A stretch of 64,000 nt of DNA from Stutzerimonas stutzeri (GTDB taxonomy: Bacteria; Pseudomonadota; Gammaproteobacteria; Pseudomonadales; Pseudomonadaceae): contig NC_015740.1 of assembly GCF_000219605.1 (NCBI RefSeq), positions 3,100,001-3,164,000 of the forward strand, written 5' to 3'. The position numbers were made by a program, and so were the translations under genes. The notes below the pieces were generated by a model, which saw only the letters and a list, made by a program, of their open reading frames with translations, was not told where the DNA came from and did not search any database. Positions 1-64,000 of the stretch are shown one piece after another. The stretch's first letter is position 1. Every line of letters starts with the position of its first letter.

Positions 1-181
1 CTATGCAGGGGAGTTCCCCGACGTCATCGCCCTGATCGCCGACGGGCGCATGGACGTGACCCCGCTGATCACCGGCCGCATCGGCCTGGACAACATCCTC
101 GAGCAGGGCTTCGAGGAGCTGGCCAATCACAAGGACCGCAACGTCAAGATCATCGTCAGCCCCAGCGCGCTGGCCGGCTGA
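1..181 (+). CDS. Zinc-type 2,3-butanediol dehydrogenase, C-terminal 59 residues
   Basis: This is the last 59 codons of a gene entering from the left edge, read in the frame starting at base 2 and ending with TGA at 179-181. The tail contains a GRIGLDNILEQGFEEL stretch followed by a basic NHKDRNVKIIV end. This is the usual C-terminus of medium-chain, zinc-dependent alcohol/2,3-butanediol dehydrogenases. The family interconverts 2,3-butanediol and acetoin with NAD. Directly downstream, 13 bases away, are 2-oxoacid-dehydrogenase-like subunits, which fits oxidation of butanediol to acetoin and cleavage of acetoin to acetyl-CoA and acetaldehyde. The catalytic zinc residues and cofactor domain lie outside the window, so substrate is inferred from context. 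Confidence 0.7.
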   Translation, partial: YAGEFPDVIALIADGRMDVTPLITGRIGLDNILEQGFEELANHKDRNVKIIVSPSALAG

Positions 182-194
182 GCAGGAGACCACC

Positions 195-1217
195 ATGACC
201 ACAGCAGTAAAAGAGAGAAAGCTCACCGTCGCCCGCGCCATGGCCGAAGCCGTGGCCCAGGAGATGCGCCTGGACCCGCGCGTATTCGTGATGGGCGAGG
301 ACATCGGCCAGCTCGGCGGTGTGTTCGGCAACACCCGTGGCCTTTATGAAGAGTTCGGCAAGACGCGCATCCGCGACACGCCGATCTCCGAAACGGCCTT
401 TATCGGTGCCGCGGTGGGCGCCGCCTCGGACGGCATGCGGCCGATCGTCGAGCTGATGTTCGTCGACTTCTTCGGCGTCTGCATGGATGCCATCTACAAC
501 CTGATGGCCAAGAACACCTATTTCTCCGGCGGCAAGGTGCCGGTGCCCATGGTGCTGATGGCCTCCACCGGCGCCGGCTACTCGGACGCTGGCCAGCATT
601 CGCAGTGCCTCTACGGCACCTTCGCCCACCTGCCGGGCATGAAGGTGGTGGTGCCGAGCAACGCCTACGACGCCAAGGGCCTGATGACCGCGGCCATCCG
701 CGACGACAACCCGGTGGTCTACCTCTTCCACAAGGCGCTGCAGGGCATGGGCTGGCTGGGCACCGAGAAAGGCGCCACGGTGCCGGTGCCGGAGGAGCCC
801 TACATCGTCGAGATCGGCAAGGCGAAGACGGTGCGCGAGGGCCGCGACGTCAGCCTGGTCAGCCTCGGCGCCGGGGTGCATCACGCCCTGCGCGCCGCCA
901 CGCTGCTGGAAAAGGATGGCGTCAGCGCGGAGGTCATCGACCTGCGCAGCCTGGTGCCGCTGGACCGCGAACACGTCATCGCCTCGGTGCGCAAGACCGG
1001 CCGACTGATCGTGATCGACGAGGACTACCACAGCTTCGGCGTCAGCGGCGAAATCATCGCCAGCGTCGTCGAGCACGACATCGGCATGCTCAAGGCACGC
1101 CCGCAACGGGTGGCCTTCCCCGACATCCCCATCCCCTTCACCCCGGTCATGGAGCAATGGGCGCTGCCCAATGCGGACAAGATCGTGGCCGCCTATCACG
1201 CCCTGAACAAGGAATGA
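195..1217 (+). CDS. acoB: Acetoin dehydrogenase-type E1 component, beta subunit
   Basis: This 340-residue protein has the full length and layout of the beta subunit of thiamine-diphosphate E1 enzymes. An N-terminal pyrimidine-binding half carries VFVMGEDIG near residue 32 and RIRDTPISE near 60. A C-terminal transketolase-like half carries RDVSLVSLGAG near 220 and LIVIDEDYHSFG near 275. With an alpha subunit (probably upstream of the window) it would cleave acetoin, or decarboxylate a related 2-oxoacid, and reductively acetylate a lipoyl domain. It follows the butanediol dehydrogenase by 13 bases and precedes the lipoyl-domain gene by 4, so it is operonic. Acetoin is preferred as substrate because of the dehydrogenase neighbour; a branched-chain or pyruvate-type E1 cannot be excluded from sequence alone. 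Confidence 0.85.
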   Translation: MTTAVKERKLTVARAMAEAVAQEMRLDPRVFVMGEDIGQLGGVFGNTRGLYEEFGKTRIRDTPISETAFIGAAVGAASDGMRPIVELMFVDFFGVCMDAIYNLMAKNTYFSGGKVPVPMVLMASTGAGYSDAGQHSQCLYGTFAHLPGMKVVVPSNAYDAKGLMTAAIRDDNPVVYLFHKALQGMGWLGTEKGATVPVPEEPYIVEIGKAKTVREGRDVSLVSLGAGVHHALRAATLLEKDGVSAEVIDLRSLVPLDREHVIASVRKTGRLIVIDEDYHSFGVSGEIIASVVEHDIGMLKARPQRVAFPDIPIPFTPVMEQWALPNADKIVAAYHALNKE

Positions 1218-1221
1218 CCCC

Positions 1222-1461
1222 ATGAGTAACCCAACCCCCATCGTGATCGCAGATGACCTCTGGGAAGGTGACGCCGAAGCGGTGATCACCTCCTGGCTGG
1301 TGAGCGACGGCGCCGAAGTCGCCGCCGGTGACCTGGTCGCCGAGATCATGTCGGAAAAGGCCCAGTTCGAGATCGAAGCGCCGGTGGCCGGCGTACTGAA
1401 GATCCTCGAAGACGAAGACGCGGTGATCGCCAAGGGCGCAGTCATCGCCCAGGTGGAATAG
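1222..1461 (+). CDS. Free-standing lipoyl carrier domain protein
   Basis: This is a 79-residue protein that consists of a single biotinyl/lipoyl-attachment domain. The lipoylated lysine would be Lys46 in IMSEKAQFE, the beta-turn position of the family, although the common DKA tripeptide is EKA here. No subunit-binding or catalytic domain follows, because the frame stops at 1461. The E2 catalytic domain is encoded separately two bases downstream. In most E2 proteins these parts are fused. The product presumably shuttles the acetyl group between the E1 and E2 enzymes encoded beside it, and the lipoate ligase-like gene two positions downstream could modify it. Confidence 0.85.
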   Translation: MSNPTPIVIADDLWEGDAEAVITSWLVSDGAEVAAGDLVAEIMSEKAQFEIEAPVAGVLKILEDEDAVIAKGAVIAQVE

Positions 1462-1463
1462 CC

Positions 1464-2168
1464 ATGACGCAACTGGAAAACCTGTCCGGCGCACTGCCCC
1501 CCGAGCGGGTGCCACTCAAGGGCATGCGCAAGATGATCGCGGCGAAGATGCTCGAGAGCCTGCAGACCACCGCCCAGCTGACCCACCACGCCGAATGCCG
1601 GCTGGATGCGCTCAAGGCCCGCCGCGCCGAACTCAAGACGGCTGGCAGTGCGGTGTCGGTGCAGGACCTCGTGTTGCTCAAGGTGATCGAAACGCTCAAG
1701 GCGCATCCTGGCCTGAACGCCACCCTGGCCGACGAGGTGATCCACCACCATGCGGCGGTGCATCTCGGCCTGGCCATCCCCCTGCCCGGCGACCTGCTGG
1801 TGGCACCGGCGCTGTTCAATGCCGAACAGCTGGACGGCGAAGAGCTGTGCCAGGCGCGCAAGACGCTGGTGGACAAGGCTTTGGCCGGCAAGCTGTCGGT
1901 CAAGGAGCTGACCGGCGCCACTTTCACCGTGTCCAACCTGGGGTTGTCGCGGGTGCACCACTTCACTCCGGTGCTCAACCCGCCGCAGGTGGCCATCCTC
2001 GGCATCGGCGGCGTGCAACGTCGGCTGGAACTGAGCGCGAGCGGTGCGCTGGTGGAGGCCGAATGGCTGGGCCTGTCGCTGACCTTCGACCATCGCGCCG
2101 TGAACGGCGCGCCGGCAGCGGACTTCCTCGACGACCTGTGCCGGCGCATCGAGGAGGGTGCGGCATGA
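1464..2168 (+). CDS. E2 acyltransferase catalytic domain protein without lipoyl domain
   Basis: This 234-residue protein matches the 2-oxoacid dehydrogenase acyltransferase (E2) catalytic domain, preceded by a short VPLKGMRKMIAAKMLESLQ segment that resembles the normal start of that domain. It lacks the lipoyl domain and the peripheral subunit-binding domain, so it looks like the second half of a split E2. It would transfer the acetyl group from the lipoyl protein to CoA. The active-site motif is FDHRAVNGA at residues 208-216: His210 is present, but the usual Asp of the DHRxxDG motif is Asn214. Whether this weakens catalysis is unknown. Its stop overlaps the next start in an ATGA at 2165-2168. 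Confidence 0.85.
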   Translation: MTQLENLSGALPPERVPLKGMRKMIAAKMLESLQTTAQLTHHAECRLDALKARRAELKTAGSAVSVQDLVLLKVIETLKAHPGLNATLADEVIHHHAAVHLGLAIPLPGDLLVAPALFNAEQLDGEELCQARKTLVDKALAGKLSVKELTGATFTVSNLGLSRVHHFTPVLNPPQVAILGIGGVQRRLELSASGALVEAEWLGLSLTFDHRAVNGAPAADFLDDLCRRIEEGAA

Positions 2169-2932
2169 ACGGCATCGCCCGCTTCAGTGTAGCGGCCGGC
2201 CTGAATGCCGAACGTGCCCTGCTGCAGCGCGTCTGCGATGGCCTGTTCGACTGCCAGCTGCTGCTCTGGCGCCCGACCGGCCAGGCGCTGGTGATGCCCG
2301 GCAGCTTCGAGCGCCGCCCCGGTTTCGCCCTGGCCAGCCAACGCTGCGCGGCGCAGGGCTGGCCGATCCTGCTGCGAGACACCGGCGGCGAGCCAGTGCC
2401 GCAGTCGCCTGCCGTGCTCAATATCGCCCTCGCCTGCGCGCTGCCCATCGAAGACGAGGCCGGCAAGCGCATCGTCATTGCCTACGAGCGACTGCTCGAT
2501 CCGCTGGCGCTGTGGCTCGCCGAGCATGGTTTGCGGGCCGGAGTCGGCGCGGTTCCGGGTGCCTTCTGCGACGGCCGCTACAACCTCACGCTGGAAGGCC
2601 GCAAGCTGGCCGGCACAGCGCAACGCTGGCGGCGCAGCCGTGATGGCCGCCCGGCGGTGCTCGCCCATGCGGCGGTGCTGATGGACGACTGGCGCGAACC
2701 GATGGCCGACATCGTCAACCGCTTCTATCACGCCTGCGCCAGCGACCTGCGCTGCGCGGCCGACAGTCATCTGGCGCTCGGTGAGCGACTGCCAGGCGCC
2801 TGGAGCGAAGCCGAGTCGCTGTCCGACCGCTATCAACGTGTGCTGGCCTGGCAAGGCCTGGAACTCGGCGCCCGCCCCTTGCCCTGCCCGGCCACAGGCA
2901 CGGTCGCCGGTCCACCCTCCCCCGTGCTTTGA
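2165..2932 (+). CDS. Lipoate-protein ligase family protein
   Basis: This 255-residue protein has the BPL/LPL fold signature of lipoate ligases and octanoyltransferases: a RRPGFALASQ stretch, LLRDTGGEPVPQ near residue 75, and a lysine in LEGRKLAGTAQRW near 150 that matches the catalytic lysine motif of LplA-type enzymes. The role would be lipoylation of the free lipoyl domain in the same operon. Its ATG lies in an ATGA overlap with the E2 gene, which fixes the start and implies translational coupling. Such dedicated ligase-like genes beside acetoin or glycine-cleavage systems are known. Whether this one uses free lipoate or transfers octanoate or lipoate from another protein cannot be told. 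Confidence 0.8.
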   Translation: MNGIARFSVAAGLNAERALLQRVCDGLFDCQLLLWRPTGQALVMPGSFERRPGFALASQRCAAQGWPILLRDTGGEPVPQSPAVLNIALACALPIEDEAGKRIVIAYERLLDPLALWLAEHGLRAGVGAVPGAFCDGRYNLTLEGRKLAGTAQRWRRSRDGRPAVLAHAAVLMDDWREPMADIVNRFYHACASDLRCAADSHLALGERLPGAWSEAESLSDRYQRVLAWQGLELGARPLPCPATGTVAGPPSPVL

Positions 2933-3320
2933 AAAACACCACGGCCACCAACCGGTCCGGCCATGCATCGGAGGAAAACCCCATGAGCTATTCCACCCCC
3001 GACCCGCCCGGCCAGCGCGGGTATCCAACACTTCGCCCTGCCCAGTCCAGGCGAAGCGGTGACCGTCTTCCGAGGAGCCTCACCCAGCAGGGCACAACGG
3101 CCCCAACACTGGCAACCAGAGCGCAATGAAGCCGGCCAGAAGTTATAGAAGTTTGAATAAAGATTTCGAAAAGCCGTGATAGGTGCATGTTGTTTCGCGC
3201 CATTACGGGGGCTCATACCGGAATCGACTTAATAACAAAAGAAATGCCAGAAGAGCTTTATCCGTAAATGCTCGTTGTACCCCACGCACGCCTGAAACCC
3301 TAAACAAGGAAATAATAAAA
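2933..3320. other. Intergenic junction with possible gene remnant
   Basis: No complete gene is seen in these 388 bases. A good ribosome binding site (GGAGG) precedes an ATG at 2983, but the frame closes after 49 codons at 3129 and looks low-complexity. The shifted frame stays open to about 3150. This suggests the start of a former downstream gene of the acetoin operon that has been truncated or frameshifted. From about 3130 the base composition shifts to AT-rich and remains so through the next gene, marking a possible insertion boundary. Confidence 0.35.
3153..3182 (+). promoter_or_regulatory. Possible sigma-70 type promoter for the PQQ dehydrogenase gene
   Basis: TTGAAT at 3153-3158 and TGATAG at 3177-3182 are separated by 18 bases within the AT-rich leader. 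They would place the start of transcription roughly 130 bases before the ATG at 3321. The match is modest and no other support exists. Confidence 0.25.
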
Positions 3321-5453
3321 ATGAAATTAAAACAGTCAAACCTAAGGGTTCACCTGATGATGGCCGCCTCGCTTTTTGCGATCACGCCGCTGCATGCATC
3401 AGACAGAATCATCACAGACAAGGAATTGTCCGATGAATCAAACACTGCTGACTGGCTGGCTTACGGGCGCACACACTCCGAACAACGGTTCAGCCCGCTC
3501 AAGGACATCAACGTAGATAATGTCAGCCAACTCAAACCTGAATGGTATTCGCCGCTACCTGACCGCTCAGATATGGTCGGAACGCCCTTGGTGGTCGATG
3601 GCGTCATGTACTATGTGGGCGAAATGAACAGAACACGTGCGTTCGATGCCCGCACGGGAAAGAAGCTTTGGGAATACGATCCGCAAGTTTCCAAAGAGAT
3701 CCTCGACAACAATATGAAGAAGGTCTTCTGGAAGCATAACCGGGGACTTTCAACCTACGGCGACAAGTTGTTCATTGCCACCTGGGACGGCCGCCTGATT
3801 GCAATCAACCGAAAGGACGGCAAGGAAGTCTGGCAGACCCGTACATTCGATCACGACCAGCCGTTGAATATCACCGGCCATCCCAAGGCCTTCGACGGCA
3901 AGGTATTCGTCGGCAATGGCGGCACCGAACTTGGTCCGATGCGTGGGTATGTAACTGCCTACGATGCCGAAACCGGCAAACAGGTCTGGCGTTTCTATAT
4001 CGTTCCCGGCAATCCTGCCGATGGATTCGAGGATGCCGCTCAGGAGATGGCGGCCAAGACCTGGAGTGGCCGCTGGTGGGAGAACGGCGGCGGCGGTAAT
4101 GCCTGGCACGGCTGGACGTACGACGCCAAGTACAACCAGCTCATCTTTGGTACAGGTAACGGCGGCCCCTGGAACATCAAGGTGCGTAGCCCGGAGGGTG
4201 GCGACAACCTGTTCCTGTGTTCTGTCGTGGCGGTCGATGCGGATACGGGCGAATACAAGTGGCATGTCCAGACTGCCCCGGGTGACACCTGGGACTACAA
4301 CTCGAACATGGACATCGTGCTGGCCGATCTGAAAATAGACGGCAAGGATGTTGACGCCGTATTGCACGCCCCCAAAAACGGCTTCTTCTATACGATCGAC
4401 CGTTCGAACGGCAAGGTACTGTCCGCGGAGAAATTCGCCGATGCCAACTGGTCAACCAGGTACGACCTGAAAGAGCAGCGCCATATCGTTGCCGACGACG
4501 CCAGGTATCCCGACGGCGAGAAGAATATCTATCCATCGGCATTCGGTGCGCACTCATGGCACGCGATGTCCTATAACCCCGAGCTGAATCTTGCCTTTAT
4601 CCCCACCAACCATCTAGGCAACACCTTCAAGGACGACGGTAAAAATACGAAGCCTGGCCATAAGATGGCGAGCCACAAACTCTACCTGGGGCTGACCGGT
4701 TGGGAATTGACCAAGGACCCGCACGAGTCACGGGGCTCGTTGCAGGCCTGGGACCCGGTCAAGAACAAGCGCGTGTGGCAAGTAAATCAGAAGAGTCCTT
4801 GGGGCGGCGGTACCTTGACCACGGCCGGCAACCTGGTTTTCCAGGGCGAGCCCGATGGCCTGTTCAAGGCTTATGACGCACGCACCGGTCAAGAACTCTG
4901 GTCCTATGACGTCGGCCTCGGTATCTCCGCGCCACCGATCACTTACAAGTTGGATGGCAAGCAGATGGTTTCCCTGCTGGTGGGCCCTGGTGGTGCATTG
5001 GCTTCCAACTTCGGCGGCTCAGGCGAACTGGGTTTTGAAAGCCATGGCTGGAAATATGGTGCGCATGAGCGCCGCATCATGACCTTCTCGCTTGACGGAA
5101 AAGCGGTCGTTCCAGAACAGCCGGCGCCGCAACTCGCCAAACCCATCATCGATGAGAAGTTTGAAGTCGATGCCGAAAAGGCCGAGACGGGCGCGGGTGT
5201 CTATGCGGAAAACCTCTGCGTTGGTTGCCACGGCGCCGGGGCTGTTGCGGGCATGAAGGCACCCGATCTGCGGGAGTCGCCGATCTTGCTCACAGGCAGC
5301 GAAAAAGCGTTTGAGAGCGTGGTGCGCGGTGGAGCATTGCTCGTCAATGGCATGCCCAAGTTCCCGGATCTGACCGATGCAGAGCTGGAAAGCATTCGCC
5401 ATTTCGTGCGCAGGCAAGCACACGACGGGGTGAAATCGGGCGGCGGCCATTAG
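3321..5453 (+). CDS. Quinohemoprotein (PQQ plus cytochrome c) alcohol dehydrogenase
   Basis: This 710-residue periplasmic enzyme has a signal peptide of about 27 residues ending near HAS, an eight-bladed PQQ propeller with repeated W-motifs, and a C-terminal cytochrome c domain with haem motif CVGCH at 633-637 and a likely axial Met in VNGMPKF. It should oxidise an alcohol or aldehyde and pass electrons through haem to the respiratory chain. The presumed catalytic Asp is in WDYN at 324-327. The position two after it is Asn327, not the Asp typical of lanthanide enzymes, so calcium is more likely. The adjacent-cysteine pair common in the family is replaced by Val135-Phe136. The start at 3321 follows an AAGGAA-like site. 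Codons are more AT-rich than in neighbouring genes, suggesting transfer. Substrate is unknown. Confidence 0.88.
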   Translation: MKLKQSNLRVHLMMAASLFAITPLHASDRIITDKELSDESNTADWLAYGRTHSEQRFSPLKDINVDNVSQLKPEWYSPLPDRSDMVGTPLVVDGVMYYVGEMNRTRAFDARTGKKLWEYDPQVSKEILDNNMKKVFWKHNRGLSTYGDKLFIATWDGRLIAINRKDGKEVWQTRTFDHDQPLNITGHPKAFDGKVFVGNGGTELGPMRGYVTAYDAETGKQVWRFYIVPGNPADGFEDAAQEMAAKTWSGRWWENGGGGNAWHGWTYDAKYNQLIFGTGNGGPWNIKVRSPEGGDNLFLCSVVAVDADTGEYKWHVQTAPGDTWDYNSNMDIVLADLKIDGKDVDAVLHAPKNGFFYTIDRSNGKVLSAEKFADANWSTRYDLKEQRHIVADDARYPDGEKNIYPSAFGAHSWHAMSYNPELNLAFIPTNHLGNTFKDDGKNTKPGHKMASHKLYLGLTGWELTKDPHESRGSLQAWDPVKNKRVWQVNQKSPWGGGTLTTAGNLVFQGEPDGLFKAYDARTGQELWSYDVGLGISAPPITYKLDGKQMVSLLVGPGGALASNFGGSGELGFESHGWKYGAHERRIMTFSLDGKAVVPEQPAPQLAKPIIDEKFEVDAEKAETGAGVYAENLCVGCHGAGAVAGMKAPDLRESPILLTGSEKAFESVVRGGALLVNGMPKFPDLTDAELESIRHFVRRQAHDGVKSGGGH

Positions 5454-5617
5454 GTCGGCAACCTTCGATCGCCAACCAAACAGTTGAACCGGTAACGCCT
5501 GAGTAGCCAGGCGTTACCACTGAGCAGAAACGCACGCGAATACCGTGAATGCCCACTCCCATGGCGGCTAACGGTATTCGCGGCACCCGCACCGTTACAT
5601 CCCAAAGGATCAGAACA

Positions 5618-6886
5618 ATGACAACAAGCCTGCGCTGCGGCAGCGGCCTTCTCGTCGCCTGCCTGCTCACTTCTGCCCAAGCGGCCGAATATTCACCGGA
5701 CCAGTTTCTCTTCGGCGACTGGAACGGCGCCCGCACCCGCCTGCACGAGGCCGGGGTCGACCTGCAATTCACCTACGTCAACGAACTGGCCCGCAACACC
5801 CAGGGCGGCGACGACCATACCGGCACCTACGCCGACCAGCTGATGTTCGATGCGGCGCTGGACCTGGACAGATTGCTGGGCTGGTCCGGCGCTGGCCTGC
5901 ACTTCACGCTGACCAACCGCAACGGCGAGAACCTCAATGCCGAAGCGGACCTGGGCGTGCTCCTGCAACCGCAGGAAATCTACGGCTACGGCAGCGCGAC
6001 CCGCCTGGTGCAGCTCTACTACCAGCAGGCGCTGCTGGACGACCGCCTGCTGGTCAAGCTCGGCCGCCTTCCCATGAGCGGCGATATCTACCCCTTCGCC
6101 TGCCCGTTCCAGAACCTCGGTTTCTGCGGCACGGTGCCCGGCTACATCACATCGAACTGGTACACCTGGCCGATCAGCCAATGGGGCGCCACCGCGCGCT
6201 ACCAGCTGAACGAAGCCTGGTCGCTGCAGACTGCGATCTATCAGGTCAATCCGCGCTTCACCGAGCGCAGCCAGCGCCTGAACTTCGGCAGCCCGTCGGG
6301 CACCACCGGTTACCACGCGGTCGCCGAGCTGGGCTGGACGCCGACCGTTGCCGGCCAGCCCGGCGCCTATCGGCTGGGCCTGTGGCGCAATACCGGCGAC
6401 TTCGAGGACCTGTACCGCGACAGCTCCGGCCTGCCCCTGTCGCTTTCCGGCGCATCAGCCGCCGAGCACGACCAGGGCACGGGCGGCTACCTGATGGCCG
6501 AGCAGCAGGTCTGGCAGAGCGCCGCGGTGCCGGCGCGACGGTTGAAGCTGTTCGCCAACTTCATCCAGTCCGACCCGGACGTGACCTATATCGAGCGGGT
6601 CTGGCAGGTTGGCGGCATGCTCTCCGCGCCATTCGCCTCGCGCCCGAACGACGAGCTTGGCCTGGGCCTCGGGCGCCTGGAAATCAACGACGATGCCCGC
6701 CGTCGCCTGCGCGAACAGGGCGACCCGGTGCCCGACGTGGAATACCCGGCCGAGCTGTATTACCGCGTGGCGCTGACACCCGCCCTCTCGCTGACGCCGA
6801 ACATCCAGTACTTCCACCGACCAGGCGGCTTCGACGAAGACAAGGACGTGGTGGTCGTCGGACTGAAGACGGTGGTCAGCTTCTGA
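5618..6886 (+). CDS. oprB: OprB-family carbohydrate-selective porin
   Basis: This 422-residue outer-membrane protein has a signal peptide ending near SAQA and a mature start with LFGDWNGARTRLHEAGV, the hallmark opening of OprB porins. Many alternating aromatic segments and a C-terminal GLKTVVSF with terminal Phe indicate a beta barrel. OprB channels admit sugars and other small polar solutes. The start chosen at 5618 follows AAAGGA and gives a proper signal peptide; an upstream ATG at 5549 would add 23 unlikely residues. It lies 164 bases behind the PQQ dehydrogenase, a pairing like that of glucose dehydrogenase and OprB, so it may deliver or clear its substrate. Its codon use is GC-rich again, unlike the dehydrogenase. 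Confidence 0.85.
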   Translation: MTTSLRCGSGLLVACLLTSAQAAEYSPDQFLFGDWNGARTRLHEAGVDLQFTYVNELARNTQGGDDHTGTYADQLMFDAALDLDRLLGWSGAGLHFTLTNRNGENLNAEADLGVLLQPQEIYGYGSATRLVQLYYQQALLDDRLLVKLGRLPMSGDIYPFACPFQNLGFCGTVPGYITSNWYTWPISQWGATARYQLNEAWSLQTAIYQVNPRFTERSQRLNFGSPSGTTGYHAVAELGWTPTVAGQPGAYRLGLWRNTGDFEDLYRDSSGLPLSLSGASAAEHDQGTGGYLMAEQQVWQSAAVPARRLKLFANFIQSDPDVTYIERVWQVGGMLSAPFASRPNDELGLGLGRLEINDDARRRLREQGDPVPDVEYPAELYYRVALTPALSLTPNIQYFHRPGGFDEDKDVVVVGLKTVVSF

Positions 6887-6900
6887 CCGGCGCATGAAGC

Positions 6901-6930
6901 GCGGCGACCGCGCGAAAAGCCGGTCGCCGC
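6901..6930. terminator. Hairpin between convergent genes
   Basis: GCGGCGACCG at 6901-6910 pairs perfectly with CGGTCGCCGC at 6921-6930 around a 10-base loop, just after the porin stop. No U-tract follows on the plus strand, so it is at best a weak or bidirectional terminator. The rest of the gap to 7072 shows nothing recognisable. Confidence 0.35.
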
Positions 6931-7072
6931 TTCGGTAAAAGCAGCGGATACCATGCTTGGGACTTCAGCCTCAGCGCAGGCTCACCAAGCTGTGACTCTT
7001 GGCGAACCAAAGCGCCGCACCTGCAAGGCTGACACCAGCCAAACCTCGAACCCGCCACCGCTAGCGTTCCGC

Positions 7073-8398
7073 TCAGGCTCCCCCCTCACCCGCCACAGCT
7101 GTGCCCACCCGCACCTCCGCTCGCCTGTCCGCCTGCTTGCCGAGCTGCCAGCCGAGATAGCCCCAGAGCAGTGCGCAGATCGCGCCGGCCACGGCGACCA
7201 GGCCGGCGCCCTGCCCGAACATGTCCAGTGCCGTCTTCCCCCAACCGCTGACGGCATCGCCGGCGCGGTAGACGACAGTGTCGATGACGTTCTTCGCCTT
7301 GTACTTGCTCTCGGCATCCAGCGGCGCGAAGAGCATTTCGCGGCCGGGCCGGACGAACGCGTACTCGCCGATGCGGCGCACGATCATCAGCGCCGCGAGC
7401 ACGGCGAAGCTGGGCATCAGCGCGAGGCCGACAAAGCCGACGCCGACCAGCAGCGGCACGATGGCCAGCAGCACGCGCACGCCGAGTTTCTGCGCCAGGC
7501 GCCCGGTGATGAAGAGTTGCGACAATAGCGCGCCCGCCTGGACGACCACGTCGATGATGCCGAACACGCGAACCTGGGCGGCGCGGTCGGGGAACAGCTC
7601 GGCCACCAGGCGTGCCTGCTCGAAGTAGAGAAAGGTGGTCACAGTGGCCAGCAGCACCACGAAACCGGCGATGCCGAGCAGATAGGGCGACTGCATCACC
7701 CGAGTCAGGCCGCTGAAGGGGTTGCCGGGCACCGGCCGGCGCGTGCTCTCCGCCGGAGCCGCGCCGGGGCGCCCCGCTCCGCCGATCTCGCGCCAGCGCA
7801 TCAGCGAGAACTTGAGCGCCAGCGCCGCGCCCAGCAACAAGGCGGCCAGCAGCATCAGCCCCGACTCGCCCAGGCTGCCGACCAACAGCGCGCTGAGCGC
7901 CGGCCCGACCAGCCCGCCGACACTCGCGCCAGCAGCGATGAAGGCGAACAGCCTCTTGGCCTGGGCGCTGTCGAACACATCCGCCATCAGGCTCCAGGCC
8001 ACGGACACGACGAACAGGTTGTAGACCGAAATCCACACGTAGAACACCCGCGCCAGCCAGGCGCTGTCACCCTGCAGCAGAAACAGCACGGAGAAGCCCA
8101 GCAGGTTCAGGCAGAAGAAGCCGTACACCCAATCGACGAAATGCAGGCGCGGTACGTGGGAACTGAGCCAGGCGAACAGGGGCACGGCTACCAGCATGAC
8201 GAAGAAGGTGGCGGTGAACAGCCATTGCAGGTTTTCCACGCCGGCGGCGATGCCCATCGACTCGCGAATCGGGCGCAGCATGAAATAGCCAGCGAACAGA
8301 CAGAAAAACAGCAGGAAACCACTCAGTGCCGGGCGCAGCTCATGCGCTTCGGCATTGATCGCGGCACTCAGGCGATGCACAACGGATGGCGTGCTCAT
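7073..8398 (-). CDS. MFS-like membrane transporter resembling ATP/ADP-translocase family
   Basis: This 441-residue protein has about 12 predicted membrane segments, including an opening FLLFFCLFAGYFMLRPIRES. That segment recalls the TLC/nucleotide-translocase-like branch of the major facilitator superfamily found in free-living bacteria. The substrate is unknown; genuine nucleotide exchange is mainly known in intracellular bacteria and chloroplasts, so it should not be assumed. The start at 8398 is preferred because AGGAG precedes it; a start 15 codons upstream lacks this. It lies 61 bases behind the SDR gene on the same strand and could be co-transcribed with it. Confidence 0.7.
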   Translation of the reverse strand: MSTPSVVHRLSAAINAEAHELRPALSGFLLFFCLFAGYFMLRPIRESMGIAAGVENLQWLFTATFFVMLVAVPLFAWLSSHVPRLHFVDWVYGFFCLNLLGFSVLFLLQGDSAWLARVFYVWISVYNLFVVSVAWSLMADVFDSAQAKRLFAFIAAGASVGGLVGPALSALLVGSLGESGLMLLAALLLGAALALKFSLMRWREIGGAGRPGAAPAESTRRPVPGNPFSGLTRVMQSPYLLGIAGFVVLLATVTTFLYFEQARLVAELFPDRAAQVRVFGIIDVVVQAGALLSQLFITGRLAQKLGVRVLLAIVPLLVGVGFVGLALMPSFAVLAALMIVRRIGEYAFVRPGREMLFAPLDAESKYKAKNVIDTVVYRAGDAVSGWGKTALDMFGQGAGLVAVAGAICALLWGYLGWQLGKQADRRAEVRVGTAVAGEGGA

Positions 8399-8459
8399 GG
8401 GCGCGCTCCTGAAGAATGAAGTGAGAACAGGGCGCGAGCGCAAGGCCGCGCCCGTGGAT

Positions 8460-9506
8460 TCAGGGGTAACGCACGCCGGTCAGGCGTTCCGACAGTTGCC
8501 ACAGCCGGGCGGCATCCGCCTGGTTCGCGGCGGCGTCTGGAACCCTGGCAAAGCCCAGCGGCCCGCGTTTTTCTTCCTCGCCGGTCGGCCCGTAGTAGGC
8601 ACCGCCGATGGCGTCGGGCGCAGTGGCGGCATACAGCGTCGGCAGCGCGCCTTGGGCGGCGGAGTGGTAGTTGTCACGGTCCTTGGCCCAGTTGGCGGCG
8701 AACTCACTGTCCAGCCCTGGGCCACGCTCGACCAGCTCGGTGACGGCTACTCCGGGGTGCGCGGCGATGCTGCGAATGCCCCAGCCGGATGCGTCACTGT
8801 GGCGTTGCAGCTCCATGGCCCACATCAGCACCGCGAGCTTGGACTGCGCATAGGTGGCGTAGGGGTTGTAGCGCTGCTCGGCCTGCAGGTCCGCGAAGTC
8901 CAGCTGGCCACGCCCGGCCGCGATACTGGAGAGGCTGACCACCCGGGCATCGTCACTTTCCAGCAGCAGCGGCATGAGCAGCGCTGTCAGGGCGAACGGG
9001 CCGAGGTAGTTGGTGGCCAGCTGCAGCTCGTGACCGTCGGCCGAGGTGCCGCGCTCAGGCGGCGCCATGATTGCGGCATTGTTGATCAGCACGTCGAGAC
9101 GCGGCAGGCGCTGCTGCAGGCGCTCGGCCAGACTGCGCACCGAGGCCAGGCTGGCCAGGTCGACCGCCTCGAACTGCACGCGGGCATCCGGCACCTGCTC
9201 ACGTATCCGCTCGATCGCCTCCTGCCCGCGCTCGGCATTGCGCGCAGCGATGATCACCTCGGCGCCGGCGCGCGACAGCGCCAGCGCATCTTCGTAGCCC
9301 ATGCCACTGGTGCCGCCGGTGACCAGCACGATGCGGCCAGCCTGATCCGGCATGTCCGCCGGGCTCCAGTCCGGCTTCGGTGCGGTACGGTTGGCGGCCT
9401 CGGCCGTCAGTGCGCCAGCCACTGCCACCCCGGCGATCAGCGTTCTAGCCAGTTTCAGCAGATGGCGGGCGAGGTCGCCCGGCTCGGTTGTGGTTCTGTG
9501 CGTCAT
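8460..9506 (-). CDS. Short-chain dehydrogenase/reductase with N-terminal membrane or export signal
   Basis: This 348-residue protein has an N-terminal hydrophobic stretch (LIAGVAVAGALTAEA, about residues 20-35) placed before a classical SDR domain. The NAD(P) motif is TGGTSGMGY, followed by NNAAIM, SLSS and the catalytic YAQSK. The long insert and C-terminus resemble retinol dehydrogenase/protochlorophyllide-reductase-like SDRs. A membrane anchor before a cofactor-binding SDR is unusual but occurs. The start at 9506 is chosen for its GGACAGGATC leader. The gene is divergent from a LysR regulator with two palindromes between them, so it is probably that regulator's target. The substrate is not known. 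Confidence 0.8.
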   Translation of the reverse strand: MTHRTTTEPGDLARHLLKLARTLIAGVAVAGALTAEAANRTAPKPDWSPADMPDQAGRIVLVTGGTSGMGYEDALALSRAGAEVIIAARNAERGQEAIERIREQVPDARVQFEAVDLASLASVRSLAERLQQRLPRLDVLINNAAIMAPPERGTSADGHELQLATNYLGPFALTALLMPLLLESDDARVVSLSSIAAGRGQLDFADLQAEQRYNPYATYAQSKLAVLMWAMELQRHSDASGWGIRSIAAHPGVAVTELVERGPGLDSEFAANWAKDRDNYHSAAQGALPTLYAATAPDAIGGAYYGPTGEEEKRGPLGFARVPDAAANQADAARLWQLSERLTGVRYP

Positions 9507-9565
9507 GATCCTGTCCTCGTCGTCGTTGCAAACAGGCCGACCTGCGATGGAGGTGGCCGACGCGA

Positions 9566-9599
9566 GGATTATCAGCGTACGGAAATCAGGTGATAATCC
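9566..9599. promoter_or_regulatory. Inverted repeat, candidate operator between SDR and LysR genes
   Basis: GGATTATCA at 9566-9574 and TGATAATCC at 9591-9599 form a perfect 9-base inverted repeat with a 16-base spacer. It lies in the 152-base divergent intergenic region and is a candidate binding site for the LysR protein encoded at 9659. Confidence 0.45.
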
Positions 9600-9617
9600 G
9601 GGCAAAATTGGACAGGC

Positions 9618-9635
9618 TGTACGACTATCCGTACA
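9618..9635. promoter_or_regulatory. Second inverted repeat, candidate LysR operator
   Basis: TGTACG at 9618-9623 and CGTACA at 9630-9635 form a perfect 6-base inverted repeat with a 6-base spacer, 23 bases before the LysR start codon. The position suits autoregulation by the adjacent regulator. Confidence 0.45.
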
Positions 9636-9658
9636 ACCGAATGGCTTGCGGAGTTCCC

Positions 9659-10564
9659 ATGCGCCAACCCAACCTGAGTGACGTCGCGCTGTTCGCTGCC
9701 GTGGTCGAGGCCGGTGGCTTTCGTGCTGCCGCGCAGACCCGAGGCATGTCGGCCTCGTCGCTGAGCGACTGCGTGCGCCGGCTGGAGGGCGACCTCGGCC
9801 TGCGCCTGCTCAACCGCACCACCCGCAGCGTCACCCCGACCACCGCCGGTGAACGCCTGCTCGAGCGCCTGCGCCCGGCGCTGGAAGAGATCCACGCCGC
9901 GTTCAACGACCTCGACGACGAATCCCAGCGCCCGGTCGGCACCCTCAAGCTGAACGTGCCGGTCCCGGTGGCGCGCTTCGTGCTGCCGGACCTGCTGAGC
10001 CGCTTCCTCAAGCTTTATCCGGCGGTGAACGTCGAGGTGGTGATGGAGAACACCTTCATCGACGTCATCGCGGCGGGCTACGACGCCGGTGTGCGTTACG
10101 AAGAAAGCCTGGCCAAGGACATGATCGCCATCCCCATCGGACCGCGCCGGCAACGCTTCGTGGCCGCCGCCGCACCGGCCTACCTCGCCGCCCACGGCAC
10201 GCCACGCCACCCCAGCGAGCTGACCGGGCATCAACTGCTCGGCCATCGCTTCGAGAGCGGCAAGCTGGGCGTGTTCGAGTTCGAGAAGGACGGCCGGACC
10301 TTGCGTGTACCGCCGCAAGGCCAGCTGGCCACCTCCTCACATGATTTGAAGACCAGCGCGGCGATCAATGGGCTCGGGATCATCTACACCTTCGAGGACT
10401 TCATCCGCGAGCCGCTGGCCGATGGGCGCCTGACGCCCATCCTCGAGGACTGGTGGCAGTCCTTCGACGGCCCCTTCCTCTACTACCACGGCCGCCGCCA
10501 CATGCCCTCGCCGCTCAGGGCCTTCGTCGACTTCCTGAAGGCCGAGGGGCAAGAGCCAGCCTGA
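9659..10564 (+). CDS. LysR-family transcriptional regulator
   Basis: This 301-residue protein has an N-terminal winged helix-turn-helix (SDVALFAAVVEAGGFRAAA then LRLLNRTTRSVTPTTAGERLL) and a periplasmic-binding-like effector domain from about residue 90. The start at 9659 is chosen because it gives the standard LysR N-terminus; an upstream in-frame ATG at 9590 would run through both palindromes. It is divergent from the exported SDR and likely controls that gene. The effector-domain type is that of the CrgA/AaeR-like group often linked to oxidoreductases. The effector is unknown. Confidence 0.88.
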   Translation: MRQPNLSDVALFAAVVEAGGFRAAAQTRGMSASSLSDCVRRLEGDLGLRLLNRTTRSVTPTTAGERLLERLRPALEEIHAAFNDLDDESQRPVGTLKLNVPVPVARFVLPDLLSRFLKLYPAVNVEVVMENTFIDVIAAGYDAGVRYEESLAKDMIAIPIGPRRQRFVAAAAPAYLAAHGTPRHPSELTGHQLLGHRFESGKLGVFEFEKDGRTLRVPPQGQLATSSHDLKTSAAINGLGIIYTFEDFIREPLADGRLTPILEDWWQSFDGPFLYYHGRRHMPSPLRAFVDFLKAEGQEPA

Positions 10565-10571
10565 AGGCAGG

Positions 10572-11159
10572 TCAGGGCCGCGGCAGATAGCCCGGCAGGC
10601 TTTCCAGCCGGGTCATCCAGCGCGCCACGTTGCCATAGGGTCCGAGGTCGACGCTGCCCTCCGGCGCCAGCACCACGTAAGGGTAGACCGCGCAATCGGC
10701 GATGGTAGGTCGCCCCATCGCCAGCCAGTCGTTCGTTTCCAGATGCGCATCGAGCAGCGCGAGCACCGCCGGCGCCTTGGCCAGCGCCGCTTCCTTGTCC
10801 AGCGGGTAGCCGAACTTTTCCACCAGCCGCGCAGCGCTCAGGCTGTGCTGCACCTCGTTGGCGGCGAAGGACAGCCACTGCACGATCTCGGCCTGCCCGC
10901 GGGCATGGTCCGGCCACCAGGCCAGGCCGCCGTAGGTACCGGCGAGATAGACCAGGATCGCCTGGGAATCGCGAACCACATGGCCGTCGTCCTCGAGCAC
11001 CGGCACCTGCCGCAGCGGGTTCATCTCGGACAGCGGCGGCTTCTTGTGCGCGCCATTGGCGAGATCCACCGGCACCCGTTCCAGTTCAATGTCGGCCAGC
11101 GCCGCGAACAGGCGCACCTTGTAGCAGTTGCCGGAAGCTTCCAGGTCGTACAGTTTCAT
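10572..11159 (-). CDS. Glutathione S-transferase family protein
   Basis: This 195-residue protein has a thioredoxin-like N-terminal domain with MKLYDLEASGNCYKVRL, a cis-Pro segment RQVPVLEDDG near residue 55, and DSQAILVYLA contacting glutathione. An all-helical C-terminal domain contains the N-capping box TIADCAVYPY. It probably conjugates or isomerises small electrophiles using glutathione. Its start overlaps the stop of the VOC-family gene by four bases, so the two are translated together. The pairing suggests detoxification of an aldehyde or epoxide. The LysR gene facing the pair is the likely regulator. Confidence 0.88.
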   Translation of the reverse strand: MKLYDLEASGNCYKVRLFAALADIELERVPVDLANGAHKKPPLSEMNPLRQVPVLEDDGHVVRDSQAILVYLAGTYGGLAWWPDHARGQAEIVQWLSFAANEVQHSLSAARLVEKFGYPLDKEAALAKAPAVLALLDAHLETNDWLAMGRPTIADCAVYPYVVLAPEGSVDLGPYGNVARWMTRLESLPGYLPRP

Positions 11160-11584
11160 TGCGCATCTCCTTCGACGAGCTGATTGAATTCGAGAACGTT
11201 GCCGTCCGGGTCCCGGATGAACAGCGCGATCCGCCGCGGGCCGATGTGATGCGGCCCCTCGGTGATGACGATGCCCTCTTCGCCCAGCCAGCGCTGCAGC
11301 GCCTGAAGGTCATCGACGATAAAGGCCGGATGGGTCATGCCCGGGCGCTTGACCGGCGCATCCAGCAGTACGTTGTGCGCGTCGCGGGTGCGCGCGCCGT
11401 TGAAGATCAGGTTGATGCGCACGCCGTCCGGGCTGAGCATCTCGTTGGCCTCGAACAGCGGGAAGCTGGCGCTCTCGACGAAGCCCAGCGCCTGGTAGAA
11501 GGCCATGGCGCGACGGCGGTCGCTGACACGGATGCCGATGTGGTCATAGGCGAGGATACGAGCGGGGCTGGATGGTGGGGTCAT
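11156..11584 (-). CDS. VOC-family (glyoxalase/dioxygenase-fold) protein
   Basis: This 142-residue protein has paired beta-alpha-beta-beta-beta modules: YDHIGIRVSDRRRAMAFY at the start, THPAFIVDD in the middle and IALFIRDPDGNVLEFNQL at the end. The first His and final Glu of these segments are typical metal ligands in this superfamily. Members include glyoxalase I and dioxygenases; the exact reaction cannot be assigned. The ATG at 11584 gives a normal length and removes an unlikely N-terminal extension. It is the first gene of a pair with the GST. Confidence 0.85.
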   Translation of the reverse strand: MTPPSSPARILAYDHIGIRVSDRRRAMAFYQALGFVESASFPLFEANEMLSPDGVRINLIFNGARTRDAHNVLLDAPVKRPGMTHPAFIVDDLQALQRWLGEEGIVITEGPHHIGPRRIALFIRDPDGNVLEFNQLVEGDAQ

Positions 11585-11697
11585 GTGCGAAACTCCGGAA
11601 GTCGTCGGTCCGGGACAGTGTCCGCCGCCCTGCGCATCCCAGCTATGCCGCGGACCTGACAATACCCCTGCAGCAATCGCACAGATCGAAGGTGGTA

Positions 11698-12600
11698 ATG
11701 GACAAGCTCAAGGCGATGGCCAATTTCGTGAGGATCGTCGACAACGGCAGCCTGAGCGCGGCGGCCGACGCCAGCGGCCAGTCCGTGGCATCGGTGGTGC
11801 GCTCGCTGGCCGCGCTGGAGCGCCACCTGGGTGTGCGCCTGCTCAACCGCAGCACCCGGCGCATGGCCCTCACCGACGAAGGCGCGCAATACCTGGCCTG
11901 GAGCCGACGCATGCTTGCCGAGTTCGCCGACATCGAGCAGCGCCTGGACGCGCAGGACGGCAGCGTTCGCGGCCTACTGCGCCTCACCGCCCCGGTGGAG
12001 TTCGGCCAGCGCTACCTGGCGCCGCTGGTGAATGCCTTTCTCAAGGAACACCCGCAGGTACAGGTGGAGCTGAACCTGAACGACCAGATCGTCCCGCTGC
12101 TGGACGAACGCCTCGACCTCGCCCTGCGCATCGGCCACCTGCCCGACTCGACCCTCGTCGCGCGCCCGCTCGGCACCACCCGGCTGGTCACCTGCGCCAG
12201 CCCGGAATACCTCGCCAGCAGCCCGCCAATCGACACCCCGGCCGCGCTCAAGGAGCACGCCTGCATCCTCTTCGCCGCCCAGGGCCGGCACTGGTACTAC
12301 CGCGACGGCGACAGGGAACAGGTCGAAGAGATCACCCCGCGCCTGACCTGTAACCAGATCCGCAGCGCGAGCCTTGCCTGCGTCCAGGGCCTGGGCATCA
12401 CCCGGCTGATGCACTATCAGATCGCCGACGAACTGGCCGATGGCCGCCTGGTGAGGCTACTGAAGGATTACGAACCGAAGGACCTGCCGATCCAGCTCGT
12501 CTACCCGCACAGCCTGCAACTGTCGCCACGGGTGCGGGCATTTGTGGAGTGGGCTTGTCCGCGGCTGGAGCGGGTCATGCCGGTGTTGGAAGCCGGTTAG
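11698..12600 (+). CDS. LysR-family transcriptional regulator
   Basis: This 300-residue protein has the LysR helix-turn-helix at the N-terminus (MANFVRIVDNGSLSAAADA then GVRLLNRSTRRMALTDEG) and an effector-binding domain after about residue 90. It is divergent from the VOC-GST pair with 113 bases between start codons, the usual layout for a LysR protein and its target. The ATG at 11698 gives the family-typical N-terminus. The effector is unknown. Confidence 0.88.
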   Translation: MDKLKAMANFVRIVDNGSLSAAADASGQSVASVVRSLAALERHLGVRLLNRSTRRMALTDEGAQYLAWSRRMLAEFADIEQRLDAQDGSVRGLLRLTAPVEFGQRYLAPLVNAFLKEHPQVQVELNLNDQIVPLLDERLDLALRIGHLPDSTLVARPLGTTRLVTCASPEYLASSPPIDTPAALKEHACILFAAQGRHWYYRDGDREQVEEITPRLTCNQIRSASLACVQGLGITRLMHYQIADELADGRLVRLLKDYEPKDLPIQLVYPHSLQLSPRVRAFVEWACPRLERVMPVLEAG

Positions 12601-12655
12601 CAGGCGCAGCGGTCTTCTTAAGCGCCTTACGGCCGCCTGCAGCGCCATCTGCGTT

Positions 12656-13129
12656 TCAGACAAAGCCGATCCAGCGACCCGCTATCAGTATGGATAGCCA
12701 CAGAGTGGCGGATGTGGCCGCCAGCGCGCGGACGCGCATCCTCGGCGGCCCGCCATACAGCGCGGCATGAAAGTGTTCGCCGCGATGCTGAAGTGCAATG
12801 TTGCAGATGGCCAGCAGGAGCAGTGCGACCTTGCAGAGGAAGGCAGGATTGTCCGCATACGCCACGGGGTTCACCGAGAACAACCAGAGCCCCGTCACCA
12901 CCGCCAGCGTGGCGCCCGTTGCCGCCGCTCGGACGAGAAAGGGGCCGAGGCCCGACAGATCGCGGCCGTGCGCAGACCGCAATAGGAGCACATCCAACGG
13001 CAGTATCGAGCCCAGGAGCAGCCCTATGCCAAGGATGTGTGCAGCGTTGACGACGAGATAGGCGACCCAGTATTCCTGCAGGAAGACGGCACCGGGCCAG
13101 CCCGCAATCGCCTGCAGGAAAGCTGTCAT
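12656..13129 (-). CDS. Small four-helix membrane protein, DUF6644-like
   Basis: This 157-residue protein has about four hydrophobic helices. A conserved-looking VNAAHILGIGLLLGSILPLD segment carries a membrane histidine near residue 31, and a second GEHFH motif lies near 118. It resembles the DUF6644/DUF2214 group of small integral membrane proteins of unknown role, assigned here from memory of the family pattern. It starts 10 bases after a secreted DUF6152-like gene on the same strand, so the two probably form one transcript. Histidines in the membrane might bind haem or metal, but this is speculation. Confidence 0.65.
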   Translation of the reverse strand: MTAFLQAIAGWPGAVFLQEYWVAYLVVNAAHILGIGLLLGSILPLDVLLLRSAHGRDLSGLGPFLVRAAATGATLAVVTGLWLFSVNPVAYADNPAFLCKVALLLLAICNIALQHRGEHFHAALYGGPPRMRVRALAATSATLWLSILIAGRWIGFV

Positions 13130-13139
13130 GGCCCTGTCG

Positions 13140-13574
13140 TCATTGCCCGATGCGTTCCGGATACATGTCGTACTGCTTGCCGCCGACGGTGATGCGGACG
13201 GCTTTCATATGCGCTTCGTTCGGCTCTTTGGTGCGGTTGCCGAGCACGGTGATTTCATCGCCCACCTTGGCGGTATCGCCGGTAAAGCCTGAACGTTTCG
13301 TCTGGTTCGGATTTCCCAGATCGACCTGCCATATGCGGCCGTCTTCTGCCTTCACGCGCAGGGCCGGATGAGGTGGCGCCATCGAGATCTCGGCAATCGT
13401 GCCCTTCAACTCCGACTGCTCTTCTTCGGCCCAGGCCCAGCCGTGATGCGCGAAGGCCTGCGTCGTGAACAGCGTCATCGCTGTCACGCACAGCGTCAGG
13501 GCGAAACGATGAAGCGCTTCGCGCGCCATAAAGATCTCATGGCGGGCGGTTCGGCTTTGGCTCGATAGGGACAT
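13140..13574 (-). CDS. Exported DUF6152-like protein
   Basis: This 144-residue protein has a signal peptide whose hydrophobic core (FALTLCVTAMTLFTTQAFA) ends just before HHGWAWAEE. The mature part is a small beta-rich domain with the pattern GTIAEISMAPPHPALRV, seen in DUF6152 proteins. The start at 13574 is chosen over 13580 because GAGGAG lies eight bases upstream of it but only two from the latter. The mature N-terminus begins HHG and could bind metal. The role is unknown. It is paired with the membrane protein downstream. Confidence 0.65.
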   Translation of the reverse strand: MSLSSQSRTARHEIFMAREALHRFALTLCVTAMTLFTTQAFAHHGWAWAEEEQSELKGTIAEISMAPPHPALRVKAEDGRIWQVDLGNPNQTKRSGFTGDTAKVGDEITVLGNRTKEPNEAHMKAVRITVGGKQYDMYPERIGQ

Positions 13575-13878
13575 GATCATGGCTCCTCAGCGAAGAATGG
13601 CTGGGCGTCCGACACGGCGAACGCAGTTCCCGAGTTTTAGACCGCAAAGCGCTGCAGTGCCGAGGATCGAGGGAGGAATGTGTAGCATCCTTTTTCGAGC
13701 GCCACCCTCGGTCACTCCAGAGAGCTGAACTCCCATGGATCCGGTTGCCCCGACCGAACTGCTTCGGCCTTCATCGTCCAACTCGAAAGTCGCTGCCGTG
13801 ACCCCTTTTGCCACTGCCGACATGAGCAATCGCACCTAATAGCCGGCACCGGTATTCCCGCAGCGGTGCCGGCTCGGC
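13575..13878. other. Intergenic region without recognisable gene
   Basis: About 300 bases separate the SulP stop from the DUF6152-like start. An 82-codon frame on the minus strand (13587-13835) is compositionally biased, has no convincing start signal and matches no family I know. No promoter or hairpin stands out, apart from the GAGGAG serving the DUF6152-like gene. Confidence 0.4.
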
Positions 13879-15366
13879 TCAGTGACCTATCAACTCGTCG
13901 GCGCTGTGGGGTTTGTCGTGCACGCCGAATCTGTCGACGATGGTGGCGCTGGCTTCGTTAAGACCCAGCACGTCCACTTCGGTGCCTTCCCGGCGCAGCT
14001 TGATCACCACTTTGTCCAGTGCAGCGACCGCGGTGATGTCCCAGAAATGCGCGCGGCGCAAGTCGATCGTGACCTTGGCGATCGCCTCCTTGAAATCGAA
14101 CGCGTTGATGAATTTGTCCGCCGAACTGAAGAACACCTGGCCGGCAACGGTATACGTACGGTGATCCGCCGCTTCATTCAATTCGGAACTCACCGAGAGG
14201 TAGTGGCCAACCTTGTTGGCGAAAAACAACGCGGCCAGTAACACGCCAACCAGAACGCCATAGGCCAGGTTATGAGTGAACACAACCACGACCACCGTGG
14301 CGACCATCACGATATTGGTCGACAGCGGATACCGACGCAGGTTGCGCACCGAGTCCCAGCTGAAGGTGCCGATGGATACCATGATCATCACCGCCACCAG
14401 CGCGGCCATGGGGATCTGCCCGACCCAATCGCTCAGGAAGACAACCAGCAACAGCAGCACAACACCGGCGACCAGCGTGGACAGACGCGTGCGCCCACCC
14501 GACTTCACGTTGATCACCGACTGTCCGATCATGGCGCAGCCAGCCATGCCGCCCAGCATGCCCGCTGCGATGTTGGCGACGCCTTGCCCCTTGCACTCGC
14601 GATTCTTGTCGCTGGTGGTATCGGTCAGGTCATCGACGATGGTCGCGGTCATCAGCGACTCCAGCAGGCCGACCACGGCCAGCGCCGCTGAGTAAGGGAA
14701 GATGATGGCCAGCGTTTCGAGGTTGAGCGGCACGTCCGGCCAGAGGAAAACCGGCAGCGTATCGGGCAGCTCGCCCATGTCGGCGACGGTGCGGATGTCC
14801 AGGCCGAAGTACATGGCTACCGCCGTCATGCTGAGGATGCACACCAGCGGCGACGGAATGACCTTTCCGAGCTTTGGCACGTACGGGAACAGGTAGATGA
14901 TGGCCAGGCCCGCGGCCGTCATGGCGTAAACGTGCCAGGTGACGTTCGTCAGCTCCGGTAGCTGGGCCATGAAGATAAGGATCGCCAGCGCATTGACGAA
15001 GCCGGTCACCACCGAGCGCGAGACGAAGCGCATCAGCGAGCCGAGCCGCAGGTAGCCGGCGATGATCTGCAGCACCCCGCACAACAGCGTGGCGGCCAGG
15101 AGGTATTCCAGACCGTGGTTCTTTACCAGCGTGACCATCAGCAGGGCCATGGCCCCGGTGGCTGCTGAAATCATGCCTGGGCGGCCGCCGACAAAGGCTA
15201 TTACCACGGCGATGCAGAAGGACGCGTACAGCCCGACCTTCGGGTCCACGCCTGCGATGATGGAAAAGGCAATGGCTTCCGGAATCAGGGCCAACGCGAC
15301 GACGAGACCAGACAGCACGTCACCACGGATATTTGAGAGCCAGTTGTGTTTGATCGATTGCAACAT
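13879..15366 (-). CDS. SulP-family anion transporter with STAS domain
   Basis: This 495-residue protein has about 12 membrane segments. The first carries the SulP signature region [27 protein letters not shown] in residues 15-41. A C-terminal STAS domain covers roughly the last 110 residues and contains the [20 protein letters not shown] pattern. Bacterial SulP proteins import sulfate, bicarbonate or dicarboxylates, usually with a sodium or proton gradient. No carbonic anhydrase or sulfur gene lies beside it, so the substrate is open. The ATG at 15366 gives the family-typical start; an earlier start at 15459 adds 31 residues without support. Confidence 0.88.
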
Positions 15367-15745
15367 TGGTAAATCCAAGGCAAGGGACGCAACCGCACCA
15401 TGCAAAGTGGCGTTCAGAACGCGTCGTGTTCGAGATATAGGCATGACTGACGGCCGCACGGGCGCGGTCGGATCGCTGCAGCAGCGAGGCGAGTCAGCCG
15501 CGATGGGCCGAATCGAATGGTGGGGCGTTTCGCTATGGCGGCGTAGGCAGCCAGGCAGAGCGGGTCGGAACGTTCATACGGTCGGTACGTCGGTCGGAAT
15601 TGCAAAGGGCGCGGACCATACCACAGCACGCACGCCCGATGCGACCTGACGACCGGCGGCTCCGTGCCACATACGGCAGGACGAGCAACTGGCCGGACTC
15701 GTTCCGTTACTCATCTCCGACCTCGCGACGTTTGCCGAGGTTTGC
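15367..15745. other. Intergenic region, likely SulP promoter region
   Basis: These 379 bases separate the SGNH-like gene from the SulP gene, both on the minus strand. No coding sequence, RNA gene or clear hairpin was seen. The promoter of the SulP gene and the end of the four-gene acyltransferase transcript must lie here. Confidence 0.4.
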
Positions 15746-16807
15746 TCAGGGCGCACCGTACACGCCGCTGCCAGCCAGTACCGACTCGCCAAGCCGTGCC
15801 TGTTCGGCTTCGCGCAGCTGGTCGGCCAATGCCTCGGAAAAGTCATGAACGGCGGACCAGCGAAGGTGAATCGCATCGACGAACGCACCGGGCGGCGCTA
15901 GCCACTCTTGATCGGCATTCCAGTACTTTGCGCCACCGTGTCCGGCAATGGCCGCGCTCAGTTTGGTATCGAAACGGGCGAGGAAGTGGCCGTCGGCATC
16001 GAACTTGACCTTCCACTGCGGATGCAGCGGCGTGGACACCACCAGCAGCTGCCGCTGCTCCTGTCGAAGCCGCTCGGACAGCCGTCCAAGCGCTGCGAAG
16101 CAGCTATTGTCCAGCGGGTCGGGCTCGCCATAGAAAAGGCCTCGATCGGCGCGCGGCTCCAATGGACCGTCGCCGTGTCGCGTGAATACCAGCGGGTCCC
16201 ATTCGATCTCGTTGGCGCGTTGAGCCTTGATTGTCCGGGCGTTGCGCAACAGCGAACGCGGCGAGAAATAGCGCATGTAATAGCCCCAGCGCGAGGCCTG
16301 CTGATAGACATAGTGGTCGGCATCTTCCCGGTCGAAGACCGCGTCCGGCACCTTCCAGCAGCCGGCGAAGTCCAGCGGGTCGACGATCATCACCACCTGA
16401 CGAATGCTCGGTTGGCGATCCAGCAACCAGTCGGCGACATAGGCAGACTGGTTTGCATGCAGGCCACAGAAGGCGCCGTTGAACGGACGCAGCTCCGGGG
16501 CGCTCGACCTGAGCACGTCACCGTCGACATGACGCCAGGCGACTGATGAACCGATGACCAGCAGGTTGGGCTGATCGATCGGGTTGTGCCGGAGGAAACG
16601 CAGCTTTTCATCCACGCACAGGCTGTTGGAGAAAGCCGGCGGTGGCAGGTTGTCACTGTGGTGCAGCCATGCGAGCAGTGCGGCAAAGGCGCCGAGCATT
16701 CCGAACAGCCCAGCGAACACCCCCAGCAGATAGCTGGCTCGCACCTGTTGCCGTTCAGCTCCGGTCCGGGCGGAGCCGCCCCGGCCGCTATCGACAGTTG
16801 CGCTCAT
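15746..16807 (-). CDS. Membrane-anchored SGNH-like acyltransferase/hydrolase protein
   Basis: This 353-residue protein has one N-terminal membrane helix (about 25-48) and a periplasmic domain. It carries SGNH-type motifs: LLVIGSSVAW with GSS at 86-88 as nucleophile block and DAIH at 311-314 as the Asp-His block. The intermediate DPLD near residue 145 sits where block III is expected. This layout resembles DltD and AlgJ/AlgX-type partners of MBOAT acyltransferases, which finish transfer of an acyl group to a periplasmic polymer. It is the last gene of the MBOAT-FkbH-ACP operon, three bases after the ACP stop. Whether it transfers or removes the acyl group cannot be told. Overall identity is not close to any protein I can name. 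Confidence 0.7.
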   Translation of the reverse strand: MSATVDSGRGGSARTGAERQQVRASYLLGVFAGLFGMLGAFAALLAWLHHSDNLPPPAFSNSLCVDEKLRFLRHNPIDQPNLLVIGSSVAWRHVDGDVLRSSAPELRPFNGAFCGLHANQSAYVADWLLDRQPSIRQVVMIVDPLDFAGCWKVPDAVFDREDADHYVYQQASRWGYYMRYFSPRSLLRNARTIKAQRANEIEWDPLVFTRHGDGPLEPRADRGLFYGEPDPLDNSCFAALGRLSERLRQEQRQLLVVSTPLHPQWKVKFDADGHFLARFDTKLSAAIAGHGGAKYWNADQEWLAPPGAFVDAIHLRWSAVHDFSEALADQLREAEQARLGESVLAGSGVYGAP

Positions 16808-16810
16808 GGC

Positions 16811-17059
16811 TCAACGCCCCCCGAGCTTGCTCTGGATCAGTTGCACGAAATGGCCGACGTTCTTCAGCGACTCCAGCTCAGCAGTGCGGAACTTGATGCC
16901 GAAGCGTTGCTCGGCGGCCACGATCAGCAGGACATGGGCCTGGCTGTCCCAGCCATCGATGTCGTCGGCCGTGGTTTCGGCCGTGAGGACGATGTCGTCA
17001 TCGTCGAACACGTCGTGAAAAACCTGGGTCAGCGCCTGGAGAATTTCCTTTTCGTTCAT
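16811..17059 (-). CDS. Acyl carrier protein
   Basis: This 82-residue, acidic, all-helical protein has the 4'-phosphopantetheine attachment motif GWDSQAHVLLI with Ser39. The residue after Ser is Gln, not the Leu usual in fatty-acid ACPs, which fits a specialised carrier. It sits between an FkbH-like enzyme, whose start it overlaps by four bases, and the SGNH-like protein. The likely role is to carry the acyl unit made by the FkbH-like enzyme and present it to the MBOAT protein. A dedicated phosphopantetheinyl transferase is not seen in the window. Confidence 0.85.
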   Translation of the reverse strand: MNEKEILQALTQVFHDVFDDDDIVLTAETTADDIDGWDSQAHVLLIVAAEQRFGIKFRTAELESLKNVGHFVQLIQSKLGGR

Positions 17060-18957
17060 GCTTGCACCTGGATGTGGTGGTTTATGGATAGGCGTGACGC
17101 CAGCTCGCAGCGCCAGAAACTGGCATCGGGGGTTGCGTTATCGGGGGCTGAGCGCTGCTCGAAGCCCAGTCGCGGATAGTGCTCGGCGACCATGCCGTTG
17201 CGTTCGGTGGGGCGGTATTCGCCAACCAGGGCACGCCAGCCGGCAGCCGCGGCTGCATCGGCCAGCACGTCCAGCACCGCCGACTCGACTTGGCGGCCCA
17301 GCACGCGACAGCTCATCAGCCAGCTGTCGATCAGCAGTTCGTCAGCCTCGATGGCTGCATCCGGTCGCGCCAGCACTACGCTGATCAGGCCGCTATCGCC
17401 GAACTTGTCCTCCAGCCGCAGGGCCAGCGCAATGGCTTGCCGATCGCTGGCCATGCGCTCGACTTCGGCTTCGGTATAACGGCGGGTGGTGAGATTGAAC
17501 TGGTTGGTCTTGTTGATCAGCTGCGTGGCGCGGGCCAGCTCTGCACTGCCGATGCGGCTGACGCGCAGCACCATCTGCAGCCCGCGCAGGTAGCCTTCCA
17601 TGTCCGTGGCCTGGTTCAGCGCGGCCTTGCGTTCGGCATTCAGCGCATAGCTGCGGCCGCGCTCGGCGTCATCGGAGGTAAAGGACACGGCCTCGAAATA
17701 ACCTGCGGCGGCGATTCGTGCGGGGTAATCGGCGACATCGTCGGGCAGTTCCGGTACGGCGACTTCCGGCAGCTCGCGGCGCACGATGTCGCGCTCGGCG
17801 GGGTTGTCGTCGACGAACACCAGGCTATCCAGACCGATATCGAGCATGCTCGCGATGCGCCGCAGGTTGCCGGCCTTGTCTTCCCAGTTAGCGACGAAAG
17901 CTGCGATATCGCTGCGTTTGAGCGCCATTTCCGAGTGTGCGAATGCCGCCTCGGCGACGTGCAGGTCGTTCTTGCTGCACACCGCGAGGATCACCCCACG
18001 GCGTGCCAGCTGCGCGGCGTAGCGCTGGAAGGCGAGAAACGCCTCGCCGCTGGGGCTGCCCTGGCCGAGCTGGATACCGTCGATACCGTCATCACCGATC
18101 ACACCGCCCCACAGGGTGTTGTCCAGATCGAGCACGAGGCACTTGTGCGACAGCCCCGCCGTGGCGGCCGCTATCCGTGCCAGATGATCGCCGTAAAGCG
18201 GGGCCAAGGCCGGGCTGACCAGCTGCTTGGCCTGGTACCAGCGCACCGGGTCGGCCAGGCCGTCGCCATAAGCGGCTGCGTGCCACGCCAAATCGAGCAG
18301 CAGCACGCCATCCTCGCGGGCAGCGCCGCGGATAGCCGCATTCAAGCGTTCGATGACTGCCCGCGGCGAAGCCGGCACCAGTGCTTCGTAAGAGCCGAAC
18401 AATGGCGGCGCGACCGGCACCAGGGTTTGCTGCACCACCTGCGCGGCGTAGCGCTCGCGGGCCCGGCGCCAAAGGAGGCGCAGCTCGTCGACGCGCTCTG
18501 CGACGGCGGCATCCACCTCCGCCTGGCCTGCGTGCAAGGGCAGTTGCAGCGGCGCGTCATGGGCGTCCAGCGCCAGTACCAGCAGTTGGGGGGAGAAGGC
18601 GTTCAGCGCCGGGTCATCGGCCAGCAGCGCCTGGCGGTACATGCCGTAAGGCGCAACGTGCAGCGACAGCGCCAGGCGCCGCTGCAGGCCGGCCATGCGA
18701 ATGGTCGGCAGCAGGTGGTCCACCGTATGCGAAGCGAGCAGCGCCACGCGCAGCGGCGTCAGTCGTGCCGCCGCTGCATGCTGCTCGATGCCGGCGGTGG
18801 CCAGCTTGTCCAGCCGTGCGGTCAGCGTGAAGTCACGCTGGTATGCCGCCAGCCGAGCGGCTTCGTTTAGCCGCTGCAGTGGGTCGTCGATGCGCTTGGC
18901 CTGGCCGATTGCGCTGGCCAGGTCAGGGTGCGGCGGTAGCCAGGAGAGTTGTTGCAT
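17056..18957 (-). CDS. FkbH-like HAD-IIIC family enzyme
   Basis: This 633-residue protein has an N-terminal SGNH-like alpha/beta region (about 70-260). A HAD-IIIC domain follows, with catalytic LDLDNTLWGG (Asp277 and Asp279) and FVDDNPAER. A C-terminal acetyltransferase-like region comes after the INKTNQFNLTTRRY motif. This is the FkbH domain order. Characterised FkbH proteins dephosphorylate 1,3-bisphosphoglycerate and load the glyceryl group on an acyl carrier protein, for example for methoxymalonyl or tetronate biosynthesis. Here there is no polyketide synthase; the neighbours are an ACP and an MBOAT, so glyceryl-ACP may be used to acylate a surface glycan. The start lies 20 bases after the MBOAT stop. 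Substrate is inferred, not shown. Confidence 0.85.
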   Translation of the reverse strand: MQQLSWLPPHPDLASAIGQAKRIDDPLQRLNEAARLAAYQRDFTLTARLDKLATAGIEQHAAAARLTPLRVALLASHTVDHLLPTIRMAGLQRRLALSLHVAPYGMYRQALLADDPALNAFSPQLLVLALDAHDAPLQLPLHAGQAEVDAAVAERVDELRLLWRRARERYAAQVVQQTLVPVAPPLFGSYEALVPASPRAVIERLNAAIRGAAREDGVLLLDLAWHAAAYGDGLADPVRWYQAKQLVSPALAPLYGDHLARIAAATAGLSHKCLVLDLDNTLWGGVIGDDGIDGIQLGQGSPSGEAFLAFQRYAAQLARRGVILAVCSKNDLHVAEAAFAHSEMALKRSDIAAFVANWEDKAGNLRRIASMLDIGLDSLVFVDDNPAERDIVRRELPEVAVPELPDDVADYPARIAAAGYFEAVSFTSDDAERGRSYALNAERKAALNQATDMEGYLRGLQMVLRVSRIGSAELARATQLINKTNQFNLTTRRYTEAEVERMASDRQAIALALRLEDKFGDSGLISVVLARPDAAIEADELLIDSWLMSCRVLGRQVESAVLDVLADAAAAAGWRALVGEYRPTERNGMVAEHYPRLGFEQRSAPDNATPDASFWRCELASRLSINHHIQVQA

Positions 18958-18977
18958 GCCGGGACTCCTTGTCGTGG

Positions 18978-20516
18978 TCAGAACTGGAAGTAGAGAAATT
19001 CGGTCGGCGCCATGGAAAAGGCGATCGCCAGGGCGAAGAAACCGAGCACACCTACCGCCATGCCGTGGATTGCCGATGGACGCCAGGCGCTGACTGGCAG
19101 CAGCCGTTCAGTCCAATGAAGCTGGGCCTGATAGTTGAGTGCTGTGCGGAAGTGGCCCATCCACTGCTGCACGTTGGGCATGCCCCAGACGAACGCCAGC
19201 AGCGCGGCGATATAGGCGAAGTCCGATCGGTCCATGTGCACGCTGTCCGGGCTCAAACCGAGCATGCCTTGGAGGACCGCCAGCGCGGCCGGCACGTCGG
19301 CGGCGCGGAAGAACACCATCGCCACCACCACGCACTGGAAGGTCACCAGCACGGCCAGCGCCTGATGCCACCAGACCTCGCTGTCCAGCTTCCAGCCCTG
19401 GCGTACTTTCCAGGCGCGCCAGCCATGGGCGACCACCAGGTAGAAGCCATGTAGCAGGCCGAACACCACGAATTGCCAGCCGGCGCCGTGCCAGACGCCG
19501 GAGATGAACATGGTGAATACTGTCGGATAGGCGACCAGCGCGAGGAAGGTGCCAAGTGTCATCTTGCCGCGGCGCGGCTGCGGCTTGCCGGCTGCCATAC
19601 GGGCACGGGTCACGCGCAGCACAATGGGGTTGTAGAGGTAGGCGGTGAGAAAGCGCGTCAGCGTCATATGCCAGCGCGACCAGTAGTCGATGACGTTGCG
19701 CGCCTTGAACGGGCTGTTGAAGTTGGCCGGCAGGCTGATGCCGAACAGCAGCGCCAGCCCGATGGCCATGTCGCTGTAGCCAGAGAAGTCGAAATAGATC
19801 TGCAGCGTGTAGGTCAGCGCGCCGGTCCATGCGTCGTAGAACGCCGGGACGGTGCCGTCGGCGGCCAGGCTGAAGACCGGCGTGGCTTTCAGCGCGAGGG
19901 TATCGGCGATCACCACCTTCTTGAACAGGCCGAGCAAAAACACCGTGGCGCCCAGCGACAGGTTGTCGATGCGCGCGCGGAAGCTGTCGCGGTCGTTGAA
20001 CTGCGCAAGCATCTCACCGTGGTGGGTGATCGGTCCGGCGATCAGCTGCGGGAAGAAGCTGATGAATAGGCAATAGTTGGCGAAGTCGTGTTCTTCCACT
20101 ACGCCATCATGGGCGTCGACCAGGTAGGCAATCTGCTGGAAGGTGAAGAACGAAATGGCCAGCGGCAGGATGATGTCCTCGACGCGCCAGCCCAGTTCCA
20201 GCGCGGCATCCAGGGTGCTGAAGAGAAAGCCGGTGTACTTGTAATAGACAAGCAGCAGCGCATTGGCAGCCACTGCCAATGCCAGGATACGGCGCGACGG
20301 GTGCCGGCGCAGGTAGCCACCGAGCAGATAGTTGACCAGCATGCTGCCGACCAGCAGCGGTACGTAGACCGGGTTCCACCAGCCGTAGAACACCAACGAG
20401 ACGACGGTCAGCCAGATCACCGCGAGCCGCTGTCGGCCCGACCCGGTCAGCACGAAGAATCCAATCAGCACCACCGGAAGAAAGCCGGCAATGAATTCCA
20501 TTGAATTGAAAAGCAT
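18978..20516 (-). CDS. MBOAT-family membrane O-acyltransferase (AlgI/DltB-like)
   Basis: This 512-residue protein has about 11-12 membrane segments. The AlgI-type opening is MLFNSMEFIAGFLPVV, and conserved motifs include FFPQLIAGPITHH, DFSGYSDMAIGL and the catalytic region SGVWHGAGWQFV with His343. AlgI and DltB move an activated acyl group across the cytoplasmic membrane for attachment to alginate or teichoic acid. This protein is the first gene of an operon with FkbH-like, ACP and SGNH-like genes; no alginate polymerase genes are present. A sequence resembling an AlgU promoter lies about 190 bases upstream. The acceptor polymer is unknown. Confidence 0.9.
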   Translation of the reverse strand: MLFNSMEFIAGFLPVVLIGFFVLTGSGRQRLAVIWLTVVSLVFYGWWNPVYVPLLVGSMLVNYLLGGYLRRHPSRRILALAVAANALLLVYYKYTGFLFSTLDAALELGWRVEDIILPLAISFFTFQQIAYLVDAHDGVVEEHDFANYCLFISFFPQLIAGPITHHGEMLAQFNDRDSFRARIDNLSLGATVFLLGLFKKVVIADTLALKATPVFSLAADGTVPAFYDAWTGALTYTLQIYFDFSGYSDMAIGLALLFGISLPANFNSPFKARNVIDYWSRWHMTLTRFLTAYLYNPIVLRVTRARMAAGKPQPRRGKMTLGTFLALVAYPTVFTMFISGVWHGAGWQFVVFGLLHGFYLVVAHGWRAWKVRQGWKLDSEVWWHQALAVLVTFQCVVVAMVFFRAADVPAALAVLQGMLGLSPDSVHMDRSDFAYIAALLAFVWGMPNVQQWMGHFRTALNYQAQLHWTERLLPVSAWRPSAIHGMAVGVLGFFALAIAFSMAPTEFLYFQF

Positions 20517-20706
20517 CTTCCCTATTCCCCGCTCAGCGTTCGTGCATCGCTGCTCAGGCCGCCATTCGGCGGAGGCGGATCATCGCCAAGGGTCCGTGCA
20601 CTTCGGTCGCGGCACTAGCATCCATCAGGTGTCGCGGCATCCTCGGTCCATCAGCGGATGCTCGCCCGGCGACGGCATTACCCGTCCCCCATGAGCTCCT
20701 TATGAG

Positions 20707-20734
20707 TCCGACTTGAACGTGTAAGAAAAAGTTC
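20707..20734 (-). promoter_or_regulatory. Candidate AlgU/sigma-22 (RpoE-type) promoter of the MBOAT operon
   Basis: On the minus strand GAACTT (20734-20729) is followed after exactly 17 bases by TCGGA (20711-20707). The AlgU consensus is GAACTT-N16/17-TCtgA; the -35 box is perfect and the -10 box matches at four of five positions. Transcription would start near 20700 and run into the MBOAT gene through a leader of about 185 bases. No other gene start lies between them. Confidence 0.55.
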
Positions 20735-20779
20735 CAGGAAATCATGACCGTTCAGCGGCGCGATCTGAGCGGTCACTCA

Positions 20780-21687
20780 CTATGCCGAAACTGCCTCATC
20801 GAACAGGCCACACGGGCTTTTCAAAGCGTCGATGACTGCCTCCAGATCCACGGACCACAGCGCAGGGGGGATGCCGAAAGCCTCCGTAAAACGACTGCAA
20901 TCCAGCACGGACCAAGCCGGACGTTTCGCTGGGGTTGGATAGGCTTCGGTAGCGATAGGCGTCAATCGAGGTGGGTGCCGGACGATCCCCGCGCGGACCG
21001 CTTGCTCAAAAATGGCTTGGGCAAATTCGAACCATGAGCAGGCAGGCTGGCTGCTGTAGTGATAAAGCCCCCACGGAAGCTTGCCGTCTGCCTGATAACG
21101 CAATGCGAGGTCGAGCAAAACCGACGCGATCCGATCCGCACTGGTCGGACAGCCAACCTGATCGTCGACGACGCGTAGTTCCGTTTCACCTGCCAGGCGC
21201 AGCATCGTTTTCACGAAGTTGCTTCCATGCCTGCCGAACACCCAGCTGGTTCTTAAGATCAAGTGCTTTTCAAACTGCTGAACCTGGAGTTCCCCGGCCC
21301 GTTTGCTCGCACCATAAACGCTAATAGGGTTCGTTTGATCGCTCTCGACATAGGGTCGCGCCAGTGCTCCGTCGAAAACGTAGTCTGTCGAAAGATGAAA
21401 GAGTGGAATACCGTGGCGCTGCGCTTCCTTGGCCAACTGATGGGCACCGTCTCGGTTTACGCGATATGCCGCCTCGACCTGTTCCTCCGCGGCATCTAGG
21501 CGGTGTACGCGGCGGCGTTGATGATCAGGTTCGGATTCGCCAATTTCACTGCATTCGCAACGGATCGAGGACAGCTGACATCAAGTTCCGCTTTACCGAG
21601 GCCTATTAGGTCCAATCCCCTCTTGGCCCCCTCCTCGACCAAACTGCGCCCCACCTGACCATTACTTCCGGTAATTAACATCTTCAT
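20780..21687 (-). pseudogene. rmlD: dTDP-4-dehydrorhamnose reductase, broken by a one-base frameshift
   Basis: The N-terminal frame (21687-21499) reads MLITGSNGQVGRSL through INAAAYTA and then meets TAG at 21498-21496. The next frame continues with AAEEQVEAAYRVN, LAKEA, the LSTDYVFDG motif, the catalytic YGASKRAGE and the rest of RmlD to 20780. Adding one G after the Ala codon (GCC-G-TAG) would restore the expected AAAYTAVDAAEE. The enzyme makes dTDP-L-rhamnose for O-antigen or exopolysaccharide. It has a good ribosome site (AAGGAT), but the usual rmlB, rmlA and rmlC genes are absent from the window, so it looks like a relic or transferred fragment. A sequencing error is the alternative explanation. 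Confidence 0.85.
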
Positions 21688-22174
21688 TAGCCATATCCTT
21701 AAGCGAGTCGGCGTCTAGCGAGCATTGGCGATTCATCCCGACGAACAAATCGCGGAACAGTGATTCAAGGGAAATGGCCAACTTCCAGCGTAGAAACGAC
21801 TGGACCACGATACCGTGTGGCACCGCGCACCCAATCGATGGGATCGACCTGTGGCGATATTCGAGGCTGCACCGTTGGGAGCCGGGCAACTGGTCTGGTT
21901 CACGATTCACCTCCATGTACTCGCGAAAGGCAGCTCCGTACCGACGCTCGGAATTGGCCTCGAGGCGCCGGCGCATGGGCTGTAAGACTTTCGTTCTACA
22001 TGCCTGGTTCCCTGGTCCAGGCCGCCACCCAAGCCTGATCAACGAAAGCAAAGGCGTGCCACCTAGCAGCGTTCTTCCTAGACGCACCAGTTCGATGGCG
22101 CTGTGCAGCGTGACGTTGCGTTTCCTAAACCGTTCTCCAGCCCCAGAGCGCGGAAGCGGAGCTTTTCGCGCTCC
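21688..22174. other. Gene-free stretch upstream of rmlD
   Basis: These 487 bases lie between the broken rmlD and the LysE-type gene. A 141-codon open frame on the minus strand has no recognisable family and an unusual composition, so I do not call it. No rmlB remnant could be recognised. The promoter of rmlD presumably lies just above 21690. Base composition is lower in GC than in the flanks, like rmlD itself. Confidence 0.4.
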
Positions 22175-22804
22175 CTACGGTCCGCTCGAAGCCGCCAGCC
22201 TCACCCCGAACCCCACCAGCACTCCACCGGTCAGCCGGTCCAGCGCCCGGGTCAGCGCGGGACGGCGCAGCAGTCTGCCGAGCGGGATCGTTGCCGCGAT
22301 CAGGATGGCGAACCAGGCCAGGGTCAGCAGTACATGCAGGCCGGCCAGGAAGAACGAATAGGCGGCCACATCCGCGCCGAGCGGGACGAACTGGGGCAGG
22401 AAGGTGACGTAGAACACGCCCACCTTGGGGTTGAGCAGGTTGGTCAGCAGGCCGCGCCAGAAGGCCTGACCCCTCGCTGCAGAAGGCGCCTCGAGCGTGC
22501 CCGCGTCGAACGAGGCGCGAGGTTTGAACAGCAGATGCGAGCCGAGCCAGATCAGGTAGGCGGCGCCAGCGAACTTGACCAGGGTATAGCCAAGTTCCGA
22601 GGCCTGCAGCAGCGCGCCGAGCCCGAGCGAGACCGCCACCCCCCATGCCAGGCAACCCAGACAGATACCCGCCGCGGCCAATACCGCCTGCCGCCGCCCT
22701 TCCAGCGTGGCCGTCCGCAGCACGATGGCCGTGTCCACACCCGGCGTGACGGTCAGCAGGGACGCGGCTGCGATAAAGGCAAGCATCAGCGGCAGATCGA
22801 TCAT
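22175..22804 (-). CDS. LysE/RhtB-family amino-acid exporter
   Basis: This 209-residue protein has about six membrane helices. It shows the LysE/RhtB signature: an N-terminal TPGVDTAIVLRT where many members have TPGP, GxxxG motifs, and LLTNLLNPKVGVFYVTFLPQF in the middle. The family exports amino acids such as homoserine, threonine, lysine or related metabolites. The start at 22804 follows AGGAG and gives normal length; an upstream frame extension of 69 residues lacks membrane character. It stands alone, facing away from the hybrid kinase. Confidence 0.88.
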   Translation of the reverse strand: MIDLPLMLAFIAAASLLTVTPGVDTAIVLRTATLEGRRQAVLAAAGICLGCLAWGVAVSLGLGALLQASELGYTLVKFAGAAYLIWLGSHLLFKPRASFDAGTLEAPSAARGQAFWRGLLTNLLNPKVGVFYVTFLPQFVPLGADVAAYSFFLAGLHVLLTLAWFAILIAATIPLGRLLRRPALTRALDRLTGGVLVGFGVRLAASSGP

Positions 22805-23202
22805 CGGAAGCGCTCCTGTCGTCTCGTAGCCCATCTGACCGGCCAGATGCCGCGGGTCGCCGGGCTGACGTGCGTTGTAGCAGACAGGCGAGTCCGCAGC
22901 CAATTCGACGTGGTCGCGCGTGGCACGCTGCACCGGATCGACAGACCCGCAGACGTCCAGAACACGTTCGGGCCGTCTAGCGGCCCTTTGGCGCAGGCTC
23001 CTATCTCCCACCGGCGTTCACCAATACCATGCCGTGCTCAAGCGGGTGACCATGCAGCTCCTGGGAACACTCTCGCTTGTCGGCAGTCCGCCCAAGGACG
23101 GACCTGTTTTCGCACTGCCCGACACCGGCAGCCGCGTCGAGCTATGTCCGATCGATCGGGAGCCCTGATCGGACCACCAACCAGACAAGGCGCACGTTAC
23201 AG
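22805..23202. other. Divergent intergenic region between exporter and hybrid kinase
   Basis: These 398 bases must hold the promoters of both flanking genes. Open frames cross it but are extensions of the flanking genes or shadows. No hairpin, repeat or RNA gene was recognised. Confidence 0.4.
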
Positions 23203-25290
23203 ATGGCAGGCGAAACTGCGGAAGCAAAGCGAATCGTTCTCGGCATGCGCGACAGCGACAAACGGCGCGAGCTCGCCGCGCTGCTGGCCGCCGAGGGCTA
23301 CAGCGTCGGCCTTTGCACTGACCAGACGAGCCTGGCACAGCGCATCGACGAGACGGTCGACGTCGTGTTGCTCGCCGACGAGCTGGCGGCGGGGCCGTTG
23401 GATAACCTCAGCGCCGCGCTCGGGCAACTGCCGGCCGGCGGAGCCATTCCGTTCATCCTGCTGGGCTCCGGCACCGAGCCCCATGCTGTGCTCCGTGCCC
23501 GCCTGCCGTCGGCGATCAGCGACTTCGTGGTACTCGAAGAACCGGTCGGGCCCGCCACGCTGCTCAGCTGCCTCGCCACCTGCATACAGCTGCATCGGGA
23601 GCGGCTCGCCCGGCAGCGACAGAAGTCCGCCCAAGTCGATGAGCGAACCCGCTTCGAGCGACTGATCGAGAACCTTCCGATCGGCGTCTGCTTCATCGAT
23701 GCCGACGGCAATACGCTGCTCAGCAACCCCAAGTACGACGAGTACGTGCCCAATCGAAAGATTCCCTCGACGGCGCCCGAGCGAGCGCGGCGCTGGGTAG
23801 GCCTGGACAGCCAGGGGCAGGTCATACCGCCGAGCCAGTACGTCGGTGCCCGTGCCCTGCGCGGCGAGCAGGTAAATGACCAGGACTACCGGTACTACCC
23901 CGAAAACGGCGGCGAACGCTGGCTGCGCCTGAGCGGCGTGCCCCTCTATGACAACACCGAGCAGCCGATGGGCGCGGCGGTAGTGATCATCGACGTCGAT
24001 GCCGAGAGGCGCAGCGAGGAGATGCTGCGCGAGTTCAATCAGCAGCTCGAGCAGGAGGTCGAGCTGCGAACCCAGGCACTGCAGCAGGCGCTCGACCAAC
24101 TGACCGTCGAAGTCCAGGAGCGCAGCCGAGCAGAGGAACAACTGCGCCACTCTCAGAAGATGGACGCCGTCGGCCAGCTTACCGGCGGCATCGCACACGA
24201 CTTCAACAACATGCTGACTGGCATCATCGGTGCGCTGGATCTGATTCGCCTGCGCCTGGATACCGGTCGCCATGACGACCTGCCGCGGTATCTCGATGCG
24301 GCACATGGCTCGGCGCAGCGCGCCGCCTCCCTGACCCAGCGCCTGCTGGCCTTCTCCCACCGCCAGCCTTTGCAGACCCGGCCGACCGCGGTCAATCCGC
24401 TGATCCGCTCGCTTGCCGAGCTGTTGCAGCGCAGCCTGGGCGAAACCATCCGCTTCGAGCTGGCCATCGACGAGGCCGCCGGGCTCGCCCTGGTCGACCC
24501 CAGCCAGATGGAAAACGCCCTGCTCAACCTGACGTTCAATGCCCAGGATGCCATGCCGGACGGCGGCACATTGCGCATCGAGACGCAGCGCCTGGAATTG
24601 CCAGCGGAGCAGGCCACCCGCCACGGCGTGCAGGCCGGCGAATACCTGTGCGTGCGCGTCATCGACACCGGAATTGGCATCCCAGCGGCCCTGGTGGACA
24701 AGGTGTTCGAGCCTTTCTTCACGACCAAGCCCCTCGGCGAAGGTACCGGGCTCGGCTTGTCGATGGTCTACGGCTTCGTCCGCCAGAGCGGCGGCTTCAT
24801 CACCATCGACAGCTGCCAGGGCAAGGGGACCCGCGTCGCCCTGCACATGCCAGCGGCGCCTGCCGACGCGCGGGAAGAATCGGCCGCGGCAACGAGCCGC
24901 GTTCCCGGTGCAGGGGGCGGGCGCACGGTACTGTTGGTCGAGGACGACGACACCGTGCGGCCGCTGCTGCAGAGCGCGCTCGAGGATTTCGGCTACCGTG
25001 TGCACCTGGCCGCCGACAGTCAGAGCGCCCTGGAAGTCGCCGCACAGCTCGATTCGCTCGACCTGCTGCTGACCGATGTCGGCCTGCCGGGGCTCAACGG
25101 CCGCCAGCTCGCCGAAATGCTTCAGCAACGGCGCCCTGGCCTGCCGGTGGTGCTGATCACCGGCTACGCCGAACAGGCCGCGACCCGCCTCGACTGCCTG
25201 GCCCCCGGCATGCAACTCATGACCAAACCCTTCTCGCTCGAACTGCTGGCCGAAACCGTAGCCCGCGCAATCGCCACCCCGGTTGGCTGA
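23203..25290 (+). CDS. Hybrid sensor histidine kinase with degenerate N-terminal receiver, PAS and C-terminal receiver
   Basis: This 695-residue cytoplasmic kinase starts with a receiver-like domain (about 8-125) in which the phosphoacceptor position of VVLLADE appears not to be Asp. A PAS domain follows (about 150-275, LIENLPIGVCFIDADG), then a coiled coil. The HisKA domain has GGIAHDFNN with His332; the ATPase has NAQDAMPDGG (Asn446) and GTGLGLSMVYGF. A C-terminal receiver has VEDDD and phosphoacceptor Asp625 in LTDVGLP. The HDFNN subgroup is common in Pseudomonas signalling. No membrane segment is seen, so it senses an internal signal. The start at 23203 removes an unstructured extension. 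It is a paralogue of the frameshifted kinase at 29237. Confidence 0.87.
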   Translation: MAGETAEAKRIVLGMRDSDKRRELAALLAAEGYSVGLCTDQTSLAQRIDETVDVVLLADELAAGPLDNLSAALGQLPAGGAIPFILLGSGTEPHAVLRARLPSAISDFVVLEEPVGPATLLSCLATCIQLHRERLARQRQKSAQVDERTRFERLIENLPIGVCFIDADGNTLLSNPKYDEYVPNRKIPSTAPERARRWVGLDSQGQVIPPSQYVGARALRGEQVNDQDYRYYPENGGERWLRLSGVPLYDNTEQPMGAAVVIIDVDAERRSEEMLREFNQQLEQEVELRTQALQQALDQLTVEVQERSRAEEQLRHSQKMDAVGQLTGGIAHDFNNMLTGIIGALDLIRLRLDTGRHDDLPRYLDAAHGSAQRAASLTQRLLAFSHRQPLQTRPTAVNPLIRSLAELLQRSLGETIRFELAIDEAAGLALVDPSQMENALLNLTFNAQDAMPDGGTLRIETQRLELPAEQATRHGVQAGEYLCVRVIDTGIGIPAALVDKVFEPFFTTKPLGEGTGLGLSMVYGFVRQSGGFITIDSCQGKGTRVALHMPAAPADAREESAAATSRVPGAGGGRTVLLVEDDDTVRPLLQSALEDFGYRVHLAADSQSALEVAAQLDSLDLLLTDVGLPGLNGRQLAEMLQQRRPGLPVVLITGYAEQAATRLDCLAPGMQLMTKPFSLELLAETVARAIATPVG

Positions 25291-25296
25291 GAGGCC

Positions 25297-25998
25297 CTAC
25301 CACGGCAGCACTTCTGCGCTGTATGCATGGAACCCGCCACTCGCCTCGGGCCCCAGGCTGTCGATGACCCTGAGCAGATCCCGCGCGGCATCCGCGGGCG
25401 GACGGCCGATTTCGGCGCCACGGAAGGGTCGGGACAGGTCCGAGTTCACCGTGCCCGGGTGCAACGCCAGCAGCACGGCATTGGGCTGGCTGCGGCGCAC
25501 CTCGATGGACGCCGTCTTGATCAGCATGTTCAGTGCGGCCTTCGAGGCGCGGTAGCTGTACCAGCCGCCAAGACGGTTGTCGCCGATGCTGCCCACCTTG
25601 GCAGAGAGCATGGCGAGCACGCCGCGCTGACGGTCCAGCAGCCCGCAGAAGTGACGCAGCAGCAGCGCCGGCCCGAAGGTGTTGATCTGAAAAGTCGCGA
25701 GCAGCTGGGCCTGGGAGAGATCGGCAAGGCGCTTTTCCGGCATGAAATCCGCGCCGTGCAGCACGCCGGCAGCGTTGATGATCAGGTGGAATGGCCCCTG
25801 CCCCGCCACCGCGTTCGCGGCCCGCTCGATGCTGACCGGATCGGCGAGGTCCAGCGCCGGTTCGGACCCACGACCGAGCGCGATCACCGTCGCGCAGCGC
25901 GGGTCGGCCTGCAAGGCAGCGACCAGCGCCGCGCCGATGCTGCCGGAAGCGCCGATGACCAGCGCGCGAAATCCTGGGGGAAATGACTGCAACGGCAT
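25297..25998 (-). CDS. Short-chain dehydrogenase/reductase, C-factor-like
   Basis: This 233-residue SDR has the cofactor motif IGASGSIGAAL at about residue 14, NAAGVLHG near 81 and the catalytic YSYRASKAALNML near 150. A PGTVNSDLSRPF segment follows, as in C-factor/CsgA-like SDRs. The reaction and substrate are unknown. It is convergent with the hybrid kinase and lies 16 bases after the ABC1-family gene on the same strand, so these two may be one transcript. The ATG at 25998 is preceded by CGGAGAT. Confidence 0.83.
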   Translation of the reverse strand: MPLQSFPPGFRALVIGASGSIGAALVAALQADPRCATVIALGRGSEPALDLADPVSIERAANAVAGQGPFHLIINAAGVLHGADFMPEKRLADLSQAQLLATFQINTFGPALLLRHFCGLLDRQRGVLAMLSAKVGSIGDNRLGGWYSYRASKAALNMLIKTASIEVRRSQPNAVLLALHPGTVNSDLSRPFRGAEIGRPPADAARDLLRVIDSLGPEASGGFHAYSAEVLPW

Positions 25999-26014
25999 GG
26001 CGATCTCCGGCGGT

Positions 26015-27316
26015 TCAGGGGCGCGGGGCACCGCTTCGCCAGCGCTCGATATGCCCGGCGAGCAGGTCGGCGATGGGCAGGCGGGCGCCAAGGCGGTAAA
26101 GGTTCCAGTAGTGACCTTCAAGGGTGCGATTGATCAGCAAGGTGCCGGAGGCCGGTTGCAGGCTGCCGAGGGCGGACATCAGCAACGGAAAGAGTTCGGA
26201 CAGTTGCTGATGCAAGGCTGCTTCGCGGAAGTCCCACTGCGCGCCCGGTTGCAACAACGGGTGCAGCATCAGGTAGATGCGCCGATACAGCCCGTGCGGC
26301 GGCATGCTGCCAGGCTGACGTCCGCCGAGCATCTGGAAGCCCGCCTCGAGCGCCTCGCTGGACGTGCCGCGCAGCGCCTCGAAGATCTGTACGTAACCGG
26401 CCAGCAGACGCGGTTCCAGGCGCAGCACGCTGCCGAAATCGTAGACCACCAGTTCGCCGCGCTCGGTCCAGGCCAGGTTGCCCGGATGCGGATCGGTGTG
26501 CAGCCGCTGCAGACCGAACGCCTGCTCGGCGAGCCACTGGCAGAGGCTTTCGGCCAGGCGCTGGCGGACATCGGCGGGCGCCTGTTCGACCTCGGCCATG
26601 GAACGCCCGGGGCGGTCCTCCAGCACCAGCACGCCGGGCCGACAGAGTTCGCTGGCAGCGAAGGGAATGCCGATGCCGGGCCAGCCGCTGAAGTGTGCGC
26701 GGAAGGCTTCGAGGTTTTCGCGTTCGGCGGCATAGTCCAGTTCCTCGCCGATAGCTCGCTGCAGCTCGGTGTAGACCGCCTCCAGCCGCGCCGGTGGCGT
26801 ACCGAACAGACGCCCCAGTGGCATCAGGCGGCGCAACTGGCGCAGGTCCGCTTCGCAGATCGCGTGAATGCCGGGGTACTGGGCCTTCATGATCAACGCC
26901 CTGCCCTGGCGATCGCGGGCGCGGTGCACCTGGCCCAGCGAAGCGGCCGCGGCAGGCGTCGGTTCGATGGATTCGAACAGGTCGTAGAGACGGCCGTCAT
27001 ACAGCCGCTGCAGGTTGGCTTCCAGTGCGGCGAACGGCAGCGAGGGCACCTGATTCTGCAGGCGCGCCAGCGCCGCGCTGATGGGTTCGGGCAACAGGTC
27101 CTGCCATTGCGAAGCCTGCTGGCCCAGCTTGAGCACCGGGCCTTTCATCTGGCCAAGGGCATCGCCCAGTAGCTCGCCCACCGGCTGCCAGTCGATGCGC
27201 GCCTTGCCCGGCGTGATGCGTTGCACCAGCAGATTGCCGGCGATCCGCGCACCGGTGCCGCCCAGCTGCAGAAAGCGGCCGAGCGCCGAAGCCGAGGGGC
27301 GCGAGAATCGAGACAT
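26015..27316 (-). CDS. ABC1/UbiB-family atypical kinase
   Basis: This 433-residue protein has ABC1 (ADCK/UbiB) motifs: the KxGQ motif in GPVLKLGQQAS near residue 77, ASLGQVHRA (alanine-rich nucleotide loop), TDPHPGN as catalytic loop and VYDFGS as metal-binding motif. UbiB-type proteins support ubiquinone synthesis and lipid handling through ATPase activity. This one lacks the C-terminal membrane helices of UbiB and stands outside a ubi operon, so it belongs to the broader AarF group of unknown role. The start at 27316 gives the family start; a longer frame reaching 27688 is unlikely to be translated. Confidence 0.85.
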   Translation of the reverse strand: MSRFSRPSASALGRFLQLGGTGARIAGNLLVQRITPGKARIDWQPVGELLGDALGQMKGPVLKLGQQASQWQDLLPEPISAALARLQNQVPSLPFAALEANLQRLYDGRLYDLFESIEPTPAAAASLGQVHRARDRQGRALIMKAQYPGIHAICEADLRQLRRLMPLGRLFGTPPARLEAVYTELQRAIGEELDYAAERENLEAFRAHFSGWPGIGIPFAASELCRPGVLVLEDRPGRSMAEVEQAPADVRQRLAESLCQWLAEQAFGLQRLHTDPHPGNLAWTERGELVVYDFGSVLRLEPRLLAGYVQIFEALRGTSSEALEAGFQMLGGRQPGSMPPHGLYRRIYLMLHPLLQPGAQWDFREAALHQQLSELFPLLMSALGSLQPASGTLLINRTLEGHYWNLYRLGARLPIADLLAGHIERWRSGAPRP

Positions 27317-27726
27317 GGCGGCTACCTGGGAAGGCAAAGGCTGATCATGGAACAGCCGCGATGTCGATCCAAGGTGCAATGGTTGCAGCCTGTTGCGCAC
27401 CCGCAGCGAACCTCCCTGCGAAGGCTTCTCGGGGCGCCTGATGGTGCGCCGCCTGAGGACGCGATGACGCCTGCAACGAGCCCGGTCAAATTCCGATATG
27501 CGGAACGGCGCGGCAAAAGCCCAGTCGGAATAGATGACTACGCCCCTCGGTTTTCGCTTGCCGAACACGCCTGCCACACGGTCATGGCGAACCGGCACGG
27601 GGCTTCTTGCCCGACCGCTTGTGCGGCTTTGACGGGCGCGTTCCATTGCCTCGCGGCGCTCGAAGCGCGAGGTCAGGAACCAGGACACGCAGTCTCCATG
27701 AGGCTGCCTGCGTAAGGAGCATGGAA
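27317..27726. other. Divergent intergenic region before the KaiC-like gene
   Basis: These 410 bases separate the ABC1-family gene from the KaiC-like gene. I see the strong ribosome site AAGGAG at 27714-27719 but no convincing promoter or hairpin. Open frames here are extensions of the flanking genes. Confidence 0.4.
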
Positions 27727-29253
27727 ATGACCGATACCCACGATCTTGATTTCCCCATGGATGACGAAGCCCAGCGTATTTCGACGGGCAGCGAAGGGCT
27801 GGACAACATCCTCGGCGGTGGCCTGGACCCCAACCGCATGTATCTCTACGAGGGCAGCCCGGGCTCGGGCAAGACCACCATTGCGCTGCAGTTCCTGCTT
27901 GAGGGCGTGCGCAGGGGCGAGCGCGTGCTCTACGTGACGCTGTCGGAAACCAAGGCAGAGCTGGAGCTGGTGGCCAAGCGGCACGGCTGGAGCCTGGATG
28001 GCATTGATGTGTTCGAACTGGTCAGCCCGGAAACCAGCCTCGATCCGGAGCTGGAGCTGACCGTGCTGCACCCGGCGGAAATGGAGCTCAGCGAAACCAC
28101 CCAGCAGGTGTTCGACCGCGTCAGCGAAACCAACCCGACGCGGGTGATCTTCGACAGCCTTTCGGAAATGCGTCTGCTGGCCCAAAGCCCGCTGCGCTAT
28201 CGCCGGCAGGTGCTGGCACTCAAGCACTTCTTCACCACCCGCCGCTGCACGGTGATCCTGCTCGATGACCAGACCTCGGAAATGGGCGACCTGCAGCTGC
28301 ACTCGATTTCCCATGGGGTCGTCCTGCTGGAGCAGCTGGCCATCGACTATGGCGCCGAACGCAGGCGTCTGCGGGTCATCAAGATGCGCGGCATCCAGTT
28401 CCGCGGGGGCTACCACGACTTCGTCATCCGCAAGGGCGGGCTGCAGATCTATCCGCGCCTGATCGCGGCCGAGCATCGCTCCTGCTTTGTCGGCGAGGTG
28501 GCCTCCTCCGGCAACGAGATGCTGGACCGGATGCTCGGTGGCGGGCTGGAACGCGGCACCAACGCGCTGCTGGTCGGCGCGGCCGGGGTCGGCAAGTCCT
28601 CGCTGGCGCTGACCTATGCGTACGCCGCCTGCCAACGCGGCGAGCAGGTGGCCTTCTTCGTTTTCGACGAGAACATCGGCACCCTGCTGACCCGCGGCCG
28701 CGCACTGGGAATGGATATCGAGCCTTGGATCGAACGAGGCCTGCTGCACCTGCAACAGGTCGACCCGGCCGAACTGTCGCCCGGCGAGTTCACCGCCGCG
28801 GTGCGCCACAGCGTCGAAGTGCAAGGCGCCGGGCTGGTGGTGCTCGATAGCCTCAACGGCTACCTGCACGCCATGCCGGACGGCAAGTTCCTGGTCCTCC
28901 AGATGCACGAGCTGCTGAGTTACCTGGGGCAGAAAGGGGTGGTCACCATCATGGTATTGGCCCAGCATGGGCTGGTTGGCGTAATGGATACCCCAATCGA
29001 CATCAGCTACCTGAGCGATGCCGTCATCATGCAGCGCTATTTCGAGCATGCCGGCATCATCCGCCGGGCCCTGTCGGTGGTGAAGAAGCGCAGCGGGCGC
29101 CACGAGAACACCATCCGCGAATACCGCTTCAGTCCCACCGGCATCCAGGTCGGGCCGCCCCTGAGTCACTTCAACGGCATCCTTTCGGGCACACCGGAAT
29201 ACACCGGCGATGCGGCTCAGCTACTGAAAGACGAGCATGACGACACCTACTAA
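27727..29253 (+). CDS. KaiC-like dual-RecA-domain ATPase
   Basis: This 508-residue protein has two tandem RecA/KaiC domains. Domain one has P-loop [10 protein letters not shown] (Lys49) and [11 protein letters not shown] as Walker B; domain two has [12 protein letters not shown] (Lys290) and [10 protein letters not shown]. KaiC-like proteins outside cyanobacteria act with histidine kinases in stress or redox signalling; no kaiA or kaiB gene is here. It is followed, with a 17-base overlap, by a hybrid kinase gene, which suggests a two-protein signalling unit. The start at 27727 is preferred over the ATG at 27721, which is only one base from AAGGAG. The C-terminus lacks an obvious autophosphorylation tail. 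Confidence 0.87.
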
Positions 29254-30909
29254 ACGTGACAGCCCCACCGTAGTCGTCTTTGCCCCCATCGGTCGGGACG
29301 GCCCCGCCTCGGCCGAGCTGCTCAACCGCAGCGGCATGGAAGCCGTGGTCTGCCACAGCCTCGAGGAAGTGCTCCAGCGCGCGGAAACGGAAGCCGACGC
29401 CGTATTCATCGCCGAGGAAGGCCTGTTCGGCCATGACCTCGCGGCTCTGGCCGCCTGGGTCGACCGACAGCCGGCCTGGTCCGATTTTCCCTTCGTGGTG
29501 CTCACCAGCAAGCATCAGCAACCGGCCGTGGCCGCCTGGCGCCAGCGCATGGTCGCCGCGCTGCGCAACGTCTCGCTGCTGGAACGTCCGGTGCAGAGCA
29601 TTACCCTCACCAGTGCCATGAAGGCGGCGCTGCGCGGGCGGCATCGCCAGTACGAGGTGCGCGCACTGCTCGAAGCGCGCGAACGTGCCTCGCACGAGCT
29701 CGAAGCGCTGGTGGTCGAACGGACCAGCGAGCTGGAAAAGGCCAACCAGGAACTGCGCACGCAGATGGCCGAACGTACCCGTATCGAGGAGACCCTGCGC
29801 CAGGCGCAGAAAATCGAGGCCATCGGCCAGCTCACCGGCGGCATCGCCCATGACTTCAACAACCTGCTGATGGTGATTTCCGGCGGGCTCGACATGCTCG
29901 ACCGCCGCGCCGATCCCGCACGCCGCGAACGCCTGATGCCGGCATGCGCCAGGCGGCCCAGCGCGGCACATCGCTCACCCGCCAGCTGTTGGCCTTCTCC
30001 CGGCGCCAGTCGCTGGCGCCGGAATCCGTCGACCTGGTGCTGCGCATCGGGCGGATGCGCGAGCTGCTCGACCGCAACGTGCACGTGCAGGTGCAGTGCG
30101 CCCCGGACCTGTGGCCTGTGGAAGTCGATCCGGGCGAGCTGGAACTGGTGATTCTCAACCTCGCGGTCAACGCCCGCGACGCCATGCCCGATGGCGGCTC
30201 GATCCTGATCGAGGCACGCAATGCGCCGGATGAACCGGTCATGGGCCTGCGCGGCGACTTCGTCCGCCTCGCGGTCATCGACGACGGCACCGGTATCCCG
30301 GAGGACGTCCGCGCGCGGGTGTTCGATCCCTTCTTCACCACCAAGGAAATCGGCAAGGGCTCGGGGCTCGGCCTGGCCCAGGTCTACGGCTTCGCCCGGC
30401 AATCGGGCGGCACCGTCTGGATCGAAAGCGAATGCGGACGCGGCACCAGCGTGATCATGCTGCTGCCGCGTTCGGCGCGTGTACCCGAGCAGCCCGCCGA
30501 GGATGAACGCGCCGCCGACGATGCCGCCGACCCTTCCCTCGGCAGCGTGCTGCTGGTGGATGACGACGAGGAAGTGGCCGCGCTGGTGGGCGAGATGCTC
30601 GAGCACCTGGGGTACCGCGTCAGCCACGCCGACAGTGCCACCGCTGCGCTGAATGCGCTGGCCAACGGCTGCAAGGTAGACGTCGTGTTCTCCGACGTGA
30701 TGATGCCAGGTGGCATGAATGGCGTTGAGCTGGCCAGGGAGATTCGTGTGCGCGCCCTGGGCGTTCCGGTGCTGCTCACCAGCGGCTATGCCGAGGCCGC
30801 TCAGCAATCGGCTGCGGCCGAGGGGGTGCACGTGCTGGCCAAGCCCTATCGGCTCGAAGACCTGGCCGCCTCGCTGCACGACGCGATCGAGGGCGCGAAG
30901 GACGTCTAG
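29237..30909 (+). pseudogene. Hybrid sensor histidine kinase split by a one-base frameshift
   Basis: The first frame encodes a receiver-like domain with degenerate acceptor (VFIAEE), a coiled coil and the HisKA motif GGIAHDFNN (His205). It goes out of frame near 29938, after the ARRERLM codons. The next frame, open from 29944, continues with [21 protein letters not shown], the ATPase motifs [10 protein letters not shown] and [12 protein letters not shown], and a receiver with Asp in FSDVMMPGG. Alignment with the kinase at 23203 shows one base missing; adding a G to make ATG-GCC-GGC-ATG would restore one product of about 557 residues. As written, kinase and ATPase parts are separated and no ribosome site precedes the second part. 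A sequencing error is possible. Confidence 0.85.
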
Positions 30910-30945
30910 ATTGCCCTTCCGACCCTGACTGAAGCGGGCGGTGGC

Positions 30946-31161
30946 TCAGTCGATTCGCCGATAGCGATAGTGCTGCGGCTTGAATACCTGATTGAAATGC
31001 CGGCCCAGCGAGTCGGCCTCCAGCAACGCCTGCACCACCTCGGGCGGAACCGCCTCGTAGCGATACAGCGCACCGCTGCTGAATTCCACCTCCAGTATCT
31101 GCTGCTCGGGGTCGTAACCCAGCGAGCGCAGGCTGCTCGATTGTAAGGCGACGCGCTTCAT
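30946..31161 (-). CDS. KTSC domain protein
   Basis: This 71-residue protein has the KTSC domain pattern: SSSLRSLGYDPEQQILEVEF, then YRYEAVPPEVVQALLEADS and a basic C-terminal HFNQVFKPQHY. KTSC domains are small, often found alone or fused to lysyl-tRNA synthetase-like proteins, with possible nucleic-acid binding. The function here is unknown. It is translationally coupled to the ABC exporter through an ATGA at 31158-31161 and ends the glycan operon. Confidence 0.82.
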   Translation of the reverse strand: MKRVALQSSSLRSLGYDPEQQILEVEFSSGALYRYEAVPPEVVQALLEADSLGRHFNQVFKPQHYRYRRID

Positions 31162-32963
31162 GGCCCGCTTGCGGTATCACGGTTGAAGCCCTCGGCCTGC
31201 ATGCGCCAGAGCCCATCGAACTCGCCGCCGCGGCGGCGCAGCTCCTGTGGCGGGCCGTCCTCGACGATGCGACCGTCGCGCAGCACGATGATGCGGTCGA
31301 AGCTCGACAGCGTTGACAGGCGATGTGCCACGGCCACCACCGTCCGGTTGTGCACCAGGTTGTCCAGCGCGGCCTGGATCTCGGCCTCGGACTGAGTATC
31401 GAGCGCCGAAGTGGCCTCGTCGAGGATGAGAATCGGCGCATCCTTGAGGAAGGCCCGAGCGATACCCAAGCGCTGGCGCTGGCCGCCCGAGAGCATCACC
31501 CCACGCTCGCCGACCAGGGTGTCGTAACCCTGCGGCAGCTCACGGATGAAGCTGTCGCAGAACGCCCGGCGGGCGGCCTGGACCACTTCTTCGTCCGAGG
31601 CGTCAGGGCGGCCGTAGCGGATGTTCTCGCGGATGCTGCGATTGAACAGCGCGGTTTCCTGCGGCACCACGGCGATCTTCTCGCGCAGGCTGTCCTGGCT
31701 GACGCTGCGGATGTCCTGGCCGTCGAGCAGGATGCGGCCGTGCTGCACATCGTCCAGCCGCTGGATGAGATGGATCAGGGTCGATTTGCCCGCCCCCGAG
31801 GAGCCCACCACGCCTACCTTCTGCCCGGCCGGGATATGCAGATCGAGCTGCTCGAACACCATGCCGCGCTCGGGATAACCGAAGCCGACCCCCTCGAAGG
31901 TGATGTCGCCTTCGGCGAGCATCAGCTGGGTATCGGTGTCCTCCAGACCGTGGGGCTGGACGATGATGCGCAGGGTGTCGTCGATGGCGCCGAGCTGCTG
32001 GGTGGCATCCACCAAAGCCAGCGCCAGGTCGCGCGAGCCGTGCAGGATACGGAAGGTCAGCGCGCTGACCAGCACGACGTCACCGGCGGTCACCGAACCG
32101 CCGATCCACAGCTGGATTGCCCAGATCAGCATGCCGCCGGCCATCACCGACAGGCAGATGTCATGCATCACACGGGCCTTTTCCAGGTACATCCAGCTGC
32201 GTCGCTGGGCACGGGCCTCGTAGCCGATCTCGTGGGCCAGGCGTTCGGCCTCGCGATCCCGGGCGGAAAAGGCCTTGATCGTCCAGACATTCGACACCGC
32301 GTCCACCAGCTCGCCGCCGACCCGCGCCGACTGCGCCGCGAAACGCTGATGCTTGCTGCGCCCGCGGATACCGAAGCCGGTGATCAGCGCCGCGACGATG
32401 GCGACGAAGACGATCAGCGCCACCGCCATCTGCCAGCCGACGGTGAACAGCACCACCACGGCGCCAAGGAAGTCGACGATCGGCGGCACGATCTTCCACG
32501 CCAGCCCGCCATAGATCGAACCGGCCGCGGCCCCGAGGGCGGAGATGCGATTGCCCAGCGAGCCGGCGAAATGCTCGGTGAAATAGCGCATCGGGTGGCC
32601 CGTCAGGTGCTTGAACAGGTCGACGCGGATGTCCACCACGCTGGCCACCACGGTACGGCAACCAAGCCAGCCGCCCAGGCGCCAGAACACGTTCTCGGTG
32701 ACGATCAGGCCGATGAACAGCCCCAACGGCCACCAGACGTTGGCCGAACCGCGATCCGAGGTGCCCTGCGCCATCGCATCGACCAGCAGCTTCATGCCGT
32801 ACTGCACGGCCACCGCGCAGCTCGCCGCGCCGATGATCAGTGCCAGCAGGCCGCCGAAATGCCAGGGCCGCGCGCAGATGTAATGCCAGAGAAACGCCAC
32901 CGGACGGCTGGGCAACGGCAGCTCGTCGGCCTTTGCCTGGGGCACGGCGGCCGCCTGGTTCAT
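31158..32963 (-). CDS. ABC exporter, fused membrane and ATPase domains
   Basis: This 601-residue half-transporter has an N-terminal six-helix membrane domain (about 25-320) and a C-terminal ATPase domain with GSSGAGKST (Walker A), LSGGQRQR signature and ILDEATSALD (Walker B). It belongs to the MsbA/lipid and peptide exporter class and should work as a homodimer. It overlaps the glycosidase gene and the KTSC gene by four bases each, so it belongs to the galactofuranose operon. It might export a glycolipid or oligosaccharide. Substrate cannot be read from sequence. Confidence 0.87.
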   Translation of the reverse strand: MNQAAAVPQAKADELPLPSRPVAFLWHYICARPWHFGGLLALIIGAASCAVAVQYGMKLLVDAMAQGTSDRGSANVWWPLGLFIGLIVTENVFWRLGGWLGCRTVVASVVDIRVDLFKHLTGHPMRYFTEHFAGSLGNRISALGAAAGSIYGGLAWKIVPPIVDFLGAVVVLFTVGWQMAVALIVFVAIVAALITGFGIRGRSKHQRFAAQSARVGGELVDAVSNVWTIKAFSARDREAERLAHEIGYEARAQRRSWMYLEKARVMHDICLSVMAGGMLIWAIQLWIGGSVTAGDVVLVSALTFRILHGSRDLALALVDATQQLGAIDDTLRIIVQPHGLEDTDTQLMLAEGDITFEGVGFGYPERGMVFEQLDLHIPAGQKVGVVGSSGAGKSTLIHLIQRLDDVQHGRILLDGQDIRSVSQDSLREKIAVVPQETALFNRSIRENIRYGRPDASDEEVVQAARRAFCDSFIRELPQGYDTLVGERGVMLSGGQRQRLGIARAFLKDAPILILDEATSALDTQSEAEIQAALDNLVHNRTVVAVAHRLSTLSSFDRIIVLRDGRIVEDGPPQELRRRGGEFDGLWRMQAEGFNRDTASGP

Positions 32964-34114
32964 GACATCACTGCGGCGAGTTGCGGGGCCGGATTCGACT
33001 GGCTGAAGCGCGCCTGCTGCAGGCTCAGCTCATCGGCCAACCCCTGGTGTACGCAGCGCCGGCCGCTTTCGTCGGCAAAACCGAGCAGGCCAACCGGACA
33101 GTGTCGCTCGTCCGCCCAGCCCGGATAATCCAGCACCGGATACAGGCAGATGCCCTCCACCGGCACACCGGCCTGCATCGCCAGGCCCGCCTGCTCGCTG
33201 ACATAGCGCAGCCAATCGCCGCGCAGGTCGCCCTCGGCGCCGGTCTCGGCAATCAGCAGGGGGCGCTTGTAGCGCTGGTGGATCTCGCGCAGGATGCCCT
33301 TGAACGGCCGGTAATCCGGGCTGTCCCGCTCGATGGTGCGGCCATCGCCGTGGTACCACTGGTTATCCGAGTAGTAGTTGACGCCGATGATGTCGAGGTA
33401 CTCCGGCGCACCGCCGAGCCCCGGCCATTGTTCGCCGCAGAGCATGTCCCAGGCCTCGAACTGCGCCTGGCGAAAGCGCTCGGCGTCGCGCTGCGGGCCT
33501 GGCCGGTCGTTGCCAGCAACCACATGAATGGCCGGATCGACCTGAACGAAACGCGCCCGCGGATCGACCGCGCGAATCGCCTGCATCGCGGCGATGGTGG
33601 CCCGCACCAGCTGGTGCTTGAGTTCGAAGCCGCGGCCGCGCGCCATGGGGTTGAAGTAGGCCTCGTCGCCGCCGGCCCAGGCCCAGAAGGAAATCTCGTT
33701 GAGCGGTGCATAGAACGGCACATCGTGGGTCTCGTCCTTGACCAGTTGCGCCACCGCCGCGGCATAACGGGCGAAGCGCTCGACGAACTGCGGCCGCCAG
33801 ATGTCGATGTCATCCGGCCAGCCGTAATGACACAGGTCCCAGATCACCTGGGTACCCTGGCGCTGGGCGGCCTGCAGCATGGGCAGGAAGCTCGACCAGT
33901 CGTACTGCCCCGGCTGGCGCTCGATCAGATGCCAGCGCAGGCCGTCGCGCACGGCATGCAGACCATGGCGGTGCAGTTCGGCGTAGTCGTGCGCGGCCCA
34001 GCGGTCATGGCCGGTCGCGGCGAGCAGGTCGAGCCGGCGGCCGTCGCTGCGGCGATGGTTCGAGCACTCGAAACCACCGAGAAAGAAACTCTTGAATACA
34101 GAGGGGTGGTGCAT
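32960..34114 (-). CDS. Glycoside hydrolase, family 1-like TIM barrel
   Basis: This 384-residue protein without signal peptide has a clan-A TIM-barrel pattern: early GLRWHLIERQPGQYDW, acid/base in APLNEISFW (Glu140) and nucleophile in LLIAETGAEG (Glu290). NVNYY-type segment DIIGVNYYSDNQW sits between them. It resembles a beta-glucosidase/beta-galactosidase-like group often found beside glycosyltransferases. Being cytoplasmic and in a glycan synthesis operon, it may trim or remodel an intermediate, or have lost hydrolysis. It is coupled to the ABC exporter by a four-base overlap and follows glf after 98 bases. Confidence 0.78.
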   Translation of the reverse strand: MHHPSVFKSFFLGGFECSNHRRSDGRRLDLLAATGHDRWAAHDYAELHRHGLHAVRDGLRWHLIERQPGQYDWSSFLPMLQAAQRQGTQVIWDLCHYGWPDDIDIWRPQFVERFARYAAAVAQLVKDETHDVPFYAPLNEISFWAWAGGDEAYFNPMARGRGFELKHQLVRATIAAMQAIRAVDPRARFVQVDPAIHVVAGNDRPGPQRDAERFRQAQFEAWDMLCGEQWPGLGGAPEYLDIIGVNYYSDNQWYHGDGRTIERDSPDYRPFKGILREIHQRYKRPLLIAETGAEGDLRGDWLRYVSEQAGLAMQAGVPVEGICLYPVLDYPGWADERHCPVGLLGFADESGRRCVHQGLADELSLQQARFSQSNPAPQLAAVMS

Positions 34115-34212
34115 CGTTTACCTCTTGGATGACGCCAGCGACCGCAGCGTTAACCGCGCGGCCCGTGCCCGAGCGCACGCGCCTCGGGCTCTTGCATAAC
34201 GACCGTTGCGCT

Positions 34213-35433
34213 TCAACCAAGTTGCCCGGCGACCGCCTGCGGCTGGCTGGCGTGCTCGGCTTCCTCGATGCGCTTGTACAGCGCCAGCGCCTGCCCTACC
34301 ACCTGATCCATGTTGTAGTACTTGTAGGTGCCGAGGCGGCCGACAAAGGTCACGTTCGGCGTTTCGTCCGCCAGCTGCTGATAGCGCTTGTACAGCTCGG
34401 CGTTCTCCGGCCGCGGGATCGGGTAGTAGGGATCGCCCTCGGCGGAGGGGTACTCGTAAGTGATGCTGGTCTTCGGGTGGACCTGCCCGGTGAGGTGCTT
34501 GTACTCGCTGATGCGTGTGTAGGGCACATCCTCGCTGGGGTAGTTGACCGTCCCCACGGCCTGGAACTGTTCCTGGTCGAGTTGCTTGTGCTCGAACTTC
34601 AGCGAGCGGTACGGCAGCTTGCCGAAGCGGTAGTCGAAGTATTCGTCGATCGGGCCGCAGAAGATCAGGTGGTCGTACTGCACCTCGTCGCGGATCTCGC
34701 GGTAGTCGGTGTTGAGCACGACCTTGATGTTGGGGTGCGCCAGCATCTTCTCGAACATCTTCGTGTAGCCATGCTTGGGCATCTGCTGGAAGGTGTCGGT
34801 GAAGTAGCGGTCGTCGGTGTTGGTGCGCGTGGGGATGCGCGAGGTCACCGACTTGTCCAGCTGCGACGGATCCAGGCCCCACTGCTTGCGGGTGTAGCCG
34901 CGGAAGAACTTCCGGTACAGCTCACGGCCGATGCCGTTGATCACCACGTCCTCGCTGGTCTGGATGTTCTCCACCGGCTCGGCGCGGCTGGCGAGAAAGT
35001 CGGCCGCTTCCTGTTCGGTGGTCATGTTCAGGCCATAGAGCCTGTTCAGCGTGGTCATGTTGATCGGGATCGGCACTTCCTGGCCATCCACCTGCGCCAG
35101 CACGCGATGTTCGTACGGGCGCCACTCGGTGAACTGCGAGAGGTAATCGACGATGCGCTGGGCGTTGGTGTGGAAGATGTGCGGGCCGTAGCGGTGGATC
35201 AGCACGCCGGACTCGTCGTGGTAGTCGTAGGCGTTGCCGGCGATATGCGGGCGCCGGTCGACCACCAGCACGCGCTTGTTCAGCCCCGCGGCAAGGCGCT
35301 CGGCGAGCACGCTGCCGGCGAAGCCGGCGCCGACGATCAGGTAGTCGAAGCCGCGTCTGCGCGCCTGTGGCTGGTCGCCCGCGCCTGCGCCGAGACGTTC
35401 CGGGTTGCTGTCCTGCGGGCTCATATCGCGCAT
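34213..35433 (-). CDS. glf: UDP-galactopyranose mutase
   Basis: This 406-residue flavoenzyme has the FAD motif DYLIVGAGFAGSVLAERLA near residue 30 and the glf signatures HIAGNAYDY, RYGPHIFHT, FFRGYTRKQWG and GRLGTYKYYNMDQV. It converts UDP-galactopyranose to UDP-galactofuranose, the precursor of Galf-containing glycans. The start at 35433 is supported by AAGGAG eight bases upstream, inside the end of the preceding glycosyltransferase gene (13-base overlap). The C-terminus ends in a short acidic/Gln tail. With galE facing this operon, both steps from UDP-glucose to UDP-Galf are encoded here. Confidence 0.95.
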   Translation of the reverse strand: MRDMSPQDSNPERLGAGAGDQPQARRRGFDYLIVGAGFAGSVLAERLAAGLNKRVLVVDRRPHIAGNAYDYHDESGVLIHRYGPHIFHTNAQRIVDYLSQFTEWRPYEHRVLAQVDGQEVPIPINMTTLNRLYGLNMTTEQEAADFLASRAEPVENIQTSEDVVINGIGRELYRKFFRGYTRKQWGLDPSQLDKSVTSRIPTRTNTDDRYFTDTFQQMPKHGYTKMFEKMLAHPNIKVVLNTDYREIRDEVQYDHLIFCGPIDEYFDYRFGKLPYRSLKFEHKQLDQEQFQAVGTVNYPSEDVPYTRISEYKHLTGQVHPKTSITYEYPSAEGDPYYPIPRPENAELYKRYQQLADETPNVTFVGRLGTYKYYNMDQVVGQALALYKRIEEAEHASQPQAVAGQLG

Positions 35434-36605
35434 TGCATCTTCTCCTTCATCAGGCTCCAGGTGTGATCCCAGGACATGTCGCCCAGGATCTCGTCGGCCT
35501 TGGCCAAGAGACCGTCGCGGTCTTCGGCATTGGCCAGGGCGGCTTCGGTGGCAGCGACGAACGCCTCGGCGCTGTCGGCGATGCGCACGATCCCGGTGTC
35601 ACCGTAGGTGCGCACCACATCGGTGATCGGCGTGGACACCACCGGGCAGCCGCCGGCGAGGTATTCGGGGGTTTTGGTCGGGCTGATGAAACGGGTCGAC
35701 TCGTTCAGTGCGAACGGCATGATCGCCACGTCCCAGCCGGACAGGTATTGCGGCAGCTCGTCGTAGGTCTTGCCGCCCAGGTAGTGGATGTTGTCGCGCT
35801 GCGGCAGCTCGGCCGGGTCGATCTTCACCACCGGGCCGACCAGCACGATCTGCCAGTCCGGCCGCATGCGCGCGACCTGCTCGATCAGGGCGATGTCCAG
35901 ACGCTCGTCGATCACGCCGTAGAAGCCCAGGCGCGGATGCGGGATCTCTGCCTGATCGTCCGGATCGTGCTGCGGGCGGCGCGCGGCGGCGAAGTGCTCG
36001 ACATCGACGCTGCTGGGGAACGGGTGAGCGTTGTCGTGGCGCTGGCGCTTGGCTTCATAGAGGCTGTAGCCGCCGGTGAACACCAGGTTGGCCCGGCACA
36101 TCAGTTCCACCTCGCGCTCCACCAGTTCCGGCGGCGCGCCGCGGAACGCCGAGAGCTCGTCCATGCAGTCGTAGACGATCAGGCCGGGCGCCAGGTGATC
36201 GGAGAACGCCAGGCTCATCGGCGTGTAGTACCAGAGCAGCAGGTCGCTGACGCCGAGTTTTTCCAGGTAGCCATCGAGCAACTGGCGCTGCACGCGGGTC
36301 GCATCCTCCCCCTCGCAGCCGGCCGGCAGGCGCGGGATCAGCACCTGCACGCCATTCTCCTCGGGACGCACTTCAAGCCAGGGCTCGGCATCCTCGGTGG
36401 GGATCGGTTCCTCATGGAAGAGCACGTTGTAGTCGCGGGCAAAACGCGACATCAGGTGTTGCGGGCGCTGGTAGACGAAGCTCCAGCGCAGATGCGACAG
36501 ACACAGCAGGGTCGGAACCTGATCGTCGAAGACCACTTCGGCCGGTACCTGTTGCGCGTTGCGGGATTTGCGGATGTCGTATTGGAACGGGCCGGCCCAG
36601 CTCAT
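35421..36605 (-). CDS. Glycosyltransferase family 1/4-like protein
   Basis: This 394-residue protein has two Rossmann-like halves. The N-terminal half has a LCLSHLRWSFVYQRPQHLM segment, typical of TuaH-like glycosyltransferases in Galf loci. The C-terminal half has a nucleotide-sugar-binding region ending FISPTKTPEYLAGGCPVVSTP. It is the first gene of the operon glycosyltransferase-glf-glycosidase-ABC-KTSC and may add galactofuranose or the sugar it is attached to. Donor and acceptor are not known. Its end overlaps glf and also carries the glf ribosome site. Confidence 0.85.
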   Translation of the reverse strand: MSWAGPFQYDIRKSRNAQQVPAEVVFDDQVPTLLCLSHLRWSFVYQRPQHLMSRFARDYNVLFHEEPIPTEDAEPWLEVRPEENGVQVLIPRLPAGCEGEDATRVQRQLLDGYLEKLGVSDLLLWYYTPMSLAFSDHLAPGLIVYDCMDELSAFRGAPPELVEREVELMCRANLVFTGGYSLYEAKRQRHDNAHPFPSSVDVEHFAAARRPQHDPDDQAEIPHPRLGFYGVIDERLDIALIEQVARMRPDWQIVLVGPVVKIDPAELPQRDNIHYLGGKTYDELPQYLSGWDVAIMPFALNESTRFISPTKTPEYLAGGCPVVSTPITDVVRTYGDTGIVRIADSAEAFVAATEAALANAEDRDGLLAKADEILGDMSWDHTWSLMKEKMQCAI

Positions 36606-37029
36606 CTAGCACCTCGTTTTCGGTGGCGGCGGCCAGGCCTCCCATGCCCGTTCAACCGTCACTTGAAAAGCCAGCGCTGCCCTGCGTAAGGCGTATCGAT
36701 TCGAGGCGACAGCGAGGCTCGCAAAACCCTGCAACCCGCGCCGCCTGCCGGGTAGTGGACGGCAATCAGCGGTACGGGTTCCCGCCAATCATCCGATTGC
36801 ACAGGCCGTCGACCGGCTGGCGGGTGAATTGAACTCGCTCGGACGTTGCCCCGTCCCTATCAGCAGGACGCCTGATTTAAACCGGCATCGGAACCCTCGC
36901 GCGCAGCTCGCCGTCGCCGTCCCGTTCCGCTTCGCCGAACCCAAATTACGGAGACTCATGCAGCGCCAGCCATGGCCACCCGCAGTGTCCCGAGCGTGTC
37001 GAAAGACTGCGAACTTCGGAGGTAGACAG
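36606..37029. other. Divergent intergenic region between glf operon and galE
   Basis: These 424 bases should contain the promoters of both Galf operon arms. I see the galE ribosome site GGAGGT at 37018-37023. An in-frame ATG at 36958 could extend galE by 24 residues but would spoil its canonical N-terminus. No confident promoter or operator was recognised. Confidence 0.4.
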
Positions 37030-38094
37030 ATGATTCTGGTGACAGGAGGGGCCGGTTACATCGGCTCACACGCGGTGCTCGAACTGCTGCAGGCCGGGCA
37101 TGAGGTGCTGGTACTGGACAACCTGTGCAACAGCTCGCAGCTGGCTCTGGACCGTGTGGAGCAACTGGCCGGCCGGCCACTGCACTTCGTCAAGGGCGAC
37201 GTGCGCAATCGCTCGCTGCTCAAGGCGCTCTTCGCTGCCTACCCGATCACTGCGGTGATGCACTTCGCCGGCCTGAAGGCGGTTGGCGAGAGCGTGCGCG
37301 AGCCGCTGCGCTACTACGAAACCAATGTCGGCGGCAGCATCGCGCTGTGCCAAGCCATGGCCGAAGCCGGAGTGTTCAAGCTGGTGTTCAGCTCCTCGGC
37401 CACCGTCTATGGCGAGTCGCCGGTGATGCCCATCACCGAGGATCGTCCCACTGGCGTGCCGACCAACCCCTACGGCCAGTCCAAACTGATGGCCGAGAAC
37501 GTGCTTAAGGGCCTGGCCGACTCCGACCCGCGCTGGTCCATCGCGCTGCTGCGCTACTTCAACCCTATCGGCGCCCATGAGTCGGGGCTGATCGGCGAAG
37601 ACCCCAACGGCGTGCCGAACAACCTGCTGCCGTACATGCTGCAGGTGGCGGTGGGTCGGCGAAAGCAGCTCAGCGTCTACGGCGACGACTATCCGACGCC
37701 AGATGGCACCGGCATCCGCGATTACATCCATGTGGTGGACCTGGTCAAAGGCCATTTGAAGGCGCTGGAGCGTCTTAATCTCGTGCACGGCGCGCAGGTG
37801 TGGAACCTCGGCGCCGGCAAGGGCCATTCGGTGCGCGAAATGATCACAGCCTTCGAGGAAGTCACCGGGCGCCCGTTGCCCCACGTGATCAAGCCACGCC
37901 GTGCCGGCGACATCGCCCAGTGCTGGTCCGACCCGAGCAAGGCCGAGCGCGAGCTTGGCTGGCGCGCCGAAAAGGACCTGATCACCATGCTCGCCGACGC
38001 CTGGCGCTGGCAGAGCCGCAACCCTCGCGGTTATGCCGCCGACAAGGTCGCCGCGGCGGACGCGGAAACCACGCAGACCGCTCTGGCCAGCTGA
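37030..38094 (+). CDS. galE: UDP-glucose 4-epimerase
   Basis: This 354-residue enzyme has an NAD-binding ILVTGGAGYIGSH at the very start, SSSATVYG and catalytic NPYGQSKLMAE near residue 155, and the RYFNPIGAHESG and GIRDYIHVVD motifs of GalE. It interconverts UDP-glucose and UDP-galactose. The start at 37030 follows GGAGGT by six bases. It is divergent from the glf operon and would supply its UDP-galactose. The C-terminus has about 15 extra residues rich in Ala and Asp. Confidence 0.95.
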   Translation: MILVTGGAGYIGSHAVLELLQAGHEVLVLDNLCNSSQLALDRVEQLAGRPLHFVKGDVRNRSLLKALFAAYPITAVMHFAGLKAVGESVREPLRYYETNVGGSIALCQAMAEAGVFKLVFSSSATVYGESPVMPITEDRPTGVPTNPYGQSKLMAENVLKGLADSDPRWSIALLRYFNPIGAHESGLIGEDPNGVPNNLLPYMLQVAVGRRKQLSVYGDDYPTPDGTGIRDYIHVVDLVKGHLKALERLNLVHGAQVWNLGAGKGHSVREMITAFEEVTGRPLPHVIKPRRAGDIAQCWSDPSKAERELGWRAEKDLITMLADAWRWQSRNPRGYAADKVAAADAETTQTALAS

Positions 38095-38170
38095 ACGGCC
38101 CCCGCGCGGCCCGCCTCGGGCTGCGCAAGCCGCCCGCGAGCGACCATCGCTCCCAGCGTATCGCCAATTG

Positions 38171-38668
38171 CTATTGGCGGACGATCCGGTGGCCAACGCC
38201 GGACGAGGAGATCGCCGGCTCGTCGCCGCTCCAGTTCAGCTGGTTGTCGACGCCATTGAGGGTGATCTGAACGGGCCCGTCGAACCGCAGGTCCAGCTCG
38301 TGCTCGGCACCATCGATCTCGACGATCGCCGTCTGTCCATCACCGACCACTGCGCCACGCACACGATTCTTGGCGGTGTCGACCATGAGCCGGGCTACGG
38401 ACGTCGCCGATACGCTGATGTCCATGCCGGAAATCTCCAGCGCGGTCGCGGTACCAAGGCTGACCTTGTGATCCGTGCCATATACCTGCACCACGCCGCA
38501 ATCGCCGGTCAGGCTGATGGTGTTGGCGTTGCCGGAGATGTTCACGTCCCGTCCGCCACAGCGGATGTCCCTGGACAGTTCGATTCCATCGAACTCAAGT
38601 GGCTGGGCCTGAGCGGTAACGGCCAGCAGCAGACCAGCCACCAGTGCAGCACATGCGCAACGATTCAT
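38171..38668 (-). CDS. Exported DUF3060-like protein
   Basis: This 165-residue protein has a signal peptide (CAALVAGLLLAVTAQA) and a mature domain of short beta repeats such as ISGNANTISLTG, VQVYGTDHKVSL and VEIDGAEHELDL. This repeat style matches DUF3060 beta-helix proteins. Two cysteines (RCGGRD and GDCGVV) could form a disulfide. Its function is unknown. It is convergent with galE and shows no operon partner. The ATG at 38668 is used because it begins the signal peptide. Confidence 0.78.
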   Translation of the reverse strand: MNRCACAALVAGLLLAVTAQAQPLEFDGIELSRDIRCGGRDVNISGNANTISLTGDCGVVQVYGTDHKVSLGTATALEISGMDISVSATSVARLMVDTAKNRVRGAVVGDGQTAIVEIDGAEHELDLRFDGPVQITLNGVDNQLNWSGDEPAISSSGVGHRIVRQ

Positions 38669-38845
38669 TCGCAAAGTTCCTTTTGAGCCGAAACAGAAGG
38701 CATCGGAACCGCTCCGCTGCCGTGCGGCTAGGACTCGATGGCCGATGCCGAGTTCAACGCCGGCATGGCCAGCGCGCGACGCCGGAAGCTGCACGTCGAC
38801 AGCAAGGCCACCGTGGTGGCATTAGCCGTGTCGGTTATGCGTAGC

Positions 38846-39736
38846 TCACTGCCGCTCCAGCTCGTTGCGCAACCACTCCGCCAGACGCTCGGCACGCCTG
38901 TCCACTCGCCGTGCCGGTACCCAGAGCGCCAGTCTGGCGCGGGTCTCGACGAAGCCCCAGGGCGCCAGCAGACGTCTCTGGCGCAGGTCGTCGGCCACCA
39001 GCTGCTGTGGCGCGATGGCCACGCCGAGGCCGGCCAGCGCCGCTTCCAGCAGGAAATACAGGTGTTCGAAGCTCTGCCCCAGACGCAGCCGCGCCGGATC
39101 CAGCCCCTGCTGACGTGCCCAGTTCGGCCAGGCCTGCGGCCGCGAGGCGGTGTGCAGCAGCGTCTCGTCGAGCACAGCCGACGGCGGCGCGCCGCGAAGG
39201 TCGGTACAGCGTGGATGATAGGGGCTGAGCACCGGGCCGATGCGCTCGGCGGCCAGCTCGAACACCTGCATGTCCGCCGGCCAGGGCGGTTCGGCGTACC
39301 ACAGCGTGGCATCCAGCCCCGGCTTGCGCGGGTCCAGCTCACCTTCGCTGGCCGACAGTTGCAGGCGCAATTCCGGCAGGTCGCGATTGAGCCGATCCAG
39401 CCGCGGAATGAACCAGCGCGCCAGCAGACTGCCCGGGCAACCGAGCACGAACGGCGCCTCGGCGGTCTGGCGCTGCAGCTCGGCGCAGGTGCTGCGCAGA
39501 CGCTCGAAGGCTTCGCTGGCGGCATCACGCAGCCGCGCACCGGCATCGGTGAGTTTTACGCCGCGCCCTTCCTTGACGAACAGGCCGACGCCAAGCTGCT
39601 CTTCGAGCTGCTTGACCTGCCGACTGATCGCGCCGTGGGTCACGTGCAGCTCGCGCGCCGCTTCGCTCAGACTGCCCAGCCGGGCGGCAGCCTCGAAGGC
39701 TCGCAATGCGTTGAGAGGAGGTAGATCGCGCGCCAT
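38846..39736 (-). CDS. trpI: LysR-family activator of trpBA
   Basis: This 296-residue LysR protein has the [35 protein letters not shown] helix-turn-helix in residues 6-41 and an effector domain with WYAEPPWP and [11 protein letters not shown], all close to the TrpI/GcvA group. In Pseudomonas TrpI activates trpBA in response to indoleglycerol phosphate. The gene is divergent from trpB with 125 bases between start codons, the classical arrangement. Confidence 0.92.
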
Positions 39737-39740
39737 ATCC

Positions 39741-39755
39741 GTGAGTTTTCCTGAC
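39741..39755. promoter_or_regulatory. Possible TrpI operator half-sites
   Basis: GTGAG at 39741-39745 and CTGAC at 39751-39755 form an imperfect dyad (four of five pairs) with a five-base spacer, four bases from the trpI start codon. LysR proteins bind such dyads in divergent regions. The assignment rests only on position and partial symmetry. Confidence 0.3.
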
Positions 39756-39807
39756 AGGTTGCGTCGATCTTATCGCTTTTATCCGGGCGGCCATAGCCGT
39801 ACCCTGA

Positions 39808-41879
<2,072 letters not shown>

Positions 41880-41901
41880 CCGCACCGTCGCCCTAAAAAG
41901 C

Positions 41902-41937
41902 ACCGCCGCCCGGCCGATCCGGGCGGCGGTTTTTTTT
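41902..41937 (+). terminator. Intrinsic terminator of trpBA
   Basis: A perfect 12-base stem (41902-41913 with 41919-41930) closes a five-base loop and is followed by a run of T residues to 41937. It begins 23 bases after the trpA stop. Confidence 0.92.
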
Positions 41938-42263
41938 GCCTGTGTTCTTGGGCAAGGTCGACTCGGCTGCCGTGCACAGCGCTTTACCCTTCTAAAAAAA
42001 TCAGCCCCGCCTGCGCTGCCCTCGATGCACCTGAACGGTGCGCAAGGACGTGGGATTTCCGCGCTCTGCGTCCCTTTGCCAGACATGGCGCAGGCCGGCT
42101 TACGCACCACAGCGAAGCAGCGGTTGCCTCGAGAAAAGGCACCCACCGCTGTTGCCGAAACGGCATCGGCGTGCTCGATATTCTCTGCTTTTGAGTACAA
42201 GCGACGCGCCGGATACTGCGCTCGCCGGTCGCCATTCCGCGGTCGGCAGAGCAGGATCGAGTC
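41938..42263. other. Intergenic region before the oxygenase-hydrolase-ABC operon
   Basis: These 326 bases hold no recognisable gene. A ribosome site AGGA precedes the oxygenase ATG. I looked for a -24/-12 promoter like the one before the nucleoside transporter and found none with correct spacing. The promoter of the downstream operon should lie here. Confidence 0.4.
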
Positions 42264-43244
42264 ATGAACGAATCCCTTTGCGCCCGCCATCTCGAAGCCG
42301 CCGCGCTGCCGCTGATCGACATCGCCGGGCTGTTTTCTCCCGATCTCGACGAGCGCGCCGCCGTGGCCAAACGCATCGGTGCGGCCTGTCGCGAGGTCGG
42401 TTTCTTCTGTATCGCCAACCACGGCGTCGACGCGGCGCTGCAGCAGGCGGTGTTCGAGCAGGCGCGGGCCTTCTTTGCCCTGCCGGAACCCGGCAAGCGC
42501 GCCCTGGACAAGGTGTTCTCGAAGGCCAATCGCGGCTATGAGCCGTTGCGCGGGCAGGTGCTGGAAGCCGGTGCGCCGGCCGATCTCAAGGAAGGCTTCT
42601 ACATCGGCGAGGAGCTGGCCGAGGACGACCCGCGGGTACTGGCCGGGCGTTTCAACCACGGCGCCAACCAGTGGCCGAGCGAGCTCGCGGAGTTTCGCCC
42701 GACGATGGAGCGCTATCGCGACGCGATGAATGCGCTGGCGAATCGGCTGATGGCGGCCATCGCGCTGTCGCTGCAACTGCCGGAGGATCATTTCGCCGGC
42801 TTCTGCCGCGACTCCATGAGCACCCTGCGCCTGCTGCATTACCCGCCGCAGCCGGCCAATGCCGCGCCCGGCGAAAAGGGCTGTGGCGCGCATACCGATT
42901 TCGGCGGGCTGACGCTGCTTCTGCAGGACGAGAACCCCGGCCTGCAGGTCTGGGATCGCCACAGCAAGAGCTGGATTCACGCAGTGCCCGTGCCCGGCAC
43001 CTATGTGGTCAATTTGGGCGACATGATCGCCCGCTGGACCAACGACCAGTACCGTTCGACGCTGCACCGGGTGGTCAACATGTCCGGACGCGAGCGCTAC
43101 AGCGTGCCGTTCTTCTTCAGCGGCAACCCGGACCATGTGGTCGAGTGCCTGCCGACCTGCCTCGCGCCCGGCGAGGCGCCGCGCTACCCCGCGGTGACGG
43201 TGGAAGAGCACCACCGCGAGATGTACCGGAGGACCTATGGCTGA
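42264..43244 (+). CDS. Isopenicillin-N-synthase-like 2-oxoglutarate/Fe(II) oxygenase
   Basis: This 326-residue protein has the N-terminal LPLIDIAGLF of the IPNS-like superfamily and the iron triad His210, Asp212 (GAHTDFGGLTLL) and His268 (STLHRVV). An RYSVPFFF motif then supplies the Arg that binds 2-oxoglutarate. It likely hydroxylates or demethylates a small compound. Its gene overlaps the hydrolase by eight bases and precedes an ABC transporter and a deaminase. This hints at a nucleobase-like substrate, such as thymine-type methyl oxidation, but the link is inference only. Confidence 0.83.
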   Translation: MNESLCARHLEAAALPLIDIAGLFSPDLDERAAVAKRIGAACREVGFFCIANHGVDAALQQAVFEQARAFFALPEPGKRALDKVFSKANRGYEPLRGQVLEAGAPADLKEGFYIGEELAEDDPRVLAGRFNHGANQWPSELAEFRPTMERYRDAMNALANRLMAAIALSLQLPEDHFAGFCRDSMSTLRLLHYPPQPANAAPGEKGCGAHTDFGGLTLLLQDENPGLQVWDRHSKSWIHAVPVPGTYVVNLGDMIARWTNDQYRSTLHRVVNMSGRERYSVPFFFSGNPDHVVECLPTCLAPGEAPRYPAVTVEEHHREMYRRTYG

Positions 43245-43986
43245 TGTCGTCCTCATCCACGGGGCCTGGGCCGGTAGCTGGGTCTGGGATTCGCTGCAGG
43301 ATGGCCTGCGCGATGCCGGCCACCGACCGCATGCGGTCGACCTGCCGGGCAACGGCAGCGACGCCACGCCGCTCGCCGAGGTCTCGCTGCAGCGCTACGT
43401 CGAACACGTCGGCGCGCTGATCGAGACGCTGCCCGGCCCGATCCATCTGGTCGCGCATTCCGGCGGCGGCATCACCGCCACTGCCGTGGCCGAACGTTAT
43501 GCCGAGCGCATCGCCGGGGTCACCTATGTCGCCGGCATGATGCTGCCCAGCGGCATGGGCTTTGGCGAACTCTGTGCCGAGCTCGCCCGCGACTTTCCCG
43601 AGGTCGGCGGCATCGGCCCCTATCTCGAGGCCGCGCCCGGCGGCAGCCGCGTACCGGGCGATGCCGCCTGCGCCCTGTTCTTTCACGATGCACCGGCACA
43701 GGCCGCGATCACTGCCGCGCGCCGCCTGACGGTGCAGCCCGACGGCGGCCGCGATATCGCCGCACAGTGGACGGCCGCGCGTTTCGGTCGTCTGCCGCGG
43801 CTGTATATCGAAGCCACGAAGGACCGCTCCGTGCTGCCACGGGTGCAGCAGCGCATGCAGCAACTGGTGCCGGGTGCCGAGCGCGTGCGCCTCGATTGTG
43901 GCCATGCGCCGCAACTGGCCATGCCCGACGCGCTGCTCGCCGCCCTGCTGGATTTCTTCGCGCGCCAACCACATCCCGTGCGCTGA
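43237..43986 (+). CDS. Alpha/beta hydrolase
   Basis: This 249-residue alpha/beta hydrolase has the oxyanion motif LIHGAWAGSWVWD, nucleophile Ser in VAHSGGG near residue 73, and a C-terminal His in LDCGHAPQLAMP. It resembles the salicylate-binding esterase-like group that cleaves esters or amides. It is coupled to the oxygenase gene and likely acts on the same compound. The exact reaction is unknown. Confidence 0.82.
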   Translation: MADVVLIHGAWAGSWVWDSLQDGLRDAGHRPHAVDLPGNGSDATPLAEVSLQRYVEHVGALIETLPGPIHLVAHSGGGITATAVAERYAERIAGVTYVAGMMLPSGMGFGELCAELARDFPEVGGIGPYLEAAPGGSRVPGDAACALFFHDAPAQAAITAARRLTVQPDGGRDIAAQWTAARFGRLPRLYIEATKDRSVLPRVQQRMQQLVPGAERVRLDCGHAPQLAMPDALLAALLDFFARQPHPVR

Positions 43987-44036
43987 CCCGTTTATTGCAT
44001 CGCGCTAAACACGCCGAACCTTCAAGGAGCTTCACC

Positions 44037-45014
44037 ATGTTCAACAGAACCCTGCTCGCCAGCGCCCTGCTCGCGCTGTTCAGCCAATCCGCCCTGGCCG
44101 CCGACAAGGTCCGCTGGCTCAACGACTGGCTGCCGGCCGGCGACAAGGCGGCGATCTACCTCGGTGTCGAACAGGGCCTGTTCGCCGCCGAAGGCATCGA
44201 AGTGGAGATCGCCAGTGCCCGCGGTGGCAGCGACGTGGTGACCAAGCTGGCCACCAACAGCGCCGACTTCGGCTCGGCCGGCCTGGCCTCGCTGCTGCAG
44301 GCCAAGGCCCAGGGCGAGGTGCCGGTGGTGGCGGTGGCACCGATCTACAACAAGCAGCCGGACGCCTTCTTCACTACCGAAGGCTCGGGCATCGAGAGCT
44401 TCAAGGACATCGTCGGCAAGACGGTCGCCACCCCGACCTTCTCCGCCTCCAACGTGGTTTGGCCGCTGCTGCTGCAGCGCAACGGCATCGACCCGGCCAG
44501 CGTCAAGCTGCTCAAGCTCGACCCCGGCGCGCTGGCACCGATGCTCGCCACTGGCAAGGTGGACGCCACCATCAACTGGCTGACCGTCGCGCCCGGCTTC
44601 GTCCGTGCCCTCGGCGAAGCGGACAAGACGCTGAAGACCATCCCCTGGTCGGAATACGGCTTCGAGGGCTACGGCCTGTCGCTGGTAGCGTCGCAGCGCT
44701 TCGTGCAGAGCCATCCCGAGGTCGCCAAGAAGTTCGTCAAGGCCTACCGGCAGGCACAGAAGAACGCCATCGCCGACCCGGCTGCAGCGGCGGCGGCGCT
44801 GAAAAAGAAGGTTGCCGAAGTCGACCAGCAGCAGGCCGAAGAGCAATTCGTCGCCTCGGTGCCGCTGATGCAGAACGAGATCAGCGATGCCGAGGGCCCG
44901 GGCTTCGACGCCAAGCGGCTGGCCACCACCTGGGAATGGGTCGCCAAGGCGCAGGGCATGCAGATTGATGCCCTCGACCCGGCCAGCGCCATCGACACCA
45001 GCCTGAGCGAGTGA
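44037..45014 (+). CDS. ABC transporter substrate-binding protein, NMT1/THI5-SsuA type
   Basis: This 325-residue periplasmic protein has a signal peptide ending SALAA and a mature start DKVRWLNDWLPAGDKAAIYLGVEQGLF near residues 24-50. That start is the typical NMT1/THI5-like opening of binding proteins for pyrimidines, taurine, sulfonates or nitrate. The LNDWLP segment is closest to the pyrimidine/thiamine-precursor group. It is followed by its own ATPase and permease genes and a nucleoside-type deaminase, so a nucleobase-like ligand is a reasonable guess. The ATG at 44037 follows AAGGAG. Confidence 0.85.
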   Translation: MFNRTLLASALLALFSQSALAADKVRWLNDWLPAGDKAAIYLGVEQGLFAAEGIEVEIASARGGSDVVTKLATNSADFGSAGLASLLQAKAQGEVPVVAVAPIYNKQPDAFFTTEGSGIESFKDIVGKTVATPTFSASNVVWPLLLQRNGIDPASVKLLKLDPGALAPMLATGKVDATINWLTVAPGFVRALGEADKTLKTIPWSEYGFEGYGLSLVASQRFVQSHPEVAKKFVKAYRQAQKNAIADPAAAAAALKKKVAEVDQQQAEEQFVASVPLMQNEISDAEGPGFDAKRLATTWEWVAKAQGMQIDALDPASAIDTSLSE

Positions 45015-45018
45015 AGCC

Positions 45019-45822
45019 ATGAACGCTGCCGTCCTGCCCGCCACACCGCGCCCCAACATCAGCTTCGATCGGGTCAGCCAGGTCTTCACCTCCTCCGATG
45101 GCAGCGAGGTGGTGGCGCTGGACAACGCCAGTTTCGACATCGGCCGCCACGAGTTCATCGCCGTGCTCGGCCCCTCGGGCTGCGGCAAGTCCACGCTGCT
45201 GCGCATCCTCGCCGGGCTGGTGCGACCGACCCACGGCCAGGTCAGCATCTACGGCAGCCCGGTGGACGGCCCGCGCGACGAGATCGGCATCGTCTTCCAG
45301 AAGCCGACGCTGCTGCCGTGGCTGAACATCCGCGACAACCTGACCTTTCCCATGCGCCACAAGTACGGCCGTGTCACCGCCCAGGAGATCACCCGCGGCG
45401 AGGAGCTGCTGGAACTGGTGGGGCTCAAGGAATTCGGCAACAAGCGCCCAGACGAACTCTCCGGCGGCATGCAGCAGCGCGCGGCGATTGCCCGGGCATT
45501 GCTGCACGACCCGGAAATCCTGCTGATGGACGAGCCGTTCTCGGCACTCGACGCCCTGACCCGCGACGAGTTGAGCCTGGAGCTGCTGAATATCTGGACC
45601 CAGCGTCCGAAGACGGTGCTGTTCATCACCCACTCGATTCCCGAAGCGCTGCTGCTGGCCGACCGCATCCTGGTGATGTCGGCACGCCCCGGCCGCGTTC
45701 AGGAAATCATCGATGTCGACCTGCCGCGTCCGCGGTCCATGCAGACCCTCACGGAGCCCCGTTTCAATGAGCTCGCCAACCATATCCGCCGCAAGGTCTT
45801 CTCGCGCCATGCCGACCATTAA
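45019..45822 (+). CDS. ABC transporter ATPase, nitrate/taurine/pyrimidine type
   Basis: This 267-residue ATPase has Walker A GPSGCGKST, signature LSGGMQQR and Walker B ILLMDEPFSALDAL. Sequence pattern (FQKPTLLPWLNIRDN) is that of the SsuB/TauB/NrtD group. It lies four bases after the binding protein gene and overlaps the permease gene by 14 bases. It energises the importer of this operon. Confidence 0.9.
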   Translation: MNAAVLPATPRPNISFDRVSQVFTSSDGSEVVALDNASFDIGRHEFIAVLGPSGCGKSTLLRILAGLVRPTHGQVSIYGSPVDGPRDEIGIVFQKPTLLPWLNIRDNLTFPMRHKYGRVTAQEITRGEELLELVGLKEFGNKRPDELSGGMQQRAAIARALLHDPEILLMDEPFSALDALTRDELSLELLNIWTQRPKTVLFITHSIPEALLLADRILVMSARPGRVQEIIDVDLPRPRSMQTLTEPRFNELANHIRRKVFSRHADH

Positions 45823-46603
45823 GCCCAGGACACATCGCCTGAAGACGCAGGCCGATCGCCTCGCGCCCTGGCTCGCCTTCATCGTCCTGCTGCTGGTCTG
45901 GGAGGCGGCCTGCCGCCTGCTCAAGCTGCCAAGCTTCGTGCTGCCCTCGCCCAGCGCCATTCTCGCGGCGACGCAGAAGGTCGGCCTCGGTGCCTGGGCC
46001 GAGCACATCTTCGCCACCCTGCGGGTGACGCTGATGGGCTACGGCCTGTCGATCCTGATCGGCATCCCGCTGGCCATCGCCCTGGCGTCCTCGCGACTGA
46101 TGTCGCGCACGCTCTATCCGCTGTTGGTGATCGTGCAGTCCACGCCCATCGTCGCGGTAGCGCCGATCATCGTGGTGGTGATGGGCGCCGGCGACCTGCC
46201 GCGGGTGTTCATCACCTTCCTGATCGCCTTCTTCCCCATCGTGGTGTCCTGCGTCACCGGCCTCCTGGCGACGCCGGAGGAGCTGGTGGAACTGTCGCGC
46301 TCGCTGGGCGCGTCGAAGGCCCGCGAGTACCGCAACATCCGCCTGCCCTATGCGATTCCACACCTGTTCTCGGCGCTGCGCATCTCCATCACCCTGGCGG
46401 TGATCGGCGCGGTGGTCGCCGAGTTCGTCGCGGCGGAAAAAGGCCTGGGCTACTTCATCAACTTCTCCACCTCGATGTTCCAGGTGCCGCAAGCCTTCGC
46501 CGCGTTGATGATGTTGGTGGTGATCAGCCTGCTGCTGTTCCACCTGATCGGGCTGCTGCAGAAGGTCTGCTTTCCCTGGAGCCTGCCCAAGGCGGGGCAC
46601 TGA
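45809..46603 (+). CDS. ABC transporter permease, SsuC/TauC type
   Basis: This 264-residue protein has about six membrane helices and the EAA loop LSRSLGASKAREYRNIRLPYAIP that contacts the ATPase. The fold is the binding-protein-dependent permease family. It overlaps the ATPase gene by 14 bases. The start at 45809 was chosen over 45713 because it gives a normal N-terminal end before the first helix (LAPWLAFIVLLLVW). Confidence 0.9.
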   Translation: MPTIKPRTHRLKTQADRLAPWLAFIVLLLVWEAACRLLKLPSFVLPSPSAILAATQKVGLGAWAEHIFATLRVTLMGYGLSILIGIPLAIALASSRLMSRTLYPLLVIVQSTPIVAVAPIIVVVMGAGDLPRVFITFLIAFFPIVVSCVTGLLATPEELVELSRSLGASKAREYRNIRLPYAIPHLFSALRISITLAVIGAVVAEFVAAEKGLGYFINFSTSMFQVPQAFAALMMLVVISLLLFHLIGLLQKVCFPWSLPKAGH

Positions 46604-46639
46604 AGCCCACCACCTCTTCATCTCAGTCTGGATATCGCC

Positions 46640-47110
46640 ATGCCTCTCGACGATCTCGCCCTGCTGCGCAAAAGCTTCGACGTCGCCCGCCGCGCGCTGG
46701 AAAACGGCACCCATCCGTTCGGCGCCATCCTGGTCGGGCCTGACGGTGAGGTGCTGCTCGAACAGGGCAACGCCTACATGCCCGACCACGACATGACCGG
46801 CCATGCCGAGCGGGTGCTGATGACCCGAGCCTCGACCCGCTATACGCCGGAATTCCTCTCGCGCTGCACCATGTACACGTCCGCCGAACCCTGCGCCATG
46901 TGCGCGGGTGCCGCCTACTGGGTCGGTCTTGGGCGCGTGGTCTACGGCCTTTCCGAGCGCAGCCTGAAGGACCTCACCGGCAACCATCCGGAAAACCCGA
47001 CGCTGGATTTGCCGTGCCGCATCGTCTTCGACGCCGGCCAGCGCAAGGTCGAGGTGCTCGGCCCGCTGCTGGAGGACGAGGCGGCCGCCCTGCACGAAGG
47101 CATCTGGTAG
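46640..47110 (+). CDS. Nucleoside/nucleobase deaminase family protein
   Basis: This 156-residue zinc deaminase has HAE at 55-57 (GHAERV) and PCAMC at 84-88, with Cys85 and Cys88 as zinc ligands. It belongs to the cytidine/guanine deaminase superfamily, with tRNA-adenosine deaminase and guanine deaminase as close folds. Size and the C-terminal ALHEGIW resemble small nucleobase deaminases. It ends the ABC operon and suggests the imported compound has an amino-purine or amino-pyrimidine ring. Substrate remains unproven. Confidence 0.85.
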   Translation: MPLDDLALLRKSFDVARRALENGTHPFGAILVGPDGEVLLEQGNAYMPDHDMTGHAERVLMTRASTRYTPEFLSRCTMYTSAEPCAMCAGAAYWVGLGRVVYGLSERSLKDLTGNHPENPTLDLPCRIVFDAGQRKVEVLGPLLEDEAAALHEGIW

Positions 47111-47232
47111 GCAGCGCCAGAATCAGGCAAGCGCCCGGCAGGATCGCCATAACGCCGGCACCGTCCTCCATCGCAGTATTCGAACCACGGCGTCACCGAC
47201 GTCGCCCGAATCCACCTGCGGAGGACAACCCC

Positions 47233-47970
47233 ATGTCGAACATCACCGGCAAAATCGTACTCATCACCGGCGCCAGCAGCGGCATCGGTGAAGCCACGGC
47301 TCGCCTGCTGGCGGCCCAGGGCGCAACCGTCGTGCTGGGCGCGCGGCGTCTCGAACGGCTGGAAAAGCTGGCCGCCGAGATCGGCGAACGCGGTGGCATC
47401 GCCGCCTGCCGCGCGCTGGACGTGATCAGCCGCGAGGACACCCAGGCCTTCGTCGACTTCGCCGAACAGCGCTTCGGCCGCGTCGACGTGATCATCAACA
47501 ACGCCGGGGTCATGCCGCTTTCGCCGCTGGATGCGCTGAAGGTCGACGAGTGGAACCGCATGATCGACGTGAACATCCGCGGCGTGCTGCACGGCATCGC
47601 TGCCGGCCTGCCGCTGATGCAGCGCCAGCGCGCCGGTCAGTTCGTCAACATCGCCTCCATCGGCGCCTATGCGGTGAGCCCGACCGCGGCGGTGTACTGC
47701 GCCACCAAGTATGCGGTGCGCGCCATCTCCGAGGGCTTGCGCCAGGAGGTCGGCGGCGATATCCGCGTGACCCTGGTGTCCCCGGGCGTCACCGAATCGG
47801 AACTCGCCGAGAGCATTTCCGATGACAGCGCCCGCTCGGCCATGGACGACTTCCGCCGCATCGCCATTCCGGCCGACGCCATCGCACGCGCCATCGCCTA
47901 TGCCATCGACCAGCCGGCCGATGTCGACGTCAGCGAACTGGTGGTGCGCCCCACCGCCAGCCCCTACTGA
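47233..47970 (+). CDS. Short-chain dehydrogenase/reductase, YdfG-like
   Basis: This 245-residue SDR has TGASSGIGEATARLLA near residue 11, NNAGVMP near 88, the Ser in VNIASIGAYAVS and the catalytic YCATKYAVRAIS near 155. It is a classical NADP-type SDR, most like oxidoreductases acting on small hydroxy acids or carbonyls. It follows GCGGAGGA and is 10 bases before the carboxymuconolactone-decarboxylase-like gene, so both form an operon facing an AraC regulator. Confidence 0.87.
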   Translation: MSNITGKIVLITGASSGIGEATARLLAAQGATVVLGARRLERLEKLAAEIGERGGIAACRALDVISREDTQAFVDFAEQRFGRVDVIINNAGVMPLSPLDALKVDEWNRMIDVNIRGVLHGIAAGLPLMQRQRAGQFVNIASIGAYAVSPTAAVYCATKYAVRAISEGLRQEVGGDIRVTLVSPGVTESELAESISDDSARSAMDDFRRIAIPADAIARAIAYAIDQPADVDVSELVVRPTASPY

Positions 47971-47980
47971 GGACGCCACC

Positions 47981-48436
47981 ATGACCCTTCGTACCAGCAC
48001 CACACTGGCCGCGGCCTGCCTGGCCGTATTCGGATCACTGACCTTCGCCTCGCTGGAAGCCGCCAGCAACGAGCGCCACGAACGTGGCGTCCAAGTGATG
48101 GATCACCTGTCCGGCGGCGCCGGGCAACCCGTGCTCGAAGCGTTGCGCAAGGACTATCCCTTTCTCGCCGAGGGCATCACCCAGTACGCCTTGGGCGATG
48201 TCTGGGGGCGCAGCGAGCTGGATGACCGCACCCGCCAGCTGGCCGCGGTCGCTGCCTTCGCCGCCCAGGGCAATCTGCCCTACATGAAGATCCACGCCGG
48301 CTACGCGCTGCGCCTGGGCGTCAGCCGTGAGGAGCTGAAGGAGGTGGTCTACCTGACCACCGTGACGGCCGGCTTTCCCCGCGCCATCGATGCCGCCCAG
48401 GCATTGCGCGAGGTGCCGGACCCGGCGTCGCGCTGA
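47981..48436 (+). CDS. Exported carboxymuconolactone decarboxylase (AhpD-fold) family protein
   Basis: This 151-residue protein has a signal peptide (LAAACLAVFGSLTFA) and a helical AhpD-like domain. Its LDDRTRQLAAVAAFAAQGNLPYMKIHAGYALRLGVSREEL core keeps the family His but has no CxxC. So peroxidase activity of the AhpD type is unlikely; a gamma-carboxymuconolactone-type or unknown role is possible. Export is unusual for this family. It is convergent with the AraC gene, with one base between stops. Confidence 0.8.
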   Translation: MTLRTSTTLAAACLAVFGSLTFASLEAASNERHERGVQVMDHLSGGAGQPVLEALRKDYPFLAEGITQYALGDVWGRSELDDRTRQLAAVAAFAAQGNLPYMKIHAGYALRLGVSREELKEVVYLTTVTAGFPRAIDAAQALREVPDPASR

Positions 48437-48437
48437 A

Positions 48438-49358
48438 TTAAGCGGTGCTGCGCAGCCGGGCCAAATCCTTCACCGGCGAGGCGCCGAACAGCCGACTGTA
48501 CTCGCGGCTGAACTGCGAGGGGCTTTCGTAGCCGACCCGGTAGCCGGCGCTGGACACATCGAGCCCCTCGGCGATCAGCAGCCGCCGCGCCTCCTGCAGG
48601 CGCAGCTGCTTCTGGTACTGCAGCGGGCTCATCGAGGTGAGCGCCTTGAAACGGTGATGCAGCGTCGAGCTGCTGAGGTTGACCCGCTGCGCCAGTTCCT
48701 CGATGCGCAGCGGCTCGACGTAATTGCGGTTCAGCCATTCGATCGCGCGGGTGACGCGATGGCCCTGGCTGTCGCGCACCGCGATCTCGTGCAGGTGGCG
48801 CCCCTGGCGACCGCAGAGCAGGCGGTAGAAGATCTCGCGCATGGCCAGCGGTGCCAGCACCGGGATGTCCTGCGGGCTGGCCAAGAGCCGCACCAGGCGC
48901 AGCGTGGCGTCTAGCAACGGCGCATCGATGCGGTCCAGATAGACCCCGCGCGCAGCCCCTTCCACGGGCTGGCTCAACGGCGCGCTTTCGGCCACCAGGG
49001 TGGCGACCATCGCCGGGTCGATATCCAGGCGGATACAGAGGTATGGCTCGCCGGACGAGGCCTCCAGCACGCGACCGGCCACCGGCACGGTGACCGAGAC
49101 CACCAGGTAATGCAGCGCATCGTAGGTGTAGAGCTCATCGCCCAGGCGCACCTCCTTGCTGCCCTGCACGATGATGCACAGCGCCGGCTTGTGCAGCCCG
49201 TGTACCAGTTCGCTCGGTGCGCTGCAGCGGATCAGGAAGAGATCGTCGATGGCGGTGGGATGCATGCCGTCGTCGCGCACGAGGCCATCGATCAGCCGCG
49301 CCAGGGCGGCACGCTGGGCAATCGTTTCCTCGGCGGAATGAAGGTCCAGTTGGTTCAT
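48438..49358 (-). CDS. AraC-family transcriptional regulator
   Basis: This 306-residue protein has an N-terminal cupin-like domain of the AraC_N type (LCIIVQGSKEVRLGDELYTYDA) and two C-terminal helix-turn-helix motifs (RIEELAQRVNLSSSTLHHRFKAL and GYESPSQFSREYSRLFG). Such regulators usually control adjacent SDR and decarboxylase-like genes in Pseudomonas, and here they are convergent. The effector is not known. Confidence 0.9.
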   Translation of the reverse strand: MNQLDLHSAEETIAQRAALARLIDGLVRDDGMHPTAIDDLFLIRCSAPSELVHGLHKPALCIIVQGSKEVRLGDELYTYDALHYLVVSVTVPVAGRVLEASSGEPYLCIRLDIDPAMVATLVAESAPLSQPVEGAARGVYLDRIDAPLLDATLRLVRLLASPQDIPVLAPLAMREIFYRLLCGRQGRHLHEIAVRDSQGHRVTRAIEWLNRNYVEPLRIEELAQRVNLSSSTLHHRFKALTSMSPLQYQKQLRLQEARRLLIAEGLDVSSAGYRVGYESPSQFSREYSRLFGASPVKDLARLRSTA

Positions 49359-49557
49359 TTGCAGGAGACCCTGGGGAGGCAGAGAGGCGTTCAGCTTAGC
49401 AGGCCAATTACGGCGCGGTCGTTACGCCCCATGGCGGTGCAGCGACTCGTCCACCTCGCGGAGTGAGGCACCAAAGCGATGCAACGGCTACCATCGTCCT
49501 GTGAACGCCGGGCAACACAACGCCCGCAGTCACGCCGCACCTCATTTCCTGACTGCC

Positions 49558-49573
49558 TGGCCAGCTTTTTGCT
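49558..49573 (+). promoter_or_regulatory. Candidate sigma-54 (-24/-12) promoter of the nucleoside-type ABC operon
   Basis: TGGCCAGCTTTTTGCT has GG at 49559-49560 and GC at 49571-49572 with the exact ten-base spacing required for RpoN promoters. TTGCT is a perfect -12 element; the -24 element TGGCCA differs from TGGCAC at two bases. Transcription would start near 49584, which favours translation from the ATG at 49609. Confidence 0.6.
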
Positions 49574-49608
49574 ACACCCTGGTCATGAAAAACCCAGCGG
49601 ACGCCCCC

Positions 49609-51165
49609 ATGCCCGAATCCCAGACCGCACGCCTCCAGCTCTGCGGCATCACCAAACAGTACCCAGGCTGCCTGGCCAACGACCGTATCGACCTGTCGAT
49701 CCAGCCGGGCGAAATCCACGCCCTGCTCGGCGAGAACGGCGCCGGCAAGAGCACCCTGATGAAGATCATCTACGGCGTGACCCAGCCCGACGCCGGCGAA
49801 ATCCACTGGCAGGGCGAACGGGTGACGATGCGCGATCCGGCTCAGGCCCGTGAACGCGGCATCGGCATGGTGTTCCAACACTTCTCGCTGTTCGAGACGC
49901 TCTCGGTGGCGGAGAACATCGCCCTGGCGCTGGGCCCCAGGGCCGGTACGCCGAAGCAGCTGGAGCCGAAGATCCGCGAGGTCTCGCAGCGCTACGGCAT
50001 GCCGCTGGAGCCGCAACGGCTGGTGCACAGCCTGTCCATCGGCGAGCGCCAGCGGGTGGAGATCATCCGTTGCCTGATGCAGGACATCCGCCTGCTGATC
50101 CTCGACGAACCAACCTCGGTGCTCACCCCGCAGGAGGCCGACGAGCTATTCGTCACCCTGCGCCGGCTAGCGGCCGAGGGCTGCAGCATCCTGTTCATCA
50201 GCCACAAGCTCAATGAAGTGCGCGCGCTGTGCCAGAGCGCCACGGTGCTGCGCGGCGGTCGCGTATCCGGCGAGTGCGTGCCGGCCGAATGCTCGGACCT
50301 GGAACTGGCGCGGCTGATGGTCGGCGATGCCGAGGGGCTGGAAGCCGAATACCCGAAGAGCGAGGGCCGCGCGCCGTTCCTGCGGGTGGAGCGGCTGTCC
50401 TGGCACAACGCCGATCCGTTCGGCGTATCCCTCGAAGAGGTGGACCTGGAAGTACGCGCCGGCGAGATTGTCGGCATCGCCGGGGTCGCCGGCAACGGCC
50501 AGGACGAACTGCTCGCTCTGCTCAGTGGCGAACAGCGATTGTCCGCCGCACAGGCCATGCGCATTCGTTTTCTCGGTGACGATGTCGCCCACCTGCGCCC
50601 CGACGCCCGCCGTCGCCACGGCATGGCCTTCGTGCCGGCCGAACGTCTCGGTCACGGCGCGGTGCCGAGCATGAGCCTGGCCGACAACGGCCTGCTCACC
50701 GCCTATCAACAGACCGGAATGGTCGAGCAGGGCATGATCCGACGCGGCAAGGTGCGCGCCTTCGCCGAGCAGGTCATCCAGCGTTTCGCCGTGAAGACAC
50801 CGGACGCACAGGCCCCGGCGGCGAGCCTGTCCGGGGGCAACCTGCAGAAATTCATCCTGGGTCGCGAGATCCTGCAGCAGCCGAAGCTGCTGATCGCCGC
50901 GCACCCGACCTGGGGCGTGGATGTCGGCGCGGCAGCAGCGATCCACCGCGAGCTGATCGAACTGCGCGATGCCGGCGCGGCGATTCTGGTGATCTCCGAA
51001 GACCTCGAGGAGCTGTTCCAGATCAGCGACCGCATCGCCGCCCTGAGCGACGGCCGGCTGTCGCCACAGCGCGCTACTGCCAGCACCTGCCCGGTCGAAG
51101 TCGGCCGCTGGATGGCCGGCCAGTTCGATACCAGCGACACCCCTGTTTCCACCTCTGCCGCCTGA
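49609..51165 (+). CDS. Nucleoside-type ABC transporter ATPase (two ATPase domains)
   Basis: This 518-residue protein carries two ABC domains. The first has LLGENGAGKSTLMKIIYG and the loop LSIGERQRVEIIRCL then ILDEPTSVLTP; the second has a degenerate Walker A GVAGNGQDELL and LSGGNLQKFILGRE. This is the layout of the YufO/BmpD/sugar-ABC class, here of the purine-nucleoside group. It works with the two permeases downstream. The expected lipoprotein (BMP family) binding protein is not next to it. An alternative start at 49585 would be almost leaderless if the sigma-54 promoter is real, so 49609 was chosen. Confidence 0.88.
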   Translation: MPESQTARLQLCGITKQYPGCLANDRIDLSIQPGEIHALLGENGAGKSTLMKIIYGVTQPDAGEIHWQGERVTMRDPAQARERGIGMVFQHFSLFETLSVAENIALALGPRAGTPKQLEPKIREVSQRYGMPLEPQRLVHSLSIGERQRVEIIRCLMQDIRLLILDEPTSVLTPQEADELFVTLRRLAAEGCSILFISHKLNEVRALCQSATVLRGGRVSGECVPAECSDLELARLMVGDAEGLEAEYPKSEGRAPFLRVERLSWHNADPFGVSLEEVDLEVRAGEIVGIAGVAGNGQDELLALLSGEQRLSAAQAMRIRFLGDDVAHLRPDARRRHGMAFVPAERLGHGAVPSMSLADNGLLTAYQQTGMVEQGMIRRGKVRAFAEQVIQRFAVKTPDAQAPAASLSGGNLQKFILGREILQQPKLLIAAHPTWGVDVGAAAAIHRELIELRDAGAAILVISEDLEELFQISDRIAALSDGRLSPQRATASTCPVEVGRWMAGQFDTSDTPVSTSAA

Positions 51166-51177
51166 CGAGAATCCATC

Positions 51178-52284
51178 ATGCTGTTATCCCTGCAACCCCG
51201 CGGCGAGGCCTCACGGGCCATGCTCTGGTTTTCGCCATTGCTGGCGGCACTGCTGACGCTGCTGAGTGGCGCCCTGCTGTTCGCCCTGCTCGGCCATCCG
51301 CCGCTGGAGACCCTCAAGGTGCTGCTGGTCGACCCGCTCGGCGATCTCTACGGCGTCTCCGAACTGCTGGTCAAGGCGCTGCCGATCCTGCTCTGCGCGC
51401 TGGGCCTGGCGGTGGTCTACAACGCACGCATCTGGAACATCGGCGCCGAAGGCCAGCTGCTCATCGGTGCCCTGGCCGGCAGCGCACTGGCGGTCAACAT
51501 CATCGACTGGGACTCGCGCTGGGCGCTGGCGCTGACGCTGCTGCTCGGCACGCTGGGCGGCGCCGCCTGGGCCGGGCTCTGCGCCTGGCTGAAGACCGCG
51601 TTCAACGCCAACGAAATCCTCACCAGCATCATGCTCAACTACATCGCGCTGAACCTGCTGCTGTTCGCCGTGCACGGCCCGCTGAAAGACCCGGAAGGCT
51701 TCAATTTCCCCGAGTCGGCGATGTTCGGCGACACCAACCGGCTGCCCGAGCTGATCGAAGGGCTGCGGGTGCATGGCGGTTTCTACTTCGCCCTGCTGGC
51801 ACTGGTGGTGGTCTGGGTACTGCTGCAGAAGAGCTTTCTCGGCTTCCAGATCAAGGTGCTCGGCCTGGACAAGCGCGCCGCCGGCTTTGTCGGCTTCCGC
51901 GACAAGAAGCTGGTGTGGATCGCCCTGCTGATCAGCGGCGGCCTGGCCGGGCTGGCCGGTGTCGCCGAAGTCACCGGGCCGATCGGCCAGCTGGTGCCAC
52001 AGGTGTCGCCGGGCTACGGCTACGCGGCAATCACCGTGGCCTTCCTCGGTCGCCTAAACCCCATCGGTATCGTTTTCGCCAGCCTACTGATGGCGCTGCT
52101 CTACCTCGGTGGCGAGAACGCGCAGATGGCCGCCAACCTGCCGCAGTCCATCACCCAGCTGTTCCAGGGCATGGTGCTGTTCTTCCTGCTCGCCTGCGAC
52201 GTGCTGATCCTCTACCGCCCGCGCCTGAAGCTGTGGGCACGCAAACCAGCGCTCGTCAGCGCCAAAGAGGAGCCGGCCACATGA
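51178..52284 (+). CDS. Nucleoside-type ABC transporter permease
   Basis: This 368-residue protein has about ten membrane helices, the WNIGAEGQLLIGALAG segment near residue 85 and GYGYAAITVAFLGRLNPIG near 275. Both are typical of BMP-family nucleoside permeases such as YufP and NupP. It lies 12 bases after the ATPase gene and forms the transport channel with the next permease. No nucleoside binding protein is encoded beside it. Confidence 0.9.
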   Translation: MLLSLQPRGEASRAMLWFSPLLAALLTLLSGALLFALLGHPPLETLKVLLVDPLGDLYGVSELLVKALPILLCALGLAVVYNARIWNIGAEGQLLIGALAGSALAVNIIDWDSRWALALTLLLGTLGGAAWAGLCAWLKTAFNANEILTSIMLNYIALNLLLFAVHGPLKDPEGFNFPESAMFGDTNRLPELIEGLRVHGGFYFALLALVVVWVLLQKSFLGFQIKVLGLDKRAAGFVGFRDKKLVWIALLISGGLAGLAGVAEVTGPIGQLVPQVSPGYGYAAITVAFLGRLNPIGIVFASLLMALLYLGGENAQMAANLPQSITQLFQGMVLFFLLACDVLILYRPRLKLWARKPALVSAKEEPAT

Positions 52285-52349
52285 TCGCCCGCGCTGCGCT
52301 ACTGCCCTTTTTACCCGCTGCCTGCCGCTTGAAGTCCGAGGCCTGACCG

Positions 52350-53276
52350 ATGGATATGGATCTGCTGACCAATATTTTCTACGCCATGATCCGCACCGGT
52401 ACGCCGCTGCTGCTGGTCGCCCTCGGTGAGCTGGTGTGCGAAAAGACCGGCGTACTCAACCTCGGCCAGGAGGGCATGATGCTGTTCGGCGCGGTGATCG
52501 GCTTCATCGTCGCCTTCGCCAGCGGCAACCTCTGGCTCGGCGTGCTGTTCGCCTGCCTGGCCGGTGTGCTGCTCTCGCTGCTATTCGCCATGGTGGCGCT
52601 GGGCTTCAACGCCAATCAGGTTGCCACCGGTCTGGCACTGACCATCTTCGGCGTCGGCCTGTCGTCCTTCGTCGGCGCCAGCTGGGTCGGCAAGCCGCTG
52701 GCCGGCTTCGAGCCGATCGCCATTCCGCTGCTCAGCGAGATCCCCGTGATCGGCCGCATGCTGTTCGCCCAGGACCTGCTGGTGTACCTGTCCTTCGCAC
52801 TGTTCGCCCTGGTGGCCTGGGTGCTGCTGAAAAGCCGCATCGGCCTGATCATCCAGGCCGTCGGCGAAAACCCCAACGCCGCCAGCGCCATGGGCCTGCC
52901 GGTGCTGCGCGTGCGCACCCTGGCGGTAATGTTCGGCGGCGCCATGGCCGGGCTTGCCGGCGGCTACATGTCGCTGGCGTACACGCCGATGTGGGCGGAA
53001 AACATGACCGCCGGCCGCGGCTGGATCGCCCTGGCCCTGGTGGTGTTCGCCAGCTGGCGGGTGAGCCGCGTCCTGCTCGGCGCCTACCTGTTCGGCCTGG
53101 CCAGCATCCTCCATCTGGTGGCCCAGGGTCTCGGCCTGGCGATCCCCGGCAACCTGCTGGCGATGCTGCCGTATGTGGCGACCATTCTGGTGCTGGTGCT
53201 GCTGTCGCGGGATGCGATCCGTACGCGGTTGTACGCGCCGGTGTCGTTGGGGCAGCCATGGCAGCCGGGGCATTGA
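52350..53276 (+). CDS. Nucleoside-type ABC transporter permease, second subunit
   Basis: This 308-residue protein has about nine membrane helices, the LNLGQEGMMLFGAVIGF signature near residue 35 and GENPNAASAMGLPVLRVR, which interacts with the ATPase. It is the YufQ/NupQ-like partner of the preceding permease, 65 bases downstream. Its end marks the end of the operon; the palindromic repeat element begins about 110 bases later and may terminate transcription. Confidence 0.9.
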   Translation: MDMDLLTNIFYAMIRTGTPLLLVALGELVCEKTGVLNLGQEGMMLFGAVIGFIVAFASGNLWLGVLFACLAGVLLSLLFAMVALGFNANQVATGLALTIFGVGLSSFVGASWVGKPLAGFEPIAIPLLSEIPVIGRMLFAQDLLVYLSFALFALVAWVLLKSRIGLIIQAVGENPNAASAMGLPVLRVRTLAVMFGGAMAGLAGGYMSLAYTPMWAENMTAGRGWIALALVVFASWRVSRVLLGAYLFGLASILHLVAQGLGLAIPGNLLAMLPYVATILVLVLLSRDAIRTRLYAPVSLGQPWQPGH

Positions 53277-53385
53277 TTTGTCGGGCCGGTTGGAACGAAC
53301 GGGGATCGTTGCTGGCGCTATTGGGCTGGCACTTGCATCAGGCGATTACTGAGTAAGCCGACACGGCTGGTTTCGGCCCTCCGGC

Positions 53386-53874
53386 CGAGTCACTTTCTCT
53401 TGTCTGGCCAAGAGAAAGTAACCAAAGAGAAGGCCACCCCGACATCCGGGTTTTGCTTCGCAAAACTTCCCTCCCTCCGGCGTTGCTCCGGGGGCCGTCG
53501 CGAAGGGACGTCCCTGTCCCTTCACTCCTCGCTCGGCGTCCTGCCTCGCGTCCCCCTACGCAACGCCTACGCTCGGCCTCCTGACGGGGGAACGAGTCCG
53601 AGTTGCCTGACAGATCGAGGAGAACCTGGTTTGTGTCTGTAATTGACTAAAGAACCCTCAGGCAACTCCAAACGCCCCTTCAGGAGGGTGAGCGGAGCCG
53701 TCGCGGAGAGGGGCGAGCCGCAGGGATGCGGCGAGAGCCGTAAAGGGCCATGGATGGCCCTTTACGGCGACCCTCGGAGCGGCGGCGGAGAGAACGAACC
53801 CCGGCAAAGCCGGGGCCGGATGCAGGGGCAAAGCGTTTTTGGTTACTTTTTCAGCGCCTGGAAAAAGTGACTCG
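53386..53874. repeat. Palindromic repeat element of about 489 bases with hairpin ends
   Basis: Both ends carry CGAGTCACTTT in opposite orientation (53386 onward and up to 53874). Each end is itself a hairpin: an 11-base perfect stem at 53392-53402/53409-53419 on the left and an 8-base stem at 53845-53852/53861-53868 on the right. Inside are a perfect 15-base stem at 53737-53751/53754-53768, an 11-base inverted repeat at 53600-53610/53658-53668, and several seven-base hairpins. Open frames across it look spurious. This looks like a large interspersed intergenic element of the kind known from Pseudomonas, not a gene. No transposase is present. The flanks, 53277-53385 and 53875-53965, show nothing else. 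Confidence 0.75.
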
Positions 53875-53965
53875 CCCAGCAGGGCGAAACCAAGCCTTCA
53901 AGCGACTCGGAAATCGCCAACCGCCATCAAGCGAAACCCTCCGCCGCCCGCTTAAACGCCCTATA

Positions 53966-54691
53966 TCAATCCAAGGTGTACTCAAACGTACTCACCACCC
54001 GCAACCGCTTCCCGATGGTCCGGCCACTGTCCATATCACTGCCATCGTCATCGATCACCCGAATCACCCCCTGGTTGGCGTTCTTCAACCGTCCCAGCGT
54101 GGCGCCGGCATCCTCGGCAAAGCGCGTCGCCTGCTCACGGGCGTTGCCGGTGGCGGCCTCGAGCAGCTGCGGCTTGAGCTCGTTGAACCCACGCAGCTGA
54201 TAGCGCGGCCCGGCGAAGCCATTGACCTCGGTATCCAGCTGCACGCCGGCCTGGATCAGCGGATCGACTGCATTGGCTGCCTTGGCCACGGCATCGACGC
54301 GCTCGGACTTGACCAGCACCTGCCCCTGGCCGTTGAAGCGCAGCGCCACATCGCGCGACGCCCATTCGCGGGCCAGCAGATCCTGCACCTGCAACGGCCG
54401 CACTTCCAGCTCCTCGTCGCTGAAGCCCTGCTCGCGGAGGAAGTCCAGCACCCGCTGGCGGTCCTCGCTGAGCCCCTGTTGCACCTCGGCGAACCGATCG
54501 CCACCACGGCGAAAGCCCAGCGTCCACACCGCGAAGTCGCTCTTCACGTCCATCTCCGCCAGTCCCTTGACCGTCACCGTACGGTCGGCCATGCGGAAAC
54601 GCTCCACGCCCTGCCCCACCGACCAGCCGGCGAAGGCCACCGCCGCGGCGATCAACGCCGCCGGCAGAAATCCGATTCGTGCTGTAGCCAC
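53966..54691 (-). CDS. SIMPL (DUF541) domain periplasmic protein
   Basis: This 241-residue protein has an N-terminal membrane anchor or signal (GFLPAALIAAAVAFAGWSVG) and a SIMPL domain with VTVKGLAEMDVKSDFAVW and a C-terminal RLRVVSTFEYTLD. SIMPL/DUF541 proteins, for example BP26/OMP28-like, are periplasmic beta-rich proteins often linked with oxidative stress, but no reaction is established. It stands alone, next to the palindromic repeat and a DUF1992 gene on the same strand. Confidence 0.85.
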   Translation of the reverse strand: MATARIGFLPAALIAAAVAFAGWSVGQGVERFRMADRTVTVKGLAEMDVKSDFAVWTLGFRRGGDRFAEVQQGLSEDRQRVLDFLREQGFSDEELEVRPLQVQDLLAREWASRDVALRFNGQGQVLVKSERVDAVAKAANAVDPLIQAGVQLDTEVNGFAGPRYQLRGFNELKPQLLEAATGNAREQATRFAEDAGATLGRLKNANQGVIRVIDDDGSDMDSGRTIGKRLRVVSTFEYTLD

Positions 54692-54764
54692 ACGCTTCTC
54701 CCTATAGAAAACAACCGGACGCCCATGCTACTCCAGCGCCGCGCGAACGCCAGCGACCGACTGC

Positions 54765-55088
54765 TCAAGCCCGCCCCAGGCGCTGCAGCGCCTCCAGGCG
54801 AAAGGCGATGTTCTGCTCCAGCTCGCTCAGCTCGCGCGTCAGGCGCTCGCGCTGCTGCGCATCGCTGCAGGCCTCGAGCTGCTCACGCAAGGCGGCGCGC
54901 CGGGCCAGCAGTTCCACCTCGCGCGGCGGCACGCCGGCACTCTTCAGCACGCTGAACGGCAACCGCAACCCCTGCGGGGTATGCAGCCAGCCCTCGTCGA
55001 TCTGCAACGGCTCGCCCTTGTCGCGCACGCCGCGCTGCCATTTGGCGATGTCGCGGGCGATGCGTCGCTCGATGTCCTGATCGCTCAT
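54765..55088 (-). CDS. DUF1992 (DnaJ-related) family protein
   Basis: This 107-residue helical protein has the DUF1992/DnaJC28-like pattern: IERRIARDIAKWQRGVRDKGEP at the N-terminus, LKSAGVPPREVELL in the middle and a C-terminal coiled-coil-like LSELEQNIAFRLEALQRLG. No J domain is present. Its role is unknown. The ATG at 55088 starts the family-typical N-terminus. Confidence 0.78.
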   Translation of the reverse strand: MSDQDIERRIARDIAKWQRGVRDKGEPLQIDEGWLHTPQGLRLPFSVLKSAGVPPREVELLARRAALREQLEACSDAQQRERLTRELSELEQNIAFRLEALQRLGRA

Positions 55089-55285
55089 GTTCGCTTGCCT
55101 CTCTTGTCCCAGCCCGACCATGAAAACCCGCCGGCCGGCGTTTGTCTGCTACCGGCCAGCGCCAGGAGACGGCTTCTGCCGGGCGGCTCGGCCTGTATGA
55201 TGCTGCCGTGCTGCTGCGAACTTTCGCCGCACCTTTCTATTCTCTTGCTTGACGTCACCGCCATCGACCCGAGGAGCCGCCCGCC

Positions 55286-56515
55286 TTGCCCAGCCTGAAC
55301 CTGCAGATTCTCATCGCGGCCTGCCTGGGTGTGGCCATCGGCTGGCTGACCGGTACGCTGCCGGCCGATGCGCCCGTACGCGAGGGCGTGCTCTATGCCA
55401 GCACCCTGGCCGGGAGCATCTTCATCGGCCTGCTGAAGATGGTGCTGATTCCGCTGATCTTCACCTCCATCGTCGTCGGTGTGGCCAACCTGCAGGCGCA
55501 TCACCAGGTGCATCGGGTGTGGGGCGGCGCGCTGGTCTACTTCACCCTCACCACCAGTGCGGCGATGCTGGTGGCGCTGGTCGCGGCGAACCTGTTCAAG
55601 CCGGGCGCGGGGCTGTCGCTGGACCTGTTCGCCGAGGCGATGAACGACTTCGAGGCGCGCCAGCTGACGCTGCCCGAGTTCTTCCTGCACTTCTTCGCCA
55701 ACCTGTTCCAGAATCCCTTCGCCGCGCTGGCCAACGGCAGCATCCTGGCCGTCGTGGTGTTCGCCATGTTCATCGGCATCGCCCTGGTGGCCGGGGGCGA
55801 CCGCTACCGCAATATCCTCGTGGTGCTGCAGGAATTTCTCGAGCTGATGATGCGTATCATCGGCTGGATCATGCGCCTGGCGCCGCTGGGCATCCTCGCC
55901 CTGCTGATCAAGCTGGTGGCCGAGCAGGATGTGGCGCTGCTCAGTGCGGTGGGCGGCTTTATCGTGCTGGTGTTCGCCACCACGCTGTTCCACGGCATCG
56001 TGGTGCTGCCGGGCATTCTCTTTCTCACGACCGGCAAGTCGCCGCTGTGGTTCTTCCGCGGCACCCGCGAGGCGCTGATCACGGCGTTCGCCACCAGCTC
56101 CAGCGCGGCGACGTTGCCGATCTCCCTGCGCTGCGCGGAGGACAACCTCAAGGTGCGACCCGGCATCGCCGGCTTCGTGCTGCCGCTGGGCGCAACCATG
56201 AACATGGACGGCACCGCACTCTACGAAGCGGCGGCTGCGCTGTTCGTCGCCAATCTGATGGGTATCGAGCTGAGCTTGGCGCAACAGGCGGTGGTGTTCT
56301 TCACCGCGATGATCGCCTCGACCGGCGCGCCGGGAATTCCCAGCGCCGGCATGGTGACCATGGTGATGGTGTTGCAGGCGGTCGGCCTGCCGGCCGAGGC
56401 CGTGGCGATCCTGCTGCCGATCGACCGCCTGCTGGATACCGTGCGCACGGCGGTCAACGTCGAGGGCGACATCATTGGCAGTGTGGTGGTGCAGCGTTTC
56501 GCCGACCGCGGCTAG
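55286..56515 (+). CDS. Dicarboxylate/amino acid:cation symporter (DAACS family)
   Basis: This 409-residue protein has about eight membrane helices. Its family motifs are SSSAATLPISL near residue 275 and NMDGTALYEAAAALF near 305, in the reentrant-loop region that binds sodium and substrate in GltPh-like transporters. It imports dicarboxylates, glutamate/aspartate or other acidic amino acids. The start is an unusual TTG at 55286, supported by GAGGAG nine bases upstream; no ATG gives a full first helix. Confidence 0.88.
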   Translation: MPSLNLQILIAACLGVAIGWLTGTLPADAPVREGVLYASTLAGSIFIGLLKMVLIPLIFTSIVVGVANLQAHHQVHRVWGGALVYFTLTTSAAMLVALVAANLFKPGAGLSLDLFAEAMNDFEARQLTLPEFFLHFFANLFQNPFAALANGSILAVVVFAMFIGIALVAGGDRYRNILVVLQEFLELMMRIIGWIMRLAPLGILALLIKLVAEQDVALLSAVGGFIVLVFATTLFHGIVVLPGILFLTTGKSPLWFFRGTREALITAFATSSSAATLPISLRCAEDNLKVRPGIAGFVLPLGATMNMDGTALYEAAAALFVANLMGIELSLAQQAVVFFTAMIASTGAPGIPSAGMVTMVMVLQAVGLPAEAVAILLPIDRLLDTVRTAVNVEGDIIGSVVVQRFADRG

Positions 56516-56591
56516 CAGGCTGTTGAAAAACTACCTGCGTTGCATCGCCTACGTTGTTCAAGAACCTCCCGAAGAAGAACCCCGCGCAACA

Positions 56592-56804
56592 TCAGGACGA
56601 CGACTCCTTGCGGGTCTTGGCGATCAGCTCCGGGTCGATGCCCCAGCATTCGTCCAGATACCAGTCCTCACCGAACATTTCCGCCGGATGCTGGGTGCGG
56701 CCCGCGCCGTTGCCACAGGCCATCGAAGTTGCCGGGCAATAGCGGTCGCAACCCCAGCACACACGTTCGGGGTGGGATGGTTCGAGGGGAAATTTCTTGG
56801 CCAT
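56592..56804 (-). CDS. DUF3079 cysteine-rich small protein
   Basis: This 70-residue protein has the motif RVCWGCDRYCPATSMACGNG with four cysteines, then RTQHPAEMFGEDW, matching DUF3079. The cysteines suggest a zinc or iron-sulfur site. Its function is unknown. An ATG at 56804 gives the typical MAKKFP start; upstream sequence in frame is not coding-like. Confidence 0.85.
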   Translation of the reverse strand: MAKKFPLEPSHPERVCWGCDRYCPATSMACGNGAGRTQHPAEMFGEDWYLDECWGIDPELIAKTRKESSS

Positions 56805-56991
56805 TGCGCGTGCCTTTCGGGCGTTGTTGCAGTGGCCACAGGCTAAGCCTCCTCGCCGCCGCCAGACTTGATCATGCTCAAGAACGACCGGTATCGGCGC
56901 ACAACAACTGTATGTCCATACAGATAGTGATTGCCTGAAGCGCCGTTTGTGCACATGCTTCGCGCCATCGACCGCTGCCGTCACAGCCTCC

Positions 56992-58932
56992 ATGCAACTC
57001 TATCTCTGCGAAAAGCCTTCCCAGGCCCGCGACATCGCCAAGGTGCTCGGCGCCAACCGGCGCGGCGACGGCTGCCTGCAGGGTGCCGGGGTGACGGTGA
57101 CCTGGTGCATCGGCCATCTGCTGGAGACCGCCCCGCCGGACGCCTATGACCCGCGCTACAAGCGCTGGGTGCTGGCCGACCTGCCGATCGTGCCGGAGCG
57201 CTGGAAGATGCTGGTCAAGCCAAAGACCGCCAGCCAGTTCAAGGCGGTCAAGCGCCTGCTCGGTGAATGCAGCGAGCTGGTGATCGCCACCGACGCCGAC
57301 CGCGAAGGCGAAATGATCGCCCGCGAGCTGGTCGAGCACTGCCGCTATCGCGGGCCGATCCGCCGGCTGTGGCTGTCGGCACTGGACGATGCCTCGATCC
57401 GCAAGGCGCTGGCCGCGCTCAAACCCGGCGCCGAGACTTTCAACCTCTACCACGCCGCCCTTGGACGCTCGCGCGCCGACTGGCTGATCGGCATGAACAT
57501 GAGCCGGCTGTTCACCCTGCTCGGCCGCCAGTCCGGCTACCGCGGCGTGCTGCCGGTGGGCCGCGTGCAGACGCCGACGCTGCGTCTGGTGGTGGACCGC
57601 GACCGCAGCATCGCCGATTTCATCCCGGTGCCGTTCTGGGCCATCGACGTGCAGCTGCTCGCCGATGGCGCCGCGTTCACCGCGCAGTGGCAGGCGCCGG
57701 ACGACCTTTGCGATGACCAGGGCCGCTGCCTCGATCAGGCTCGTGCGCAGCAGGCTGCGGACGCCATGCGCAACGCCGCCAGCGCTCGCCTGCTGAAGCT
57801 CAAGACCGAGCGGCAGCGCGAGGCGGCACCCTTGCCGTTCGATCTCGGCACGCTGCAGGAAGTCTGCTCGAAGAAGCTCGGCCTCGGCGCCCAGGAAACC
57901 CTCGACATCGCCCAGGCGCTGTACGAAACCCACAAGCTGATCACCTACCCGCGCAGCGATTGCGGCTACCTGCCGCTGAGCCAGCACGGCGAAGCGCGCG
58001 CGATTGTCGCTGCGCTGACTCAAGCCGACCCGACGCTCGCGGCGCTGCAGCCGCATCTGGACCTGTCGCGCCGCTCGCGGGCCTGGAACGACGCCAAGGT
58101 CGGCGCCCACCACGGCATCATCCCAACCGCCGCCGCGCGTGGTCTGGAACGCCTGGCCGGGCGCCCGCGTGCGGTGTATGAGCTGATCCGCGCGCGCTAC
58201 CTGGCGCAGTTCCTGCCCAACCATGAGTACGACCGCACCCAGGCCGACTTCGACTGCGCCGGCCAGGCGCTGCGCGCGGTGGGCAAGCGCGTCGTCGAAC
58301 CGGGCTGGAAACGCGCCATGCCCGAAGCACTGGCGCCGGCACGGGGCAATCGCGAGGAACATGCGCCGCAAAGCCTGCCAGCCCTGCAACAGGGCGGGGA
58401 TTACGCGGTGGGCGAGATCACACTCAAGGACCAGCAGACACAACCGCCGAAGCCCTTCACCGAAGGCGACCTGATCAAGGCAATGAAGAACGTCGCCAAG
58501 CTGGTGGACGACCCGCGGCTGAAGCAGAAACTCAAGGACACCACCGGCATCGGCACCGAGGCGACCCGCGCCGGGATCATCCAGGGCCTGCTCGACCGCG
58601 GCTATCTGGTTCGCCAGGGCAAGGCGCTGGCGGCGACACCGGCGGCGTTCAGCCTAATCGACGCCGTGCCGCGGCCGATCGCCGACCCAGGTACCACGGC
58701 GATCTGGGAGCAGGCGCTGGACATGGTGCAGAGCGGCGAAATGCCGTTGGAGGAATTCGTCGCCAAGCAATCGGCATGGATGAGCAAGCTGGTCGAACGC
58801 TGCGCCGGGCTGCGCATGACCATCAGTGGCCCACCGGTGGCCGCCGGCCGAGGCGGCAAACCGTGGAAGAAGAAACGCAGCGCCTCGCCGCGCAAAACGG
58901 CGTGGCGACGCAAGCCGGCCACCGCAGACTGA
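56992..58932 (+). CDS. topB: DNA topoisomerase III
   Basis: This 646-residue type IA topoisomerase has a Toprim domain (EKPSQARDIAKVLGA at the N-terminus and VIATDADREGEMIARE near residue 100). The catalytic tyrosine is Tyr319 in LITYPRSDCGYLP, and the GTEATRAGIIQGLLDRGY motif lies near 520. The basic C-terminal tail (KPWKKKRSASPRK) likely binds DNA; no zinc finger is seen. It relaxes and decatenates single-stranded regions, for example during replication. The ATG at 56992 gives the conserved start. Confidence 0.95.
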   Translation: MQLYLCEKPSQARDIAKVLGANRRGDGCLQGAGVTVTWCIGHLLETAPPDAYDPRYKRWVLADLPIVPERWKMLVKPKTASQFKAVKRLLGECSELVIATDADREGEMIARELVEHCRYRGPIRRLWLSALDDASIRKALAALKPGAETFNLYHAALGRSRADWLIGMNMSRLFTLLGRQSGYRGVLPVGRVQTPTLRLVVDRDRSIADFIPVPFWAIDVQLLADGAAFTAQWQAPDDLCDDQGRCLDQARAQQAADAMRNAASARLLKLKTERQREAAPLPFDLGTLQEVCSKKLGLGAQETLDIAQALYETHKLITYPRSDCGYLPLSQHGEARAIVAALTQADPTLAALQPHLDLSRRSRAWNDAKVGAHHGIIPTAAARGLERLAGRPRAVYELIRARYLAQFLPNHEYDRTQADFDCAGQALRAVGKRVVEPGWKRAMPEALAPARGNREEHAPQSLPALQQGGDYAVGEITLKDQQTQPPKPFTEGDLIKAMKNVAKLVDDPRLKQKLKDTTGIGTEATRAGIIQGLLDRGYLVRQGKALAATPAAFSLIDAVPRPIADPGTTAIWEQALDMVQSGEMPLEEFVAKQSAWMSKLVERCAGLRMTISGPPVAAGRGGKPWKKKRSASPRKTAWRRKPATAD

Positions 58933-59035
58933 GCAGCTGCTAGCGCGTCATTCAGTCCTTGTGCAGTTGGGGTGACGCTGGAGCGGTTTAGATCGGGAGT
59001 GCCTTCGCCAAGCCAGACCGATACAAGCAGCCGCG

Positions 59036-59512
59036 CTAGTGAACCTCCAGCACGTCGTAGCACTGCGGCTGCCCATTGACCTGCAATTGCACCTCATCGC
59101 CCACCTGACGCCCAAGCAGGCCTTGGCCGAGCGGTGATCGCGGCGAGATCACCAGGATCTCCCGCCCGTCATGCTGCAGCTTCAACCCCGCCGCATCCGG
59201 ACCGAGAAAGAACCAGCGCTCGGCGCCGTCGTGATCCAGGCAGAGCAGCGCACCGACCCGCACCCTGCCATCGGAGCTGACGCCTGGCAGCAGGTTGCGA
59301 TAAGCGGCAAGCGCCGTCTCGATCTCGTGCAGGCGTCGTCGTTGCCCGTCGGCAAGATAGGCCGCCTCCAGGCCGCGGGTGTCGTACTTGTTCTCGGCCT
59401 TGCTCTCGGCATGGGTGGCGGCCTCGTGGGTCGCGGCCAGTACCGCCTTGGCCACCTCGCGGTCGGCTTCAAGGGTGGCGATGATCTGCTGTTGAAGGGC
59501 GCTCTTGTTCAT
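59036..59512 (-). CDS. GreA/GreB-family transcription elongation factor-like protein
   Basis: This 158-residue protein has a predicted coiled coil at residues 20-75 (ENKYDTRGLEAAYLADGQ) and a GreA-like C-terminal domain (SPLGQGLLGRQVGDEVQL). Gre factors stimulate RNA cleavage by stalled RNA polymerase. This is a divergent family member; the acidic coiled-coil tip is not clearly conserved, so the cleavage role is uncertain. Its start codon overlaps the stop of the hydrolase gene on the same strand. Confidence 0.83.
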   Translation of the reverse strand: MNKSALQQQIIATLEADREVAKAVLAATHEAATHAESKAENKYDTRGLEAAYLADGQRRRLHEIETALAAYRNLLPGVSSDGRVRVGALLCLDHDGAERWFFLGPDAAGLKLQHDGREILVISPRSPLGQGLLGRQVGDEVQLQVNGQPQCYDVLEVH

Positions 59513-60465
59513 GGGCGAGGCTTATAGCCCGCCGACGCGCCGAAGGGAATGGCTCCGTCAACCGCCGGAACCGCGCCGGGCTCGATCACTTCGTCGGCGA
59601 GCCAGGGATTGCGGCCCTCGGCGATCCATTCCAGCGACTCGCGCCAGAAGCCATTGCGATGCCGGTCGTGGAACAGGCCGAAATGACCGATGTGCTCGAA
59701 GCCCATCGCGCGAGGATTGAGCTGCACCAGCTGGCGCGGGCTGTTGCGGAAATAGCCGAGCCCGCGGCGCATGGCCGCCGGGGTCGCGAATTCATCGTCG
59801 CTGGTGCTTACCGCCAGGATTGGCGCTCGAACCGCACCGAAACGGCTGAACAGCAGCGGATGTTCTTCCCGGGGATAGCTGTCTTCCAGTCGCGCACCGC
59901 GCTGGGACCACTCCAGCGCGACACCGGCCGGCAGGTCTTCCAGCCAGCCAAGGCGGCGACCGGGAAAGTAGCCGACCAGGCGGGTCATCGCCGGCATCAA
60001 CAGGTGCCACTTCGCGTACATCTGCAGGCGCCGCTTGGCGGCGTAGTCGCGCCAGTAGGCGTACTGCCCGGCGACGTTGAGGTAACGGTCCACCTCGCTG
60101 GCCGTCTCGGCGAAGCCCGGCATGAAGCCGCCGGCGCTGTGCCCCACGGCCACCAGCAGTCCGTGCGGCTCGCGCTCACGCATGAAGCGCACCGCAGCAT
60201 CGAAGTCGTACTCGCCCCAGTCGCGCCAGCGCATCTTCATGCTGCGCAGGCGCTGCGGCCTCGACCCGCCGATGCCGCGAAAGTCGTAGGTCAGTGCGGC
60301 AAAACCGTGCTCGGTAAGAAAGTTCGCGTAGCGTACGTAATAGCGCGACAGCACACCGGTGGCGCAACTGATGATCACCGCGCCGCGCTCGGCACCGGCA
60401 GGCCGCCAGAGCTGTGCCGCGAGGGTGAAGCCGTCCGTGCAGTGCAGGGCAACGGATTCAGGCAT
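59509..60465 (-). CDS. Alpha/beta hydrolase, serine aminopeptidase-like
   Basis: This 318-residue protein has an alpha/beta hydrolase core with the nucleophile motif VGHSAGGFMP near residue 105. An early FAALTYDFRGIGGS strand-loop and a C-terminal HIGHFGLFHDRHR carry the likely catalytic His. It matches a Pseudomonas group of esterase-like proteins with unknown substrate. It lies upstream of the Gre-like gene with a four-base overlap. Confidence 0.82.
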   Translation of the reverse strand: MPESVALHCTDGFTLAAQLWRPAGAERGAVIISCATGVLSRYYVRYANFLTEHGFAALTYDFRGIGGSRPQRLRSMKMRWRDWGEYDFDAAVRFMREREPHGLLVAVGHSAGGFMPGFAETASEVDRYLNVAGQYAYWRDYAAKRRLQMYAKWHLLMPAMTRLVGYFPGRRLGWLEDLPAGVALEWSQRGARLEDSYPREEHPLLFSRFGAVRAPILAVSTSDDEFATPAAMRRGLGYFRNSPRQLVQLNPRAMGFEHIGHFGLFHDRHRNGFWRESLEWIAEGRNPWLADEVIEPGAVPAVDGAIPFGASAGYKPRP

Positions 60466-60706
60466 GGCAAGGACCTTTCGAATTGTTGTGCAGCCACCTT
60501 GCCCGGCGCCGCGGATTTTTGCCATAACCTGCCGGCACCTTGTACCGGGCTGGCAGTCTGTTATTACGGCCGCAGCCCCCCTGTGACGGCACGGCCGCCC
60601 GCCTCGCACGGGCACTCGCGATGACTGTTCCCATGATTTTTGCTGCCCCGACGCCGACGCCGGCGCCGATGCGCCGTGGCGTCCTGGCGGATCGGAGAAG
60701 AAGTAC

Positions 60707-62554
60707 ATGACCGGCGAACAGCTGATCGTCTTTGGTGTGCTGGCGGCGACGCTGGTGCTGTTTGTCTGGAATCGCTGGCGCTACGACCTGGTCGCCCTCG
60801 CGGCATTGCTGGCCTGCGCGCTGACCGGCGTGGTGCCGGCAGAGGAGGTATTCGCCGGCCTGGGGCATCCGGCGGTGATTTCCGTGGCCGCGGTACTGGT
60901 GCTCAGCCGCGGCCTGCTCAATGCCGGCGTGGTGGACAGTGTGGCGCGCCGGCTGATGCAGGTCGGCGAGCGGCCCTGGGCGCACGTGGCGGCGCTCACC
61001 GGGATCGTCGCGCTGAGCTCGGGCTTCATGAACAACGTCGGCGCGCTGGCGCTGTTCATGCCGGTGGCGATCTGGATGTCGCGTCAGAGCGGCCGTTCGC
61101 CATCCTACCTGTTGATGCCGCTGGCATTCGGCTCGCTGCTCGGCGGCACCCTGACGCTGATCGGCACGCCGCCCAACCTGATCATCGCCGGCTATCGCGC
61201 CGAAGCCGGCGAGGCGCCGTTCGGCATGTTCGCCTTTTTGCCGGTGGGCGCGGCGGTGACGGTGGCCGGCGTGCTGTTCATCGCCCTGCTCGGCTGGCGA
61301 CTGGTGCCCCGGCGCCAGGAGCAGGAAGGCAACGGTGATCTGTTCGAGATCAGCGCCTACCTCACCGAAGTTCGCGTGCCGGAGGACTGCAAGTACGCCG
61401 GGCGCACGCTGCACGCGCTGATCGGCGCGGTGCAGGATGAAGCCGATGTGCAGGTCATCGCGCTGATTCGCGGCGACGAGCGCCAGCGCATGCCGTCGAC
61501 CTACGAGGTGCTGCGCGAAGGCGACATCCTGCTGGTGGAGGCCGACTCCGACAGTCTGAAGGCGCTGCTGGATGTCACCGGCGTCGAGCTGGCGGCCGAT
61601 GTCGAGGAGCAGGAGAACAAGGCCCATGACGAGCAGGAGGCCGCTGAGCAGGCCGTCGAGCAAGAGAAGGCCGAGAAGAACCACAAGAGCCGGCACGGCG
61701 AACTGACCCTGGCCGAGGCCATCGTCTCGCCGGGTTCCATGCTGGTGGGCACCAGCGCCAGCGGCCTCGACCTGCGCGAGCGCCACGGCGTCAACGTGCT
61801 GGCCGTGGCCCGCCAGGGCCAGCGCTTGCGTCAGCGCCTGGGCGAGATTCGCTTCGCCGCCGGTGACATCCTCCTGCTGCAGGCCCGCGAGGATGCCCTG
61901 CAGTCGAGCCTGAACAGCCTGGGCTGCCTGCCGCTGGCGTCGCGCGGACTGAGCATCACCACCCCGCGCAACGTGATGCTCGCCAGTGCCATCTTCGCCA
62001 TCACCCTGGCCAGCATCGCCTTCGGCCTGCTGCCGGCCGCCACCGCACTGGTTACCGGCGCGCTGGTGATGATCCTGGTCGGGCTGATTCCGCTGGGGCG
62101 CATCTACGAGAGCATCGACATGCCGGTGATCGTGCTGGTGGCAGCGATGCTGCCGGTGGGCCAGGCGCTGGAAACCACGGGCGGCTCGCAACTGATCGCC
62201 GATGCCCTGCTGGAGCTGGGGCAGTCGTTGCCGGCGGCGGCAACCCTGGCGCAGCTGATGGTGGCGGTGATGCTGATCTCCAACGTGGTCAACAATGCCG
62301 CCGCTGCGGTGCTCGCGGCGCCGGTGGCGATCAGCCTGGCGCGCGGCATGGACGCCTCGGTCGACCCCTTCCTGATGGCGGTGGCGATCGGTGCCTCCTG
62401 CGCCTTCCTGACCCCCATCGGCCACCAGTCCAACACCCTGGTGATGGCGCCCGGCGGCTACCGTTTCGGCGACTACTGGCGGCTGGGACTGCCATTGTCG
62501 ATTCTGGTGGTGCTTTGCGCGGTGCCGGCGATTCTCTGGATCTGGCCACTCTGA
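60707..62554 (+). CDS. SLC13/DASS-type transporter with two RCK_C (TrkA-C) domains
   Basis: This 615-residue protein has membrane halves flanking a cytoplasmic insert. The first half ends with GGTLTLIGTPPNLIIAG, a SLC13/ArsB-type motif, and the last has SNVVNNAAAAVLAAPVA and TPIGHQSNTLVMAPGGY. Between them are two TrkA-C-like domains (about 215-300 and 335-410) joined by a long charged linker rich in Glu, Gln and Lys (about 303-330). It likely moves sulfate, dicarboxylate or another anion, regulated by ligand binding to the insert. The start follows AGAAG at the expected distance. Confidence 0.86.
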   Translation: MTGEQLIVFGVLAATLVLFVWNRWRYDLVALAALLACALTGVVPAEEVFAGLGHPAVISVAAVLVLSRGLLNAGVVDSVARRLMQVGERPWAHVAALTGIVALSSGFMNNVGALALFMPVAIWMSRQSGRSPSYLLMPLAFGSLLGGTLTLIGTPPNLIIAGYRAEAGEAPFGMFAFLPVGAAVTVAGVLFIALLGWRLVPRRQEQEGNGDLFEISAYLTEVRVPEDCKYAGRTLHALIGAVQDEADVQVIALIRGDERQRMPSTYEVLREGDILLVEADSDSLKALLDVTGVELAADVEEQENKAHDEQEAAEQAVEQEKAEKNHKSRHGELTLAEAIVSPGSMLVGTSASGLDLRERHGVNVLAVARQGQRLRQRLGEIRFAAGDILLLQAREDALQSSLNSLGCLPLASRGLSITTPRNVMLASAIFAITLASIAFGLLPAATALVTGALVMILVGLIPLGRIYESIDMPVIVLVAAMLPVGQALETTGGSQLIADALLELGQSLPAAATLAQLMVAVMLISNVVNNAAAAVLAAPVAISLARGMDASVDPFLMAVAIGASCAFLTPIGHQSNTLVMAPGGYRFGDYWRLGLPLSILVVLCAVPAILWIWPL

Positions 62555-62596
62555 ACCGCAATGGCGGCACCGGACGGTGCCGTTGCAGCTCGCGGG

Positions 62597-64000
62597 TCAG
62601 CCGGCCTTGAAGCGGCTGACGTTGTCCAGCAGGGTGCCGGCCAGTTCGCTCAGGCGGCTGGCGGTGTGGTGGTTGCTGCCCACCGCCTCGCCGTTTTCCT
62701 CGGCCATGCGGGCGATGGTGGTCACCTTCTGGGCAATCTCGGCGGAAGCCGCGCTCTGCTCGCGCAACGCGTTGGAAATCTCCGCCACGGTGAACAGGAC
62801 CTGATTGGCCGCCTCGCGGATGCCGCCCATGGCTTCGCCGGCGCGCTGGGCCCGGGCGACGCCCTCGTTGACCTTGGCCACGCCCTGCTCCATGCCCTGC
62901 ACCGCCCCTTCGGTGCCTTCCTGAATGGCCGCGACCATCTGTGCGATCTCCTTGGTGGAGTTGGCGGTGCGTTCGGCCAGCTTGCGCACCTCATCGGCCA
63001 CCACGGCGAAACCTCGGCCCTGGTCGCCGGCACGGGCAGCTTCGATCGCCGCATTGAGCGCCAGCAGGTTGGTCTGCGCGGCGATGTCGCCGATCACCCC
63101 GACGATCGCGGAAATCTGCCCGGAGCGCTCGCCGAGCTCCGCGACCGTACGCGCCGAATCACTCACCGAGACGGCGATCTGGCTGATCTCCTCGACCACT
63201 GCGGCAACGATCTCGCCGCCCTGGCGCGACAGCTCGCCGGAACGATGCGCCAGCGCGTCGGCCTCGCCGGCATTGCGCGCGATACTCTCGATGCCGACCG
63301 TCATCTGCTCCACCGCCGCGGCCATGCTCGATGCCGCATCGCTCTGGCACTGGGATGCCACATGAATCTGCCCCGAGGCGGTCGCCAGGCTGCGCGCGGA
63401 ATCGGCCACATGGTCGGAGTTGCTCTTGATGCTGCCGATCAGCGCGCGCATGGCGCCGGCCATGTCGTTGAAACTGCCGGCCACGTAACGCAGCTCGTCG
63501 CGTGCCGCCAGCTCGATTGTGGCGGTGAGATCGCCGGCGGCGAGGCGTTCGCTGCCCTCGCGCAGGCTGCGGATGCTGGTCATTACCGACAGGTAGGCGC
63601 CCACCGACAGGTAGCCGATCACCGCCAGCACCACCAGCAGCACGGCGAGGTTGCCGTGCAGCATTTGCCGGGCGTCATCGATGCGCTGTTGCAGCAGCTG
63701 ATCCAGGTTCGGCAGCAGCACGTCGTACATCTGCGTGTAGGCAATGCCGATCGCCTCGGTGGTCATGTCGAAGAACTGCGCGGATGAGGTGCTGGTGAAA
63801 TCGCCGCGCAGCACCATGCCCTGCACCACCCGGTCGACCGCCTCGCCACGCTCGCGCAGCGTCGCCATTGCCCGCTGGAGCTGTACTTGCAGCTCCGGAC
63901 GCTGAGCGATGACCTTCTCCATGCTGCGTTCCATCTCCACCGTGGCCGAGCGGATTTCCTCGGTGATGACGATCAGCGCGGTACGCTGCTCGTCGCTGAT
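62597..64000 (-). CDS. Methyl-accepting chemotaxis protein, N-terminus outside the window
   Basis: This reads 467 residues to the right edge, where the gene continues. A four-helix ligand-binding region, a membrane helix ([20 protein letters not shown]), a HAMP domain ([22 protein letters not shown], about residue 140 of the visible part) and a cytoplasmic signalling domain are seen. The tip carries [21 protein letters not shown]. No C-terminal pentapeptide for CheR docking is present. Its ligand is unknown. A GTG at 63938-63940 could look like a start, but the open frame continues, so it is internal. Confidence 0.92.

Follow-up and report, generated by a model that had tools for sequence, protein, structure and literature searches.

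The window (the whole 64-kb stretch of DNA analyzed here) contains a four-gene operon on the minus strand at positions 15746 to 20516, which encodes, in order, an MBOAT acyltransferase, an FkbH-type loader, an acyl carrier protein (ACP), and a membrane-anchored SGNH transferase. We consider it probable that these genes form an extracytoplasmic O-acylation pathway resembling the Dlt pathway, with FkbH in the place of DltA, an ATP-dependent ligase; the DltX shuttle appears to be fused to the MBOAT protein. Glyceryl is the most likely acyl group, as inferred only from family membership. More tentatively, the operon may represent an undescribed and widespread pathway of envelope glycerylation, Dlt-like but free of an ATP-dependent ligase, in which FkbH would charge a dedicated ACP from 1,3-bisphosphoglycerate and a self-shuttling MBOAT and a DltD-like SGNH protein would export glyceryl to a surface acceptor.

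Layout and conservation of the operon

The gene order and the intergenic gaps of 20 nt (MBOAT/FkbH), −4 nt (FkbH/ACP), and 3 nt (ACP/SGNH) reported in the preliminary description were exact, as were its coordinates. The operon is not a chance arrangement, because the same four-gene order recurs in further genera spanning at least two classes of Proteobacteria. A 4-nt overlap between the FkbH stop codon and the ACP start codon was common to 35 of 37 four-gene loci. A promoter and terminator scan found no promoter-like sites (1.0 in shuffled sequences) and two terminator-like sites (3.8 in shuffled sequences), Rfam had no match within the 64-kb window, and the RNA fold at the MBOAT/FkbH junction was not significant.

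We fetched 80 loci using FkbH alone. An ACP was found in 76 of these, an MBOAT in 64, and all four genes in 41; the 16 loci without an MBOAT in the available stretch included some that were cut by contig ends. The MBOAT and FkbH genes were less than 400 bp apart in 59 of the 64 loci having both. The preliminary description had stated that its reading would fail if homologous loci did not keep these two genes together; they are kept together, and linkage therefore does not count against it.

In a genus panel of 56 genomes, MBOAT and SGNH were found in the same 49, and the remaining 7 had no MBOAT, SGNH, or FkbH. FkbH was visible in 35 of the 49 genomes with MBOAT and SGNH. Since 14 of the 21 panel genomes lacking a visible FkbH did carry MBOAT and SGNH, a swap of the FkbH gene was considered. 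We dropped this idea because 14 stretches, taken from 13 of those genomes (all but G022), were each incompletely readable; the stretches from two panel genomes with a visible FkbH were fully readable. The distance matrices of the four proteins covaried (Pearson, 0.90 to 0.98; reached by 0 of 999 permutations), a pattern that shared species history alone could also produce.

The four proteins and their proposed roles

The FkbH protein (positions 18957 to 17056, minus strand; 633 aa) matched TIGR01686 at 290 bits (cutoff, 146.65) over profile positions 3 to 321 of 323 and the HAD-IIIC profile TIGR01681 at 59.9 bits (cutoff, 35.75). Its predicted fold has three domains: SGNH-like (residues ∼65 to 268), HAD-IIIC phosphatase (∼267 to 425), and GNAT (∼461 to 621). 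Both marks of the FkbH family are present, namely, the HAD-IIIC catalytic aspartates (among residues D277, D279, T281, S328, K361, D383, and D384) and a C-terminal GNAT-type domain with a cysteine (the conserved Cys550, adjoining R-x-x-G). These catalytic-type residues were kept across the aligned loci (n = 81; this and the alignments of 65 MBOAT, 77 ACP, and 42 SGNH proteins each include the window's own protein). C327 was replaced by Ser in 6 of 81 sequences and was therefore not counted as catalytic. Several homologues are labeled "methoxymalonyl-ACP biosynthesis protein" in databases.

The ACP (positions 17059 to 16811, minus strand; 82 aa) scored 20.2 bits against the PP-binding model PF00550, slightly below the cutoff of 20.8, and matched the putative ACP 2lml in the PDB (E value, 1.3e-21). 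Its phosphopantetheine serine is Ser39 (GWDSQ), and the W-D-S serine was found in 77 of 77 aligned sequences. Searching the genome with this protein at an E value of 0.001 returned only the protein itself, and it looks like the operon's dedicated carrier protein. By analogy with characterized FkbH enzymes, FkbH would take 1,3-bisphosphoglycerate, strip one phosphate from it, and load glyceryl onto the phosphopantetheine of the ACP, probably via Cys550 in the GNAT half.

The MBOAT protein (positions 20516 to 18978, minus strand; 512 aa) was the sole match to PF03062 in the genome (80 bits; cutoff, 27). It scored 193.9 bits against the DltB profile TIGR04091, under the equivalog cutoff of 375, and matched DltB in the PDB (6bug; E value, 6e-32). 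Bacterial MBOATs in MBOAT-SGNH pairs carry an invariant His and a C-terminal FXYXXF motif, and the window's protein has both. The catalytic-type His343 (WHG) was conserved in 64 of 65 aligned sequences. The C terminus, FLYFQF (residues 507 to 512), fits the FXYXXF acyl-shuttle motif as defined in the excerpted text of PMC12148441, where an acyl-Tyr shuttle is described as demonstrated in DltX and PatA. The F/Y/F positions were kept in 63 of 65 MBOATs, the window's included; one of the two exceptions was cut by a contig end, and the called ORF of the other stops without the motif. The shuttle motif thus sits on the MBOAT itself, and with gaps of at most 20 nt, there is no room between the genes for a DltX-like ORF. 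As in DltB/DltC and PatA, the MBOAT would receive acyl-ACP at the cytoplasmic face and move the acyl group to Tyr509 of FLYFQF.

The SGNH protein (positions 16807 to 15746, minus strand; 353 aa) had no Pfam or NCBIfam match at an E value of 0.001 and was recognized by its predicted fold (model pLDDT, 90.4) and its motifs. The best Foldseek matches of the model were DltD structures 6pfx and 3bma (E value, 7e-6), and the top three among its weak sequence-profile matches were all DltD (best E value, 0.0058). No DltD was among the 50 matches listed by VIA-align, which does not count as evidence that DltD is absent from its matches; the term "DltD-like" therefore refers to the Foldseek and weak profile results. 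The features of DltD/SGNH transferases are all present: the SGNH fold, an N-terminal membrane anchor (transmembrane helix at residues 24 to 50), the nucleophile motif G86-S87-S88 (GSS in 42 of 42 aligned sequences, the window's included), and D311-x-x-H314 (D311 in 40 and H314 in 41 of 42). On the model of DltD and PatB, the acyl group would pass from the shuttle to the catalytic serine of this anchored protein and then, as an ester, to a periplasmic or surface acceptor.

The preliminary description had proposed that an FkbH/ACP loading pair, an MBOAT membrane acyltransferase, and an SGNH periplasmic transferase place an acyl group on an envelope glycan. The three enzymatic roles were supported, and two further features, the FXYXXF motif at the MBOAT C terminus and the resemblance of the predicted SGNH protein fold to DltD, strengthen this reading beyond the evidence first given for it. 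The suggested glyceryl group and glycan acceptor are more tentative. Homologues of five glycan-synthesis families were found in the flanks of 0 of 7 Pseudomonas-type loci.

Acyl group and acceptor

The 12 flanking ORFs scanned comprised rmlD (which looks broken), a LysE transporter, a sensor kinase, a KaiC-like protein, a LysR regulator, an SDR, a DUF6152 protein, a sulfate permease, and four ORFs without a match; no acceptor gene was recognized among them. The SDR also matches a KR domain model, as SDRs do. Neither the operon nor these 12 ORFs included the methoxymalonyl partners FkbG, FkbI, and FkbK. The genome had six ketoacyl synthase matches, none in an open frame longer than 447 aa, and the nearest was more than 300 kb away, in agreement with the earlier remark that no polyketide synthase is near. 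Because the methoxymalonyl partners were missing from the ORFs scanned and no ketoacyl synthase lay within 300 kb, glyceryl-ACP would be the end product.

These observations also bear on other readings of the FkbH-ACP pair. Database names of homologues and FkbH family membership would suit either a vestige or a component of a methoxymalonyl-ACP polyketide pathway, but given that the partners are missing from the operon and the 12 flanking ORFs scanned, the lack of a long modular ketoacyl synthase frame anywhere in the genome, and the linkage of FkbH to MBOAT and SGNH instead, such an origin is extremely improbable. The operon might also combine two unrelated functions, with an AlgI/PatAB-like MBOAT/SGNH pair that acetylates from acetyl-CoA and an FkbH-ACP pair that produces a building block for some other purpose. 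Non-Dlt MBOAT/SGNH pairs with an acyl-CoA donor are indeed described in the excerpted text of PMC12148441, yet the fixed gene order with 4-nt overlaps, the close spacing of MBOAT and FkbH, the joint presence or absence of MBOAT and SGNH in 56 of 56 panel genomes, and the distance to any ketoacyl synthase make this combination quite unlikely. Somewhat less doubtful is that the same machinery carries another cargo, with FkbH loading a lactyl-, hydroxymalonyl-, O-methylglyceryl-, or 3-hydroxyacyl-type group or editing an ACP that is charged elsewhere; sequence cannot reveal substrate specificity. MaoC/SDR-like ORFs were seen by eye beside FkbH-ACP in five relatives (L071, L072, L077, L101, and L105; one, in L072, was confirmed by Pfam) and would be consistent with another acyl group, or an extended one, in those loci. 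Some relatives had a neighboring VOC protein resembling methylmalonyl-CoA epimerase (four checked), and SAM methyltransferases adjoined some relatives, in Paroceanicella and Tistrella clusters; neighbors of this kind would be expected where a 2-hydroxyacyl thioester is tailored and also count in favor of glyceryl, but they are rare. VOC homologues occurred in 2 of 80 loci (L093 and L062) and a methyltransferase homologue in 1 of 80 (L108), the other cases coming from seven plasmid regions chosen from 70 plasmid records matched. Against another cargo in the window, however, the operon has no tailoring gene, its FkbH is complete and retains the HAD residues and Cys550, and within the four-gene group (39 loci), the VOC and methyltransferase seeds matched L062 only. 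On balance, a cargo other than glyceryl seems rather unlikely.

The acceptor may likewise differ from a surface polymer: the SGNH protein could esterify a lipid, a lipoprotein, or a periplasmic oligosaccharide such as an osmoregulated glucan. In keeping with this, the five glycan-synthesis families (five seed proteins; flanks of up to 10 kb, shorter at contig ends) were absent not only beside the Pseudomonas-type loci but also from the flanks of 14 of 22 Stutzerimonas loci. Candidate polymers did not track the operon MBOAT (49 of 56 panel genomes) either, and we rejected cellulose (BcsB, 12 of 56), Pel (PelG, 9 of 56 at an E value of 1e-3 and 8 of 56 over the cutoff), and alginate export (PF13372, 22 of 56 with weak scores, one in a genome lacking the operon) as acceptors suggested by co-occurrence. 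All 12 BcsB genomes and all 8 PelG genomes over the cutoff do have the operon. The genome has two Bac_transf genes, ∼0.5 Mb from the operon, and this family (PF02397) was present in 56 of 56 panel genomes and is therefore uninformative on the acceptor. On the other hand, polysaccharide genes adjoin the operon in Roseomonas-type loci, are near it in S. meliloti, and lie beside it in some other relatives, and DltD- and PatB-type partners work on polymers according to the excerpted text of PMC12148441. We thus regard a nonpolymer acceptor as unlikely.

If glycerylation of a surface acceptor is correct, the pathway would account for how glycerate esters arrive on the surface glycans of bacteria and would couple surface chemistry to glycolytic flux, with 1,3-bisphosphoglycerate as the direct acyl donor. 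VOC epimerase-like and methyltransferase neighbors would then point to L-glyceryl and O-methylglyceryl variants. The single MBOAT in the genome and deletion of the four genes offer a genetic handle. Among the matches listed in the open-license literature searched, none described an FkbH-ACP-MBOAT-SGNH set.

Comparison with known systems

The operon most resembles the Dlt pathway of teichoic acid D-alanylation (DltA-DltB-DltC-DltD-DltX), with which it shares an MBOAT, an FXYXXF motif, and an anchored SGNH transferase and would share a carrier-bound small acyl group; in the searches made, its MBOAT was nearest DltB and its SGNH protein nearest DltD. It differs in having FkbH and no DltA gene, in a shuttle motif fused to the MBOAT, apparently in place of a separate DltX, in its Gram-negative host, and in an MBOAT under the DltB equivalog cutoff. 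PatA/PatB peptidoglycan O-acetylation, AlgI/AlgJ/AlgX, and WssH/WssI likewise pair an MBOAT bearing a C-terminal FXYXXF with a periplasmic SGNH partner, but the present operon also encodes an ACP and a loader of its own. In the excerpted text of PMC12148441, the PatA donor is acetyl-CoA and non-Dlt MBOAT/SGNH pathways are described as lacking a similar carrier protein, a statement to which this operon looks like an exception.

An FkbH domain with a stand-alone ACP or PCP is also found in the FkbH/ACP pairs of tetronate and methoxymalonyl polyketides and in the FkbH domains of NRPS systems (tetromadurin, vioprolide, and suomilide). Unlike these, the operon has no PKS, NRPS, or oxidases nearby, and its acyl group appears bound for a membrane acyltransferase; it would join the glyceryl-ACP chemistry of polyketide and peptide assembly lines with transmembrane envelope acylation, two subjects handled separately in the literature consulted. 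For suomilide, an MBOAT was proposed to acylate a hexose, and no link to FkbH is proposed in the excerpted text of PMC13122637. Among the literature matches listed, FkbH and MBOAT appeared together only in the aeruginosin/suomilide peptide work, and none linked FkbH to gellan glycerylation. Native gellan is a glyceryl-bearing exopolysaccharide, and exopolysaccharides of this type would be the kind of product to expect from the operon.

The operon and its distribution

Four minus-strand open reading frames (ORFs) make up the operon, encoding the membrane acyltransferase MBOAT (20516 to 18978), FkbH (18957 to 17056), an acyl carrier protein (ACP; 17059 to 16811), and an SGNH-like protein (16807 to 15746), with intergenic gaps of 20, −4, and 3 nucleotides, as the preliminary description had them. 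Residues ∼65 to 268 of FkbH form an SGNH-like N-terminal domain, with weak matches to FkbH_N and Lipase_GDSL_2 plus fold matches. In the organism's own genome, searched as one contig of 4.55 Mbp, MBOAT was the sole match to PF03062, FkbH was the sole match at an E value of 1e-30, and the ACP query yielded only itself at an E value of 0.001. A sulfate permease gene (13879 to 15459) lies downstream of the operon. Upstream, rmlD (dTDP-4-dehydrorhamnose reductase; 20780 to 21687, minus strand) is distributed over two reading frames and seems to be interrupted; full-length matches to the rmlD family occur at other places in the genome, and one relative's locus (L038) has an open 304-amino-acid homologue upstream of the operon. 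A KaiC-like ATPase (27607 to 29253, plus strand) is encoded near a hybrid sensor kinase (23077 to 25290).

We collected loci from relatives using FkbH alone as the query and examined the best 80 of 516; the closest named relatives among the matches listed were Stutzerimonas. ACP was present in 76 of these 80 loci and MBOAT in 64 (59 of them ≤400 bp from FkbH), while MBOAT was not seen in the other 16 within the stretch examined. All four genes were found in 41 of the 80, with the window's order in 37 and the order FkbH-ACP-MBOAT-SGNH in 4. Loci in the window's order come from Stutzerimonas, Pseudomonas, Azomonas, and a Halopseudomonas-labeled MAG, as well as from the alphaproteobacteria Roseomonas, Belnapia, Siccirubricoccus, and Rhizorhapis. 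This spread suggests that the four-gene set was transferred as a unit.

Within a 56-genome genus panel, MBOAT and SGNH were found in an identical set of 49 genomes, at least 35 of which also had FkbH; none of the three was found in the remaining 7. Across 21 Stutzerimonas-group loci, the operon (5 kb) had 72 to 89% DNA identity to the window, but few of them matched it in the flanks: L032 and L033 on both the sulfate permease and the rmlD sides, L052 on the permease side in rearranged form, and L038 on the rmlD side. By these alignments, the operon behaves as an independent cassette. Four genomes (G001, G004, G018, and G053) carry MBOAT and SGNH twice; L033 is one of the duplicate copies and has flanking genes in common with the window, and G004 has an additional MBOAT fragment with an internal stop.

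Proposed acylation and its cargo

Passages of PMC12148441 describe a carrier protein as the acyl source for DltB and PatA as an MBOAT with a built-in shuttle that hands the acyl group to an SGNH partner. From the observed parts and their conservation, we infer each chemical step: FkbH would charge the operon's ACP, MBOAT would transfer the acyl group from ACP to its own Tyr509 (in a C-terminal FLYFQF motif), and Ser87 of the SGNH protein would receive it and then esterify the acceptor. We consider it very probable that the four proteins form such a machine.

By membership, FkbH and the ACP are an FkbH-ACP pair, but the operon is very unlikely to be a polyketide pathway. The six ketoacyl-synthase matches in the genome all lie >300 kb from the operon, in agreement with the earlier statement that no polyketide synthase is nearby, and none lies in an open frame exceeding 447 amino acids, which leaves the genome with no evident modular polyketide synthase. 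In methoxymalonyl clusters, the FkbH step is followed by two oxidases and a methyltransferase; because a scan of the operon and 12 flanking ORFs recognized none of these, the pathway would end at glyceryl-ACP.

Glyceryl is, on balance, the probable acyl group. VOC proteins resembling methylmalonyl-CoA epimerase lie beside FkbH-ACP clusters in four relatives (L093:13805-14233, L114:14925-15392, L116:11909-12337, and L118:10834-11301), scoring 26 to 58 bits, under the equivalog cutoff of 114.95, and are perhaps glyceryl-thioester epimerases. Together with SAM methyltransferases beside such clusters in L114 and L115, these neighbors support a 2-hydroxyacyl thioester cargo. Among the best 80 of 516 loci, VOC homologues are rare (2 of 80, L093 and L062, the latter on the opposite strand ∼200 nucleotides beyond the SGNH gene), and a methyltransferase homologue occurs once (L108). 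MaoC/SDR-like ORFs adjoin FkbH-ACP in five loci (L071, L072, L077, L101, and L105; one confirmed by Pfam, L072:14996-16522), which counts against a universal glyceryl cargo and suggests that these lineages use other or extended acyl groups.

Candidate acceptors

In Roseomonas-type loci, polysaccharide genes (initiating sugar transferase, GT2, RmlC-like, and flippase) adjoin the cassette. Two annotated Sinorhizobium meliloti records place MBOAT, ACP, and FkbH ∼7 to 9 kb away from a gene whose annotation reads capsular polysaccharide biosynthesis; next after that gene come an ABC transporter and RkpR. The FkbH homologue of S. meliloti 1021 pSymB (L112) aligns in two pieces and may be interrupted; it aligns in one piece in most strains among the matches listed. 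Homology to five seed proteins identified flanking glycan genes at 5 of 10 other four-gene loci, 15 of 41 FkbH-ACP loci, 8 of 22 Stutzerimonas loci, and none of 7 Pseudomonas-type loci. Cellulose, Pel, and alginate-export genes did not track with the cassette among the 56 genus genomes. Most likely, the acceptor is LPS, capsule, peptidoglycan, or periplasmic glucan, encoded elsewhere.

Comparison with known systems

Among the matches listed, no description of this four-gene set was found in the open-license literature. The operon is proposed to act like the D-alanylation (Dlt) pathway but differs from it in having no DltA, in carrying the shuttle motif on the MBOAT, and in an MBOAT that scores below the DltB cutoff. 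Its shuttle is like that of PatAB, the peptidoglycan O-acetylation system; however, passages of PMC12148441 describe PatAB-type MBOAT/SGNH pathways as working without a carrier protein, whereas the operon includes one.
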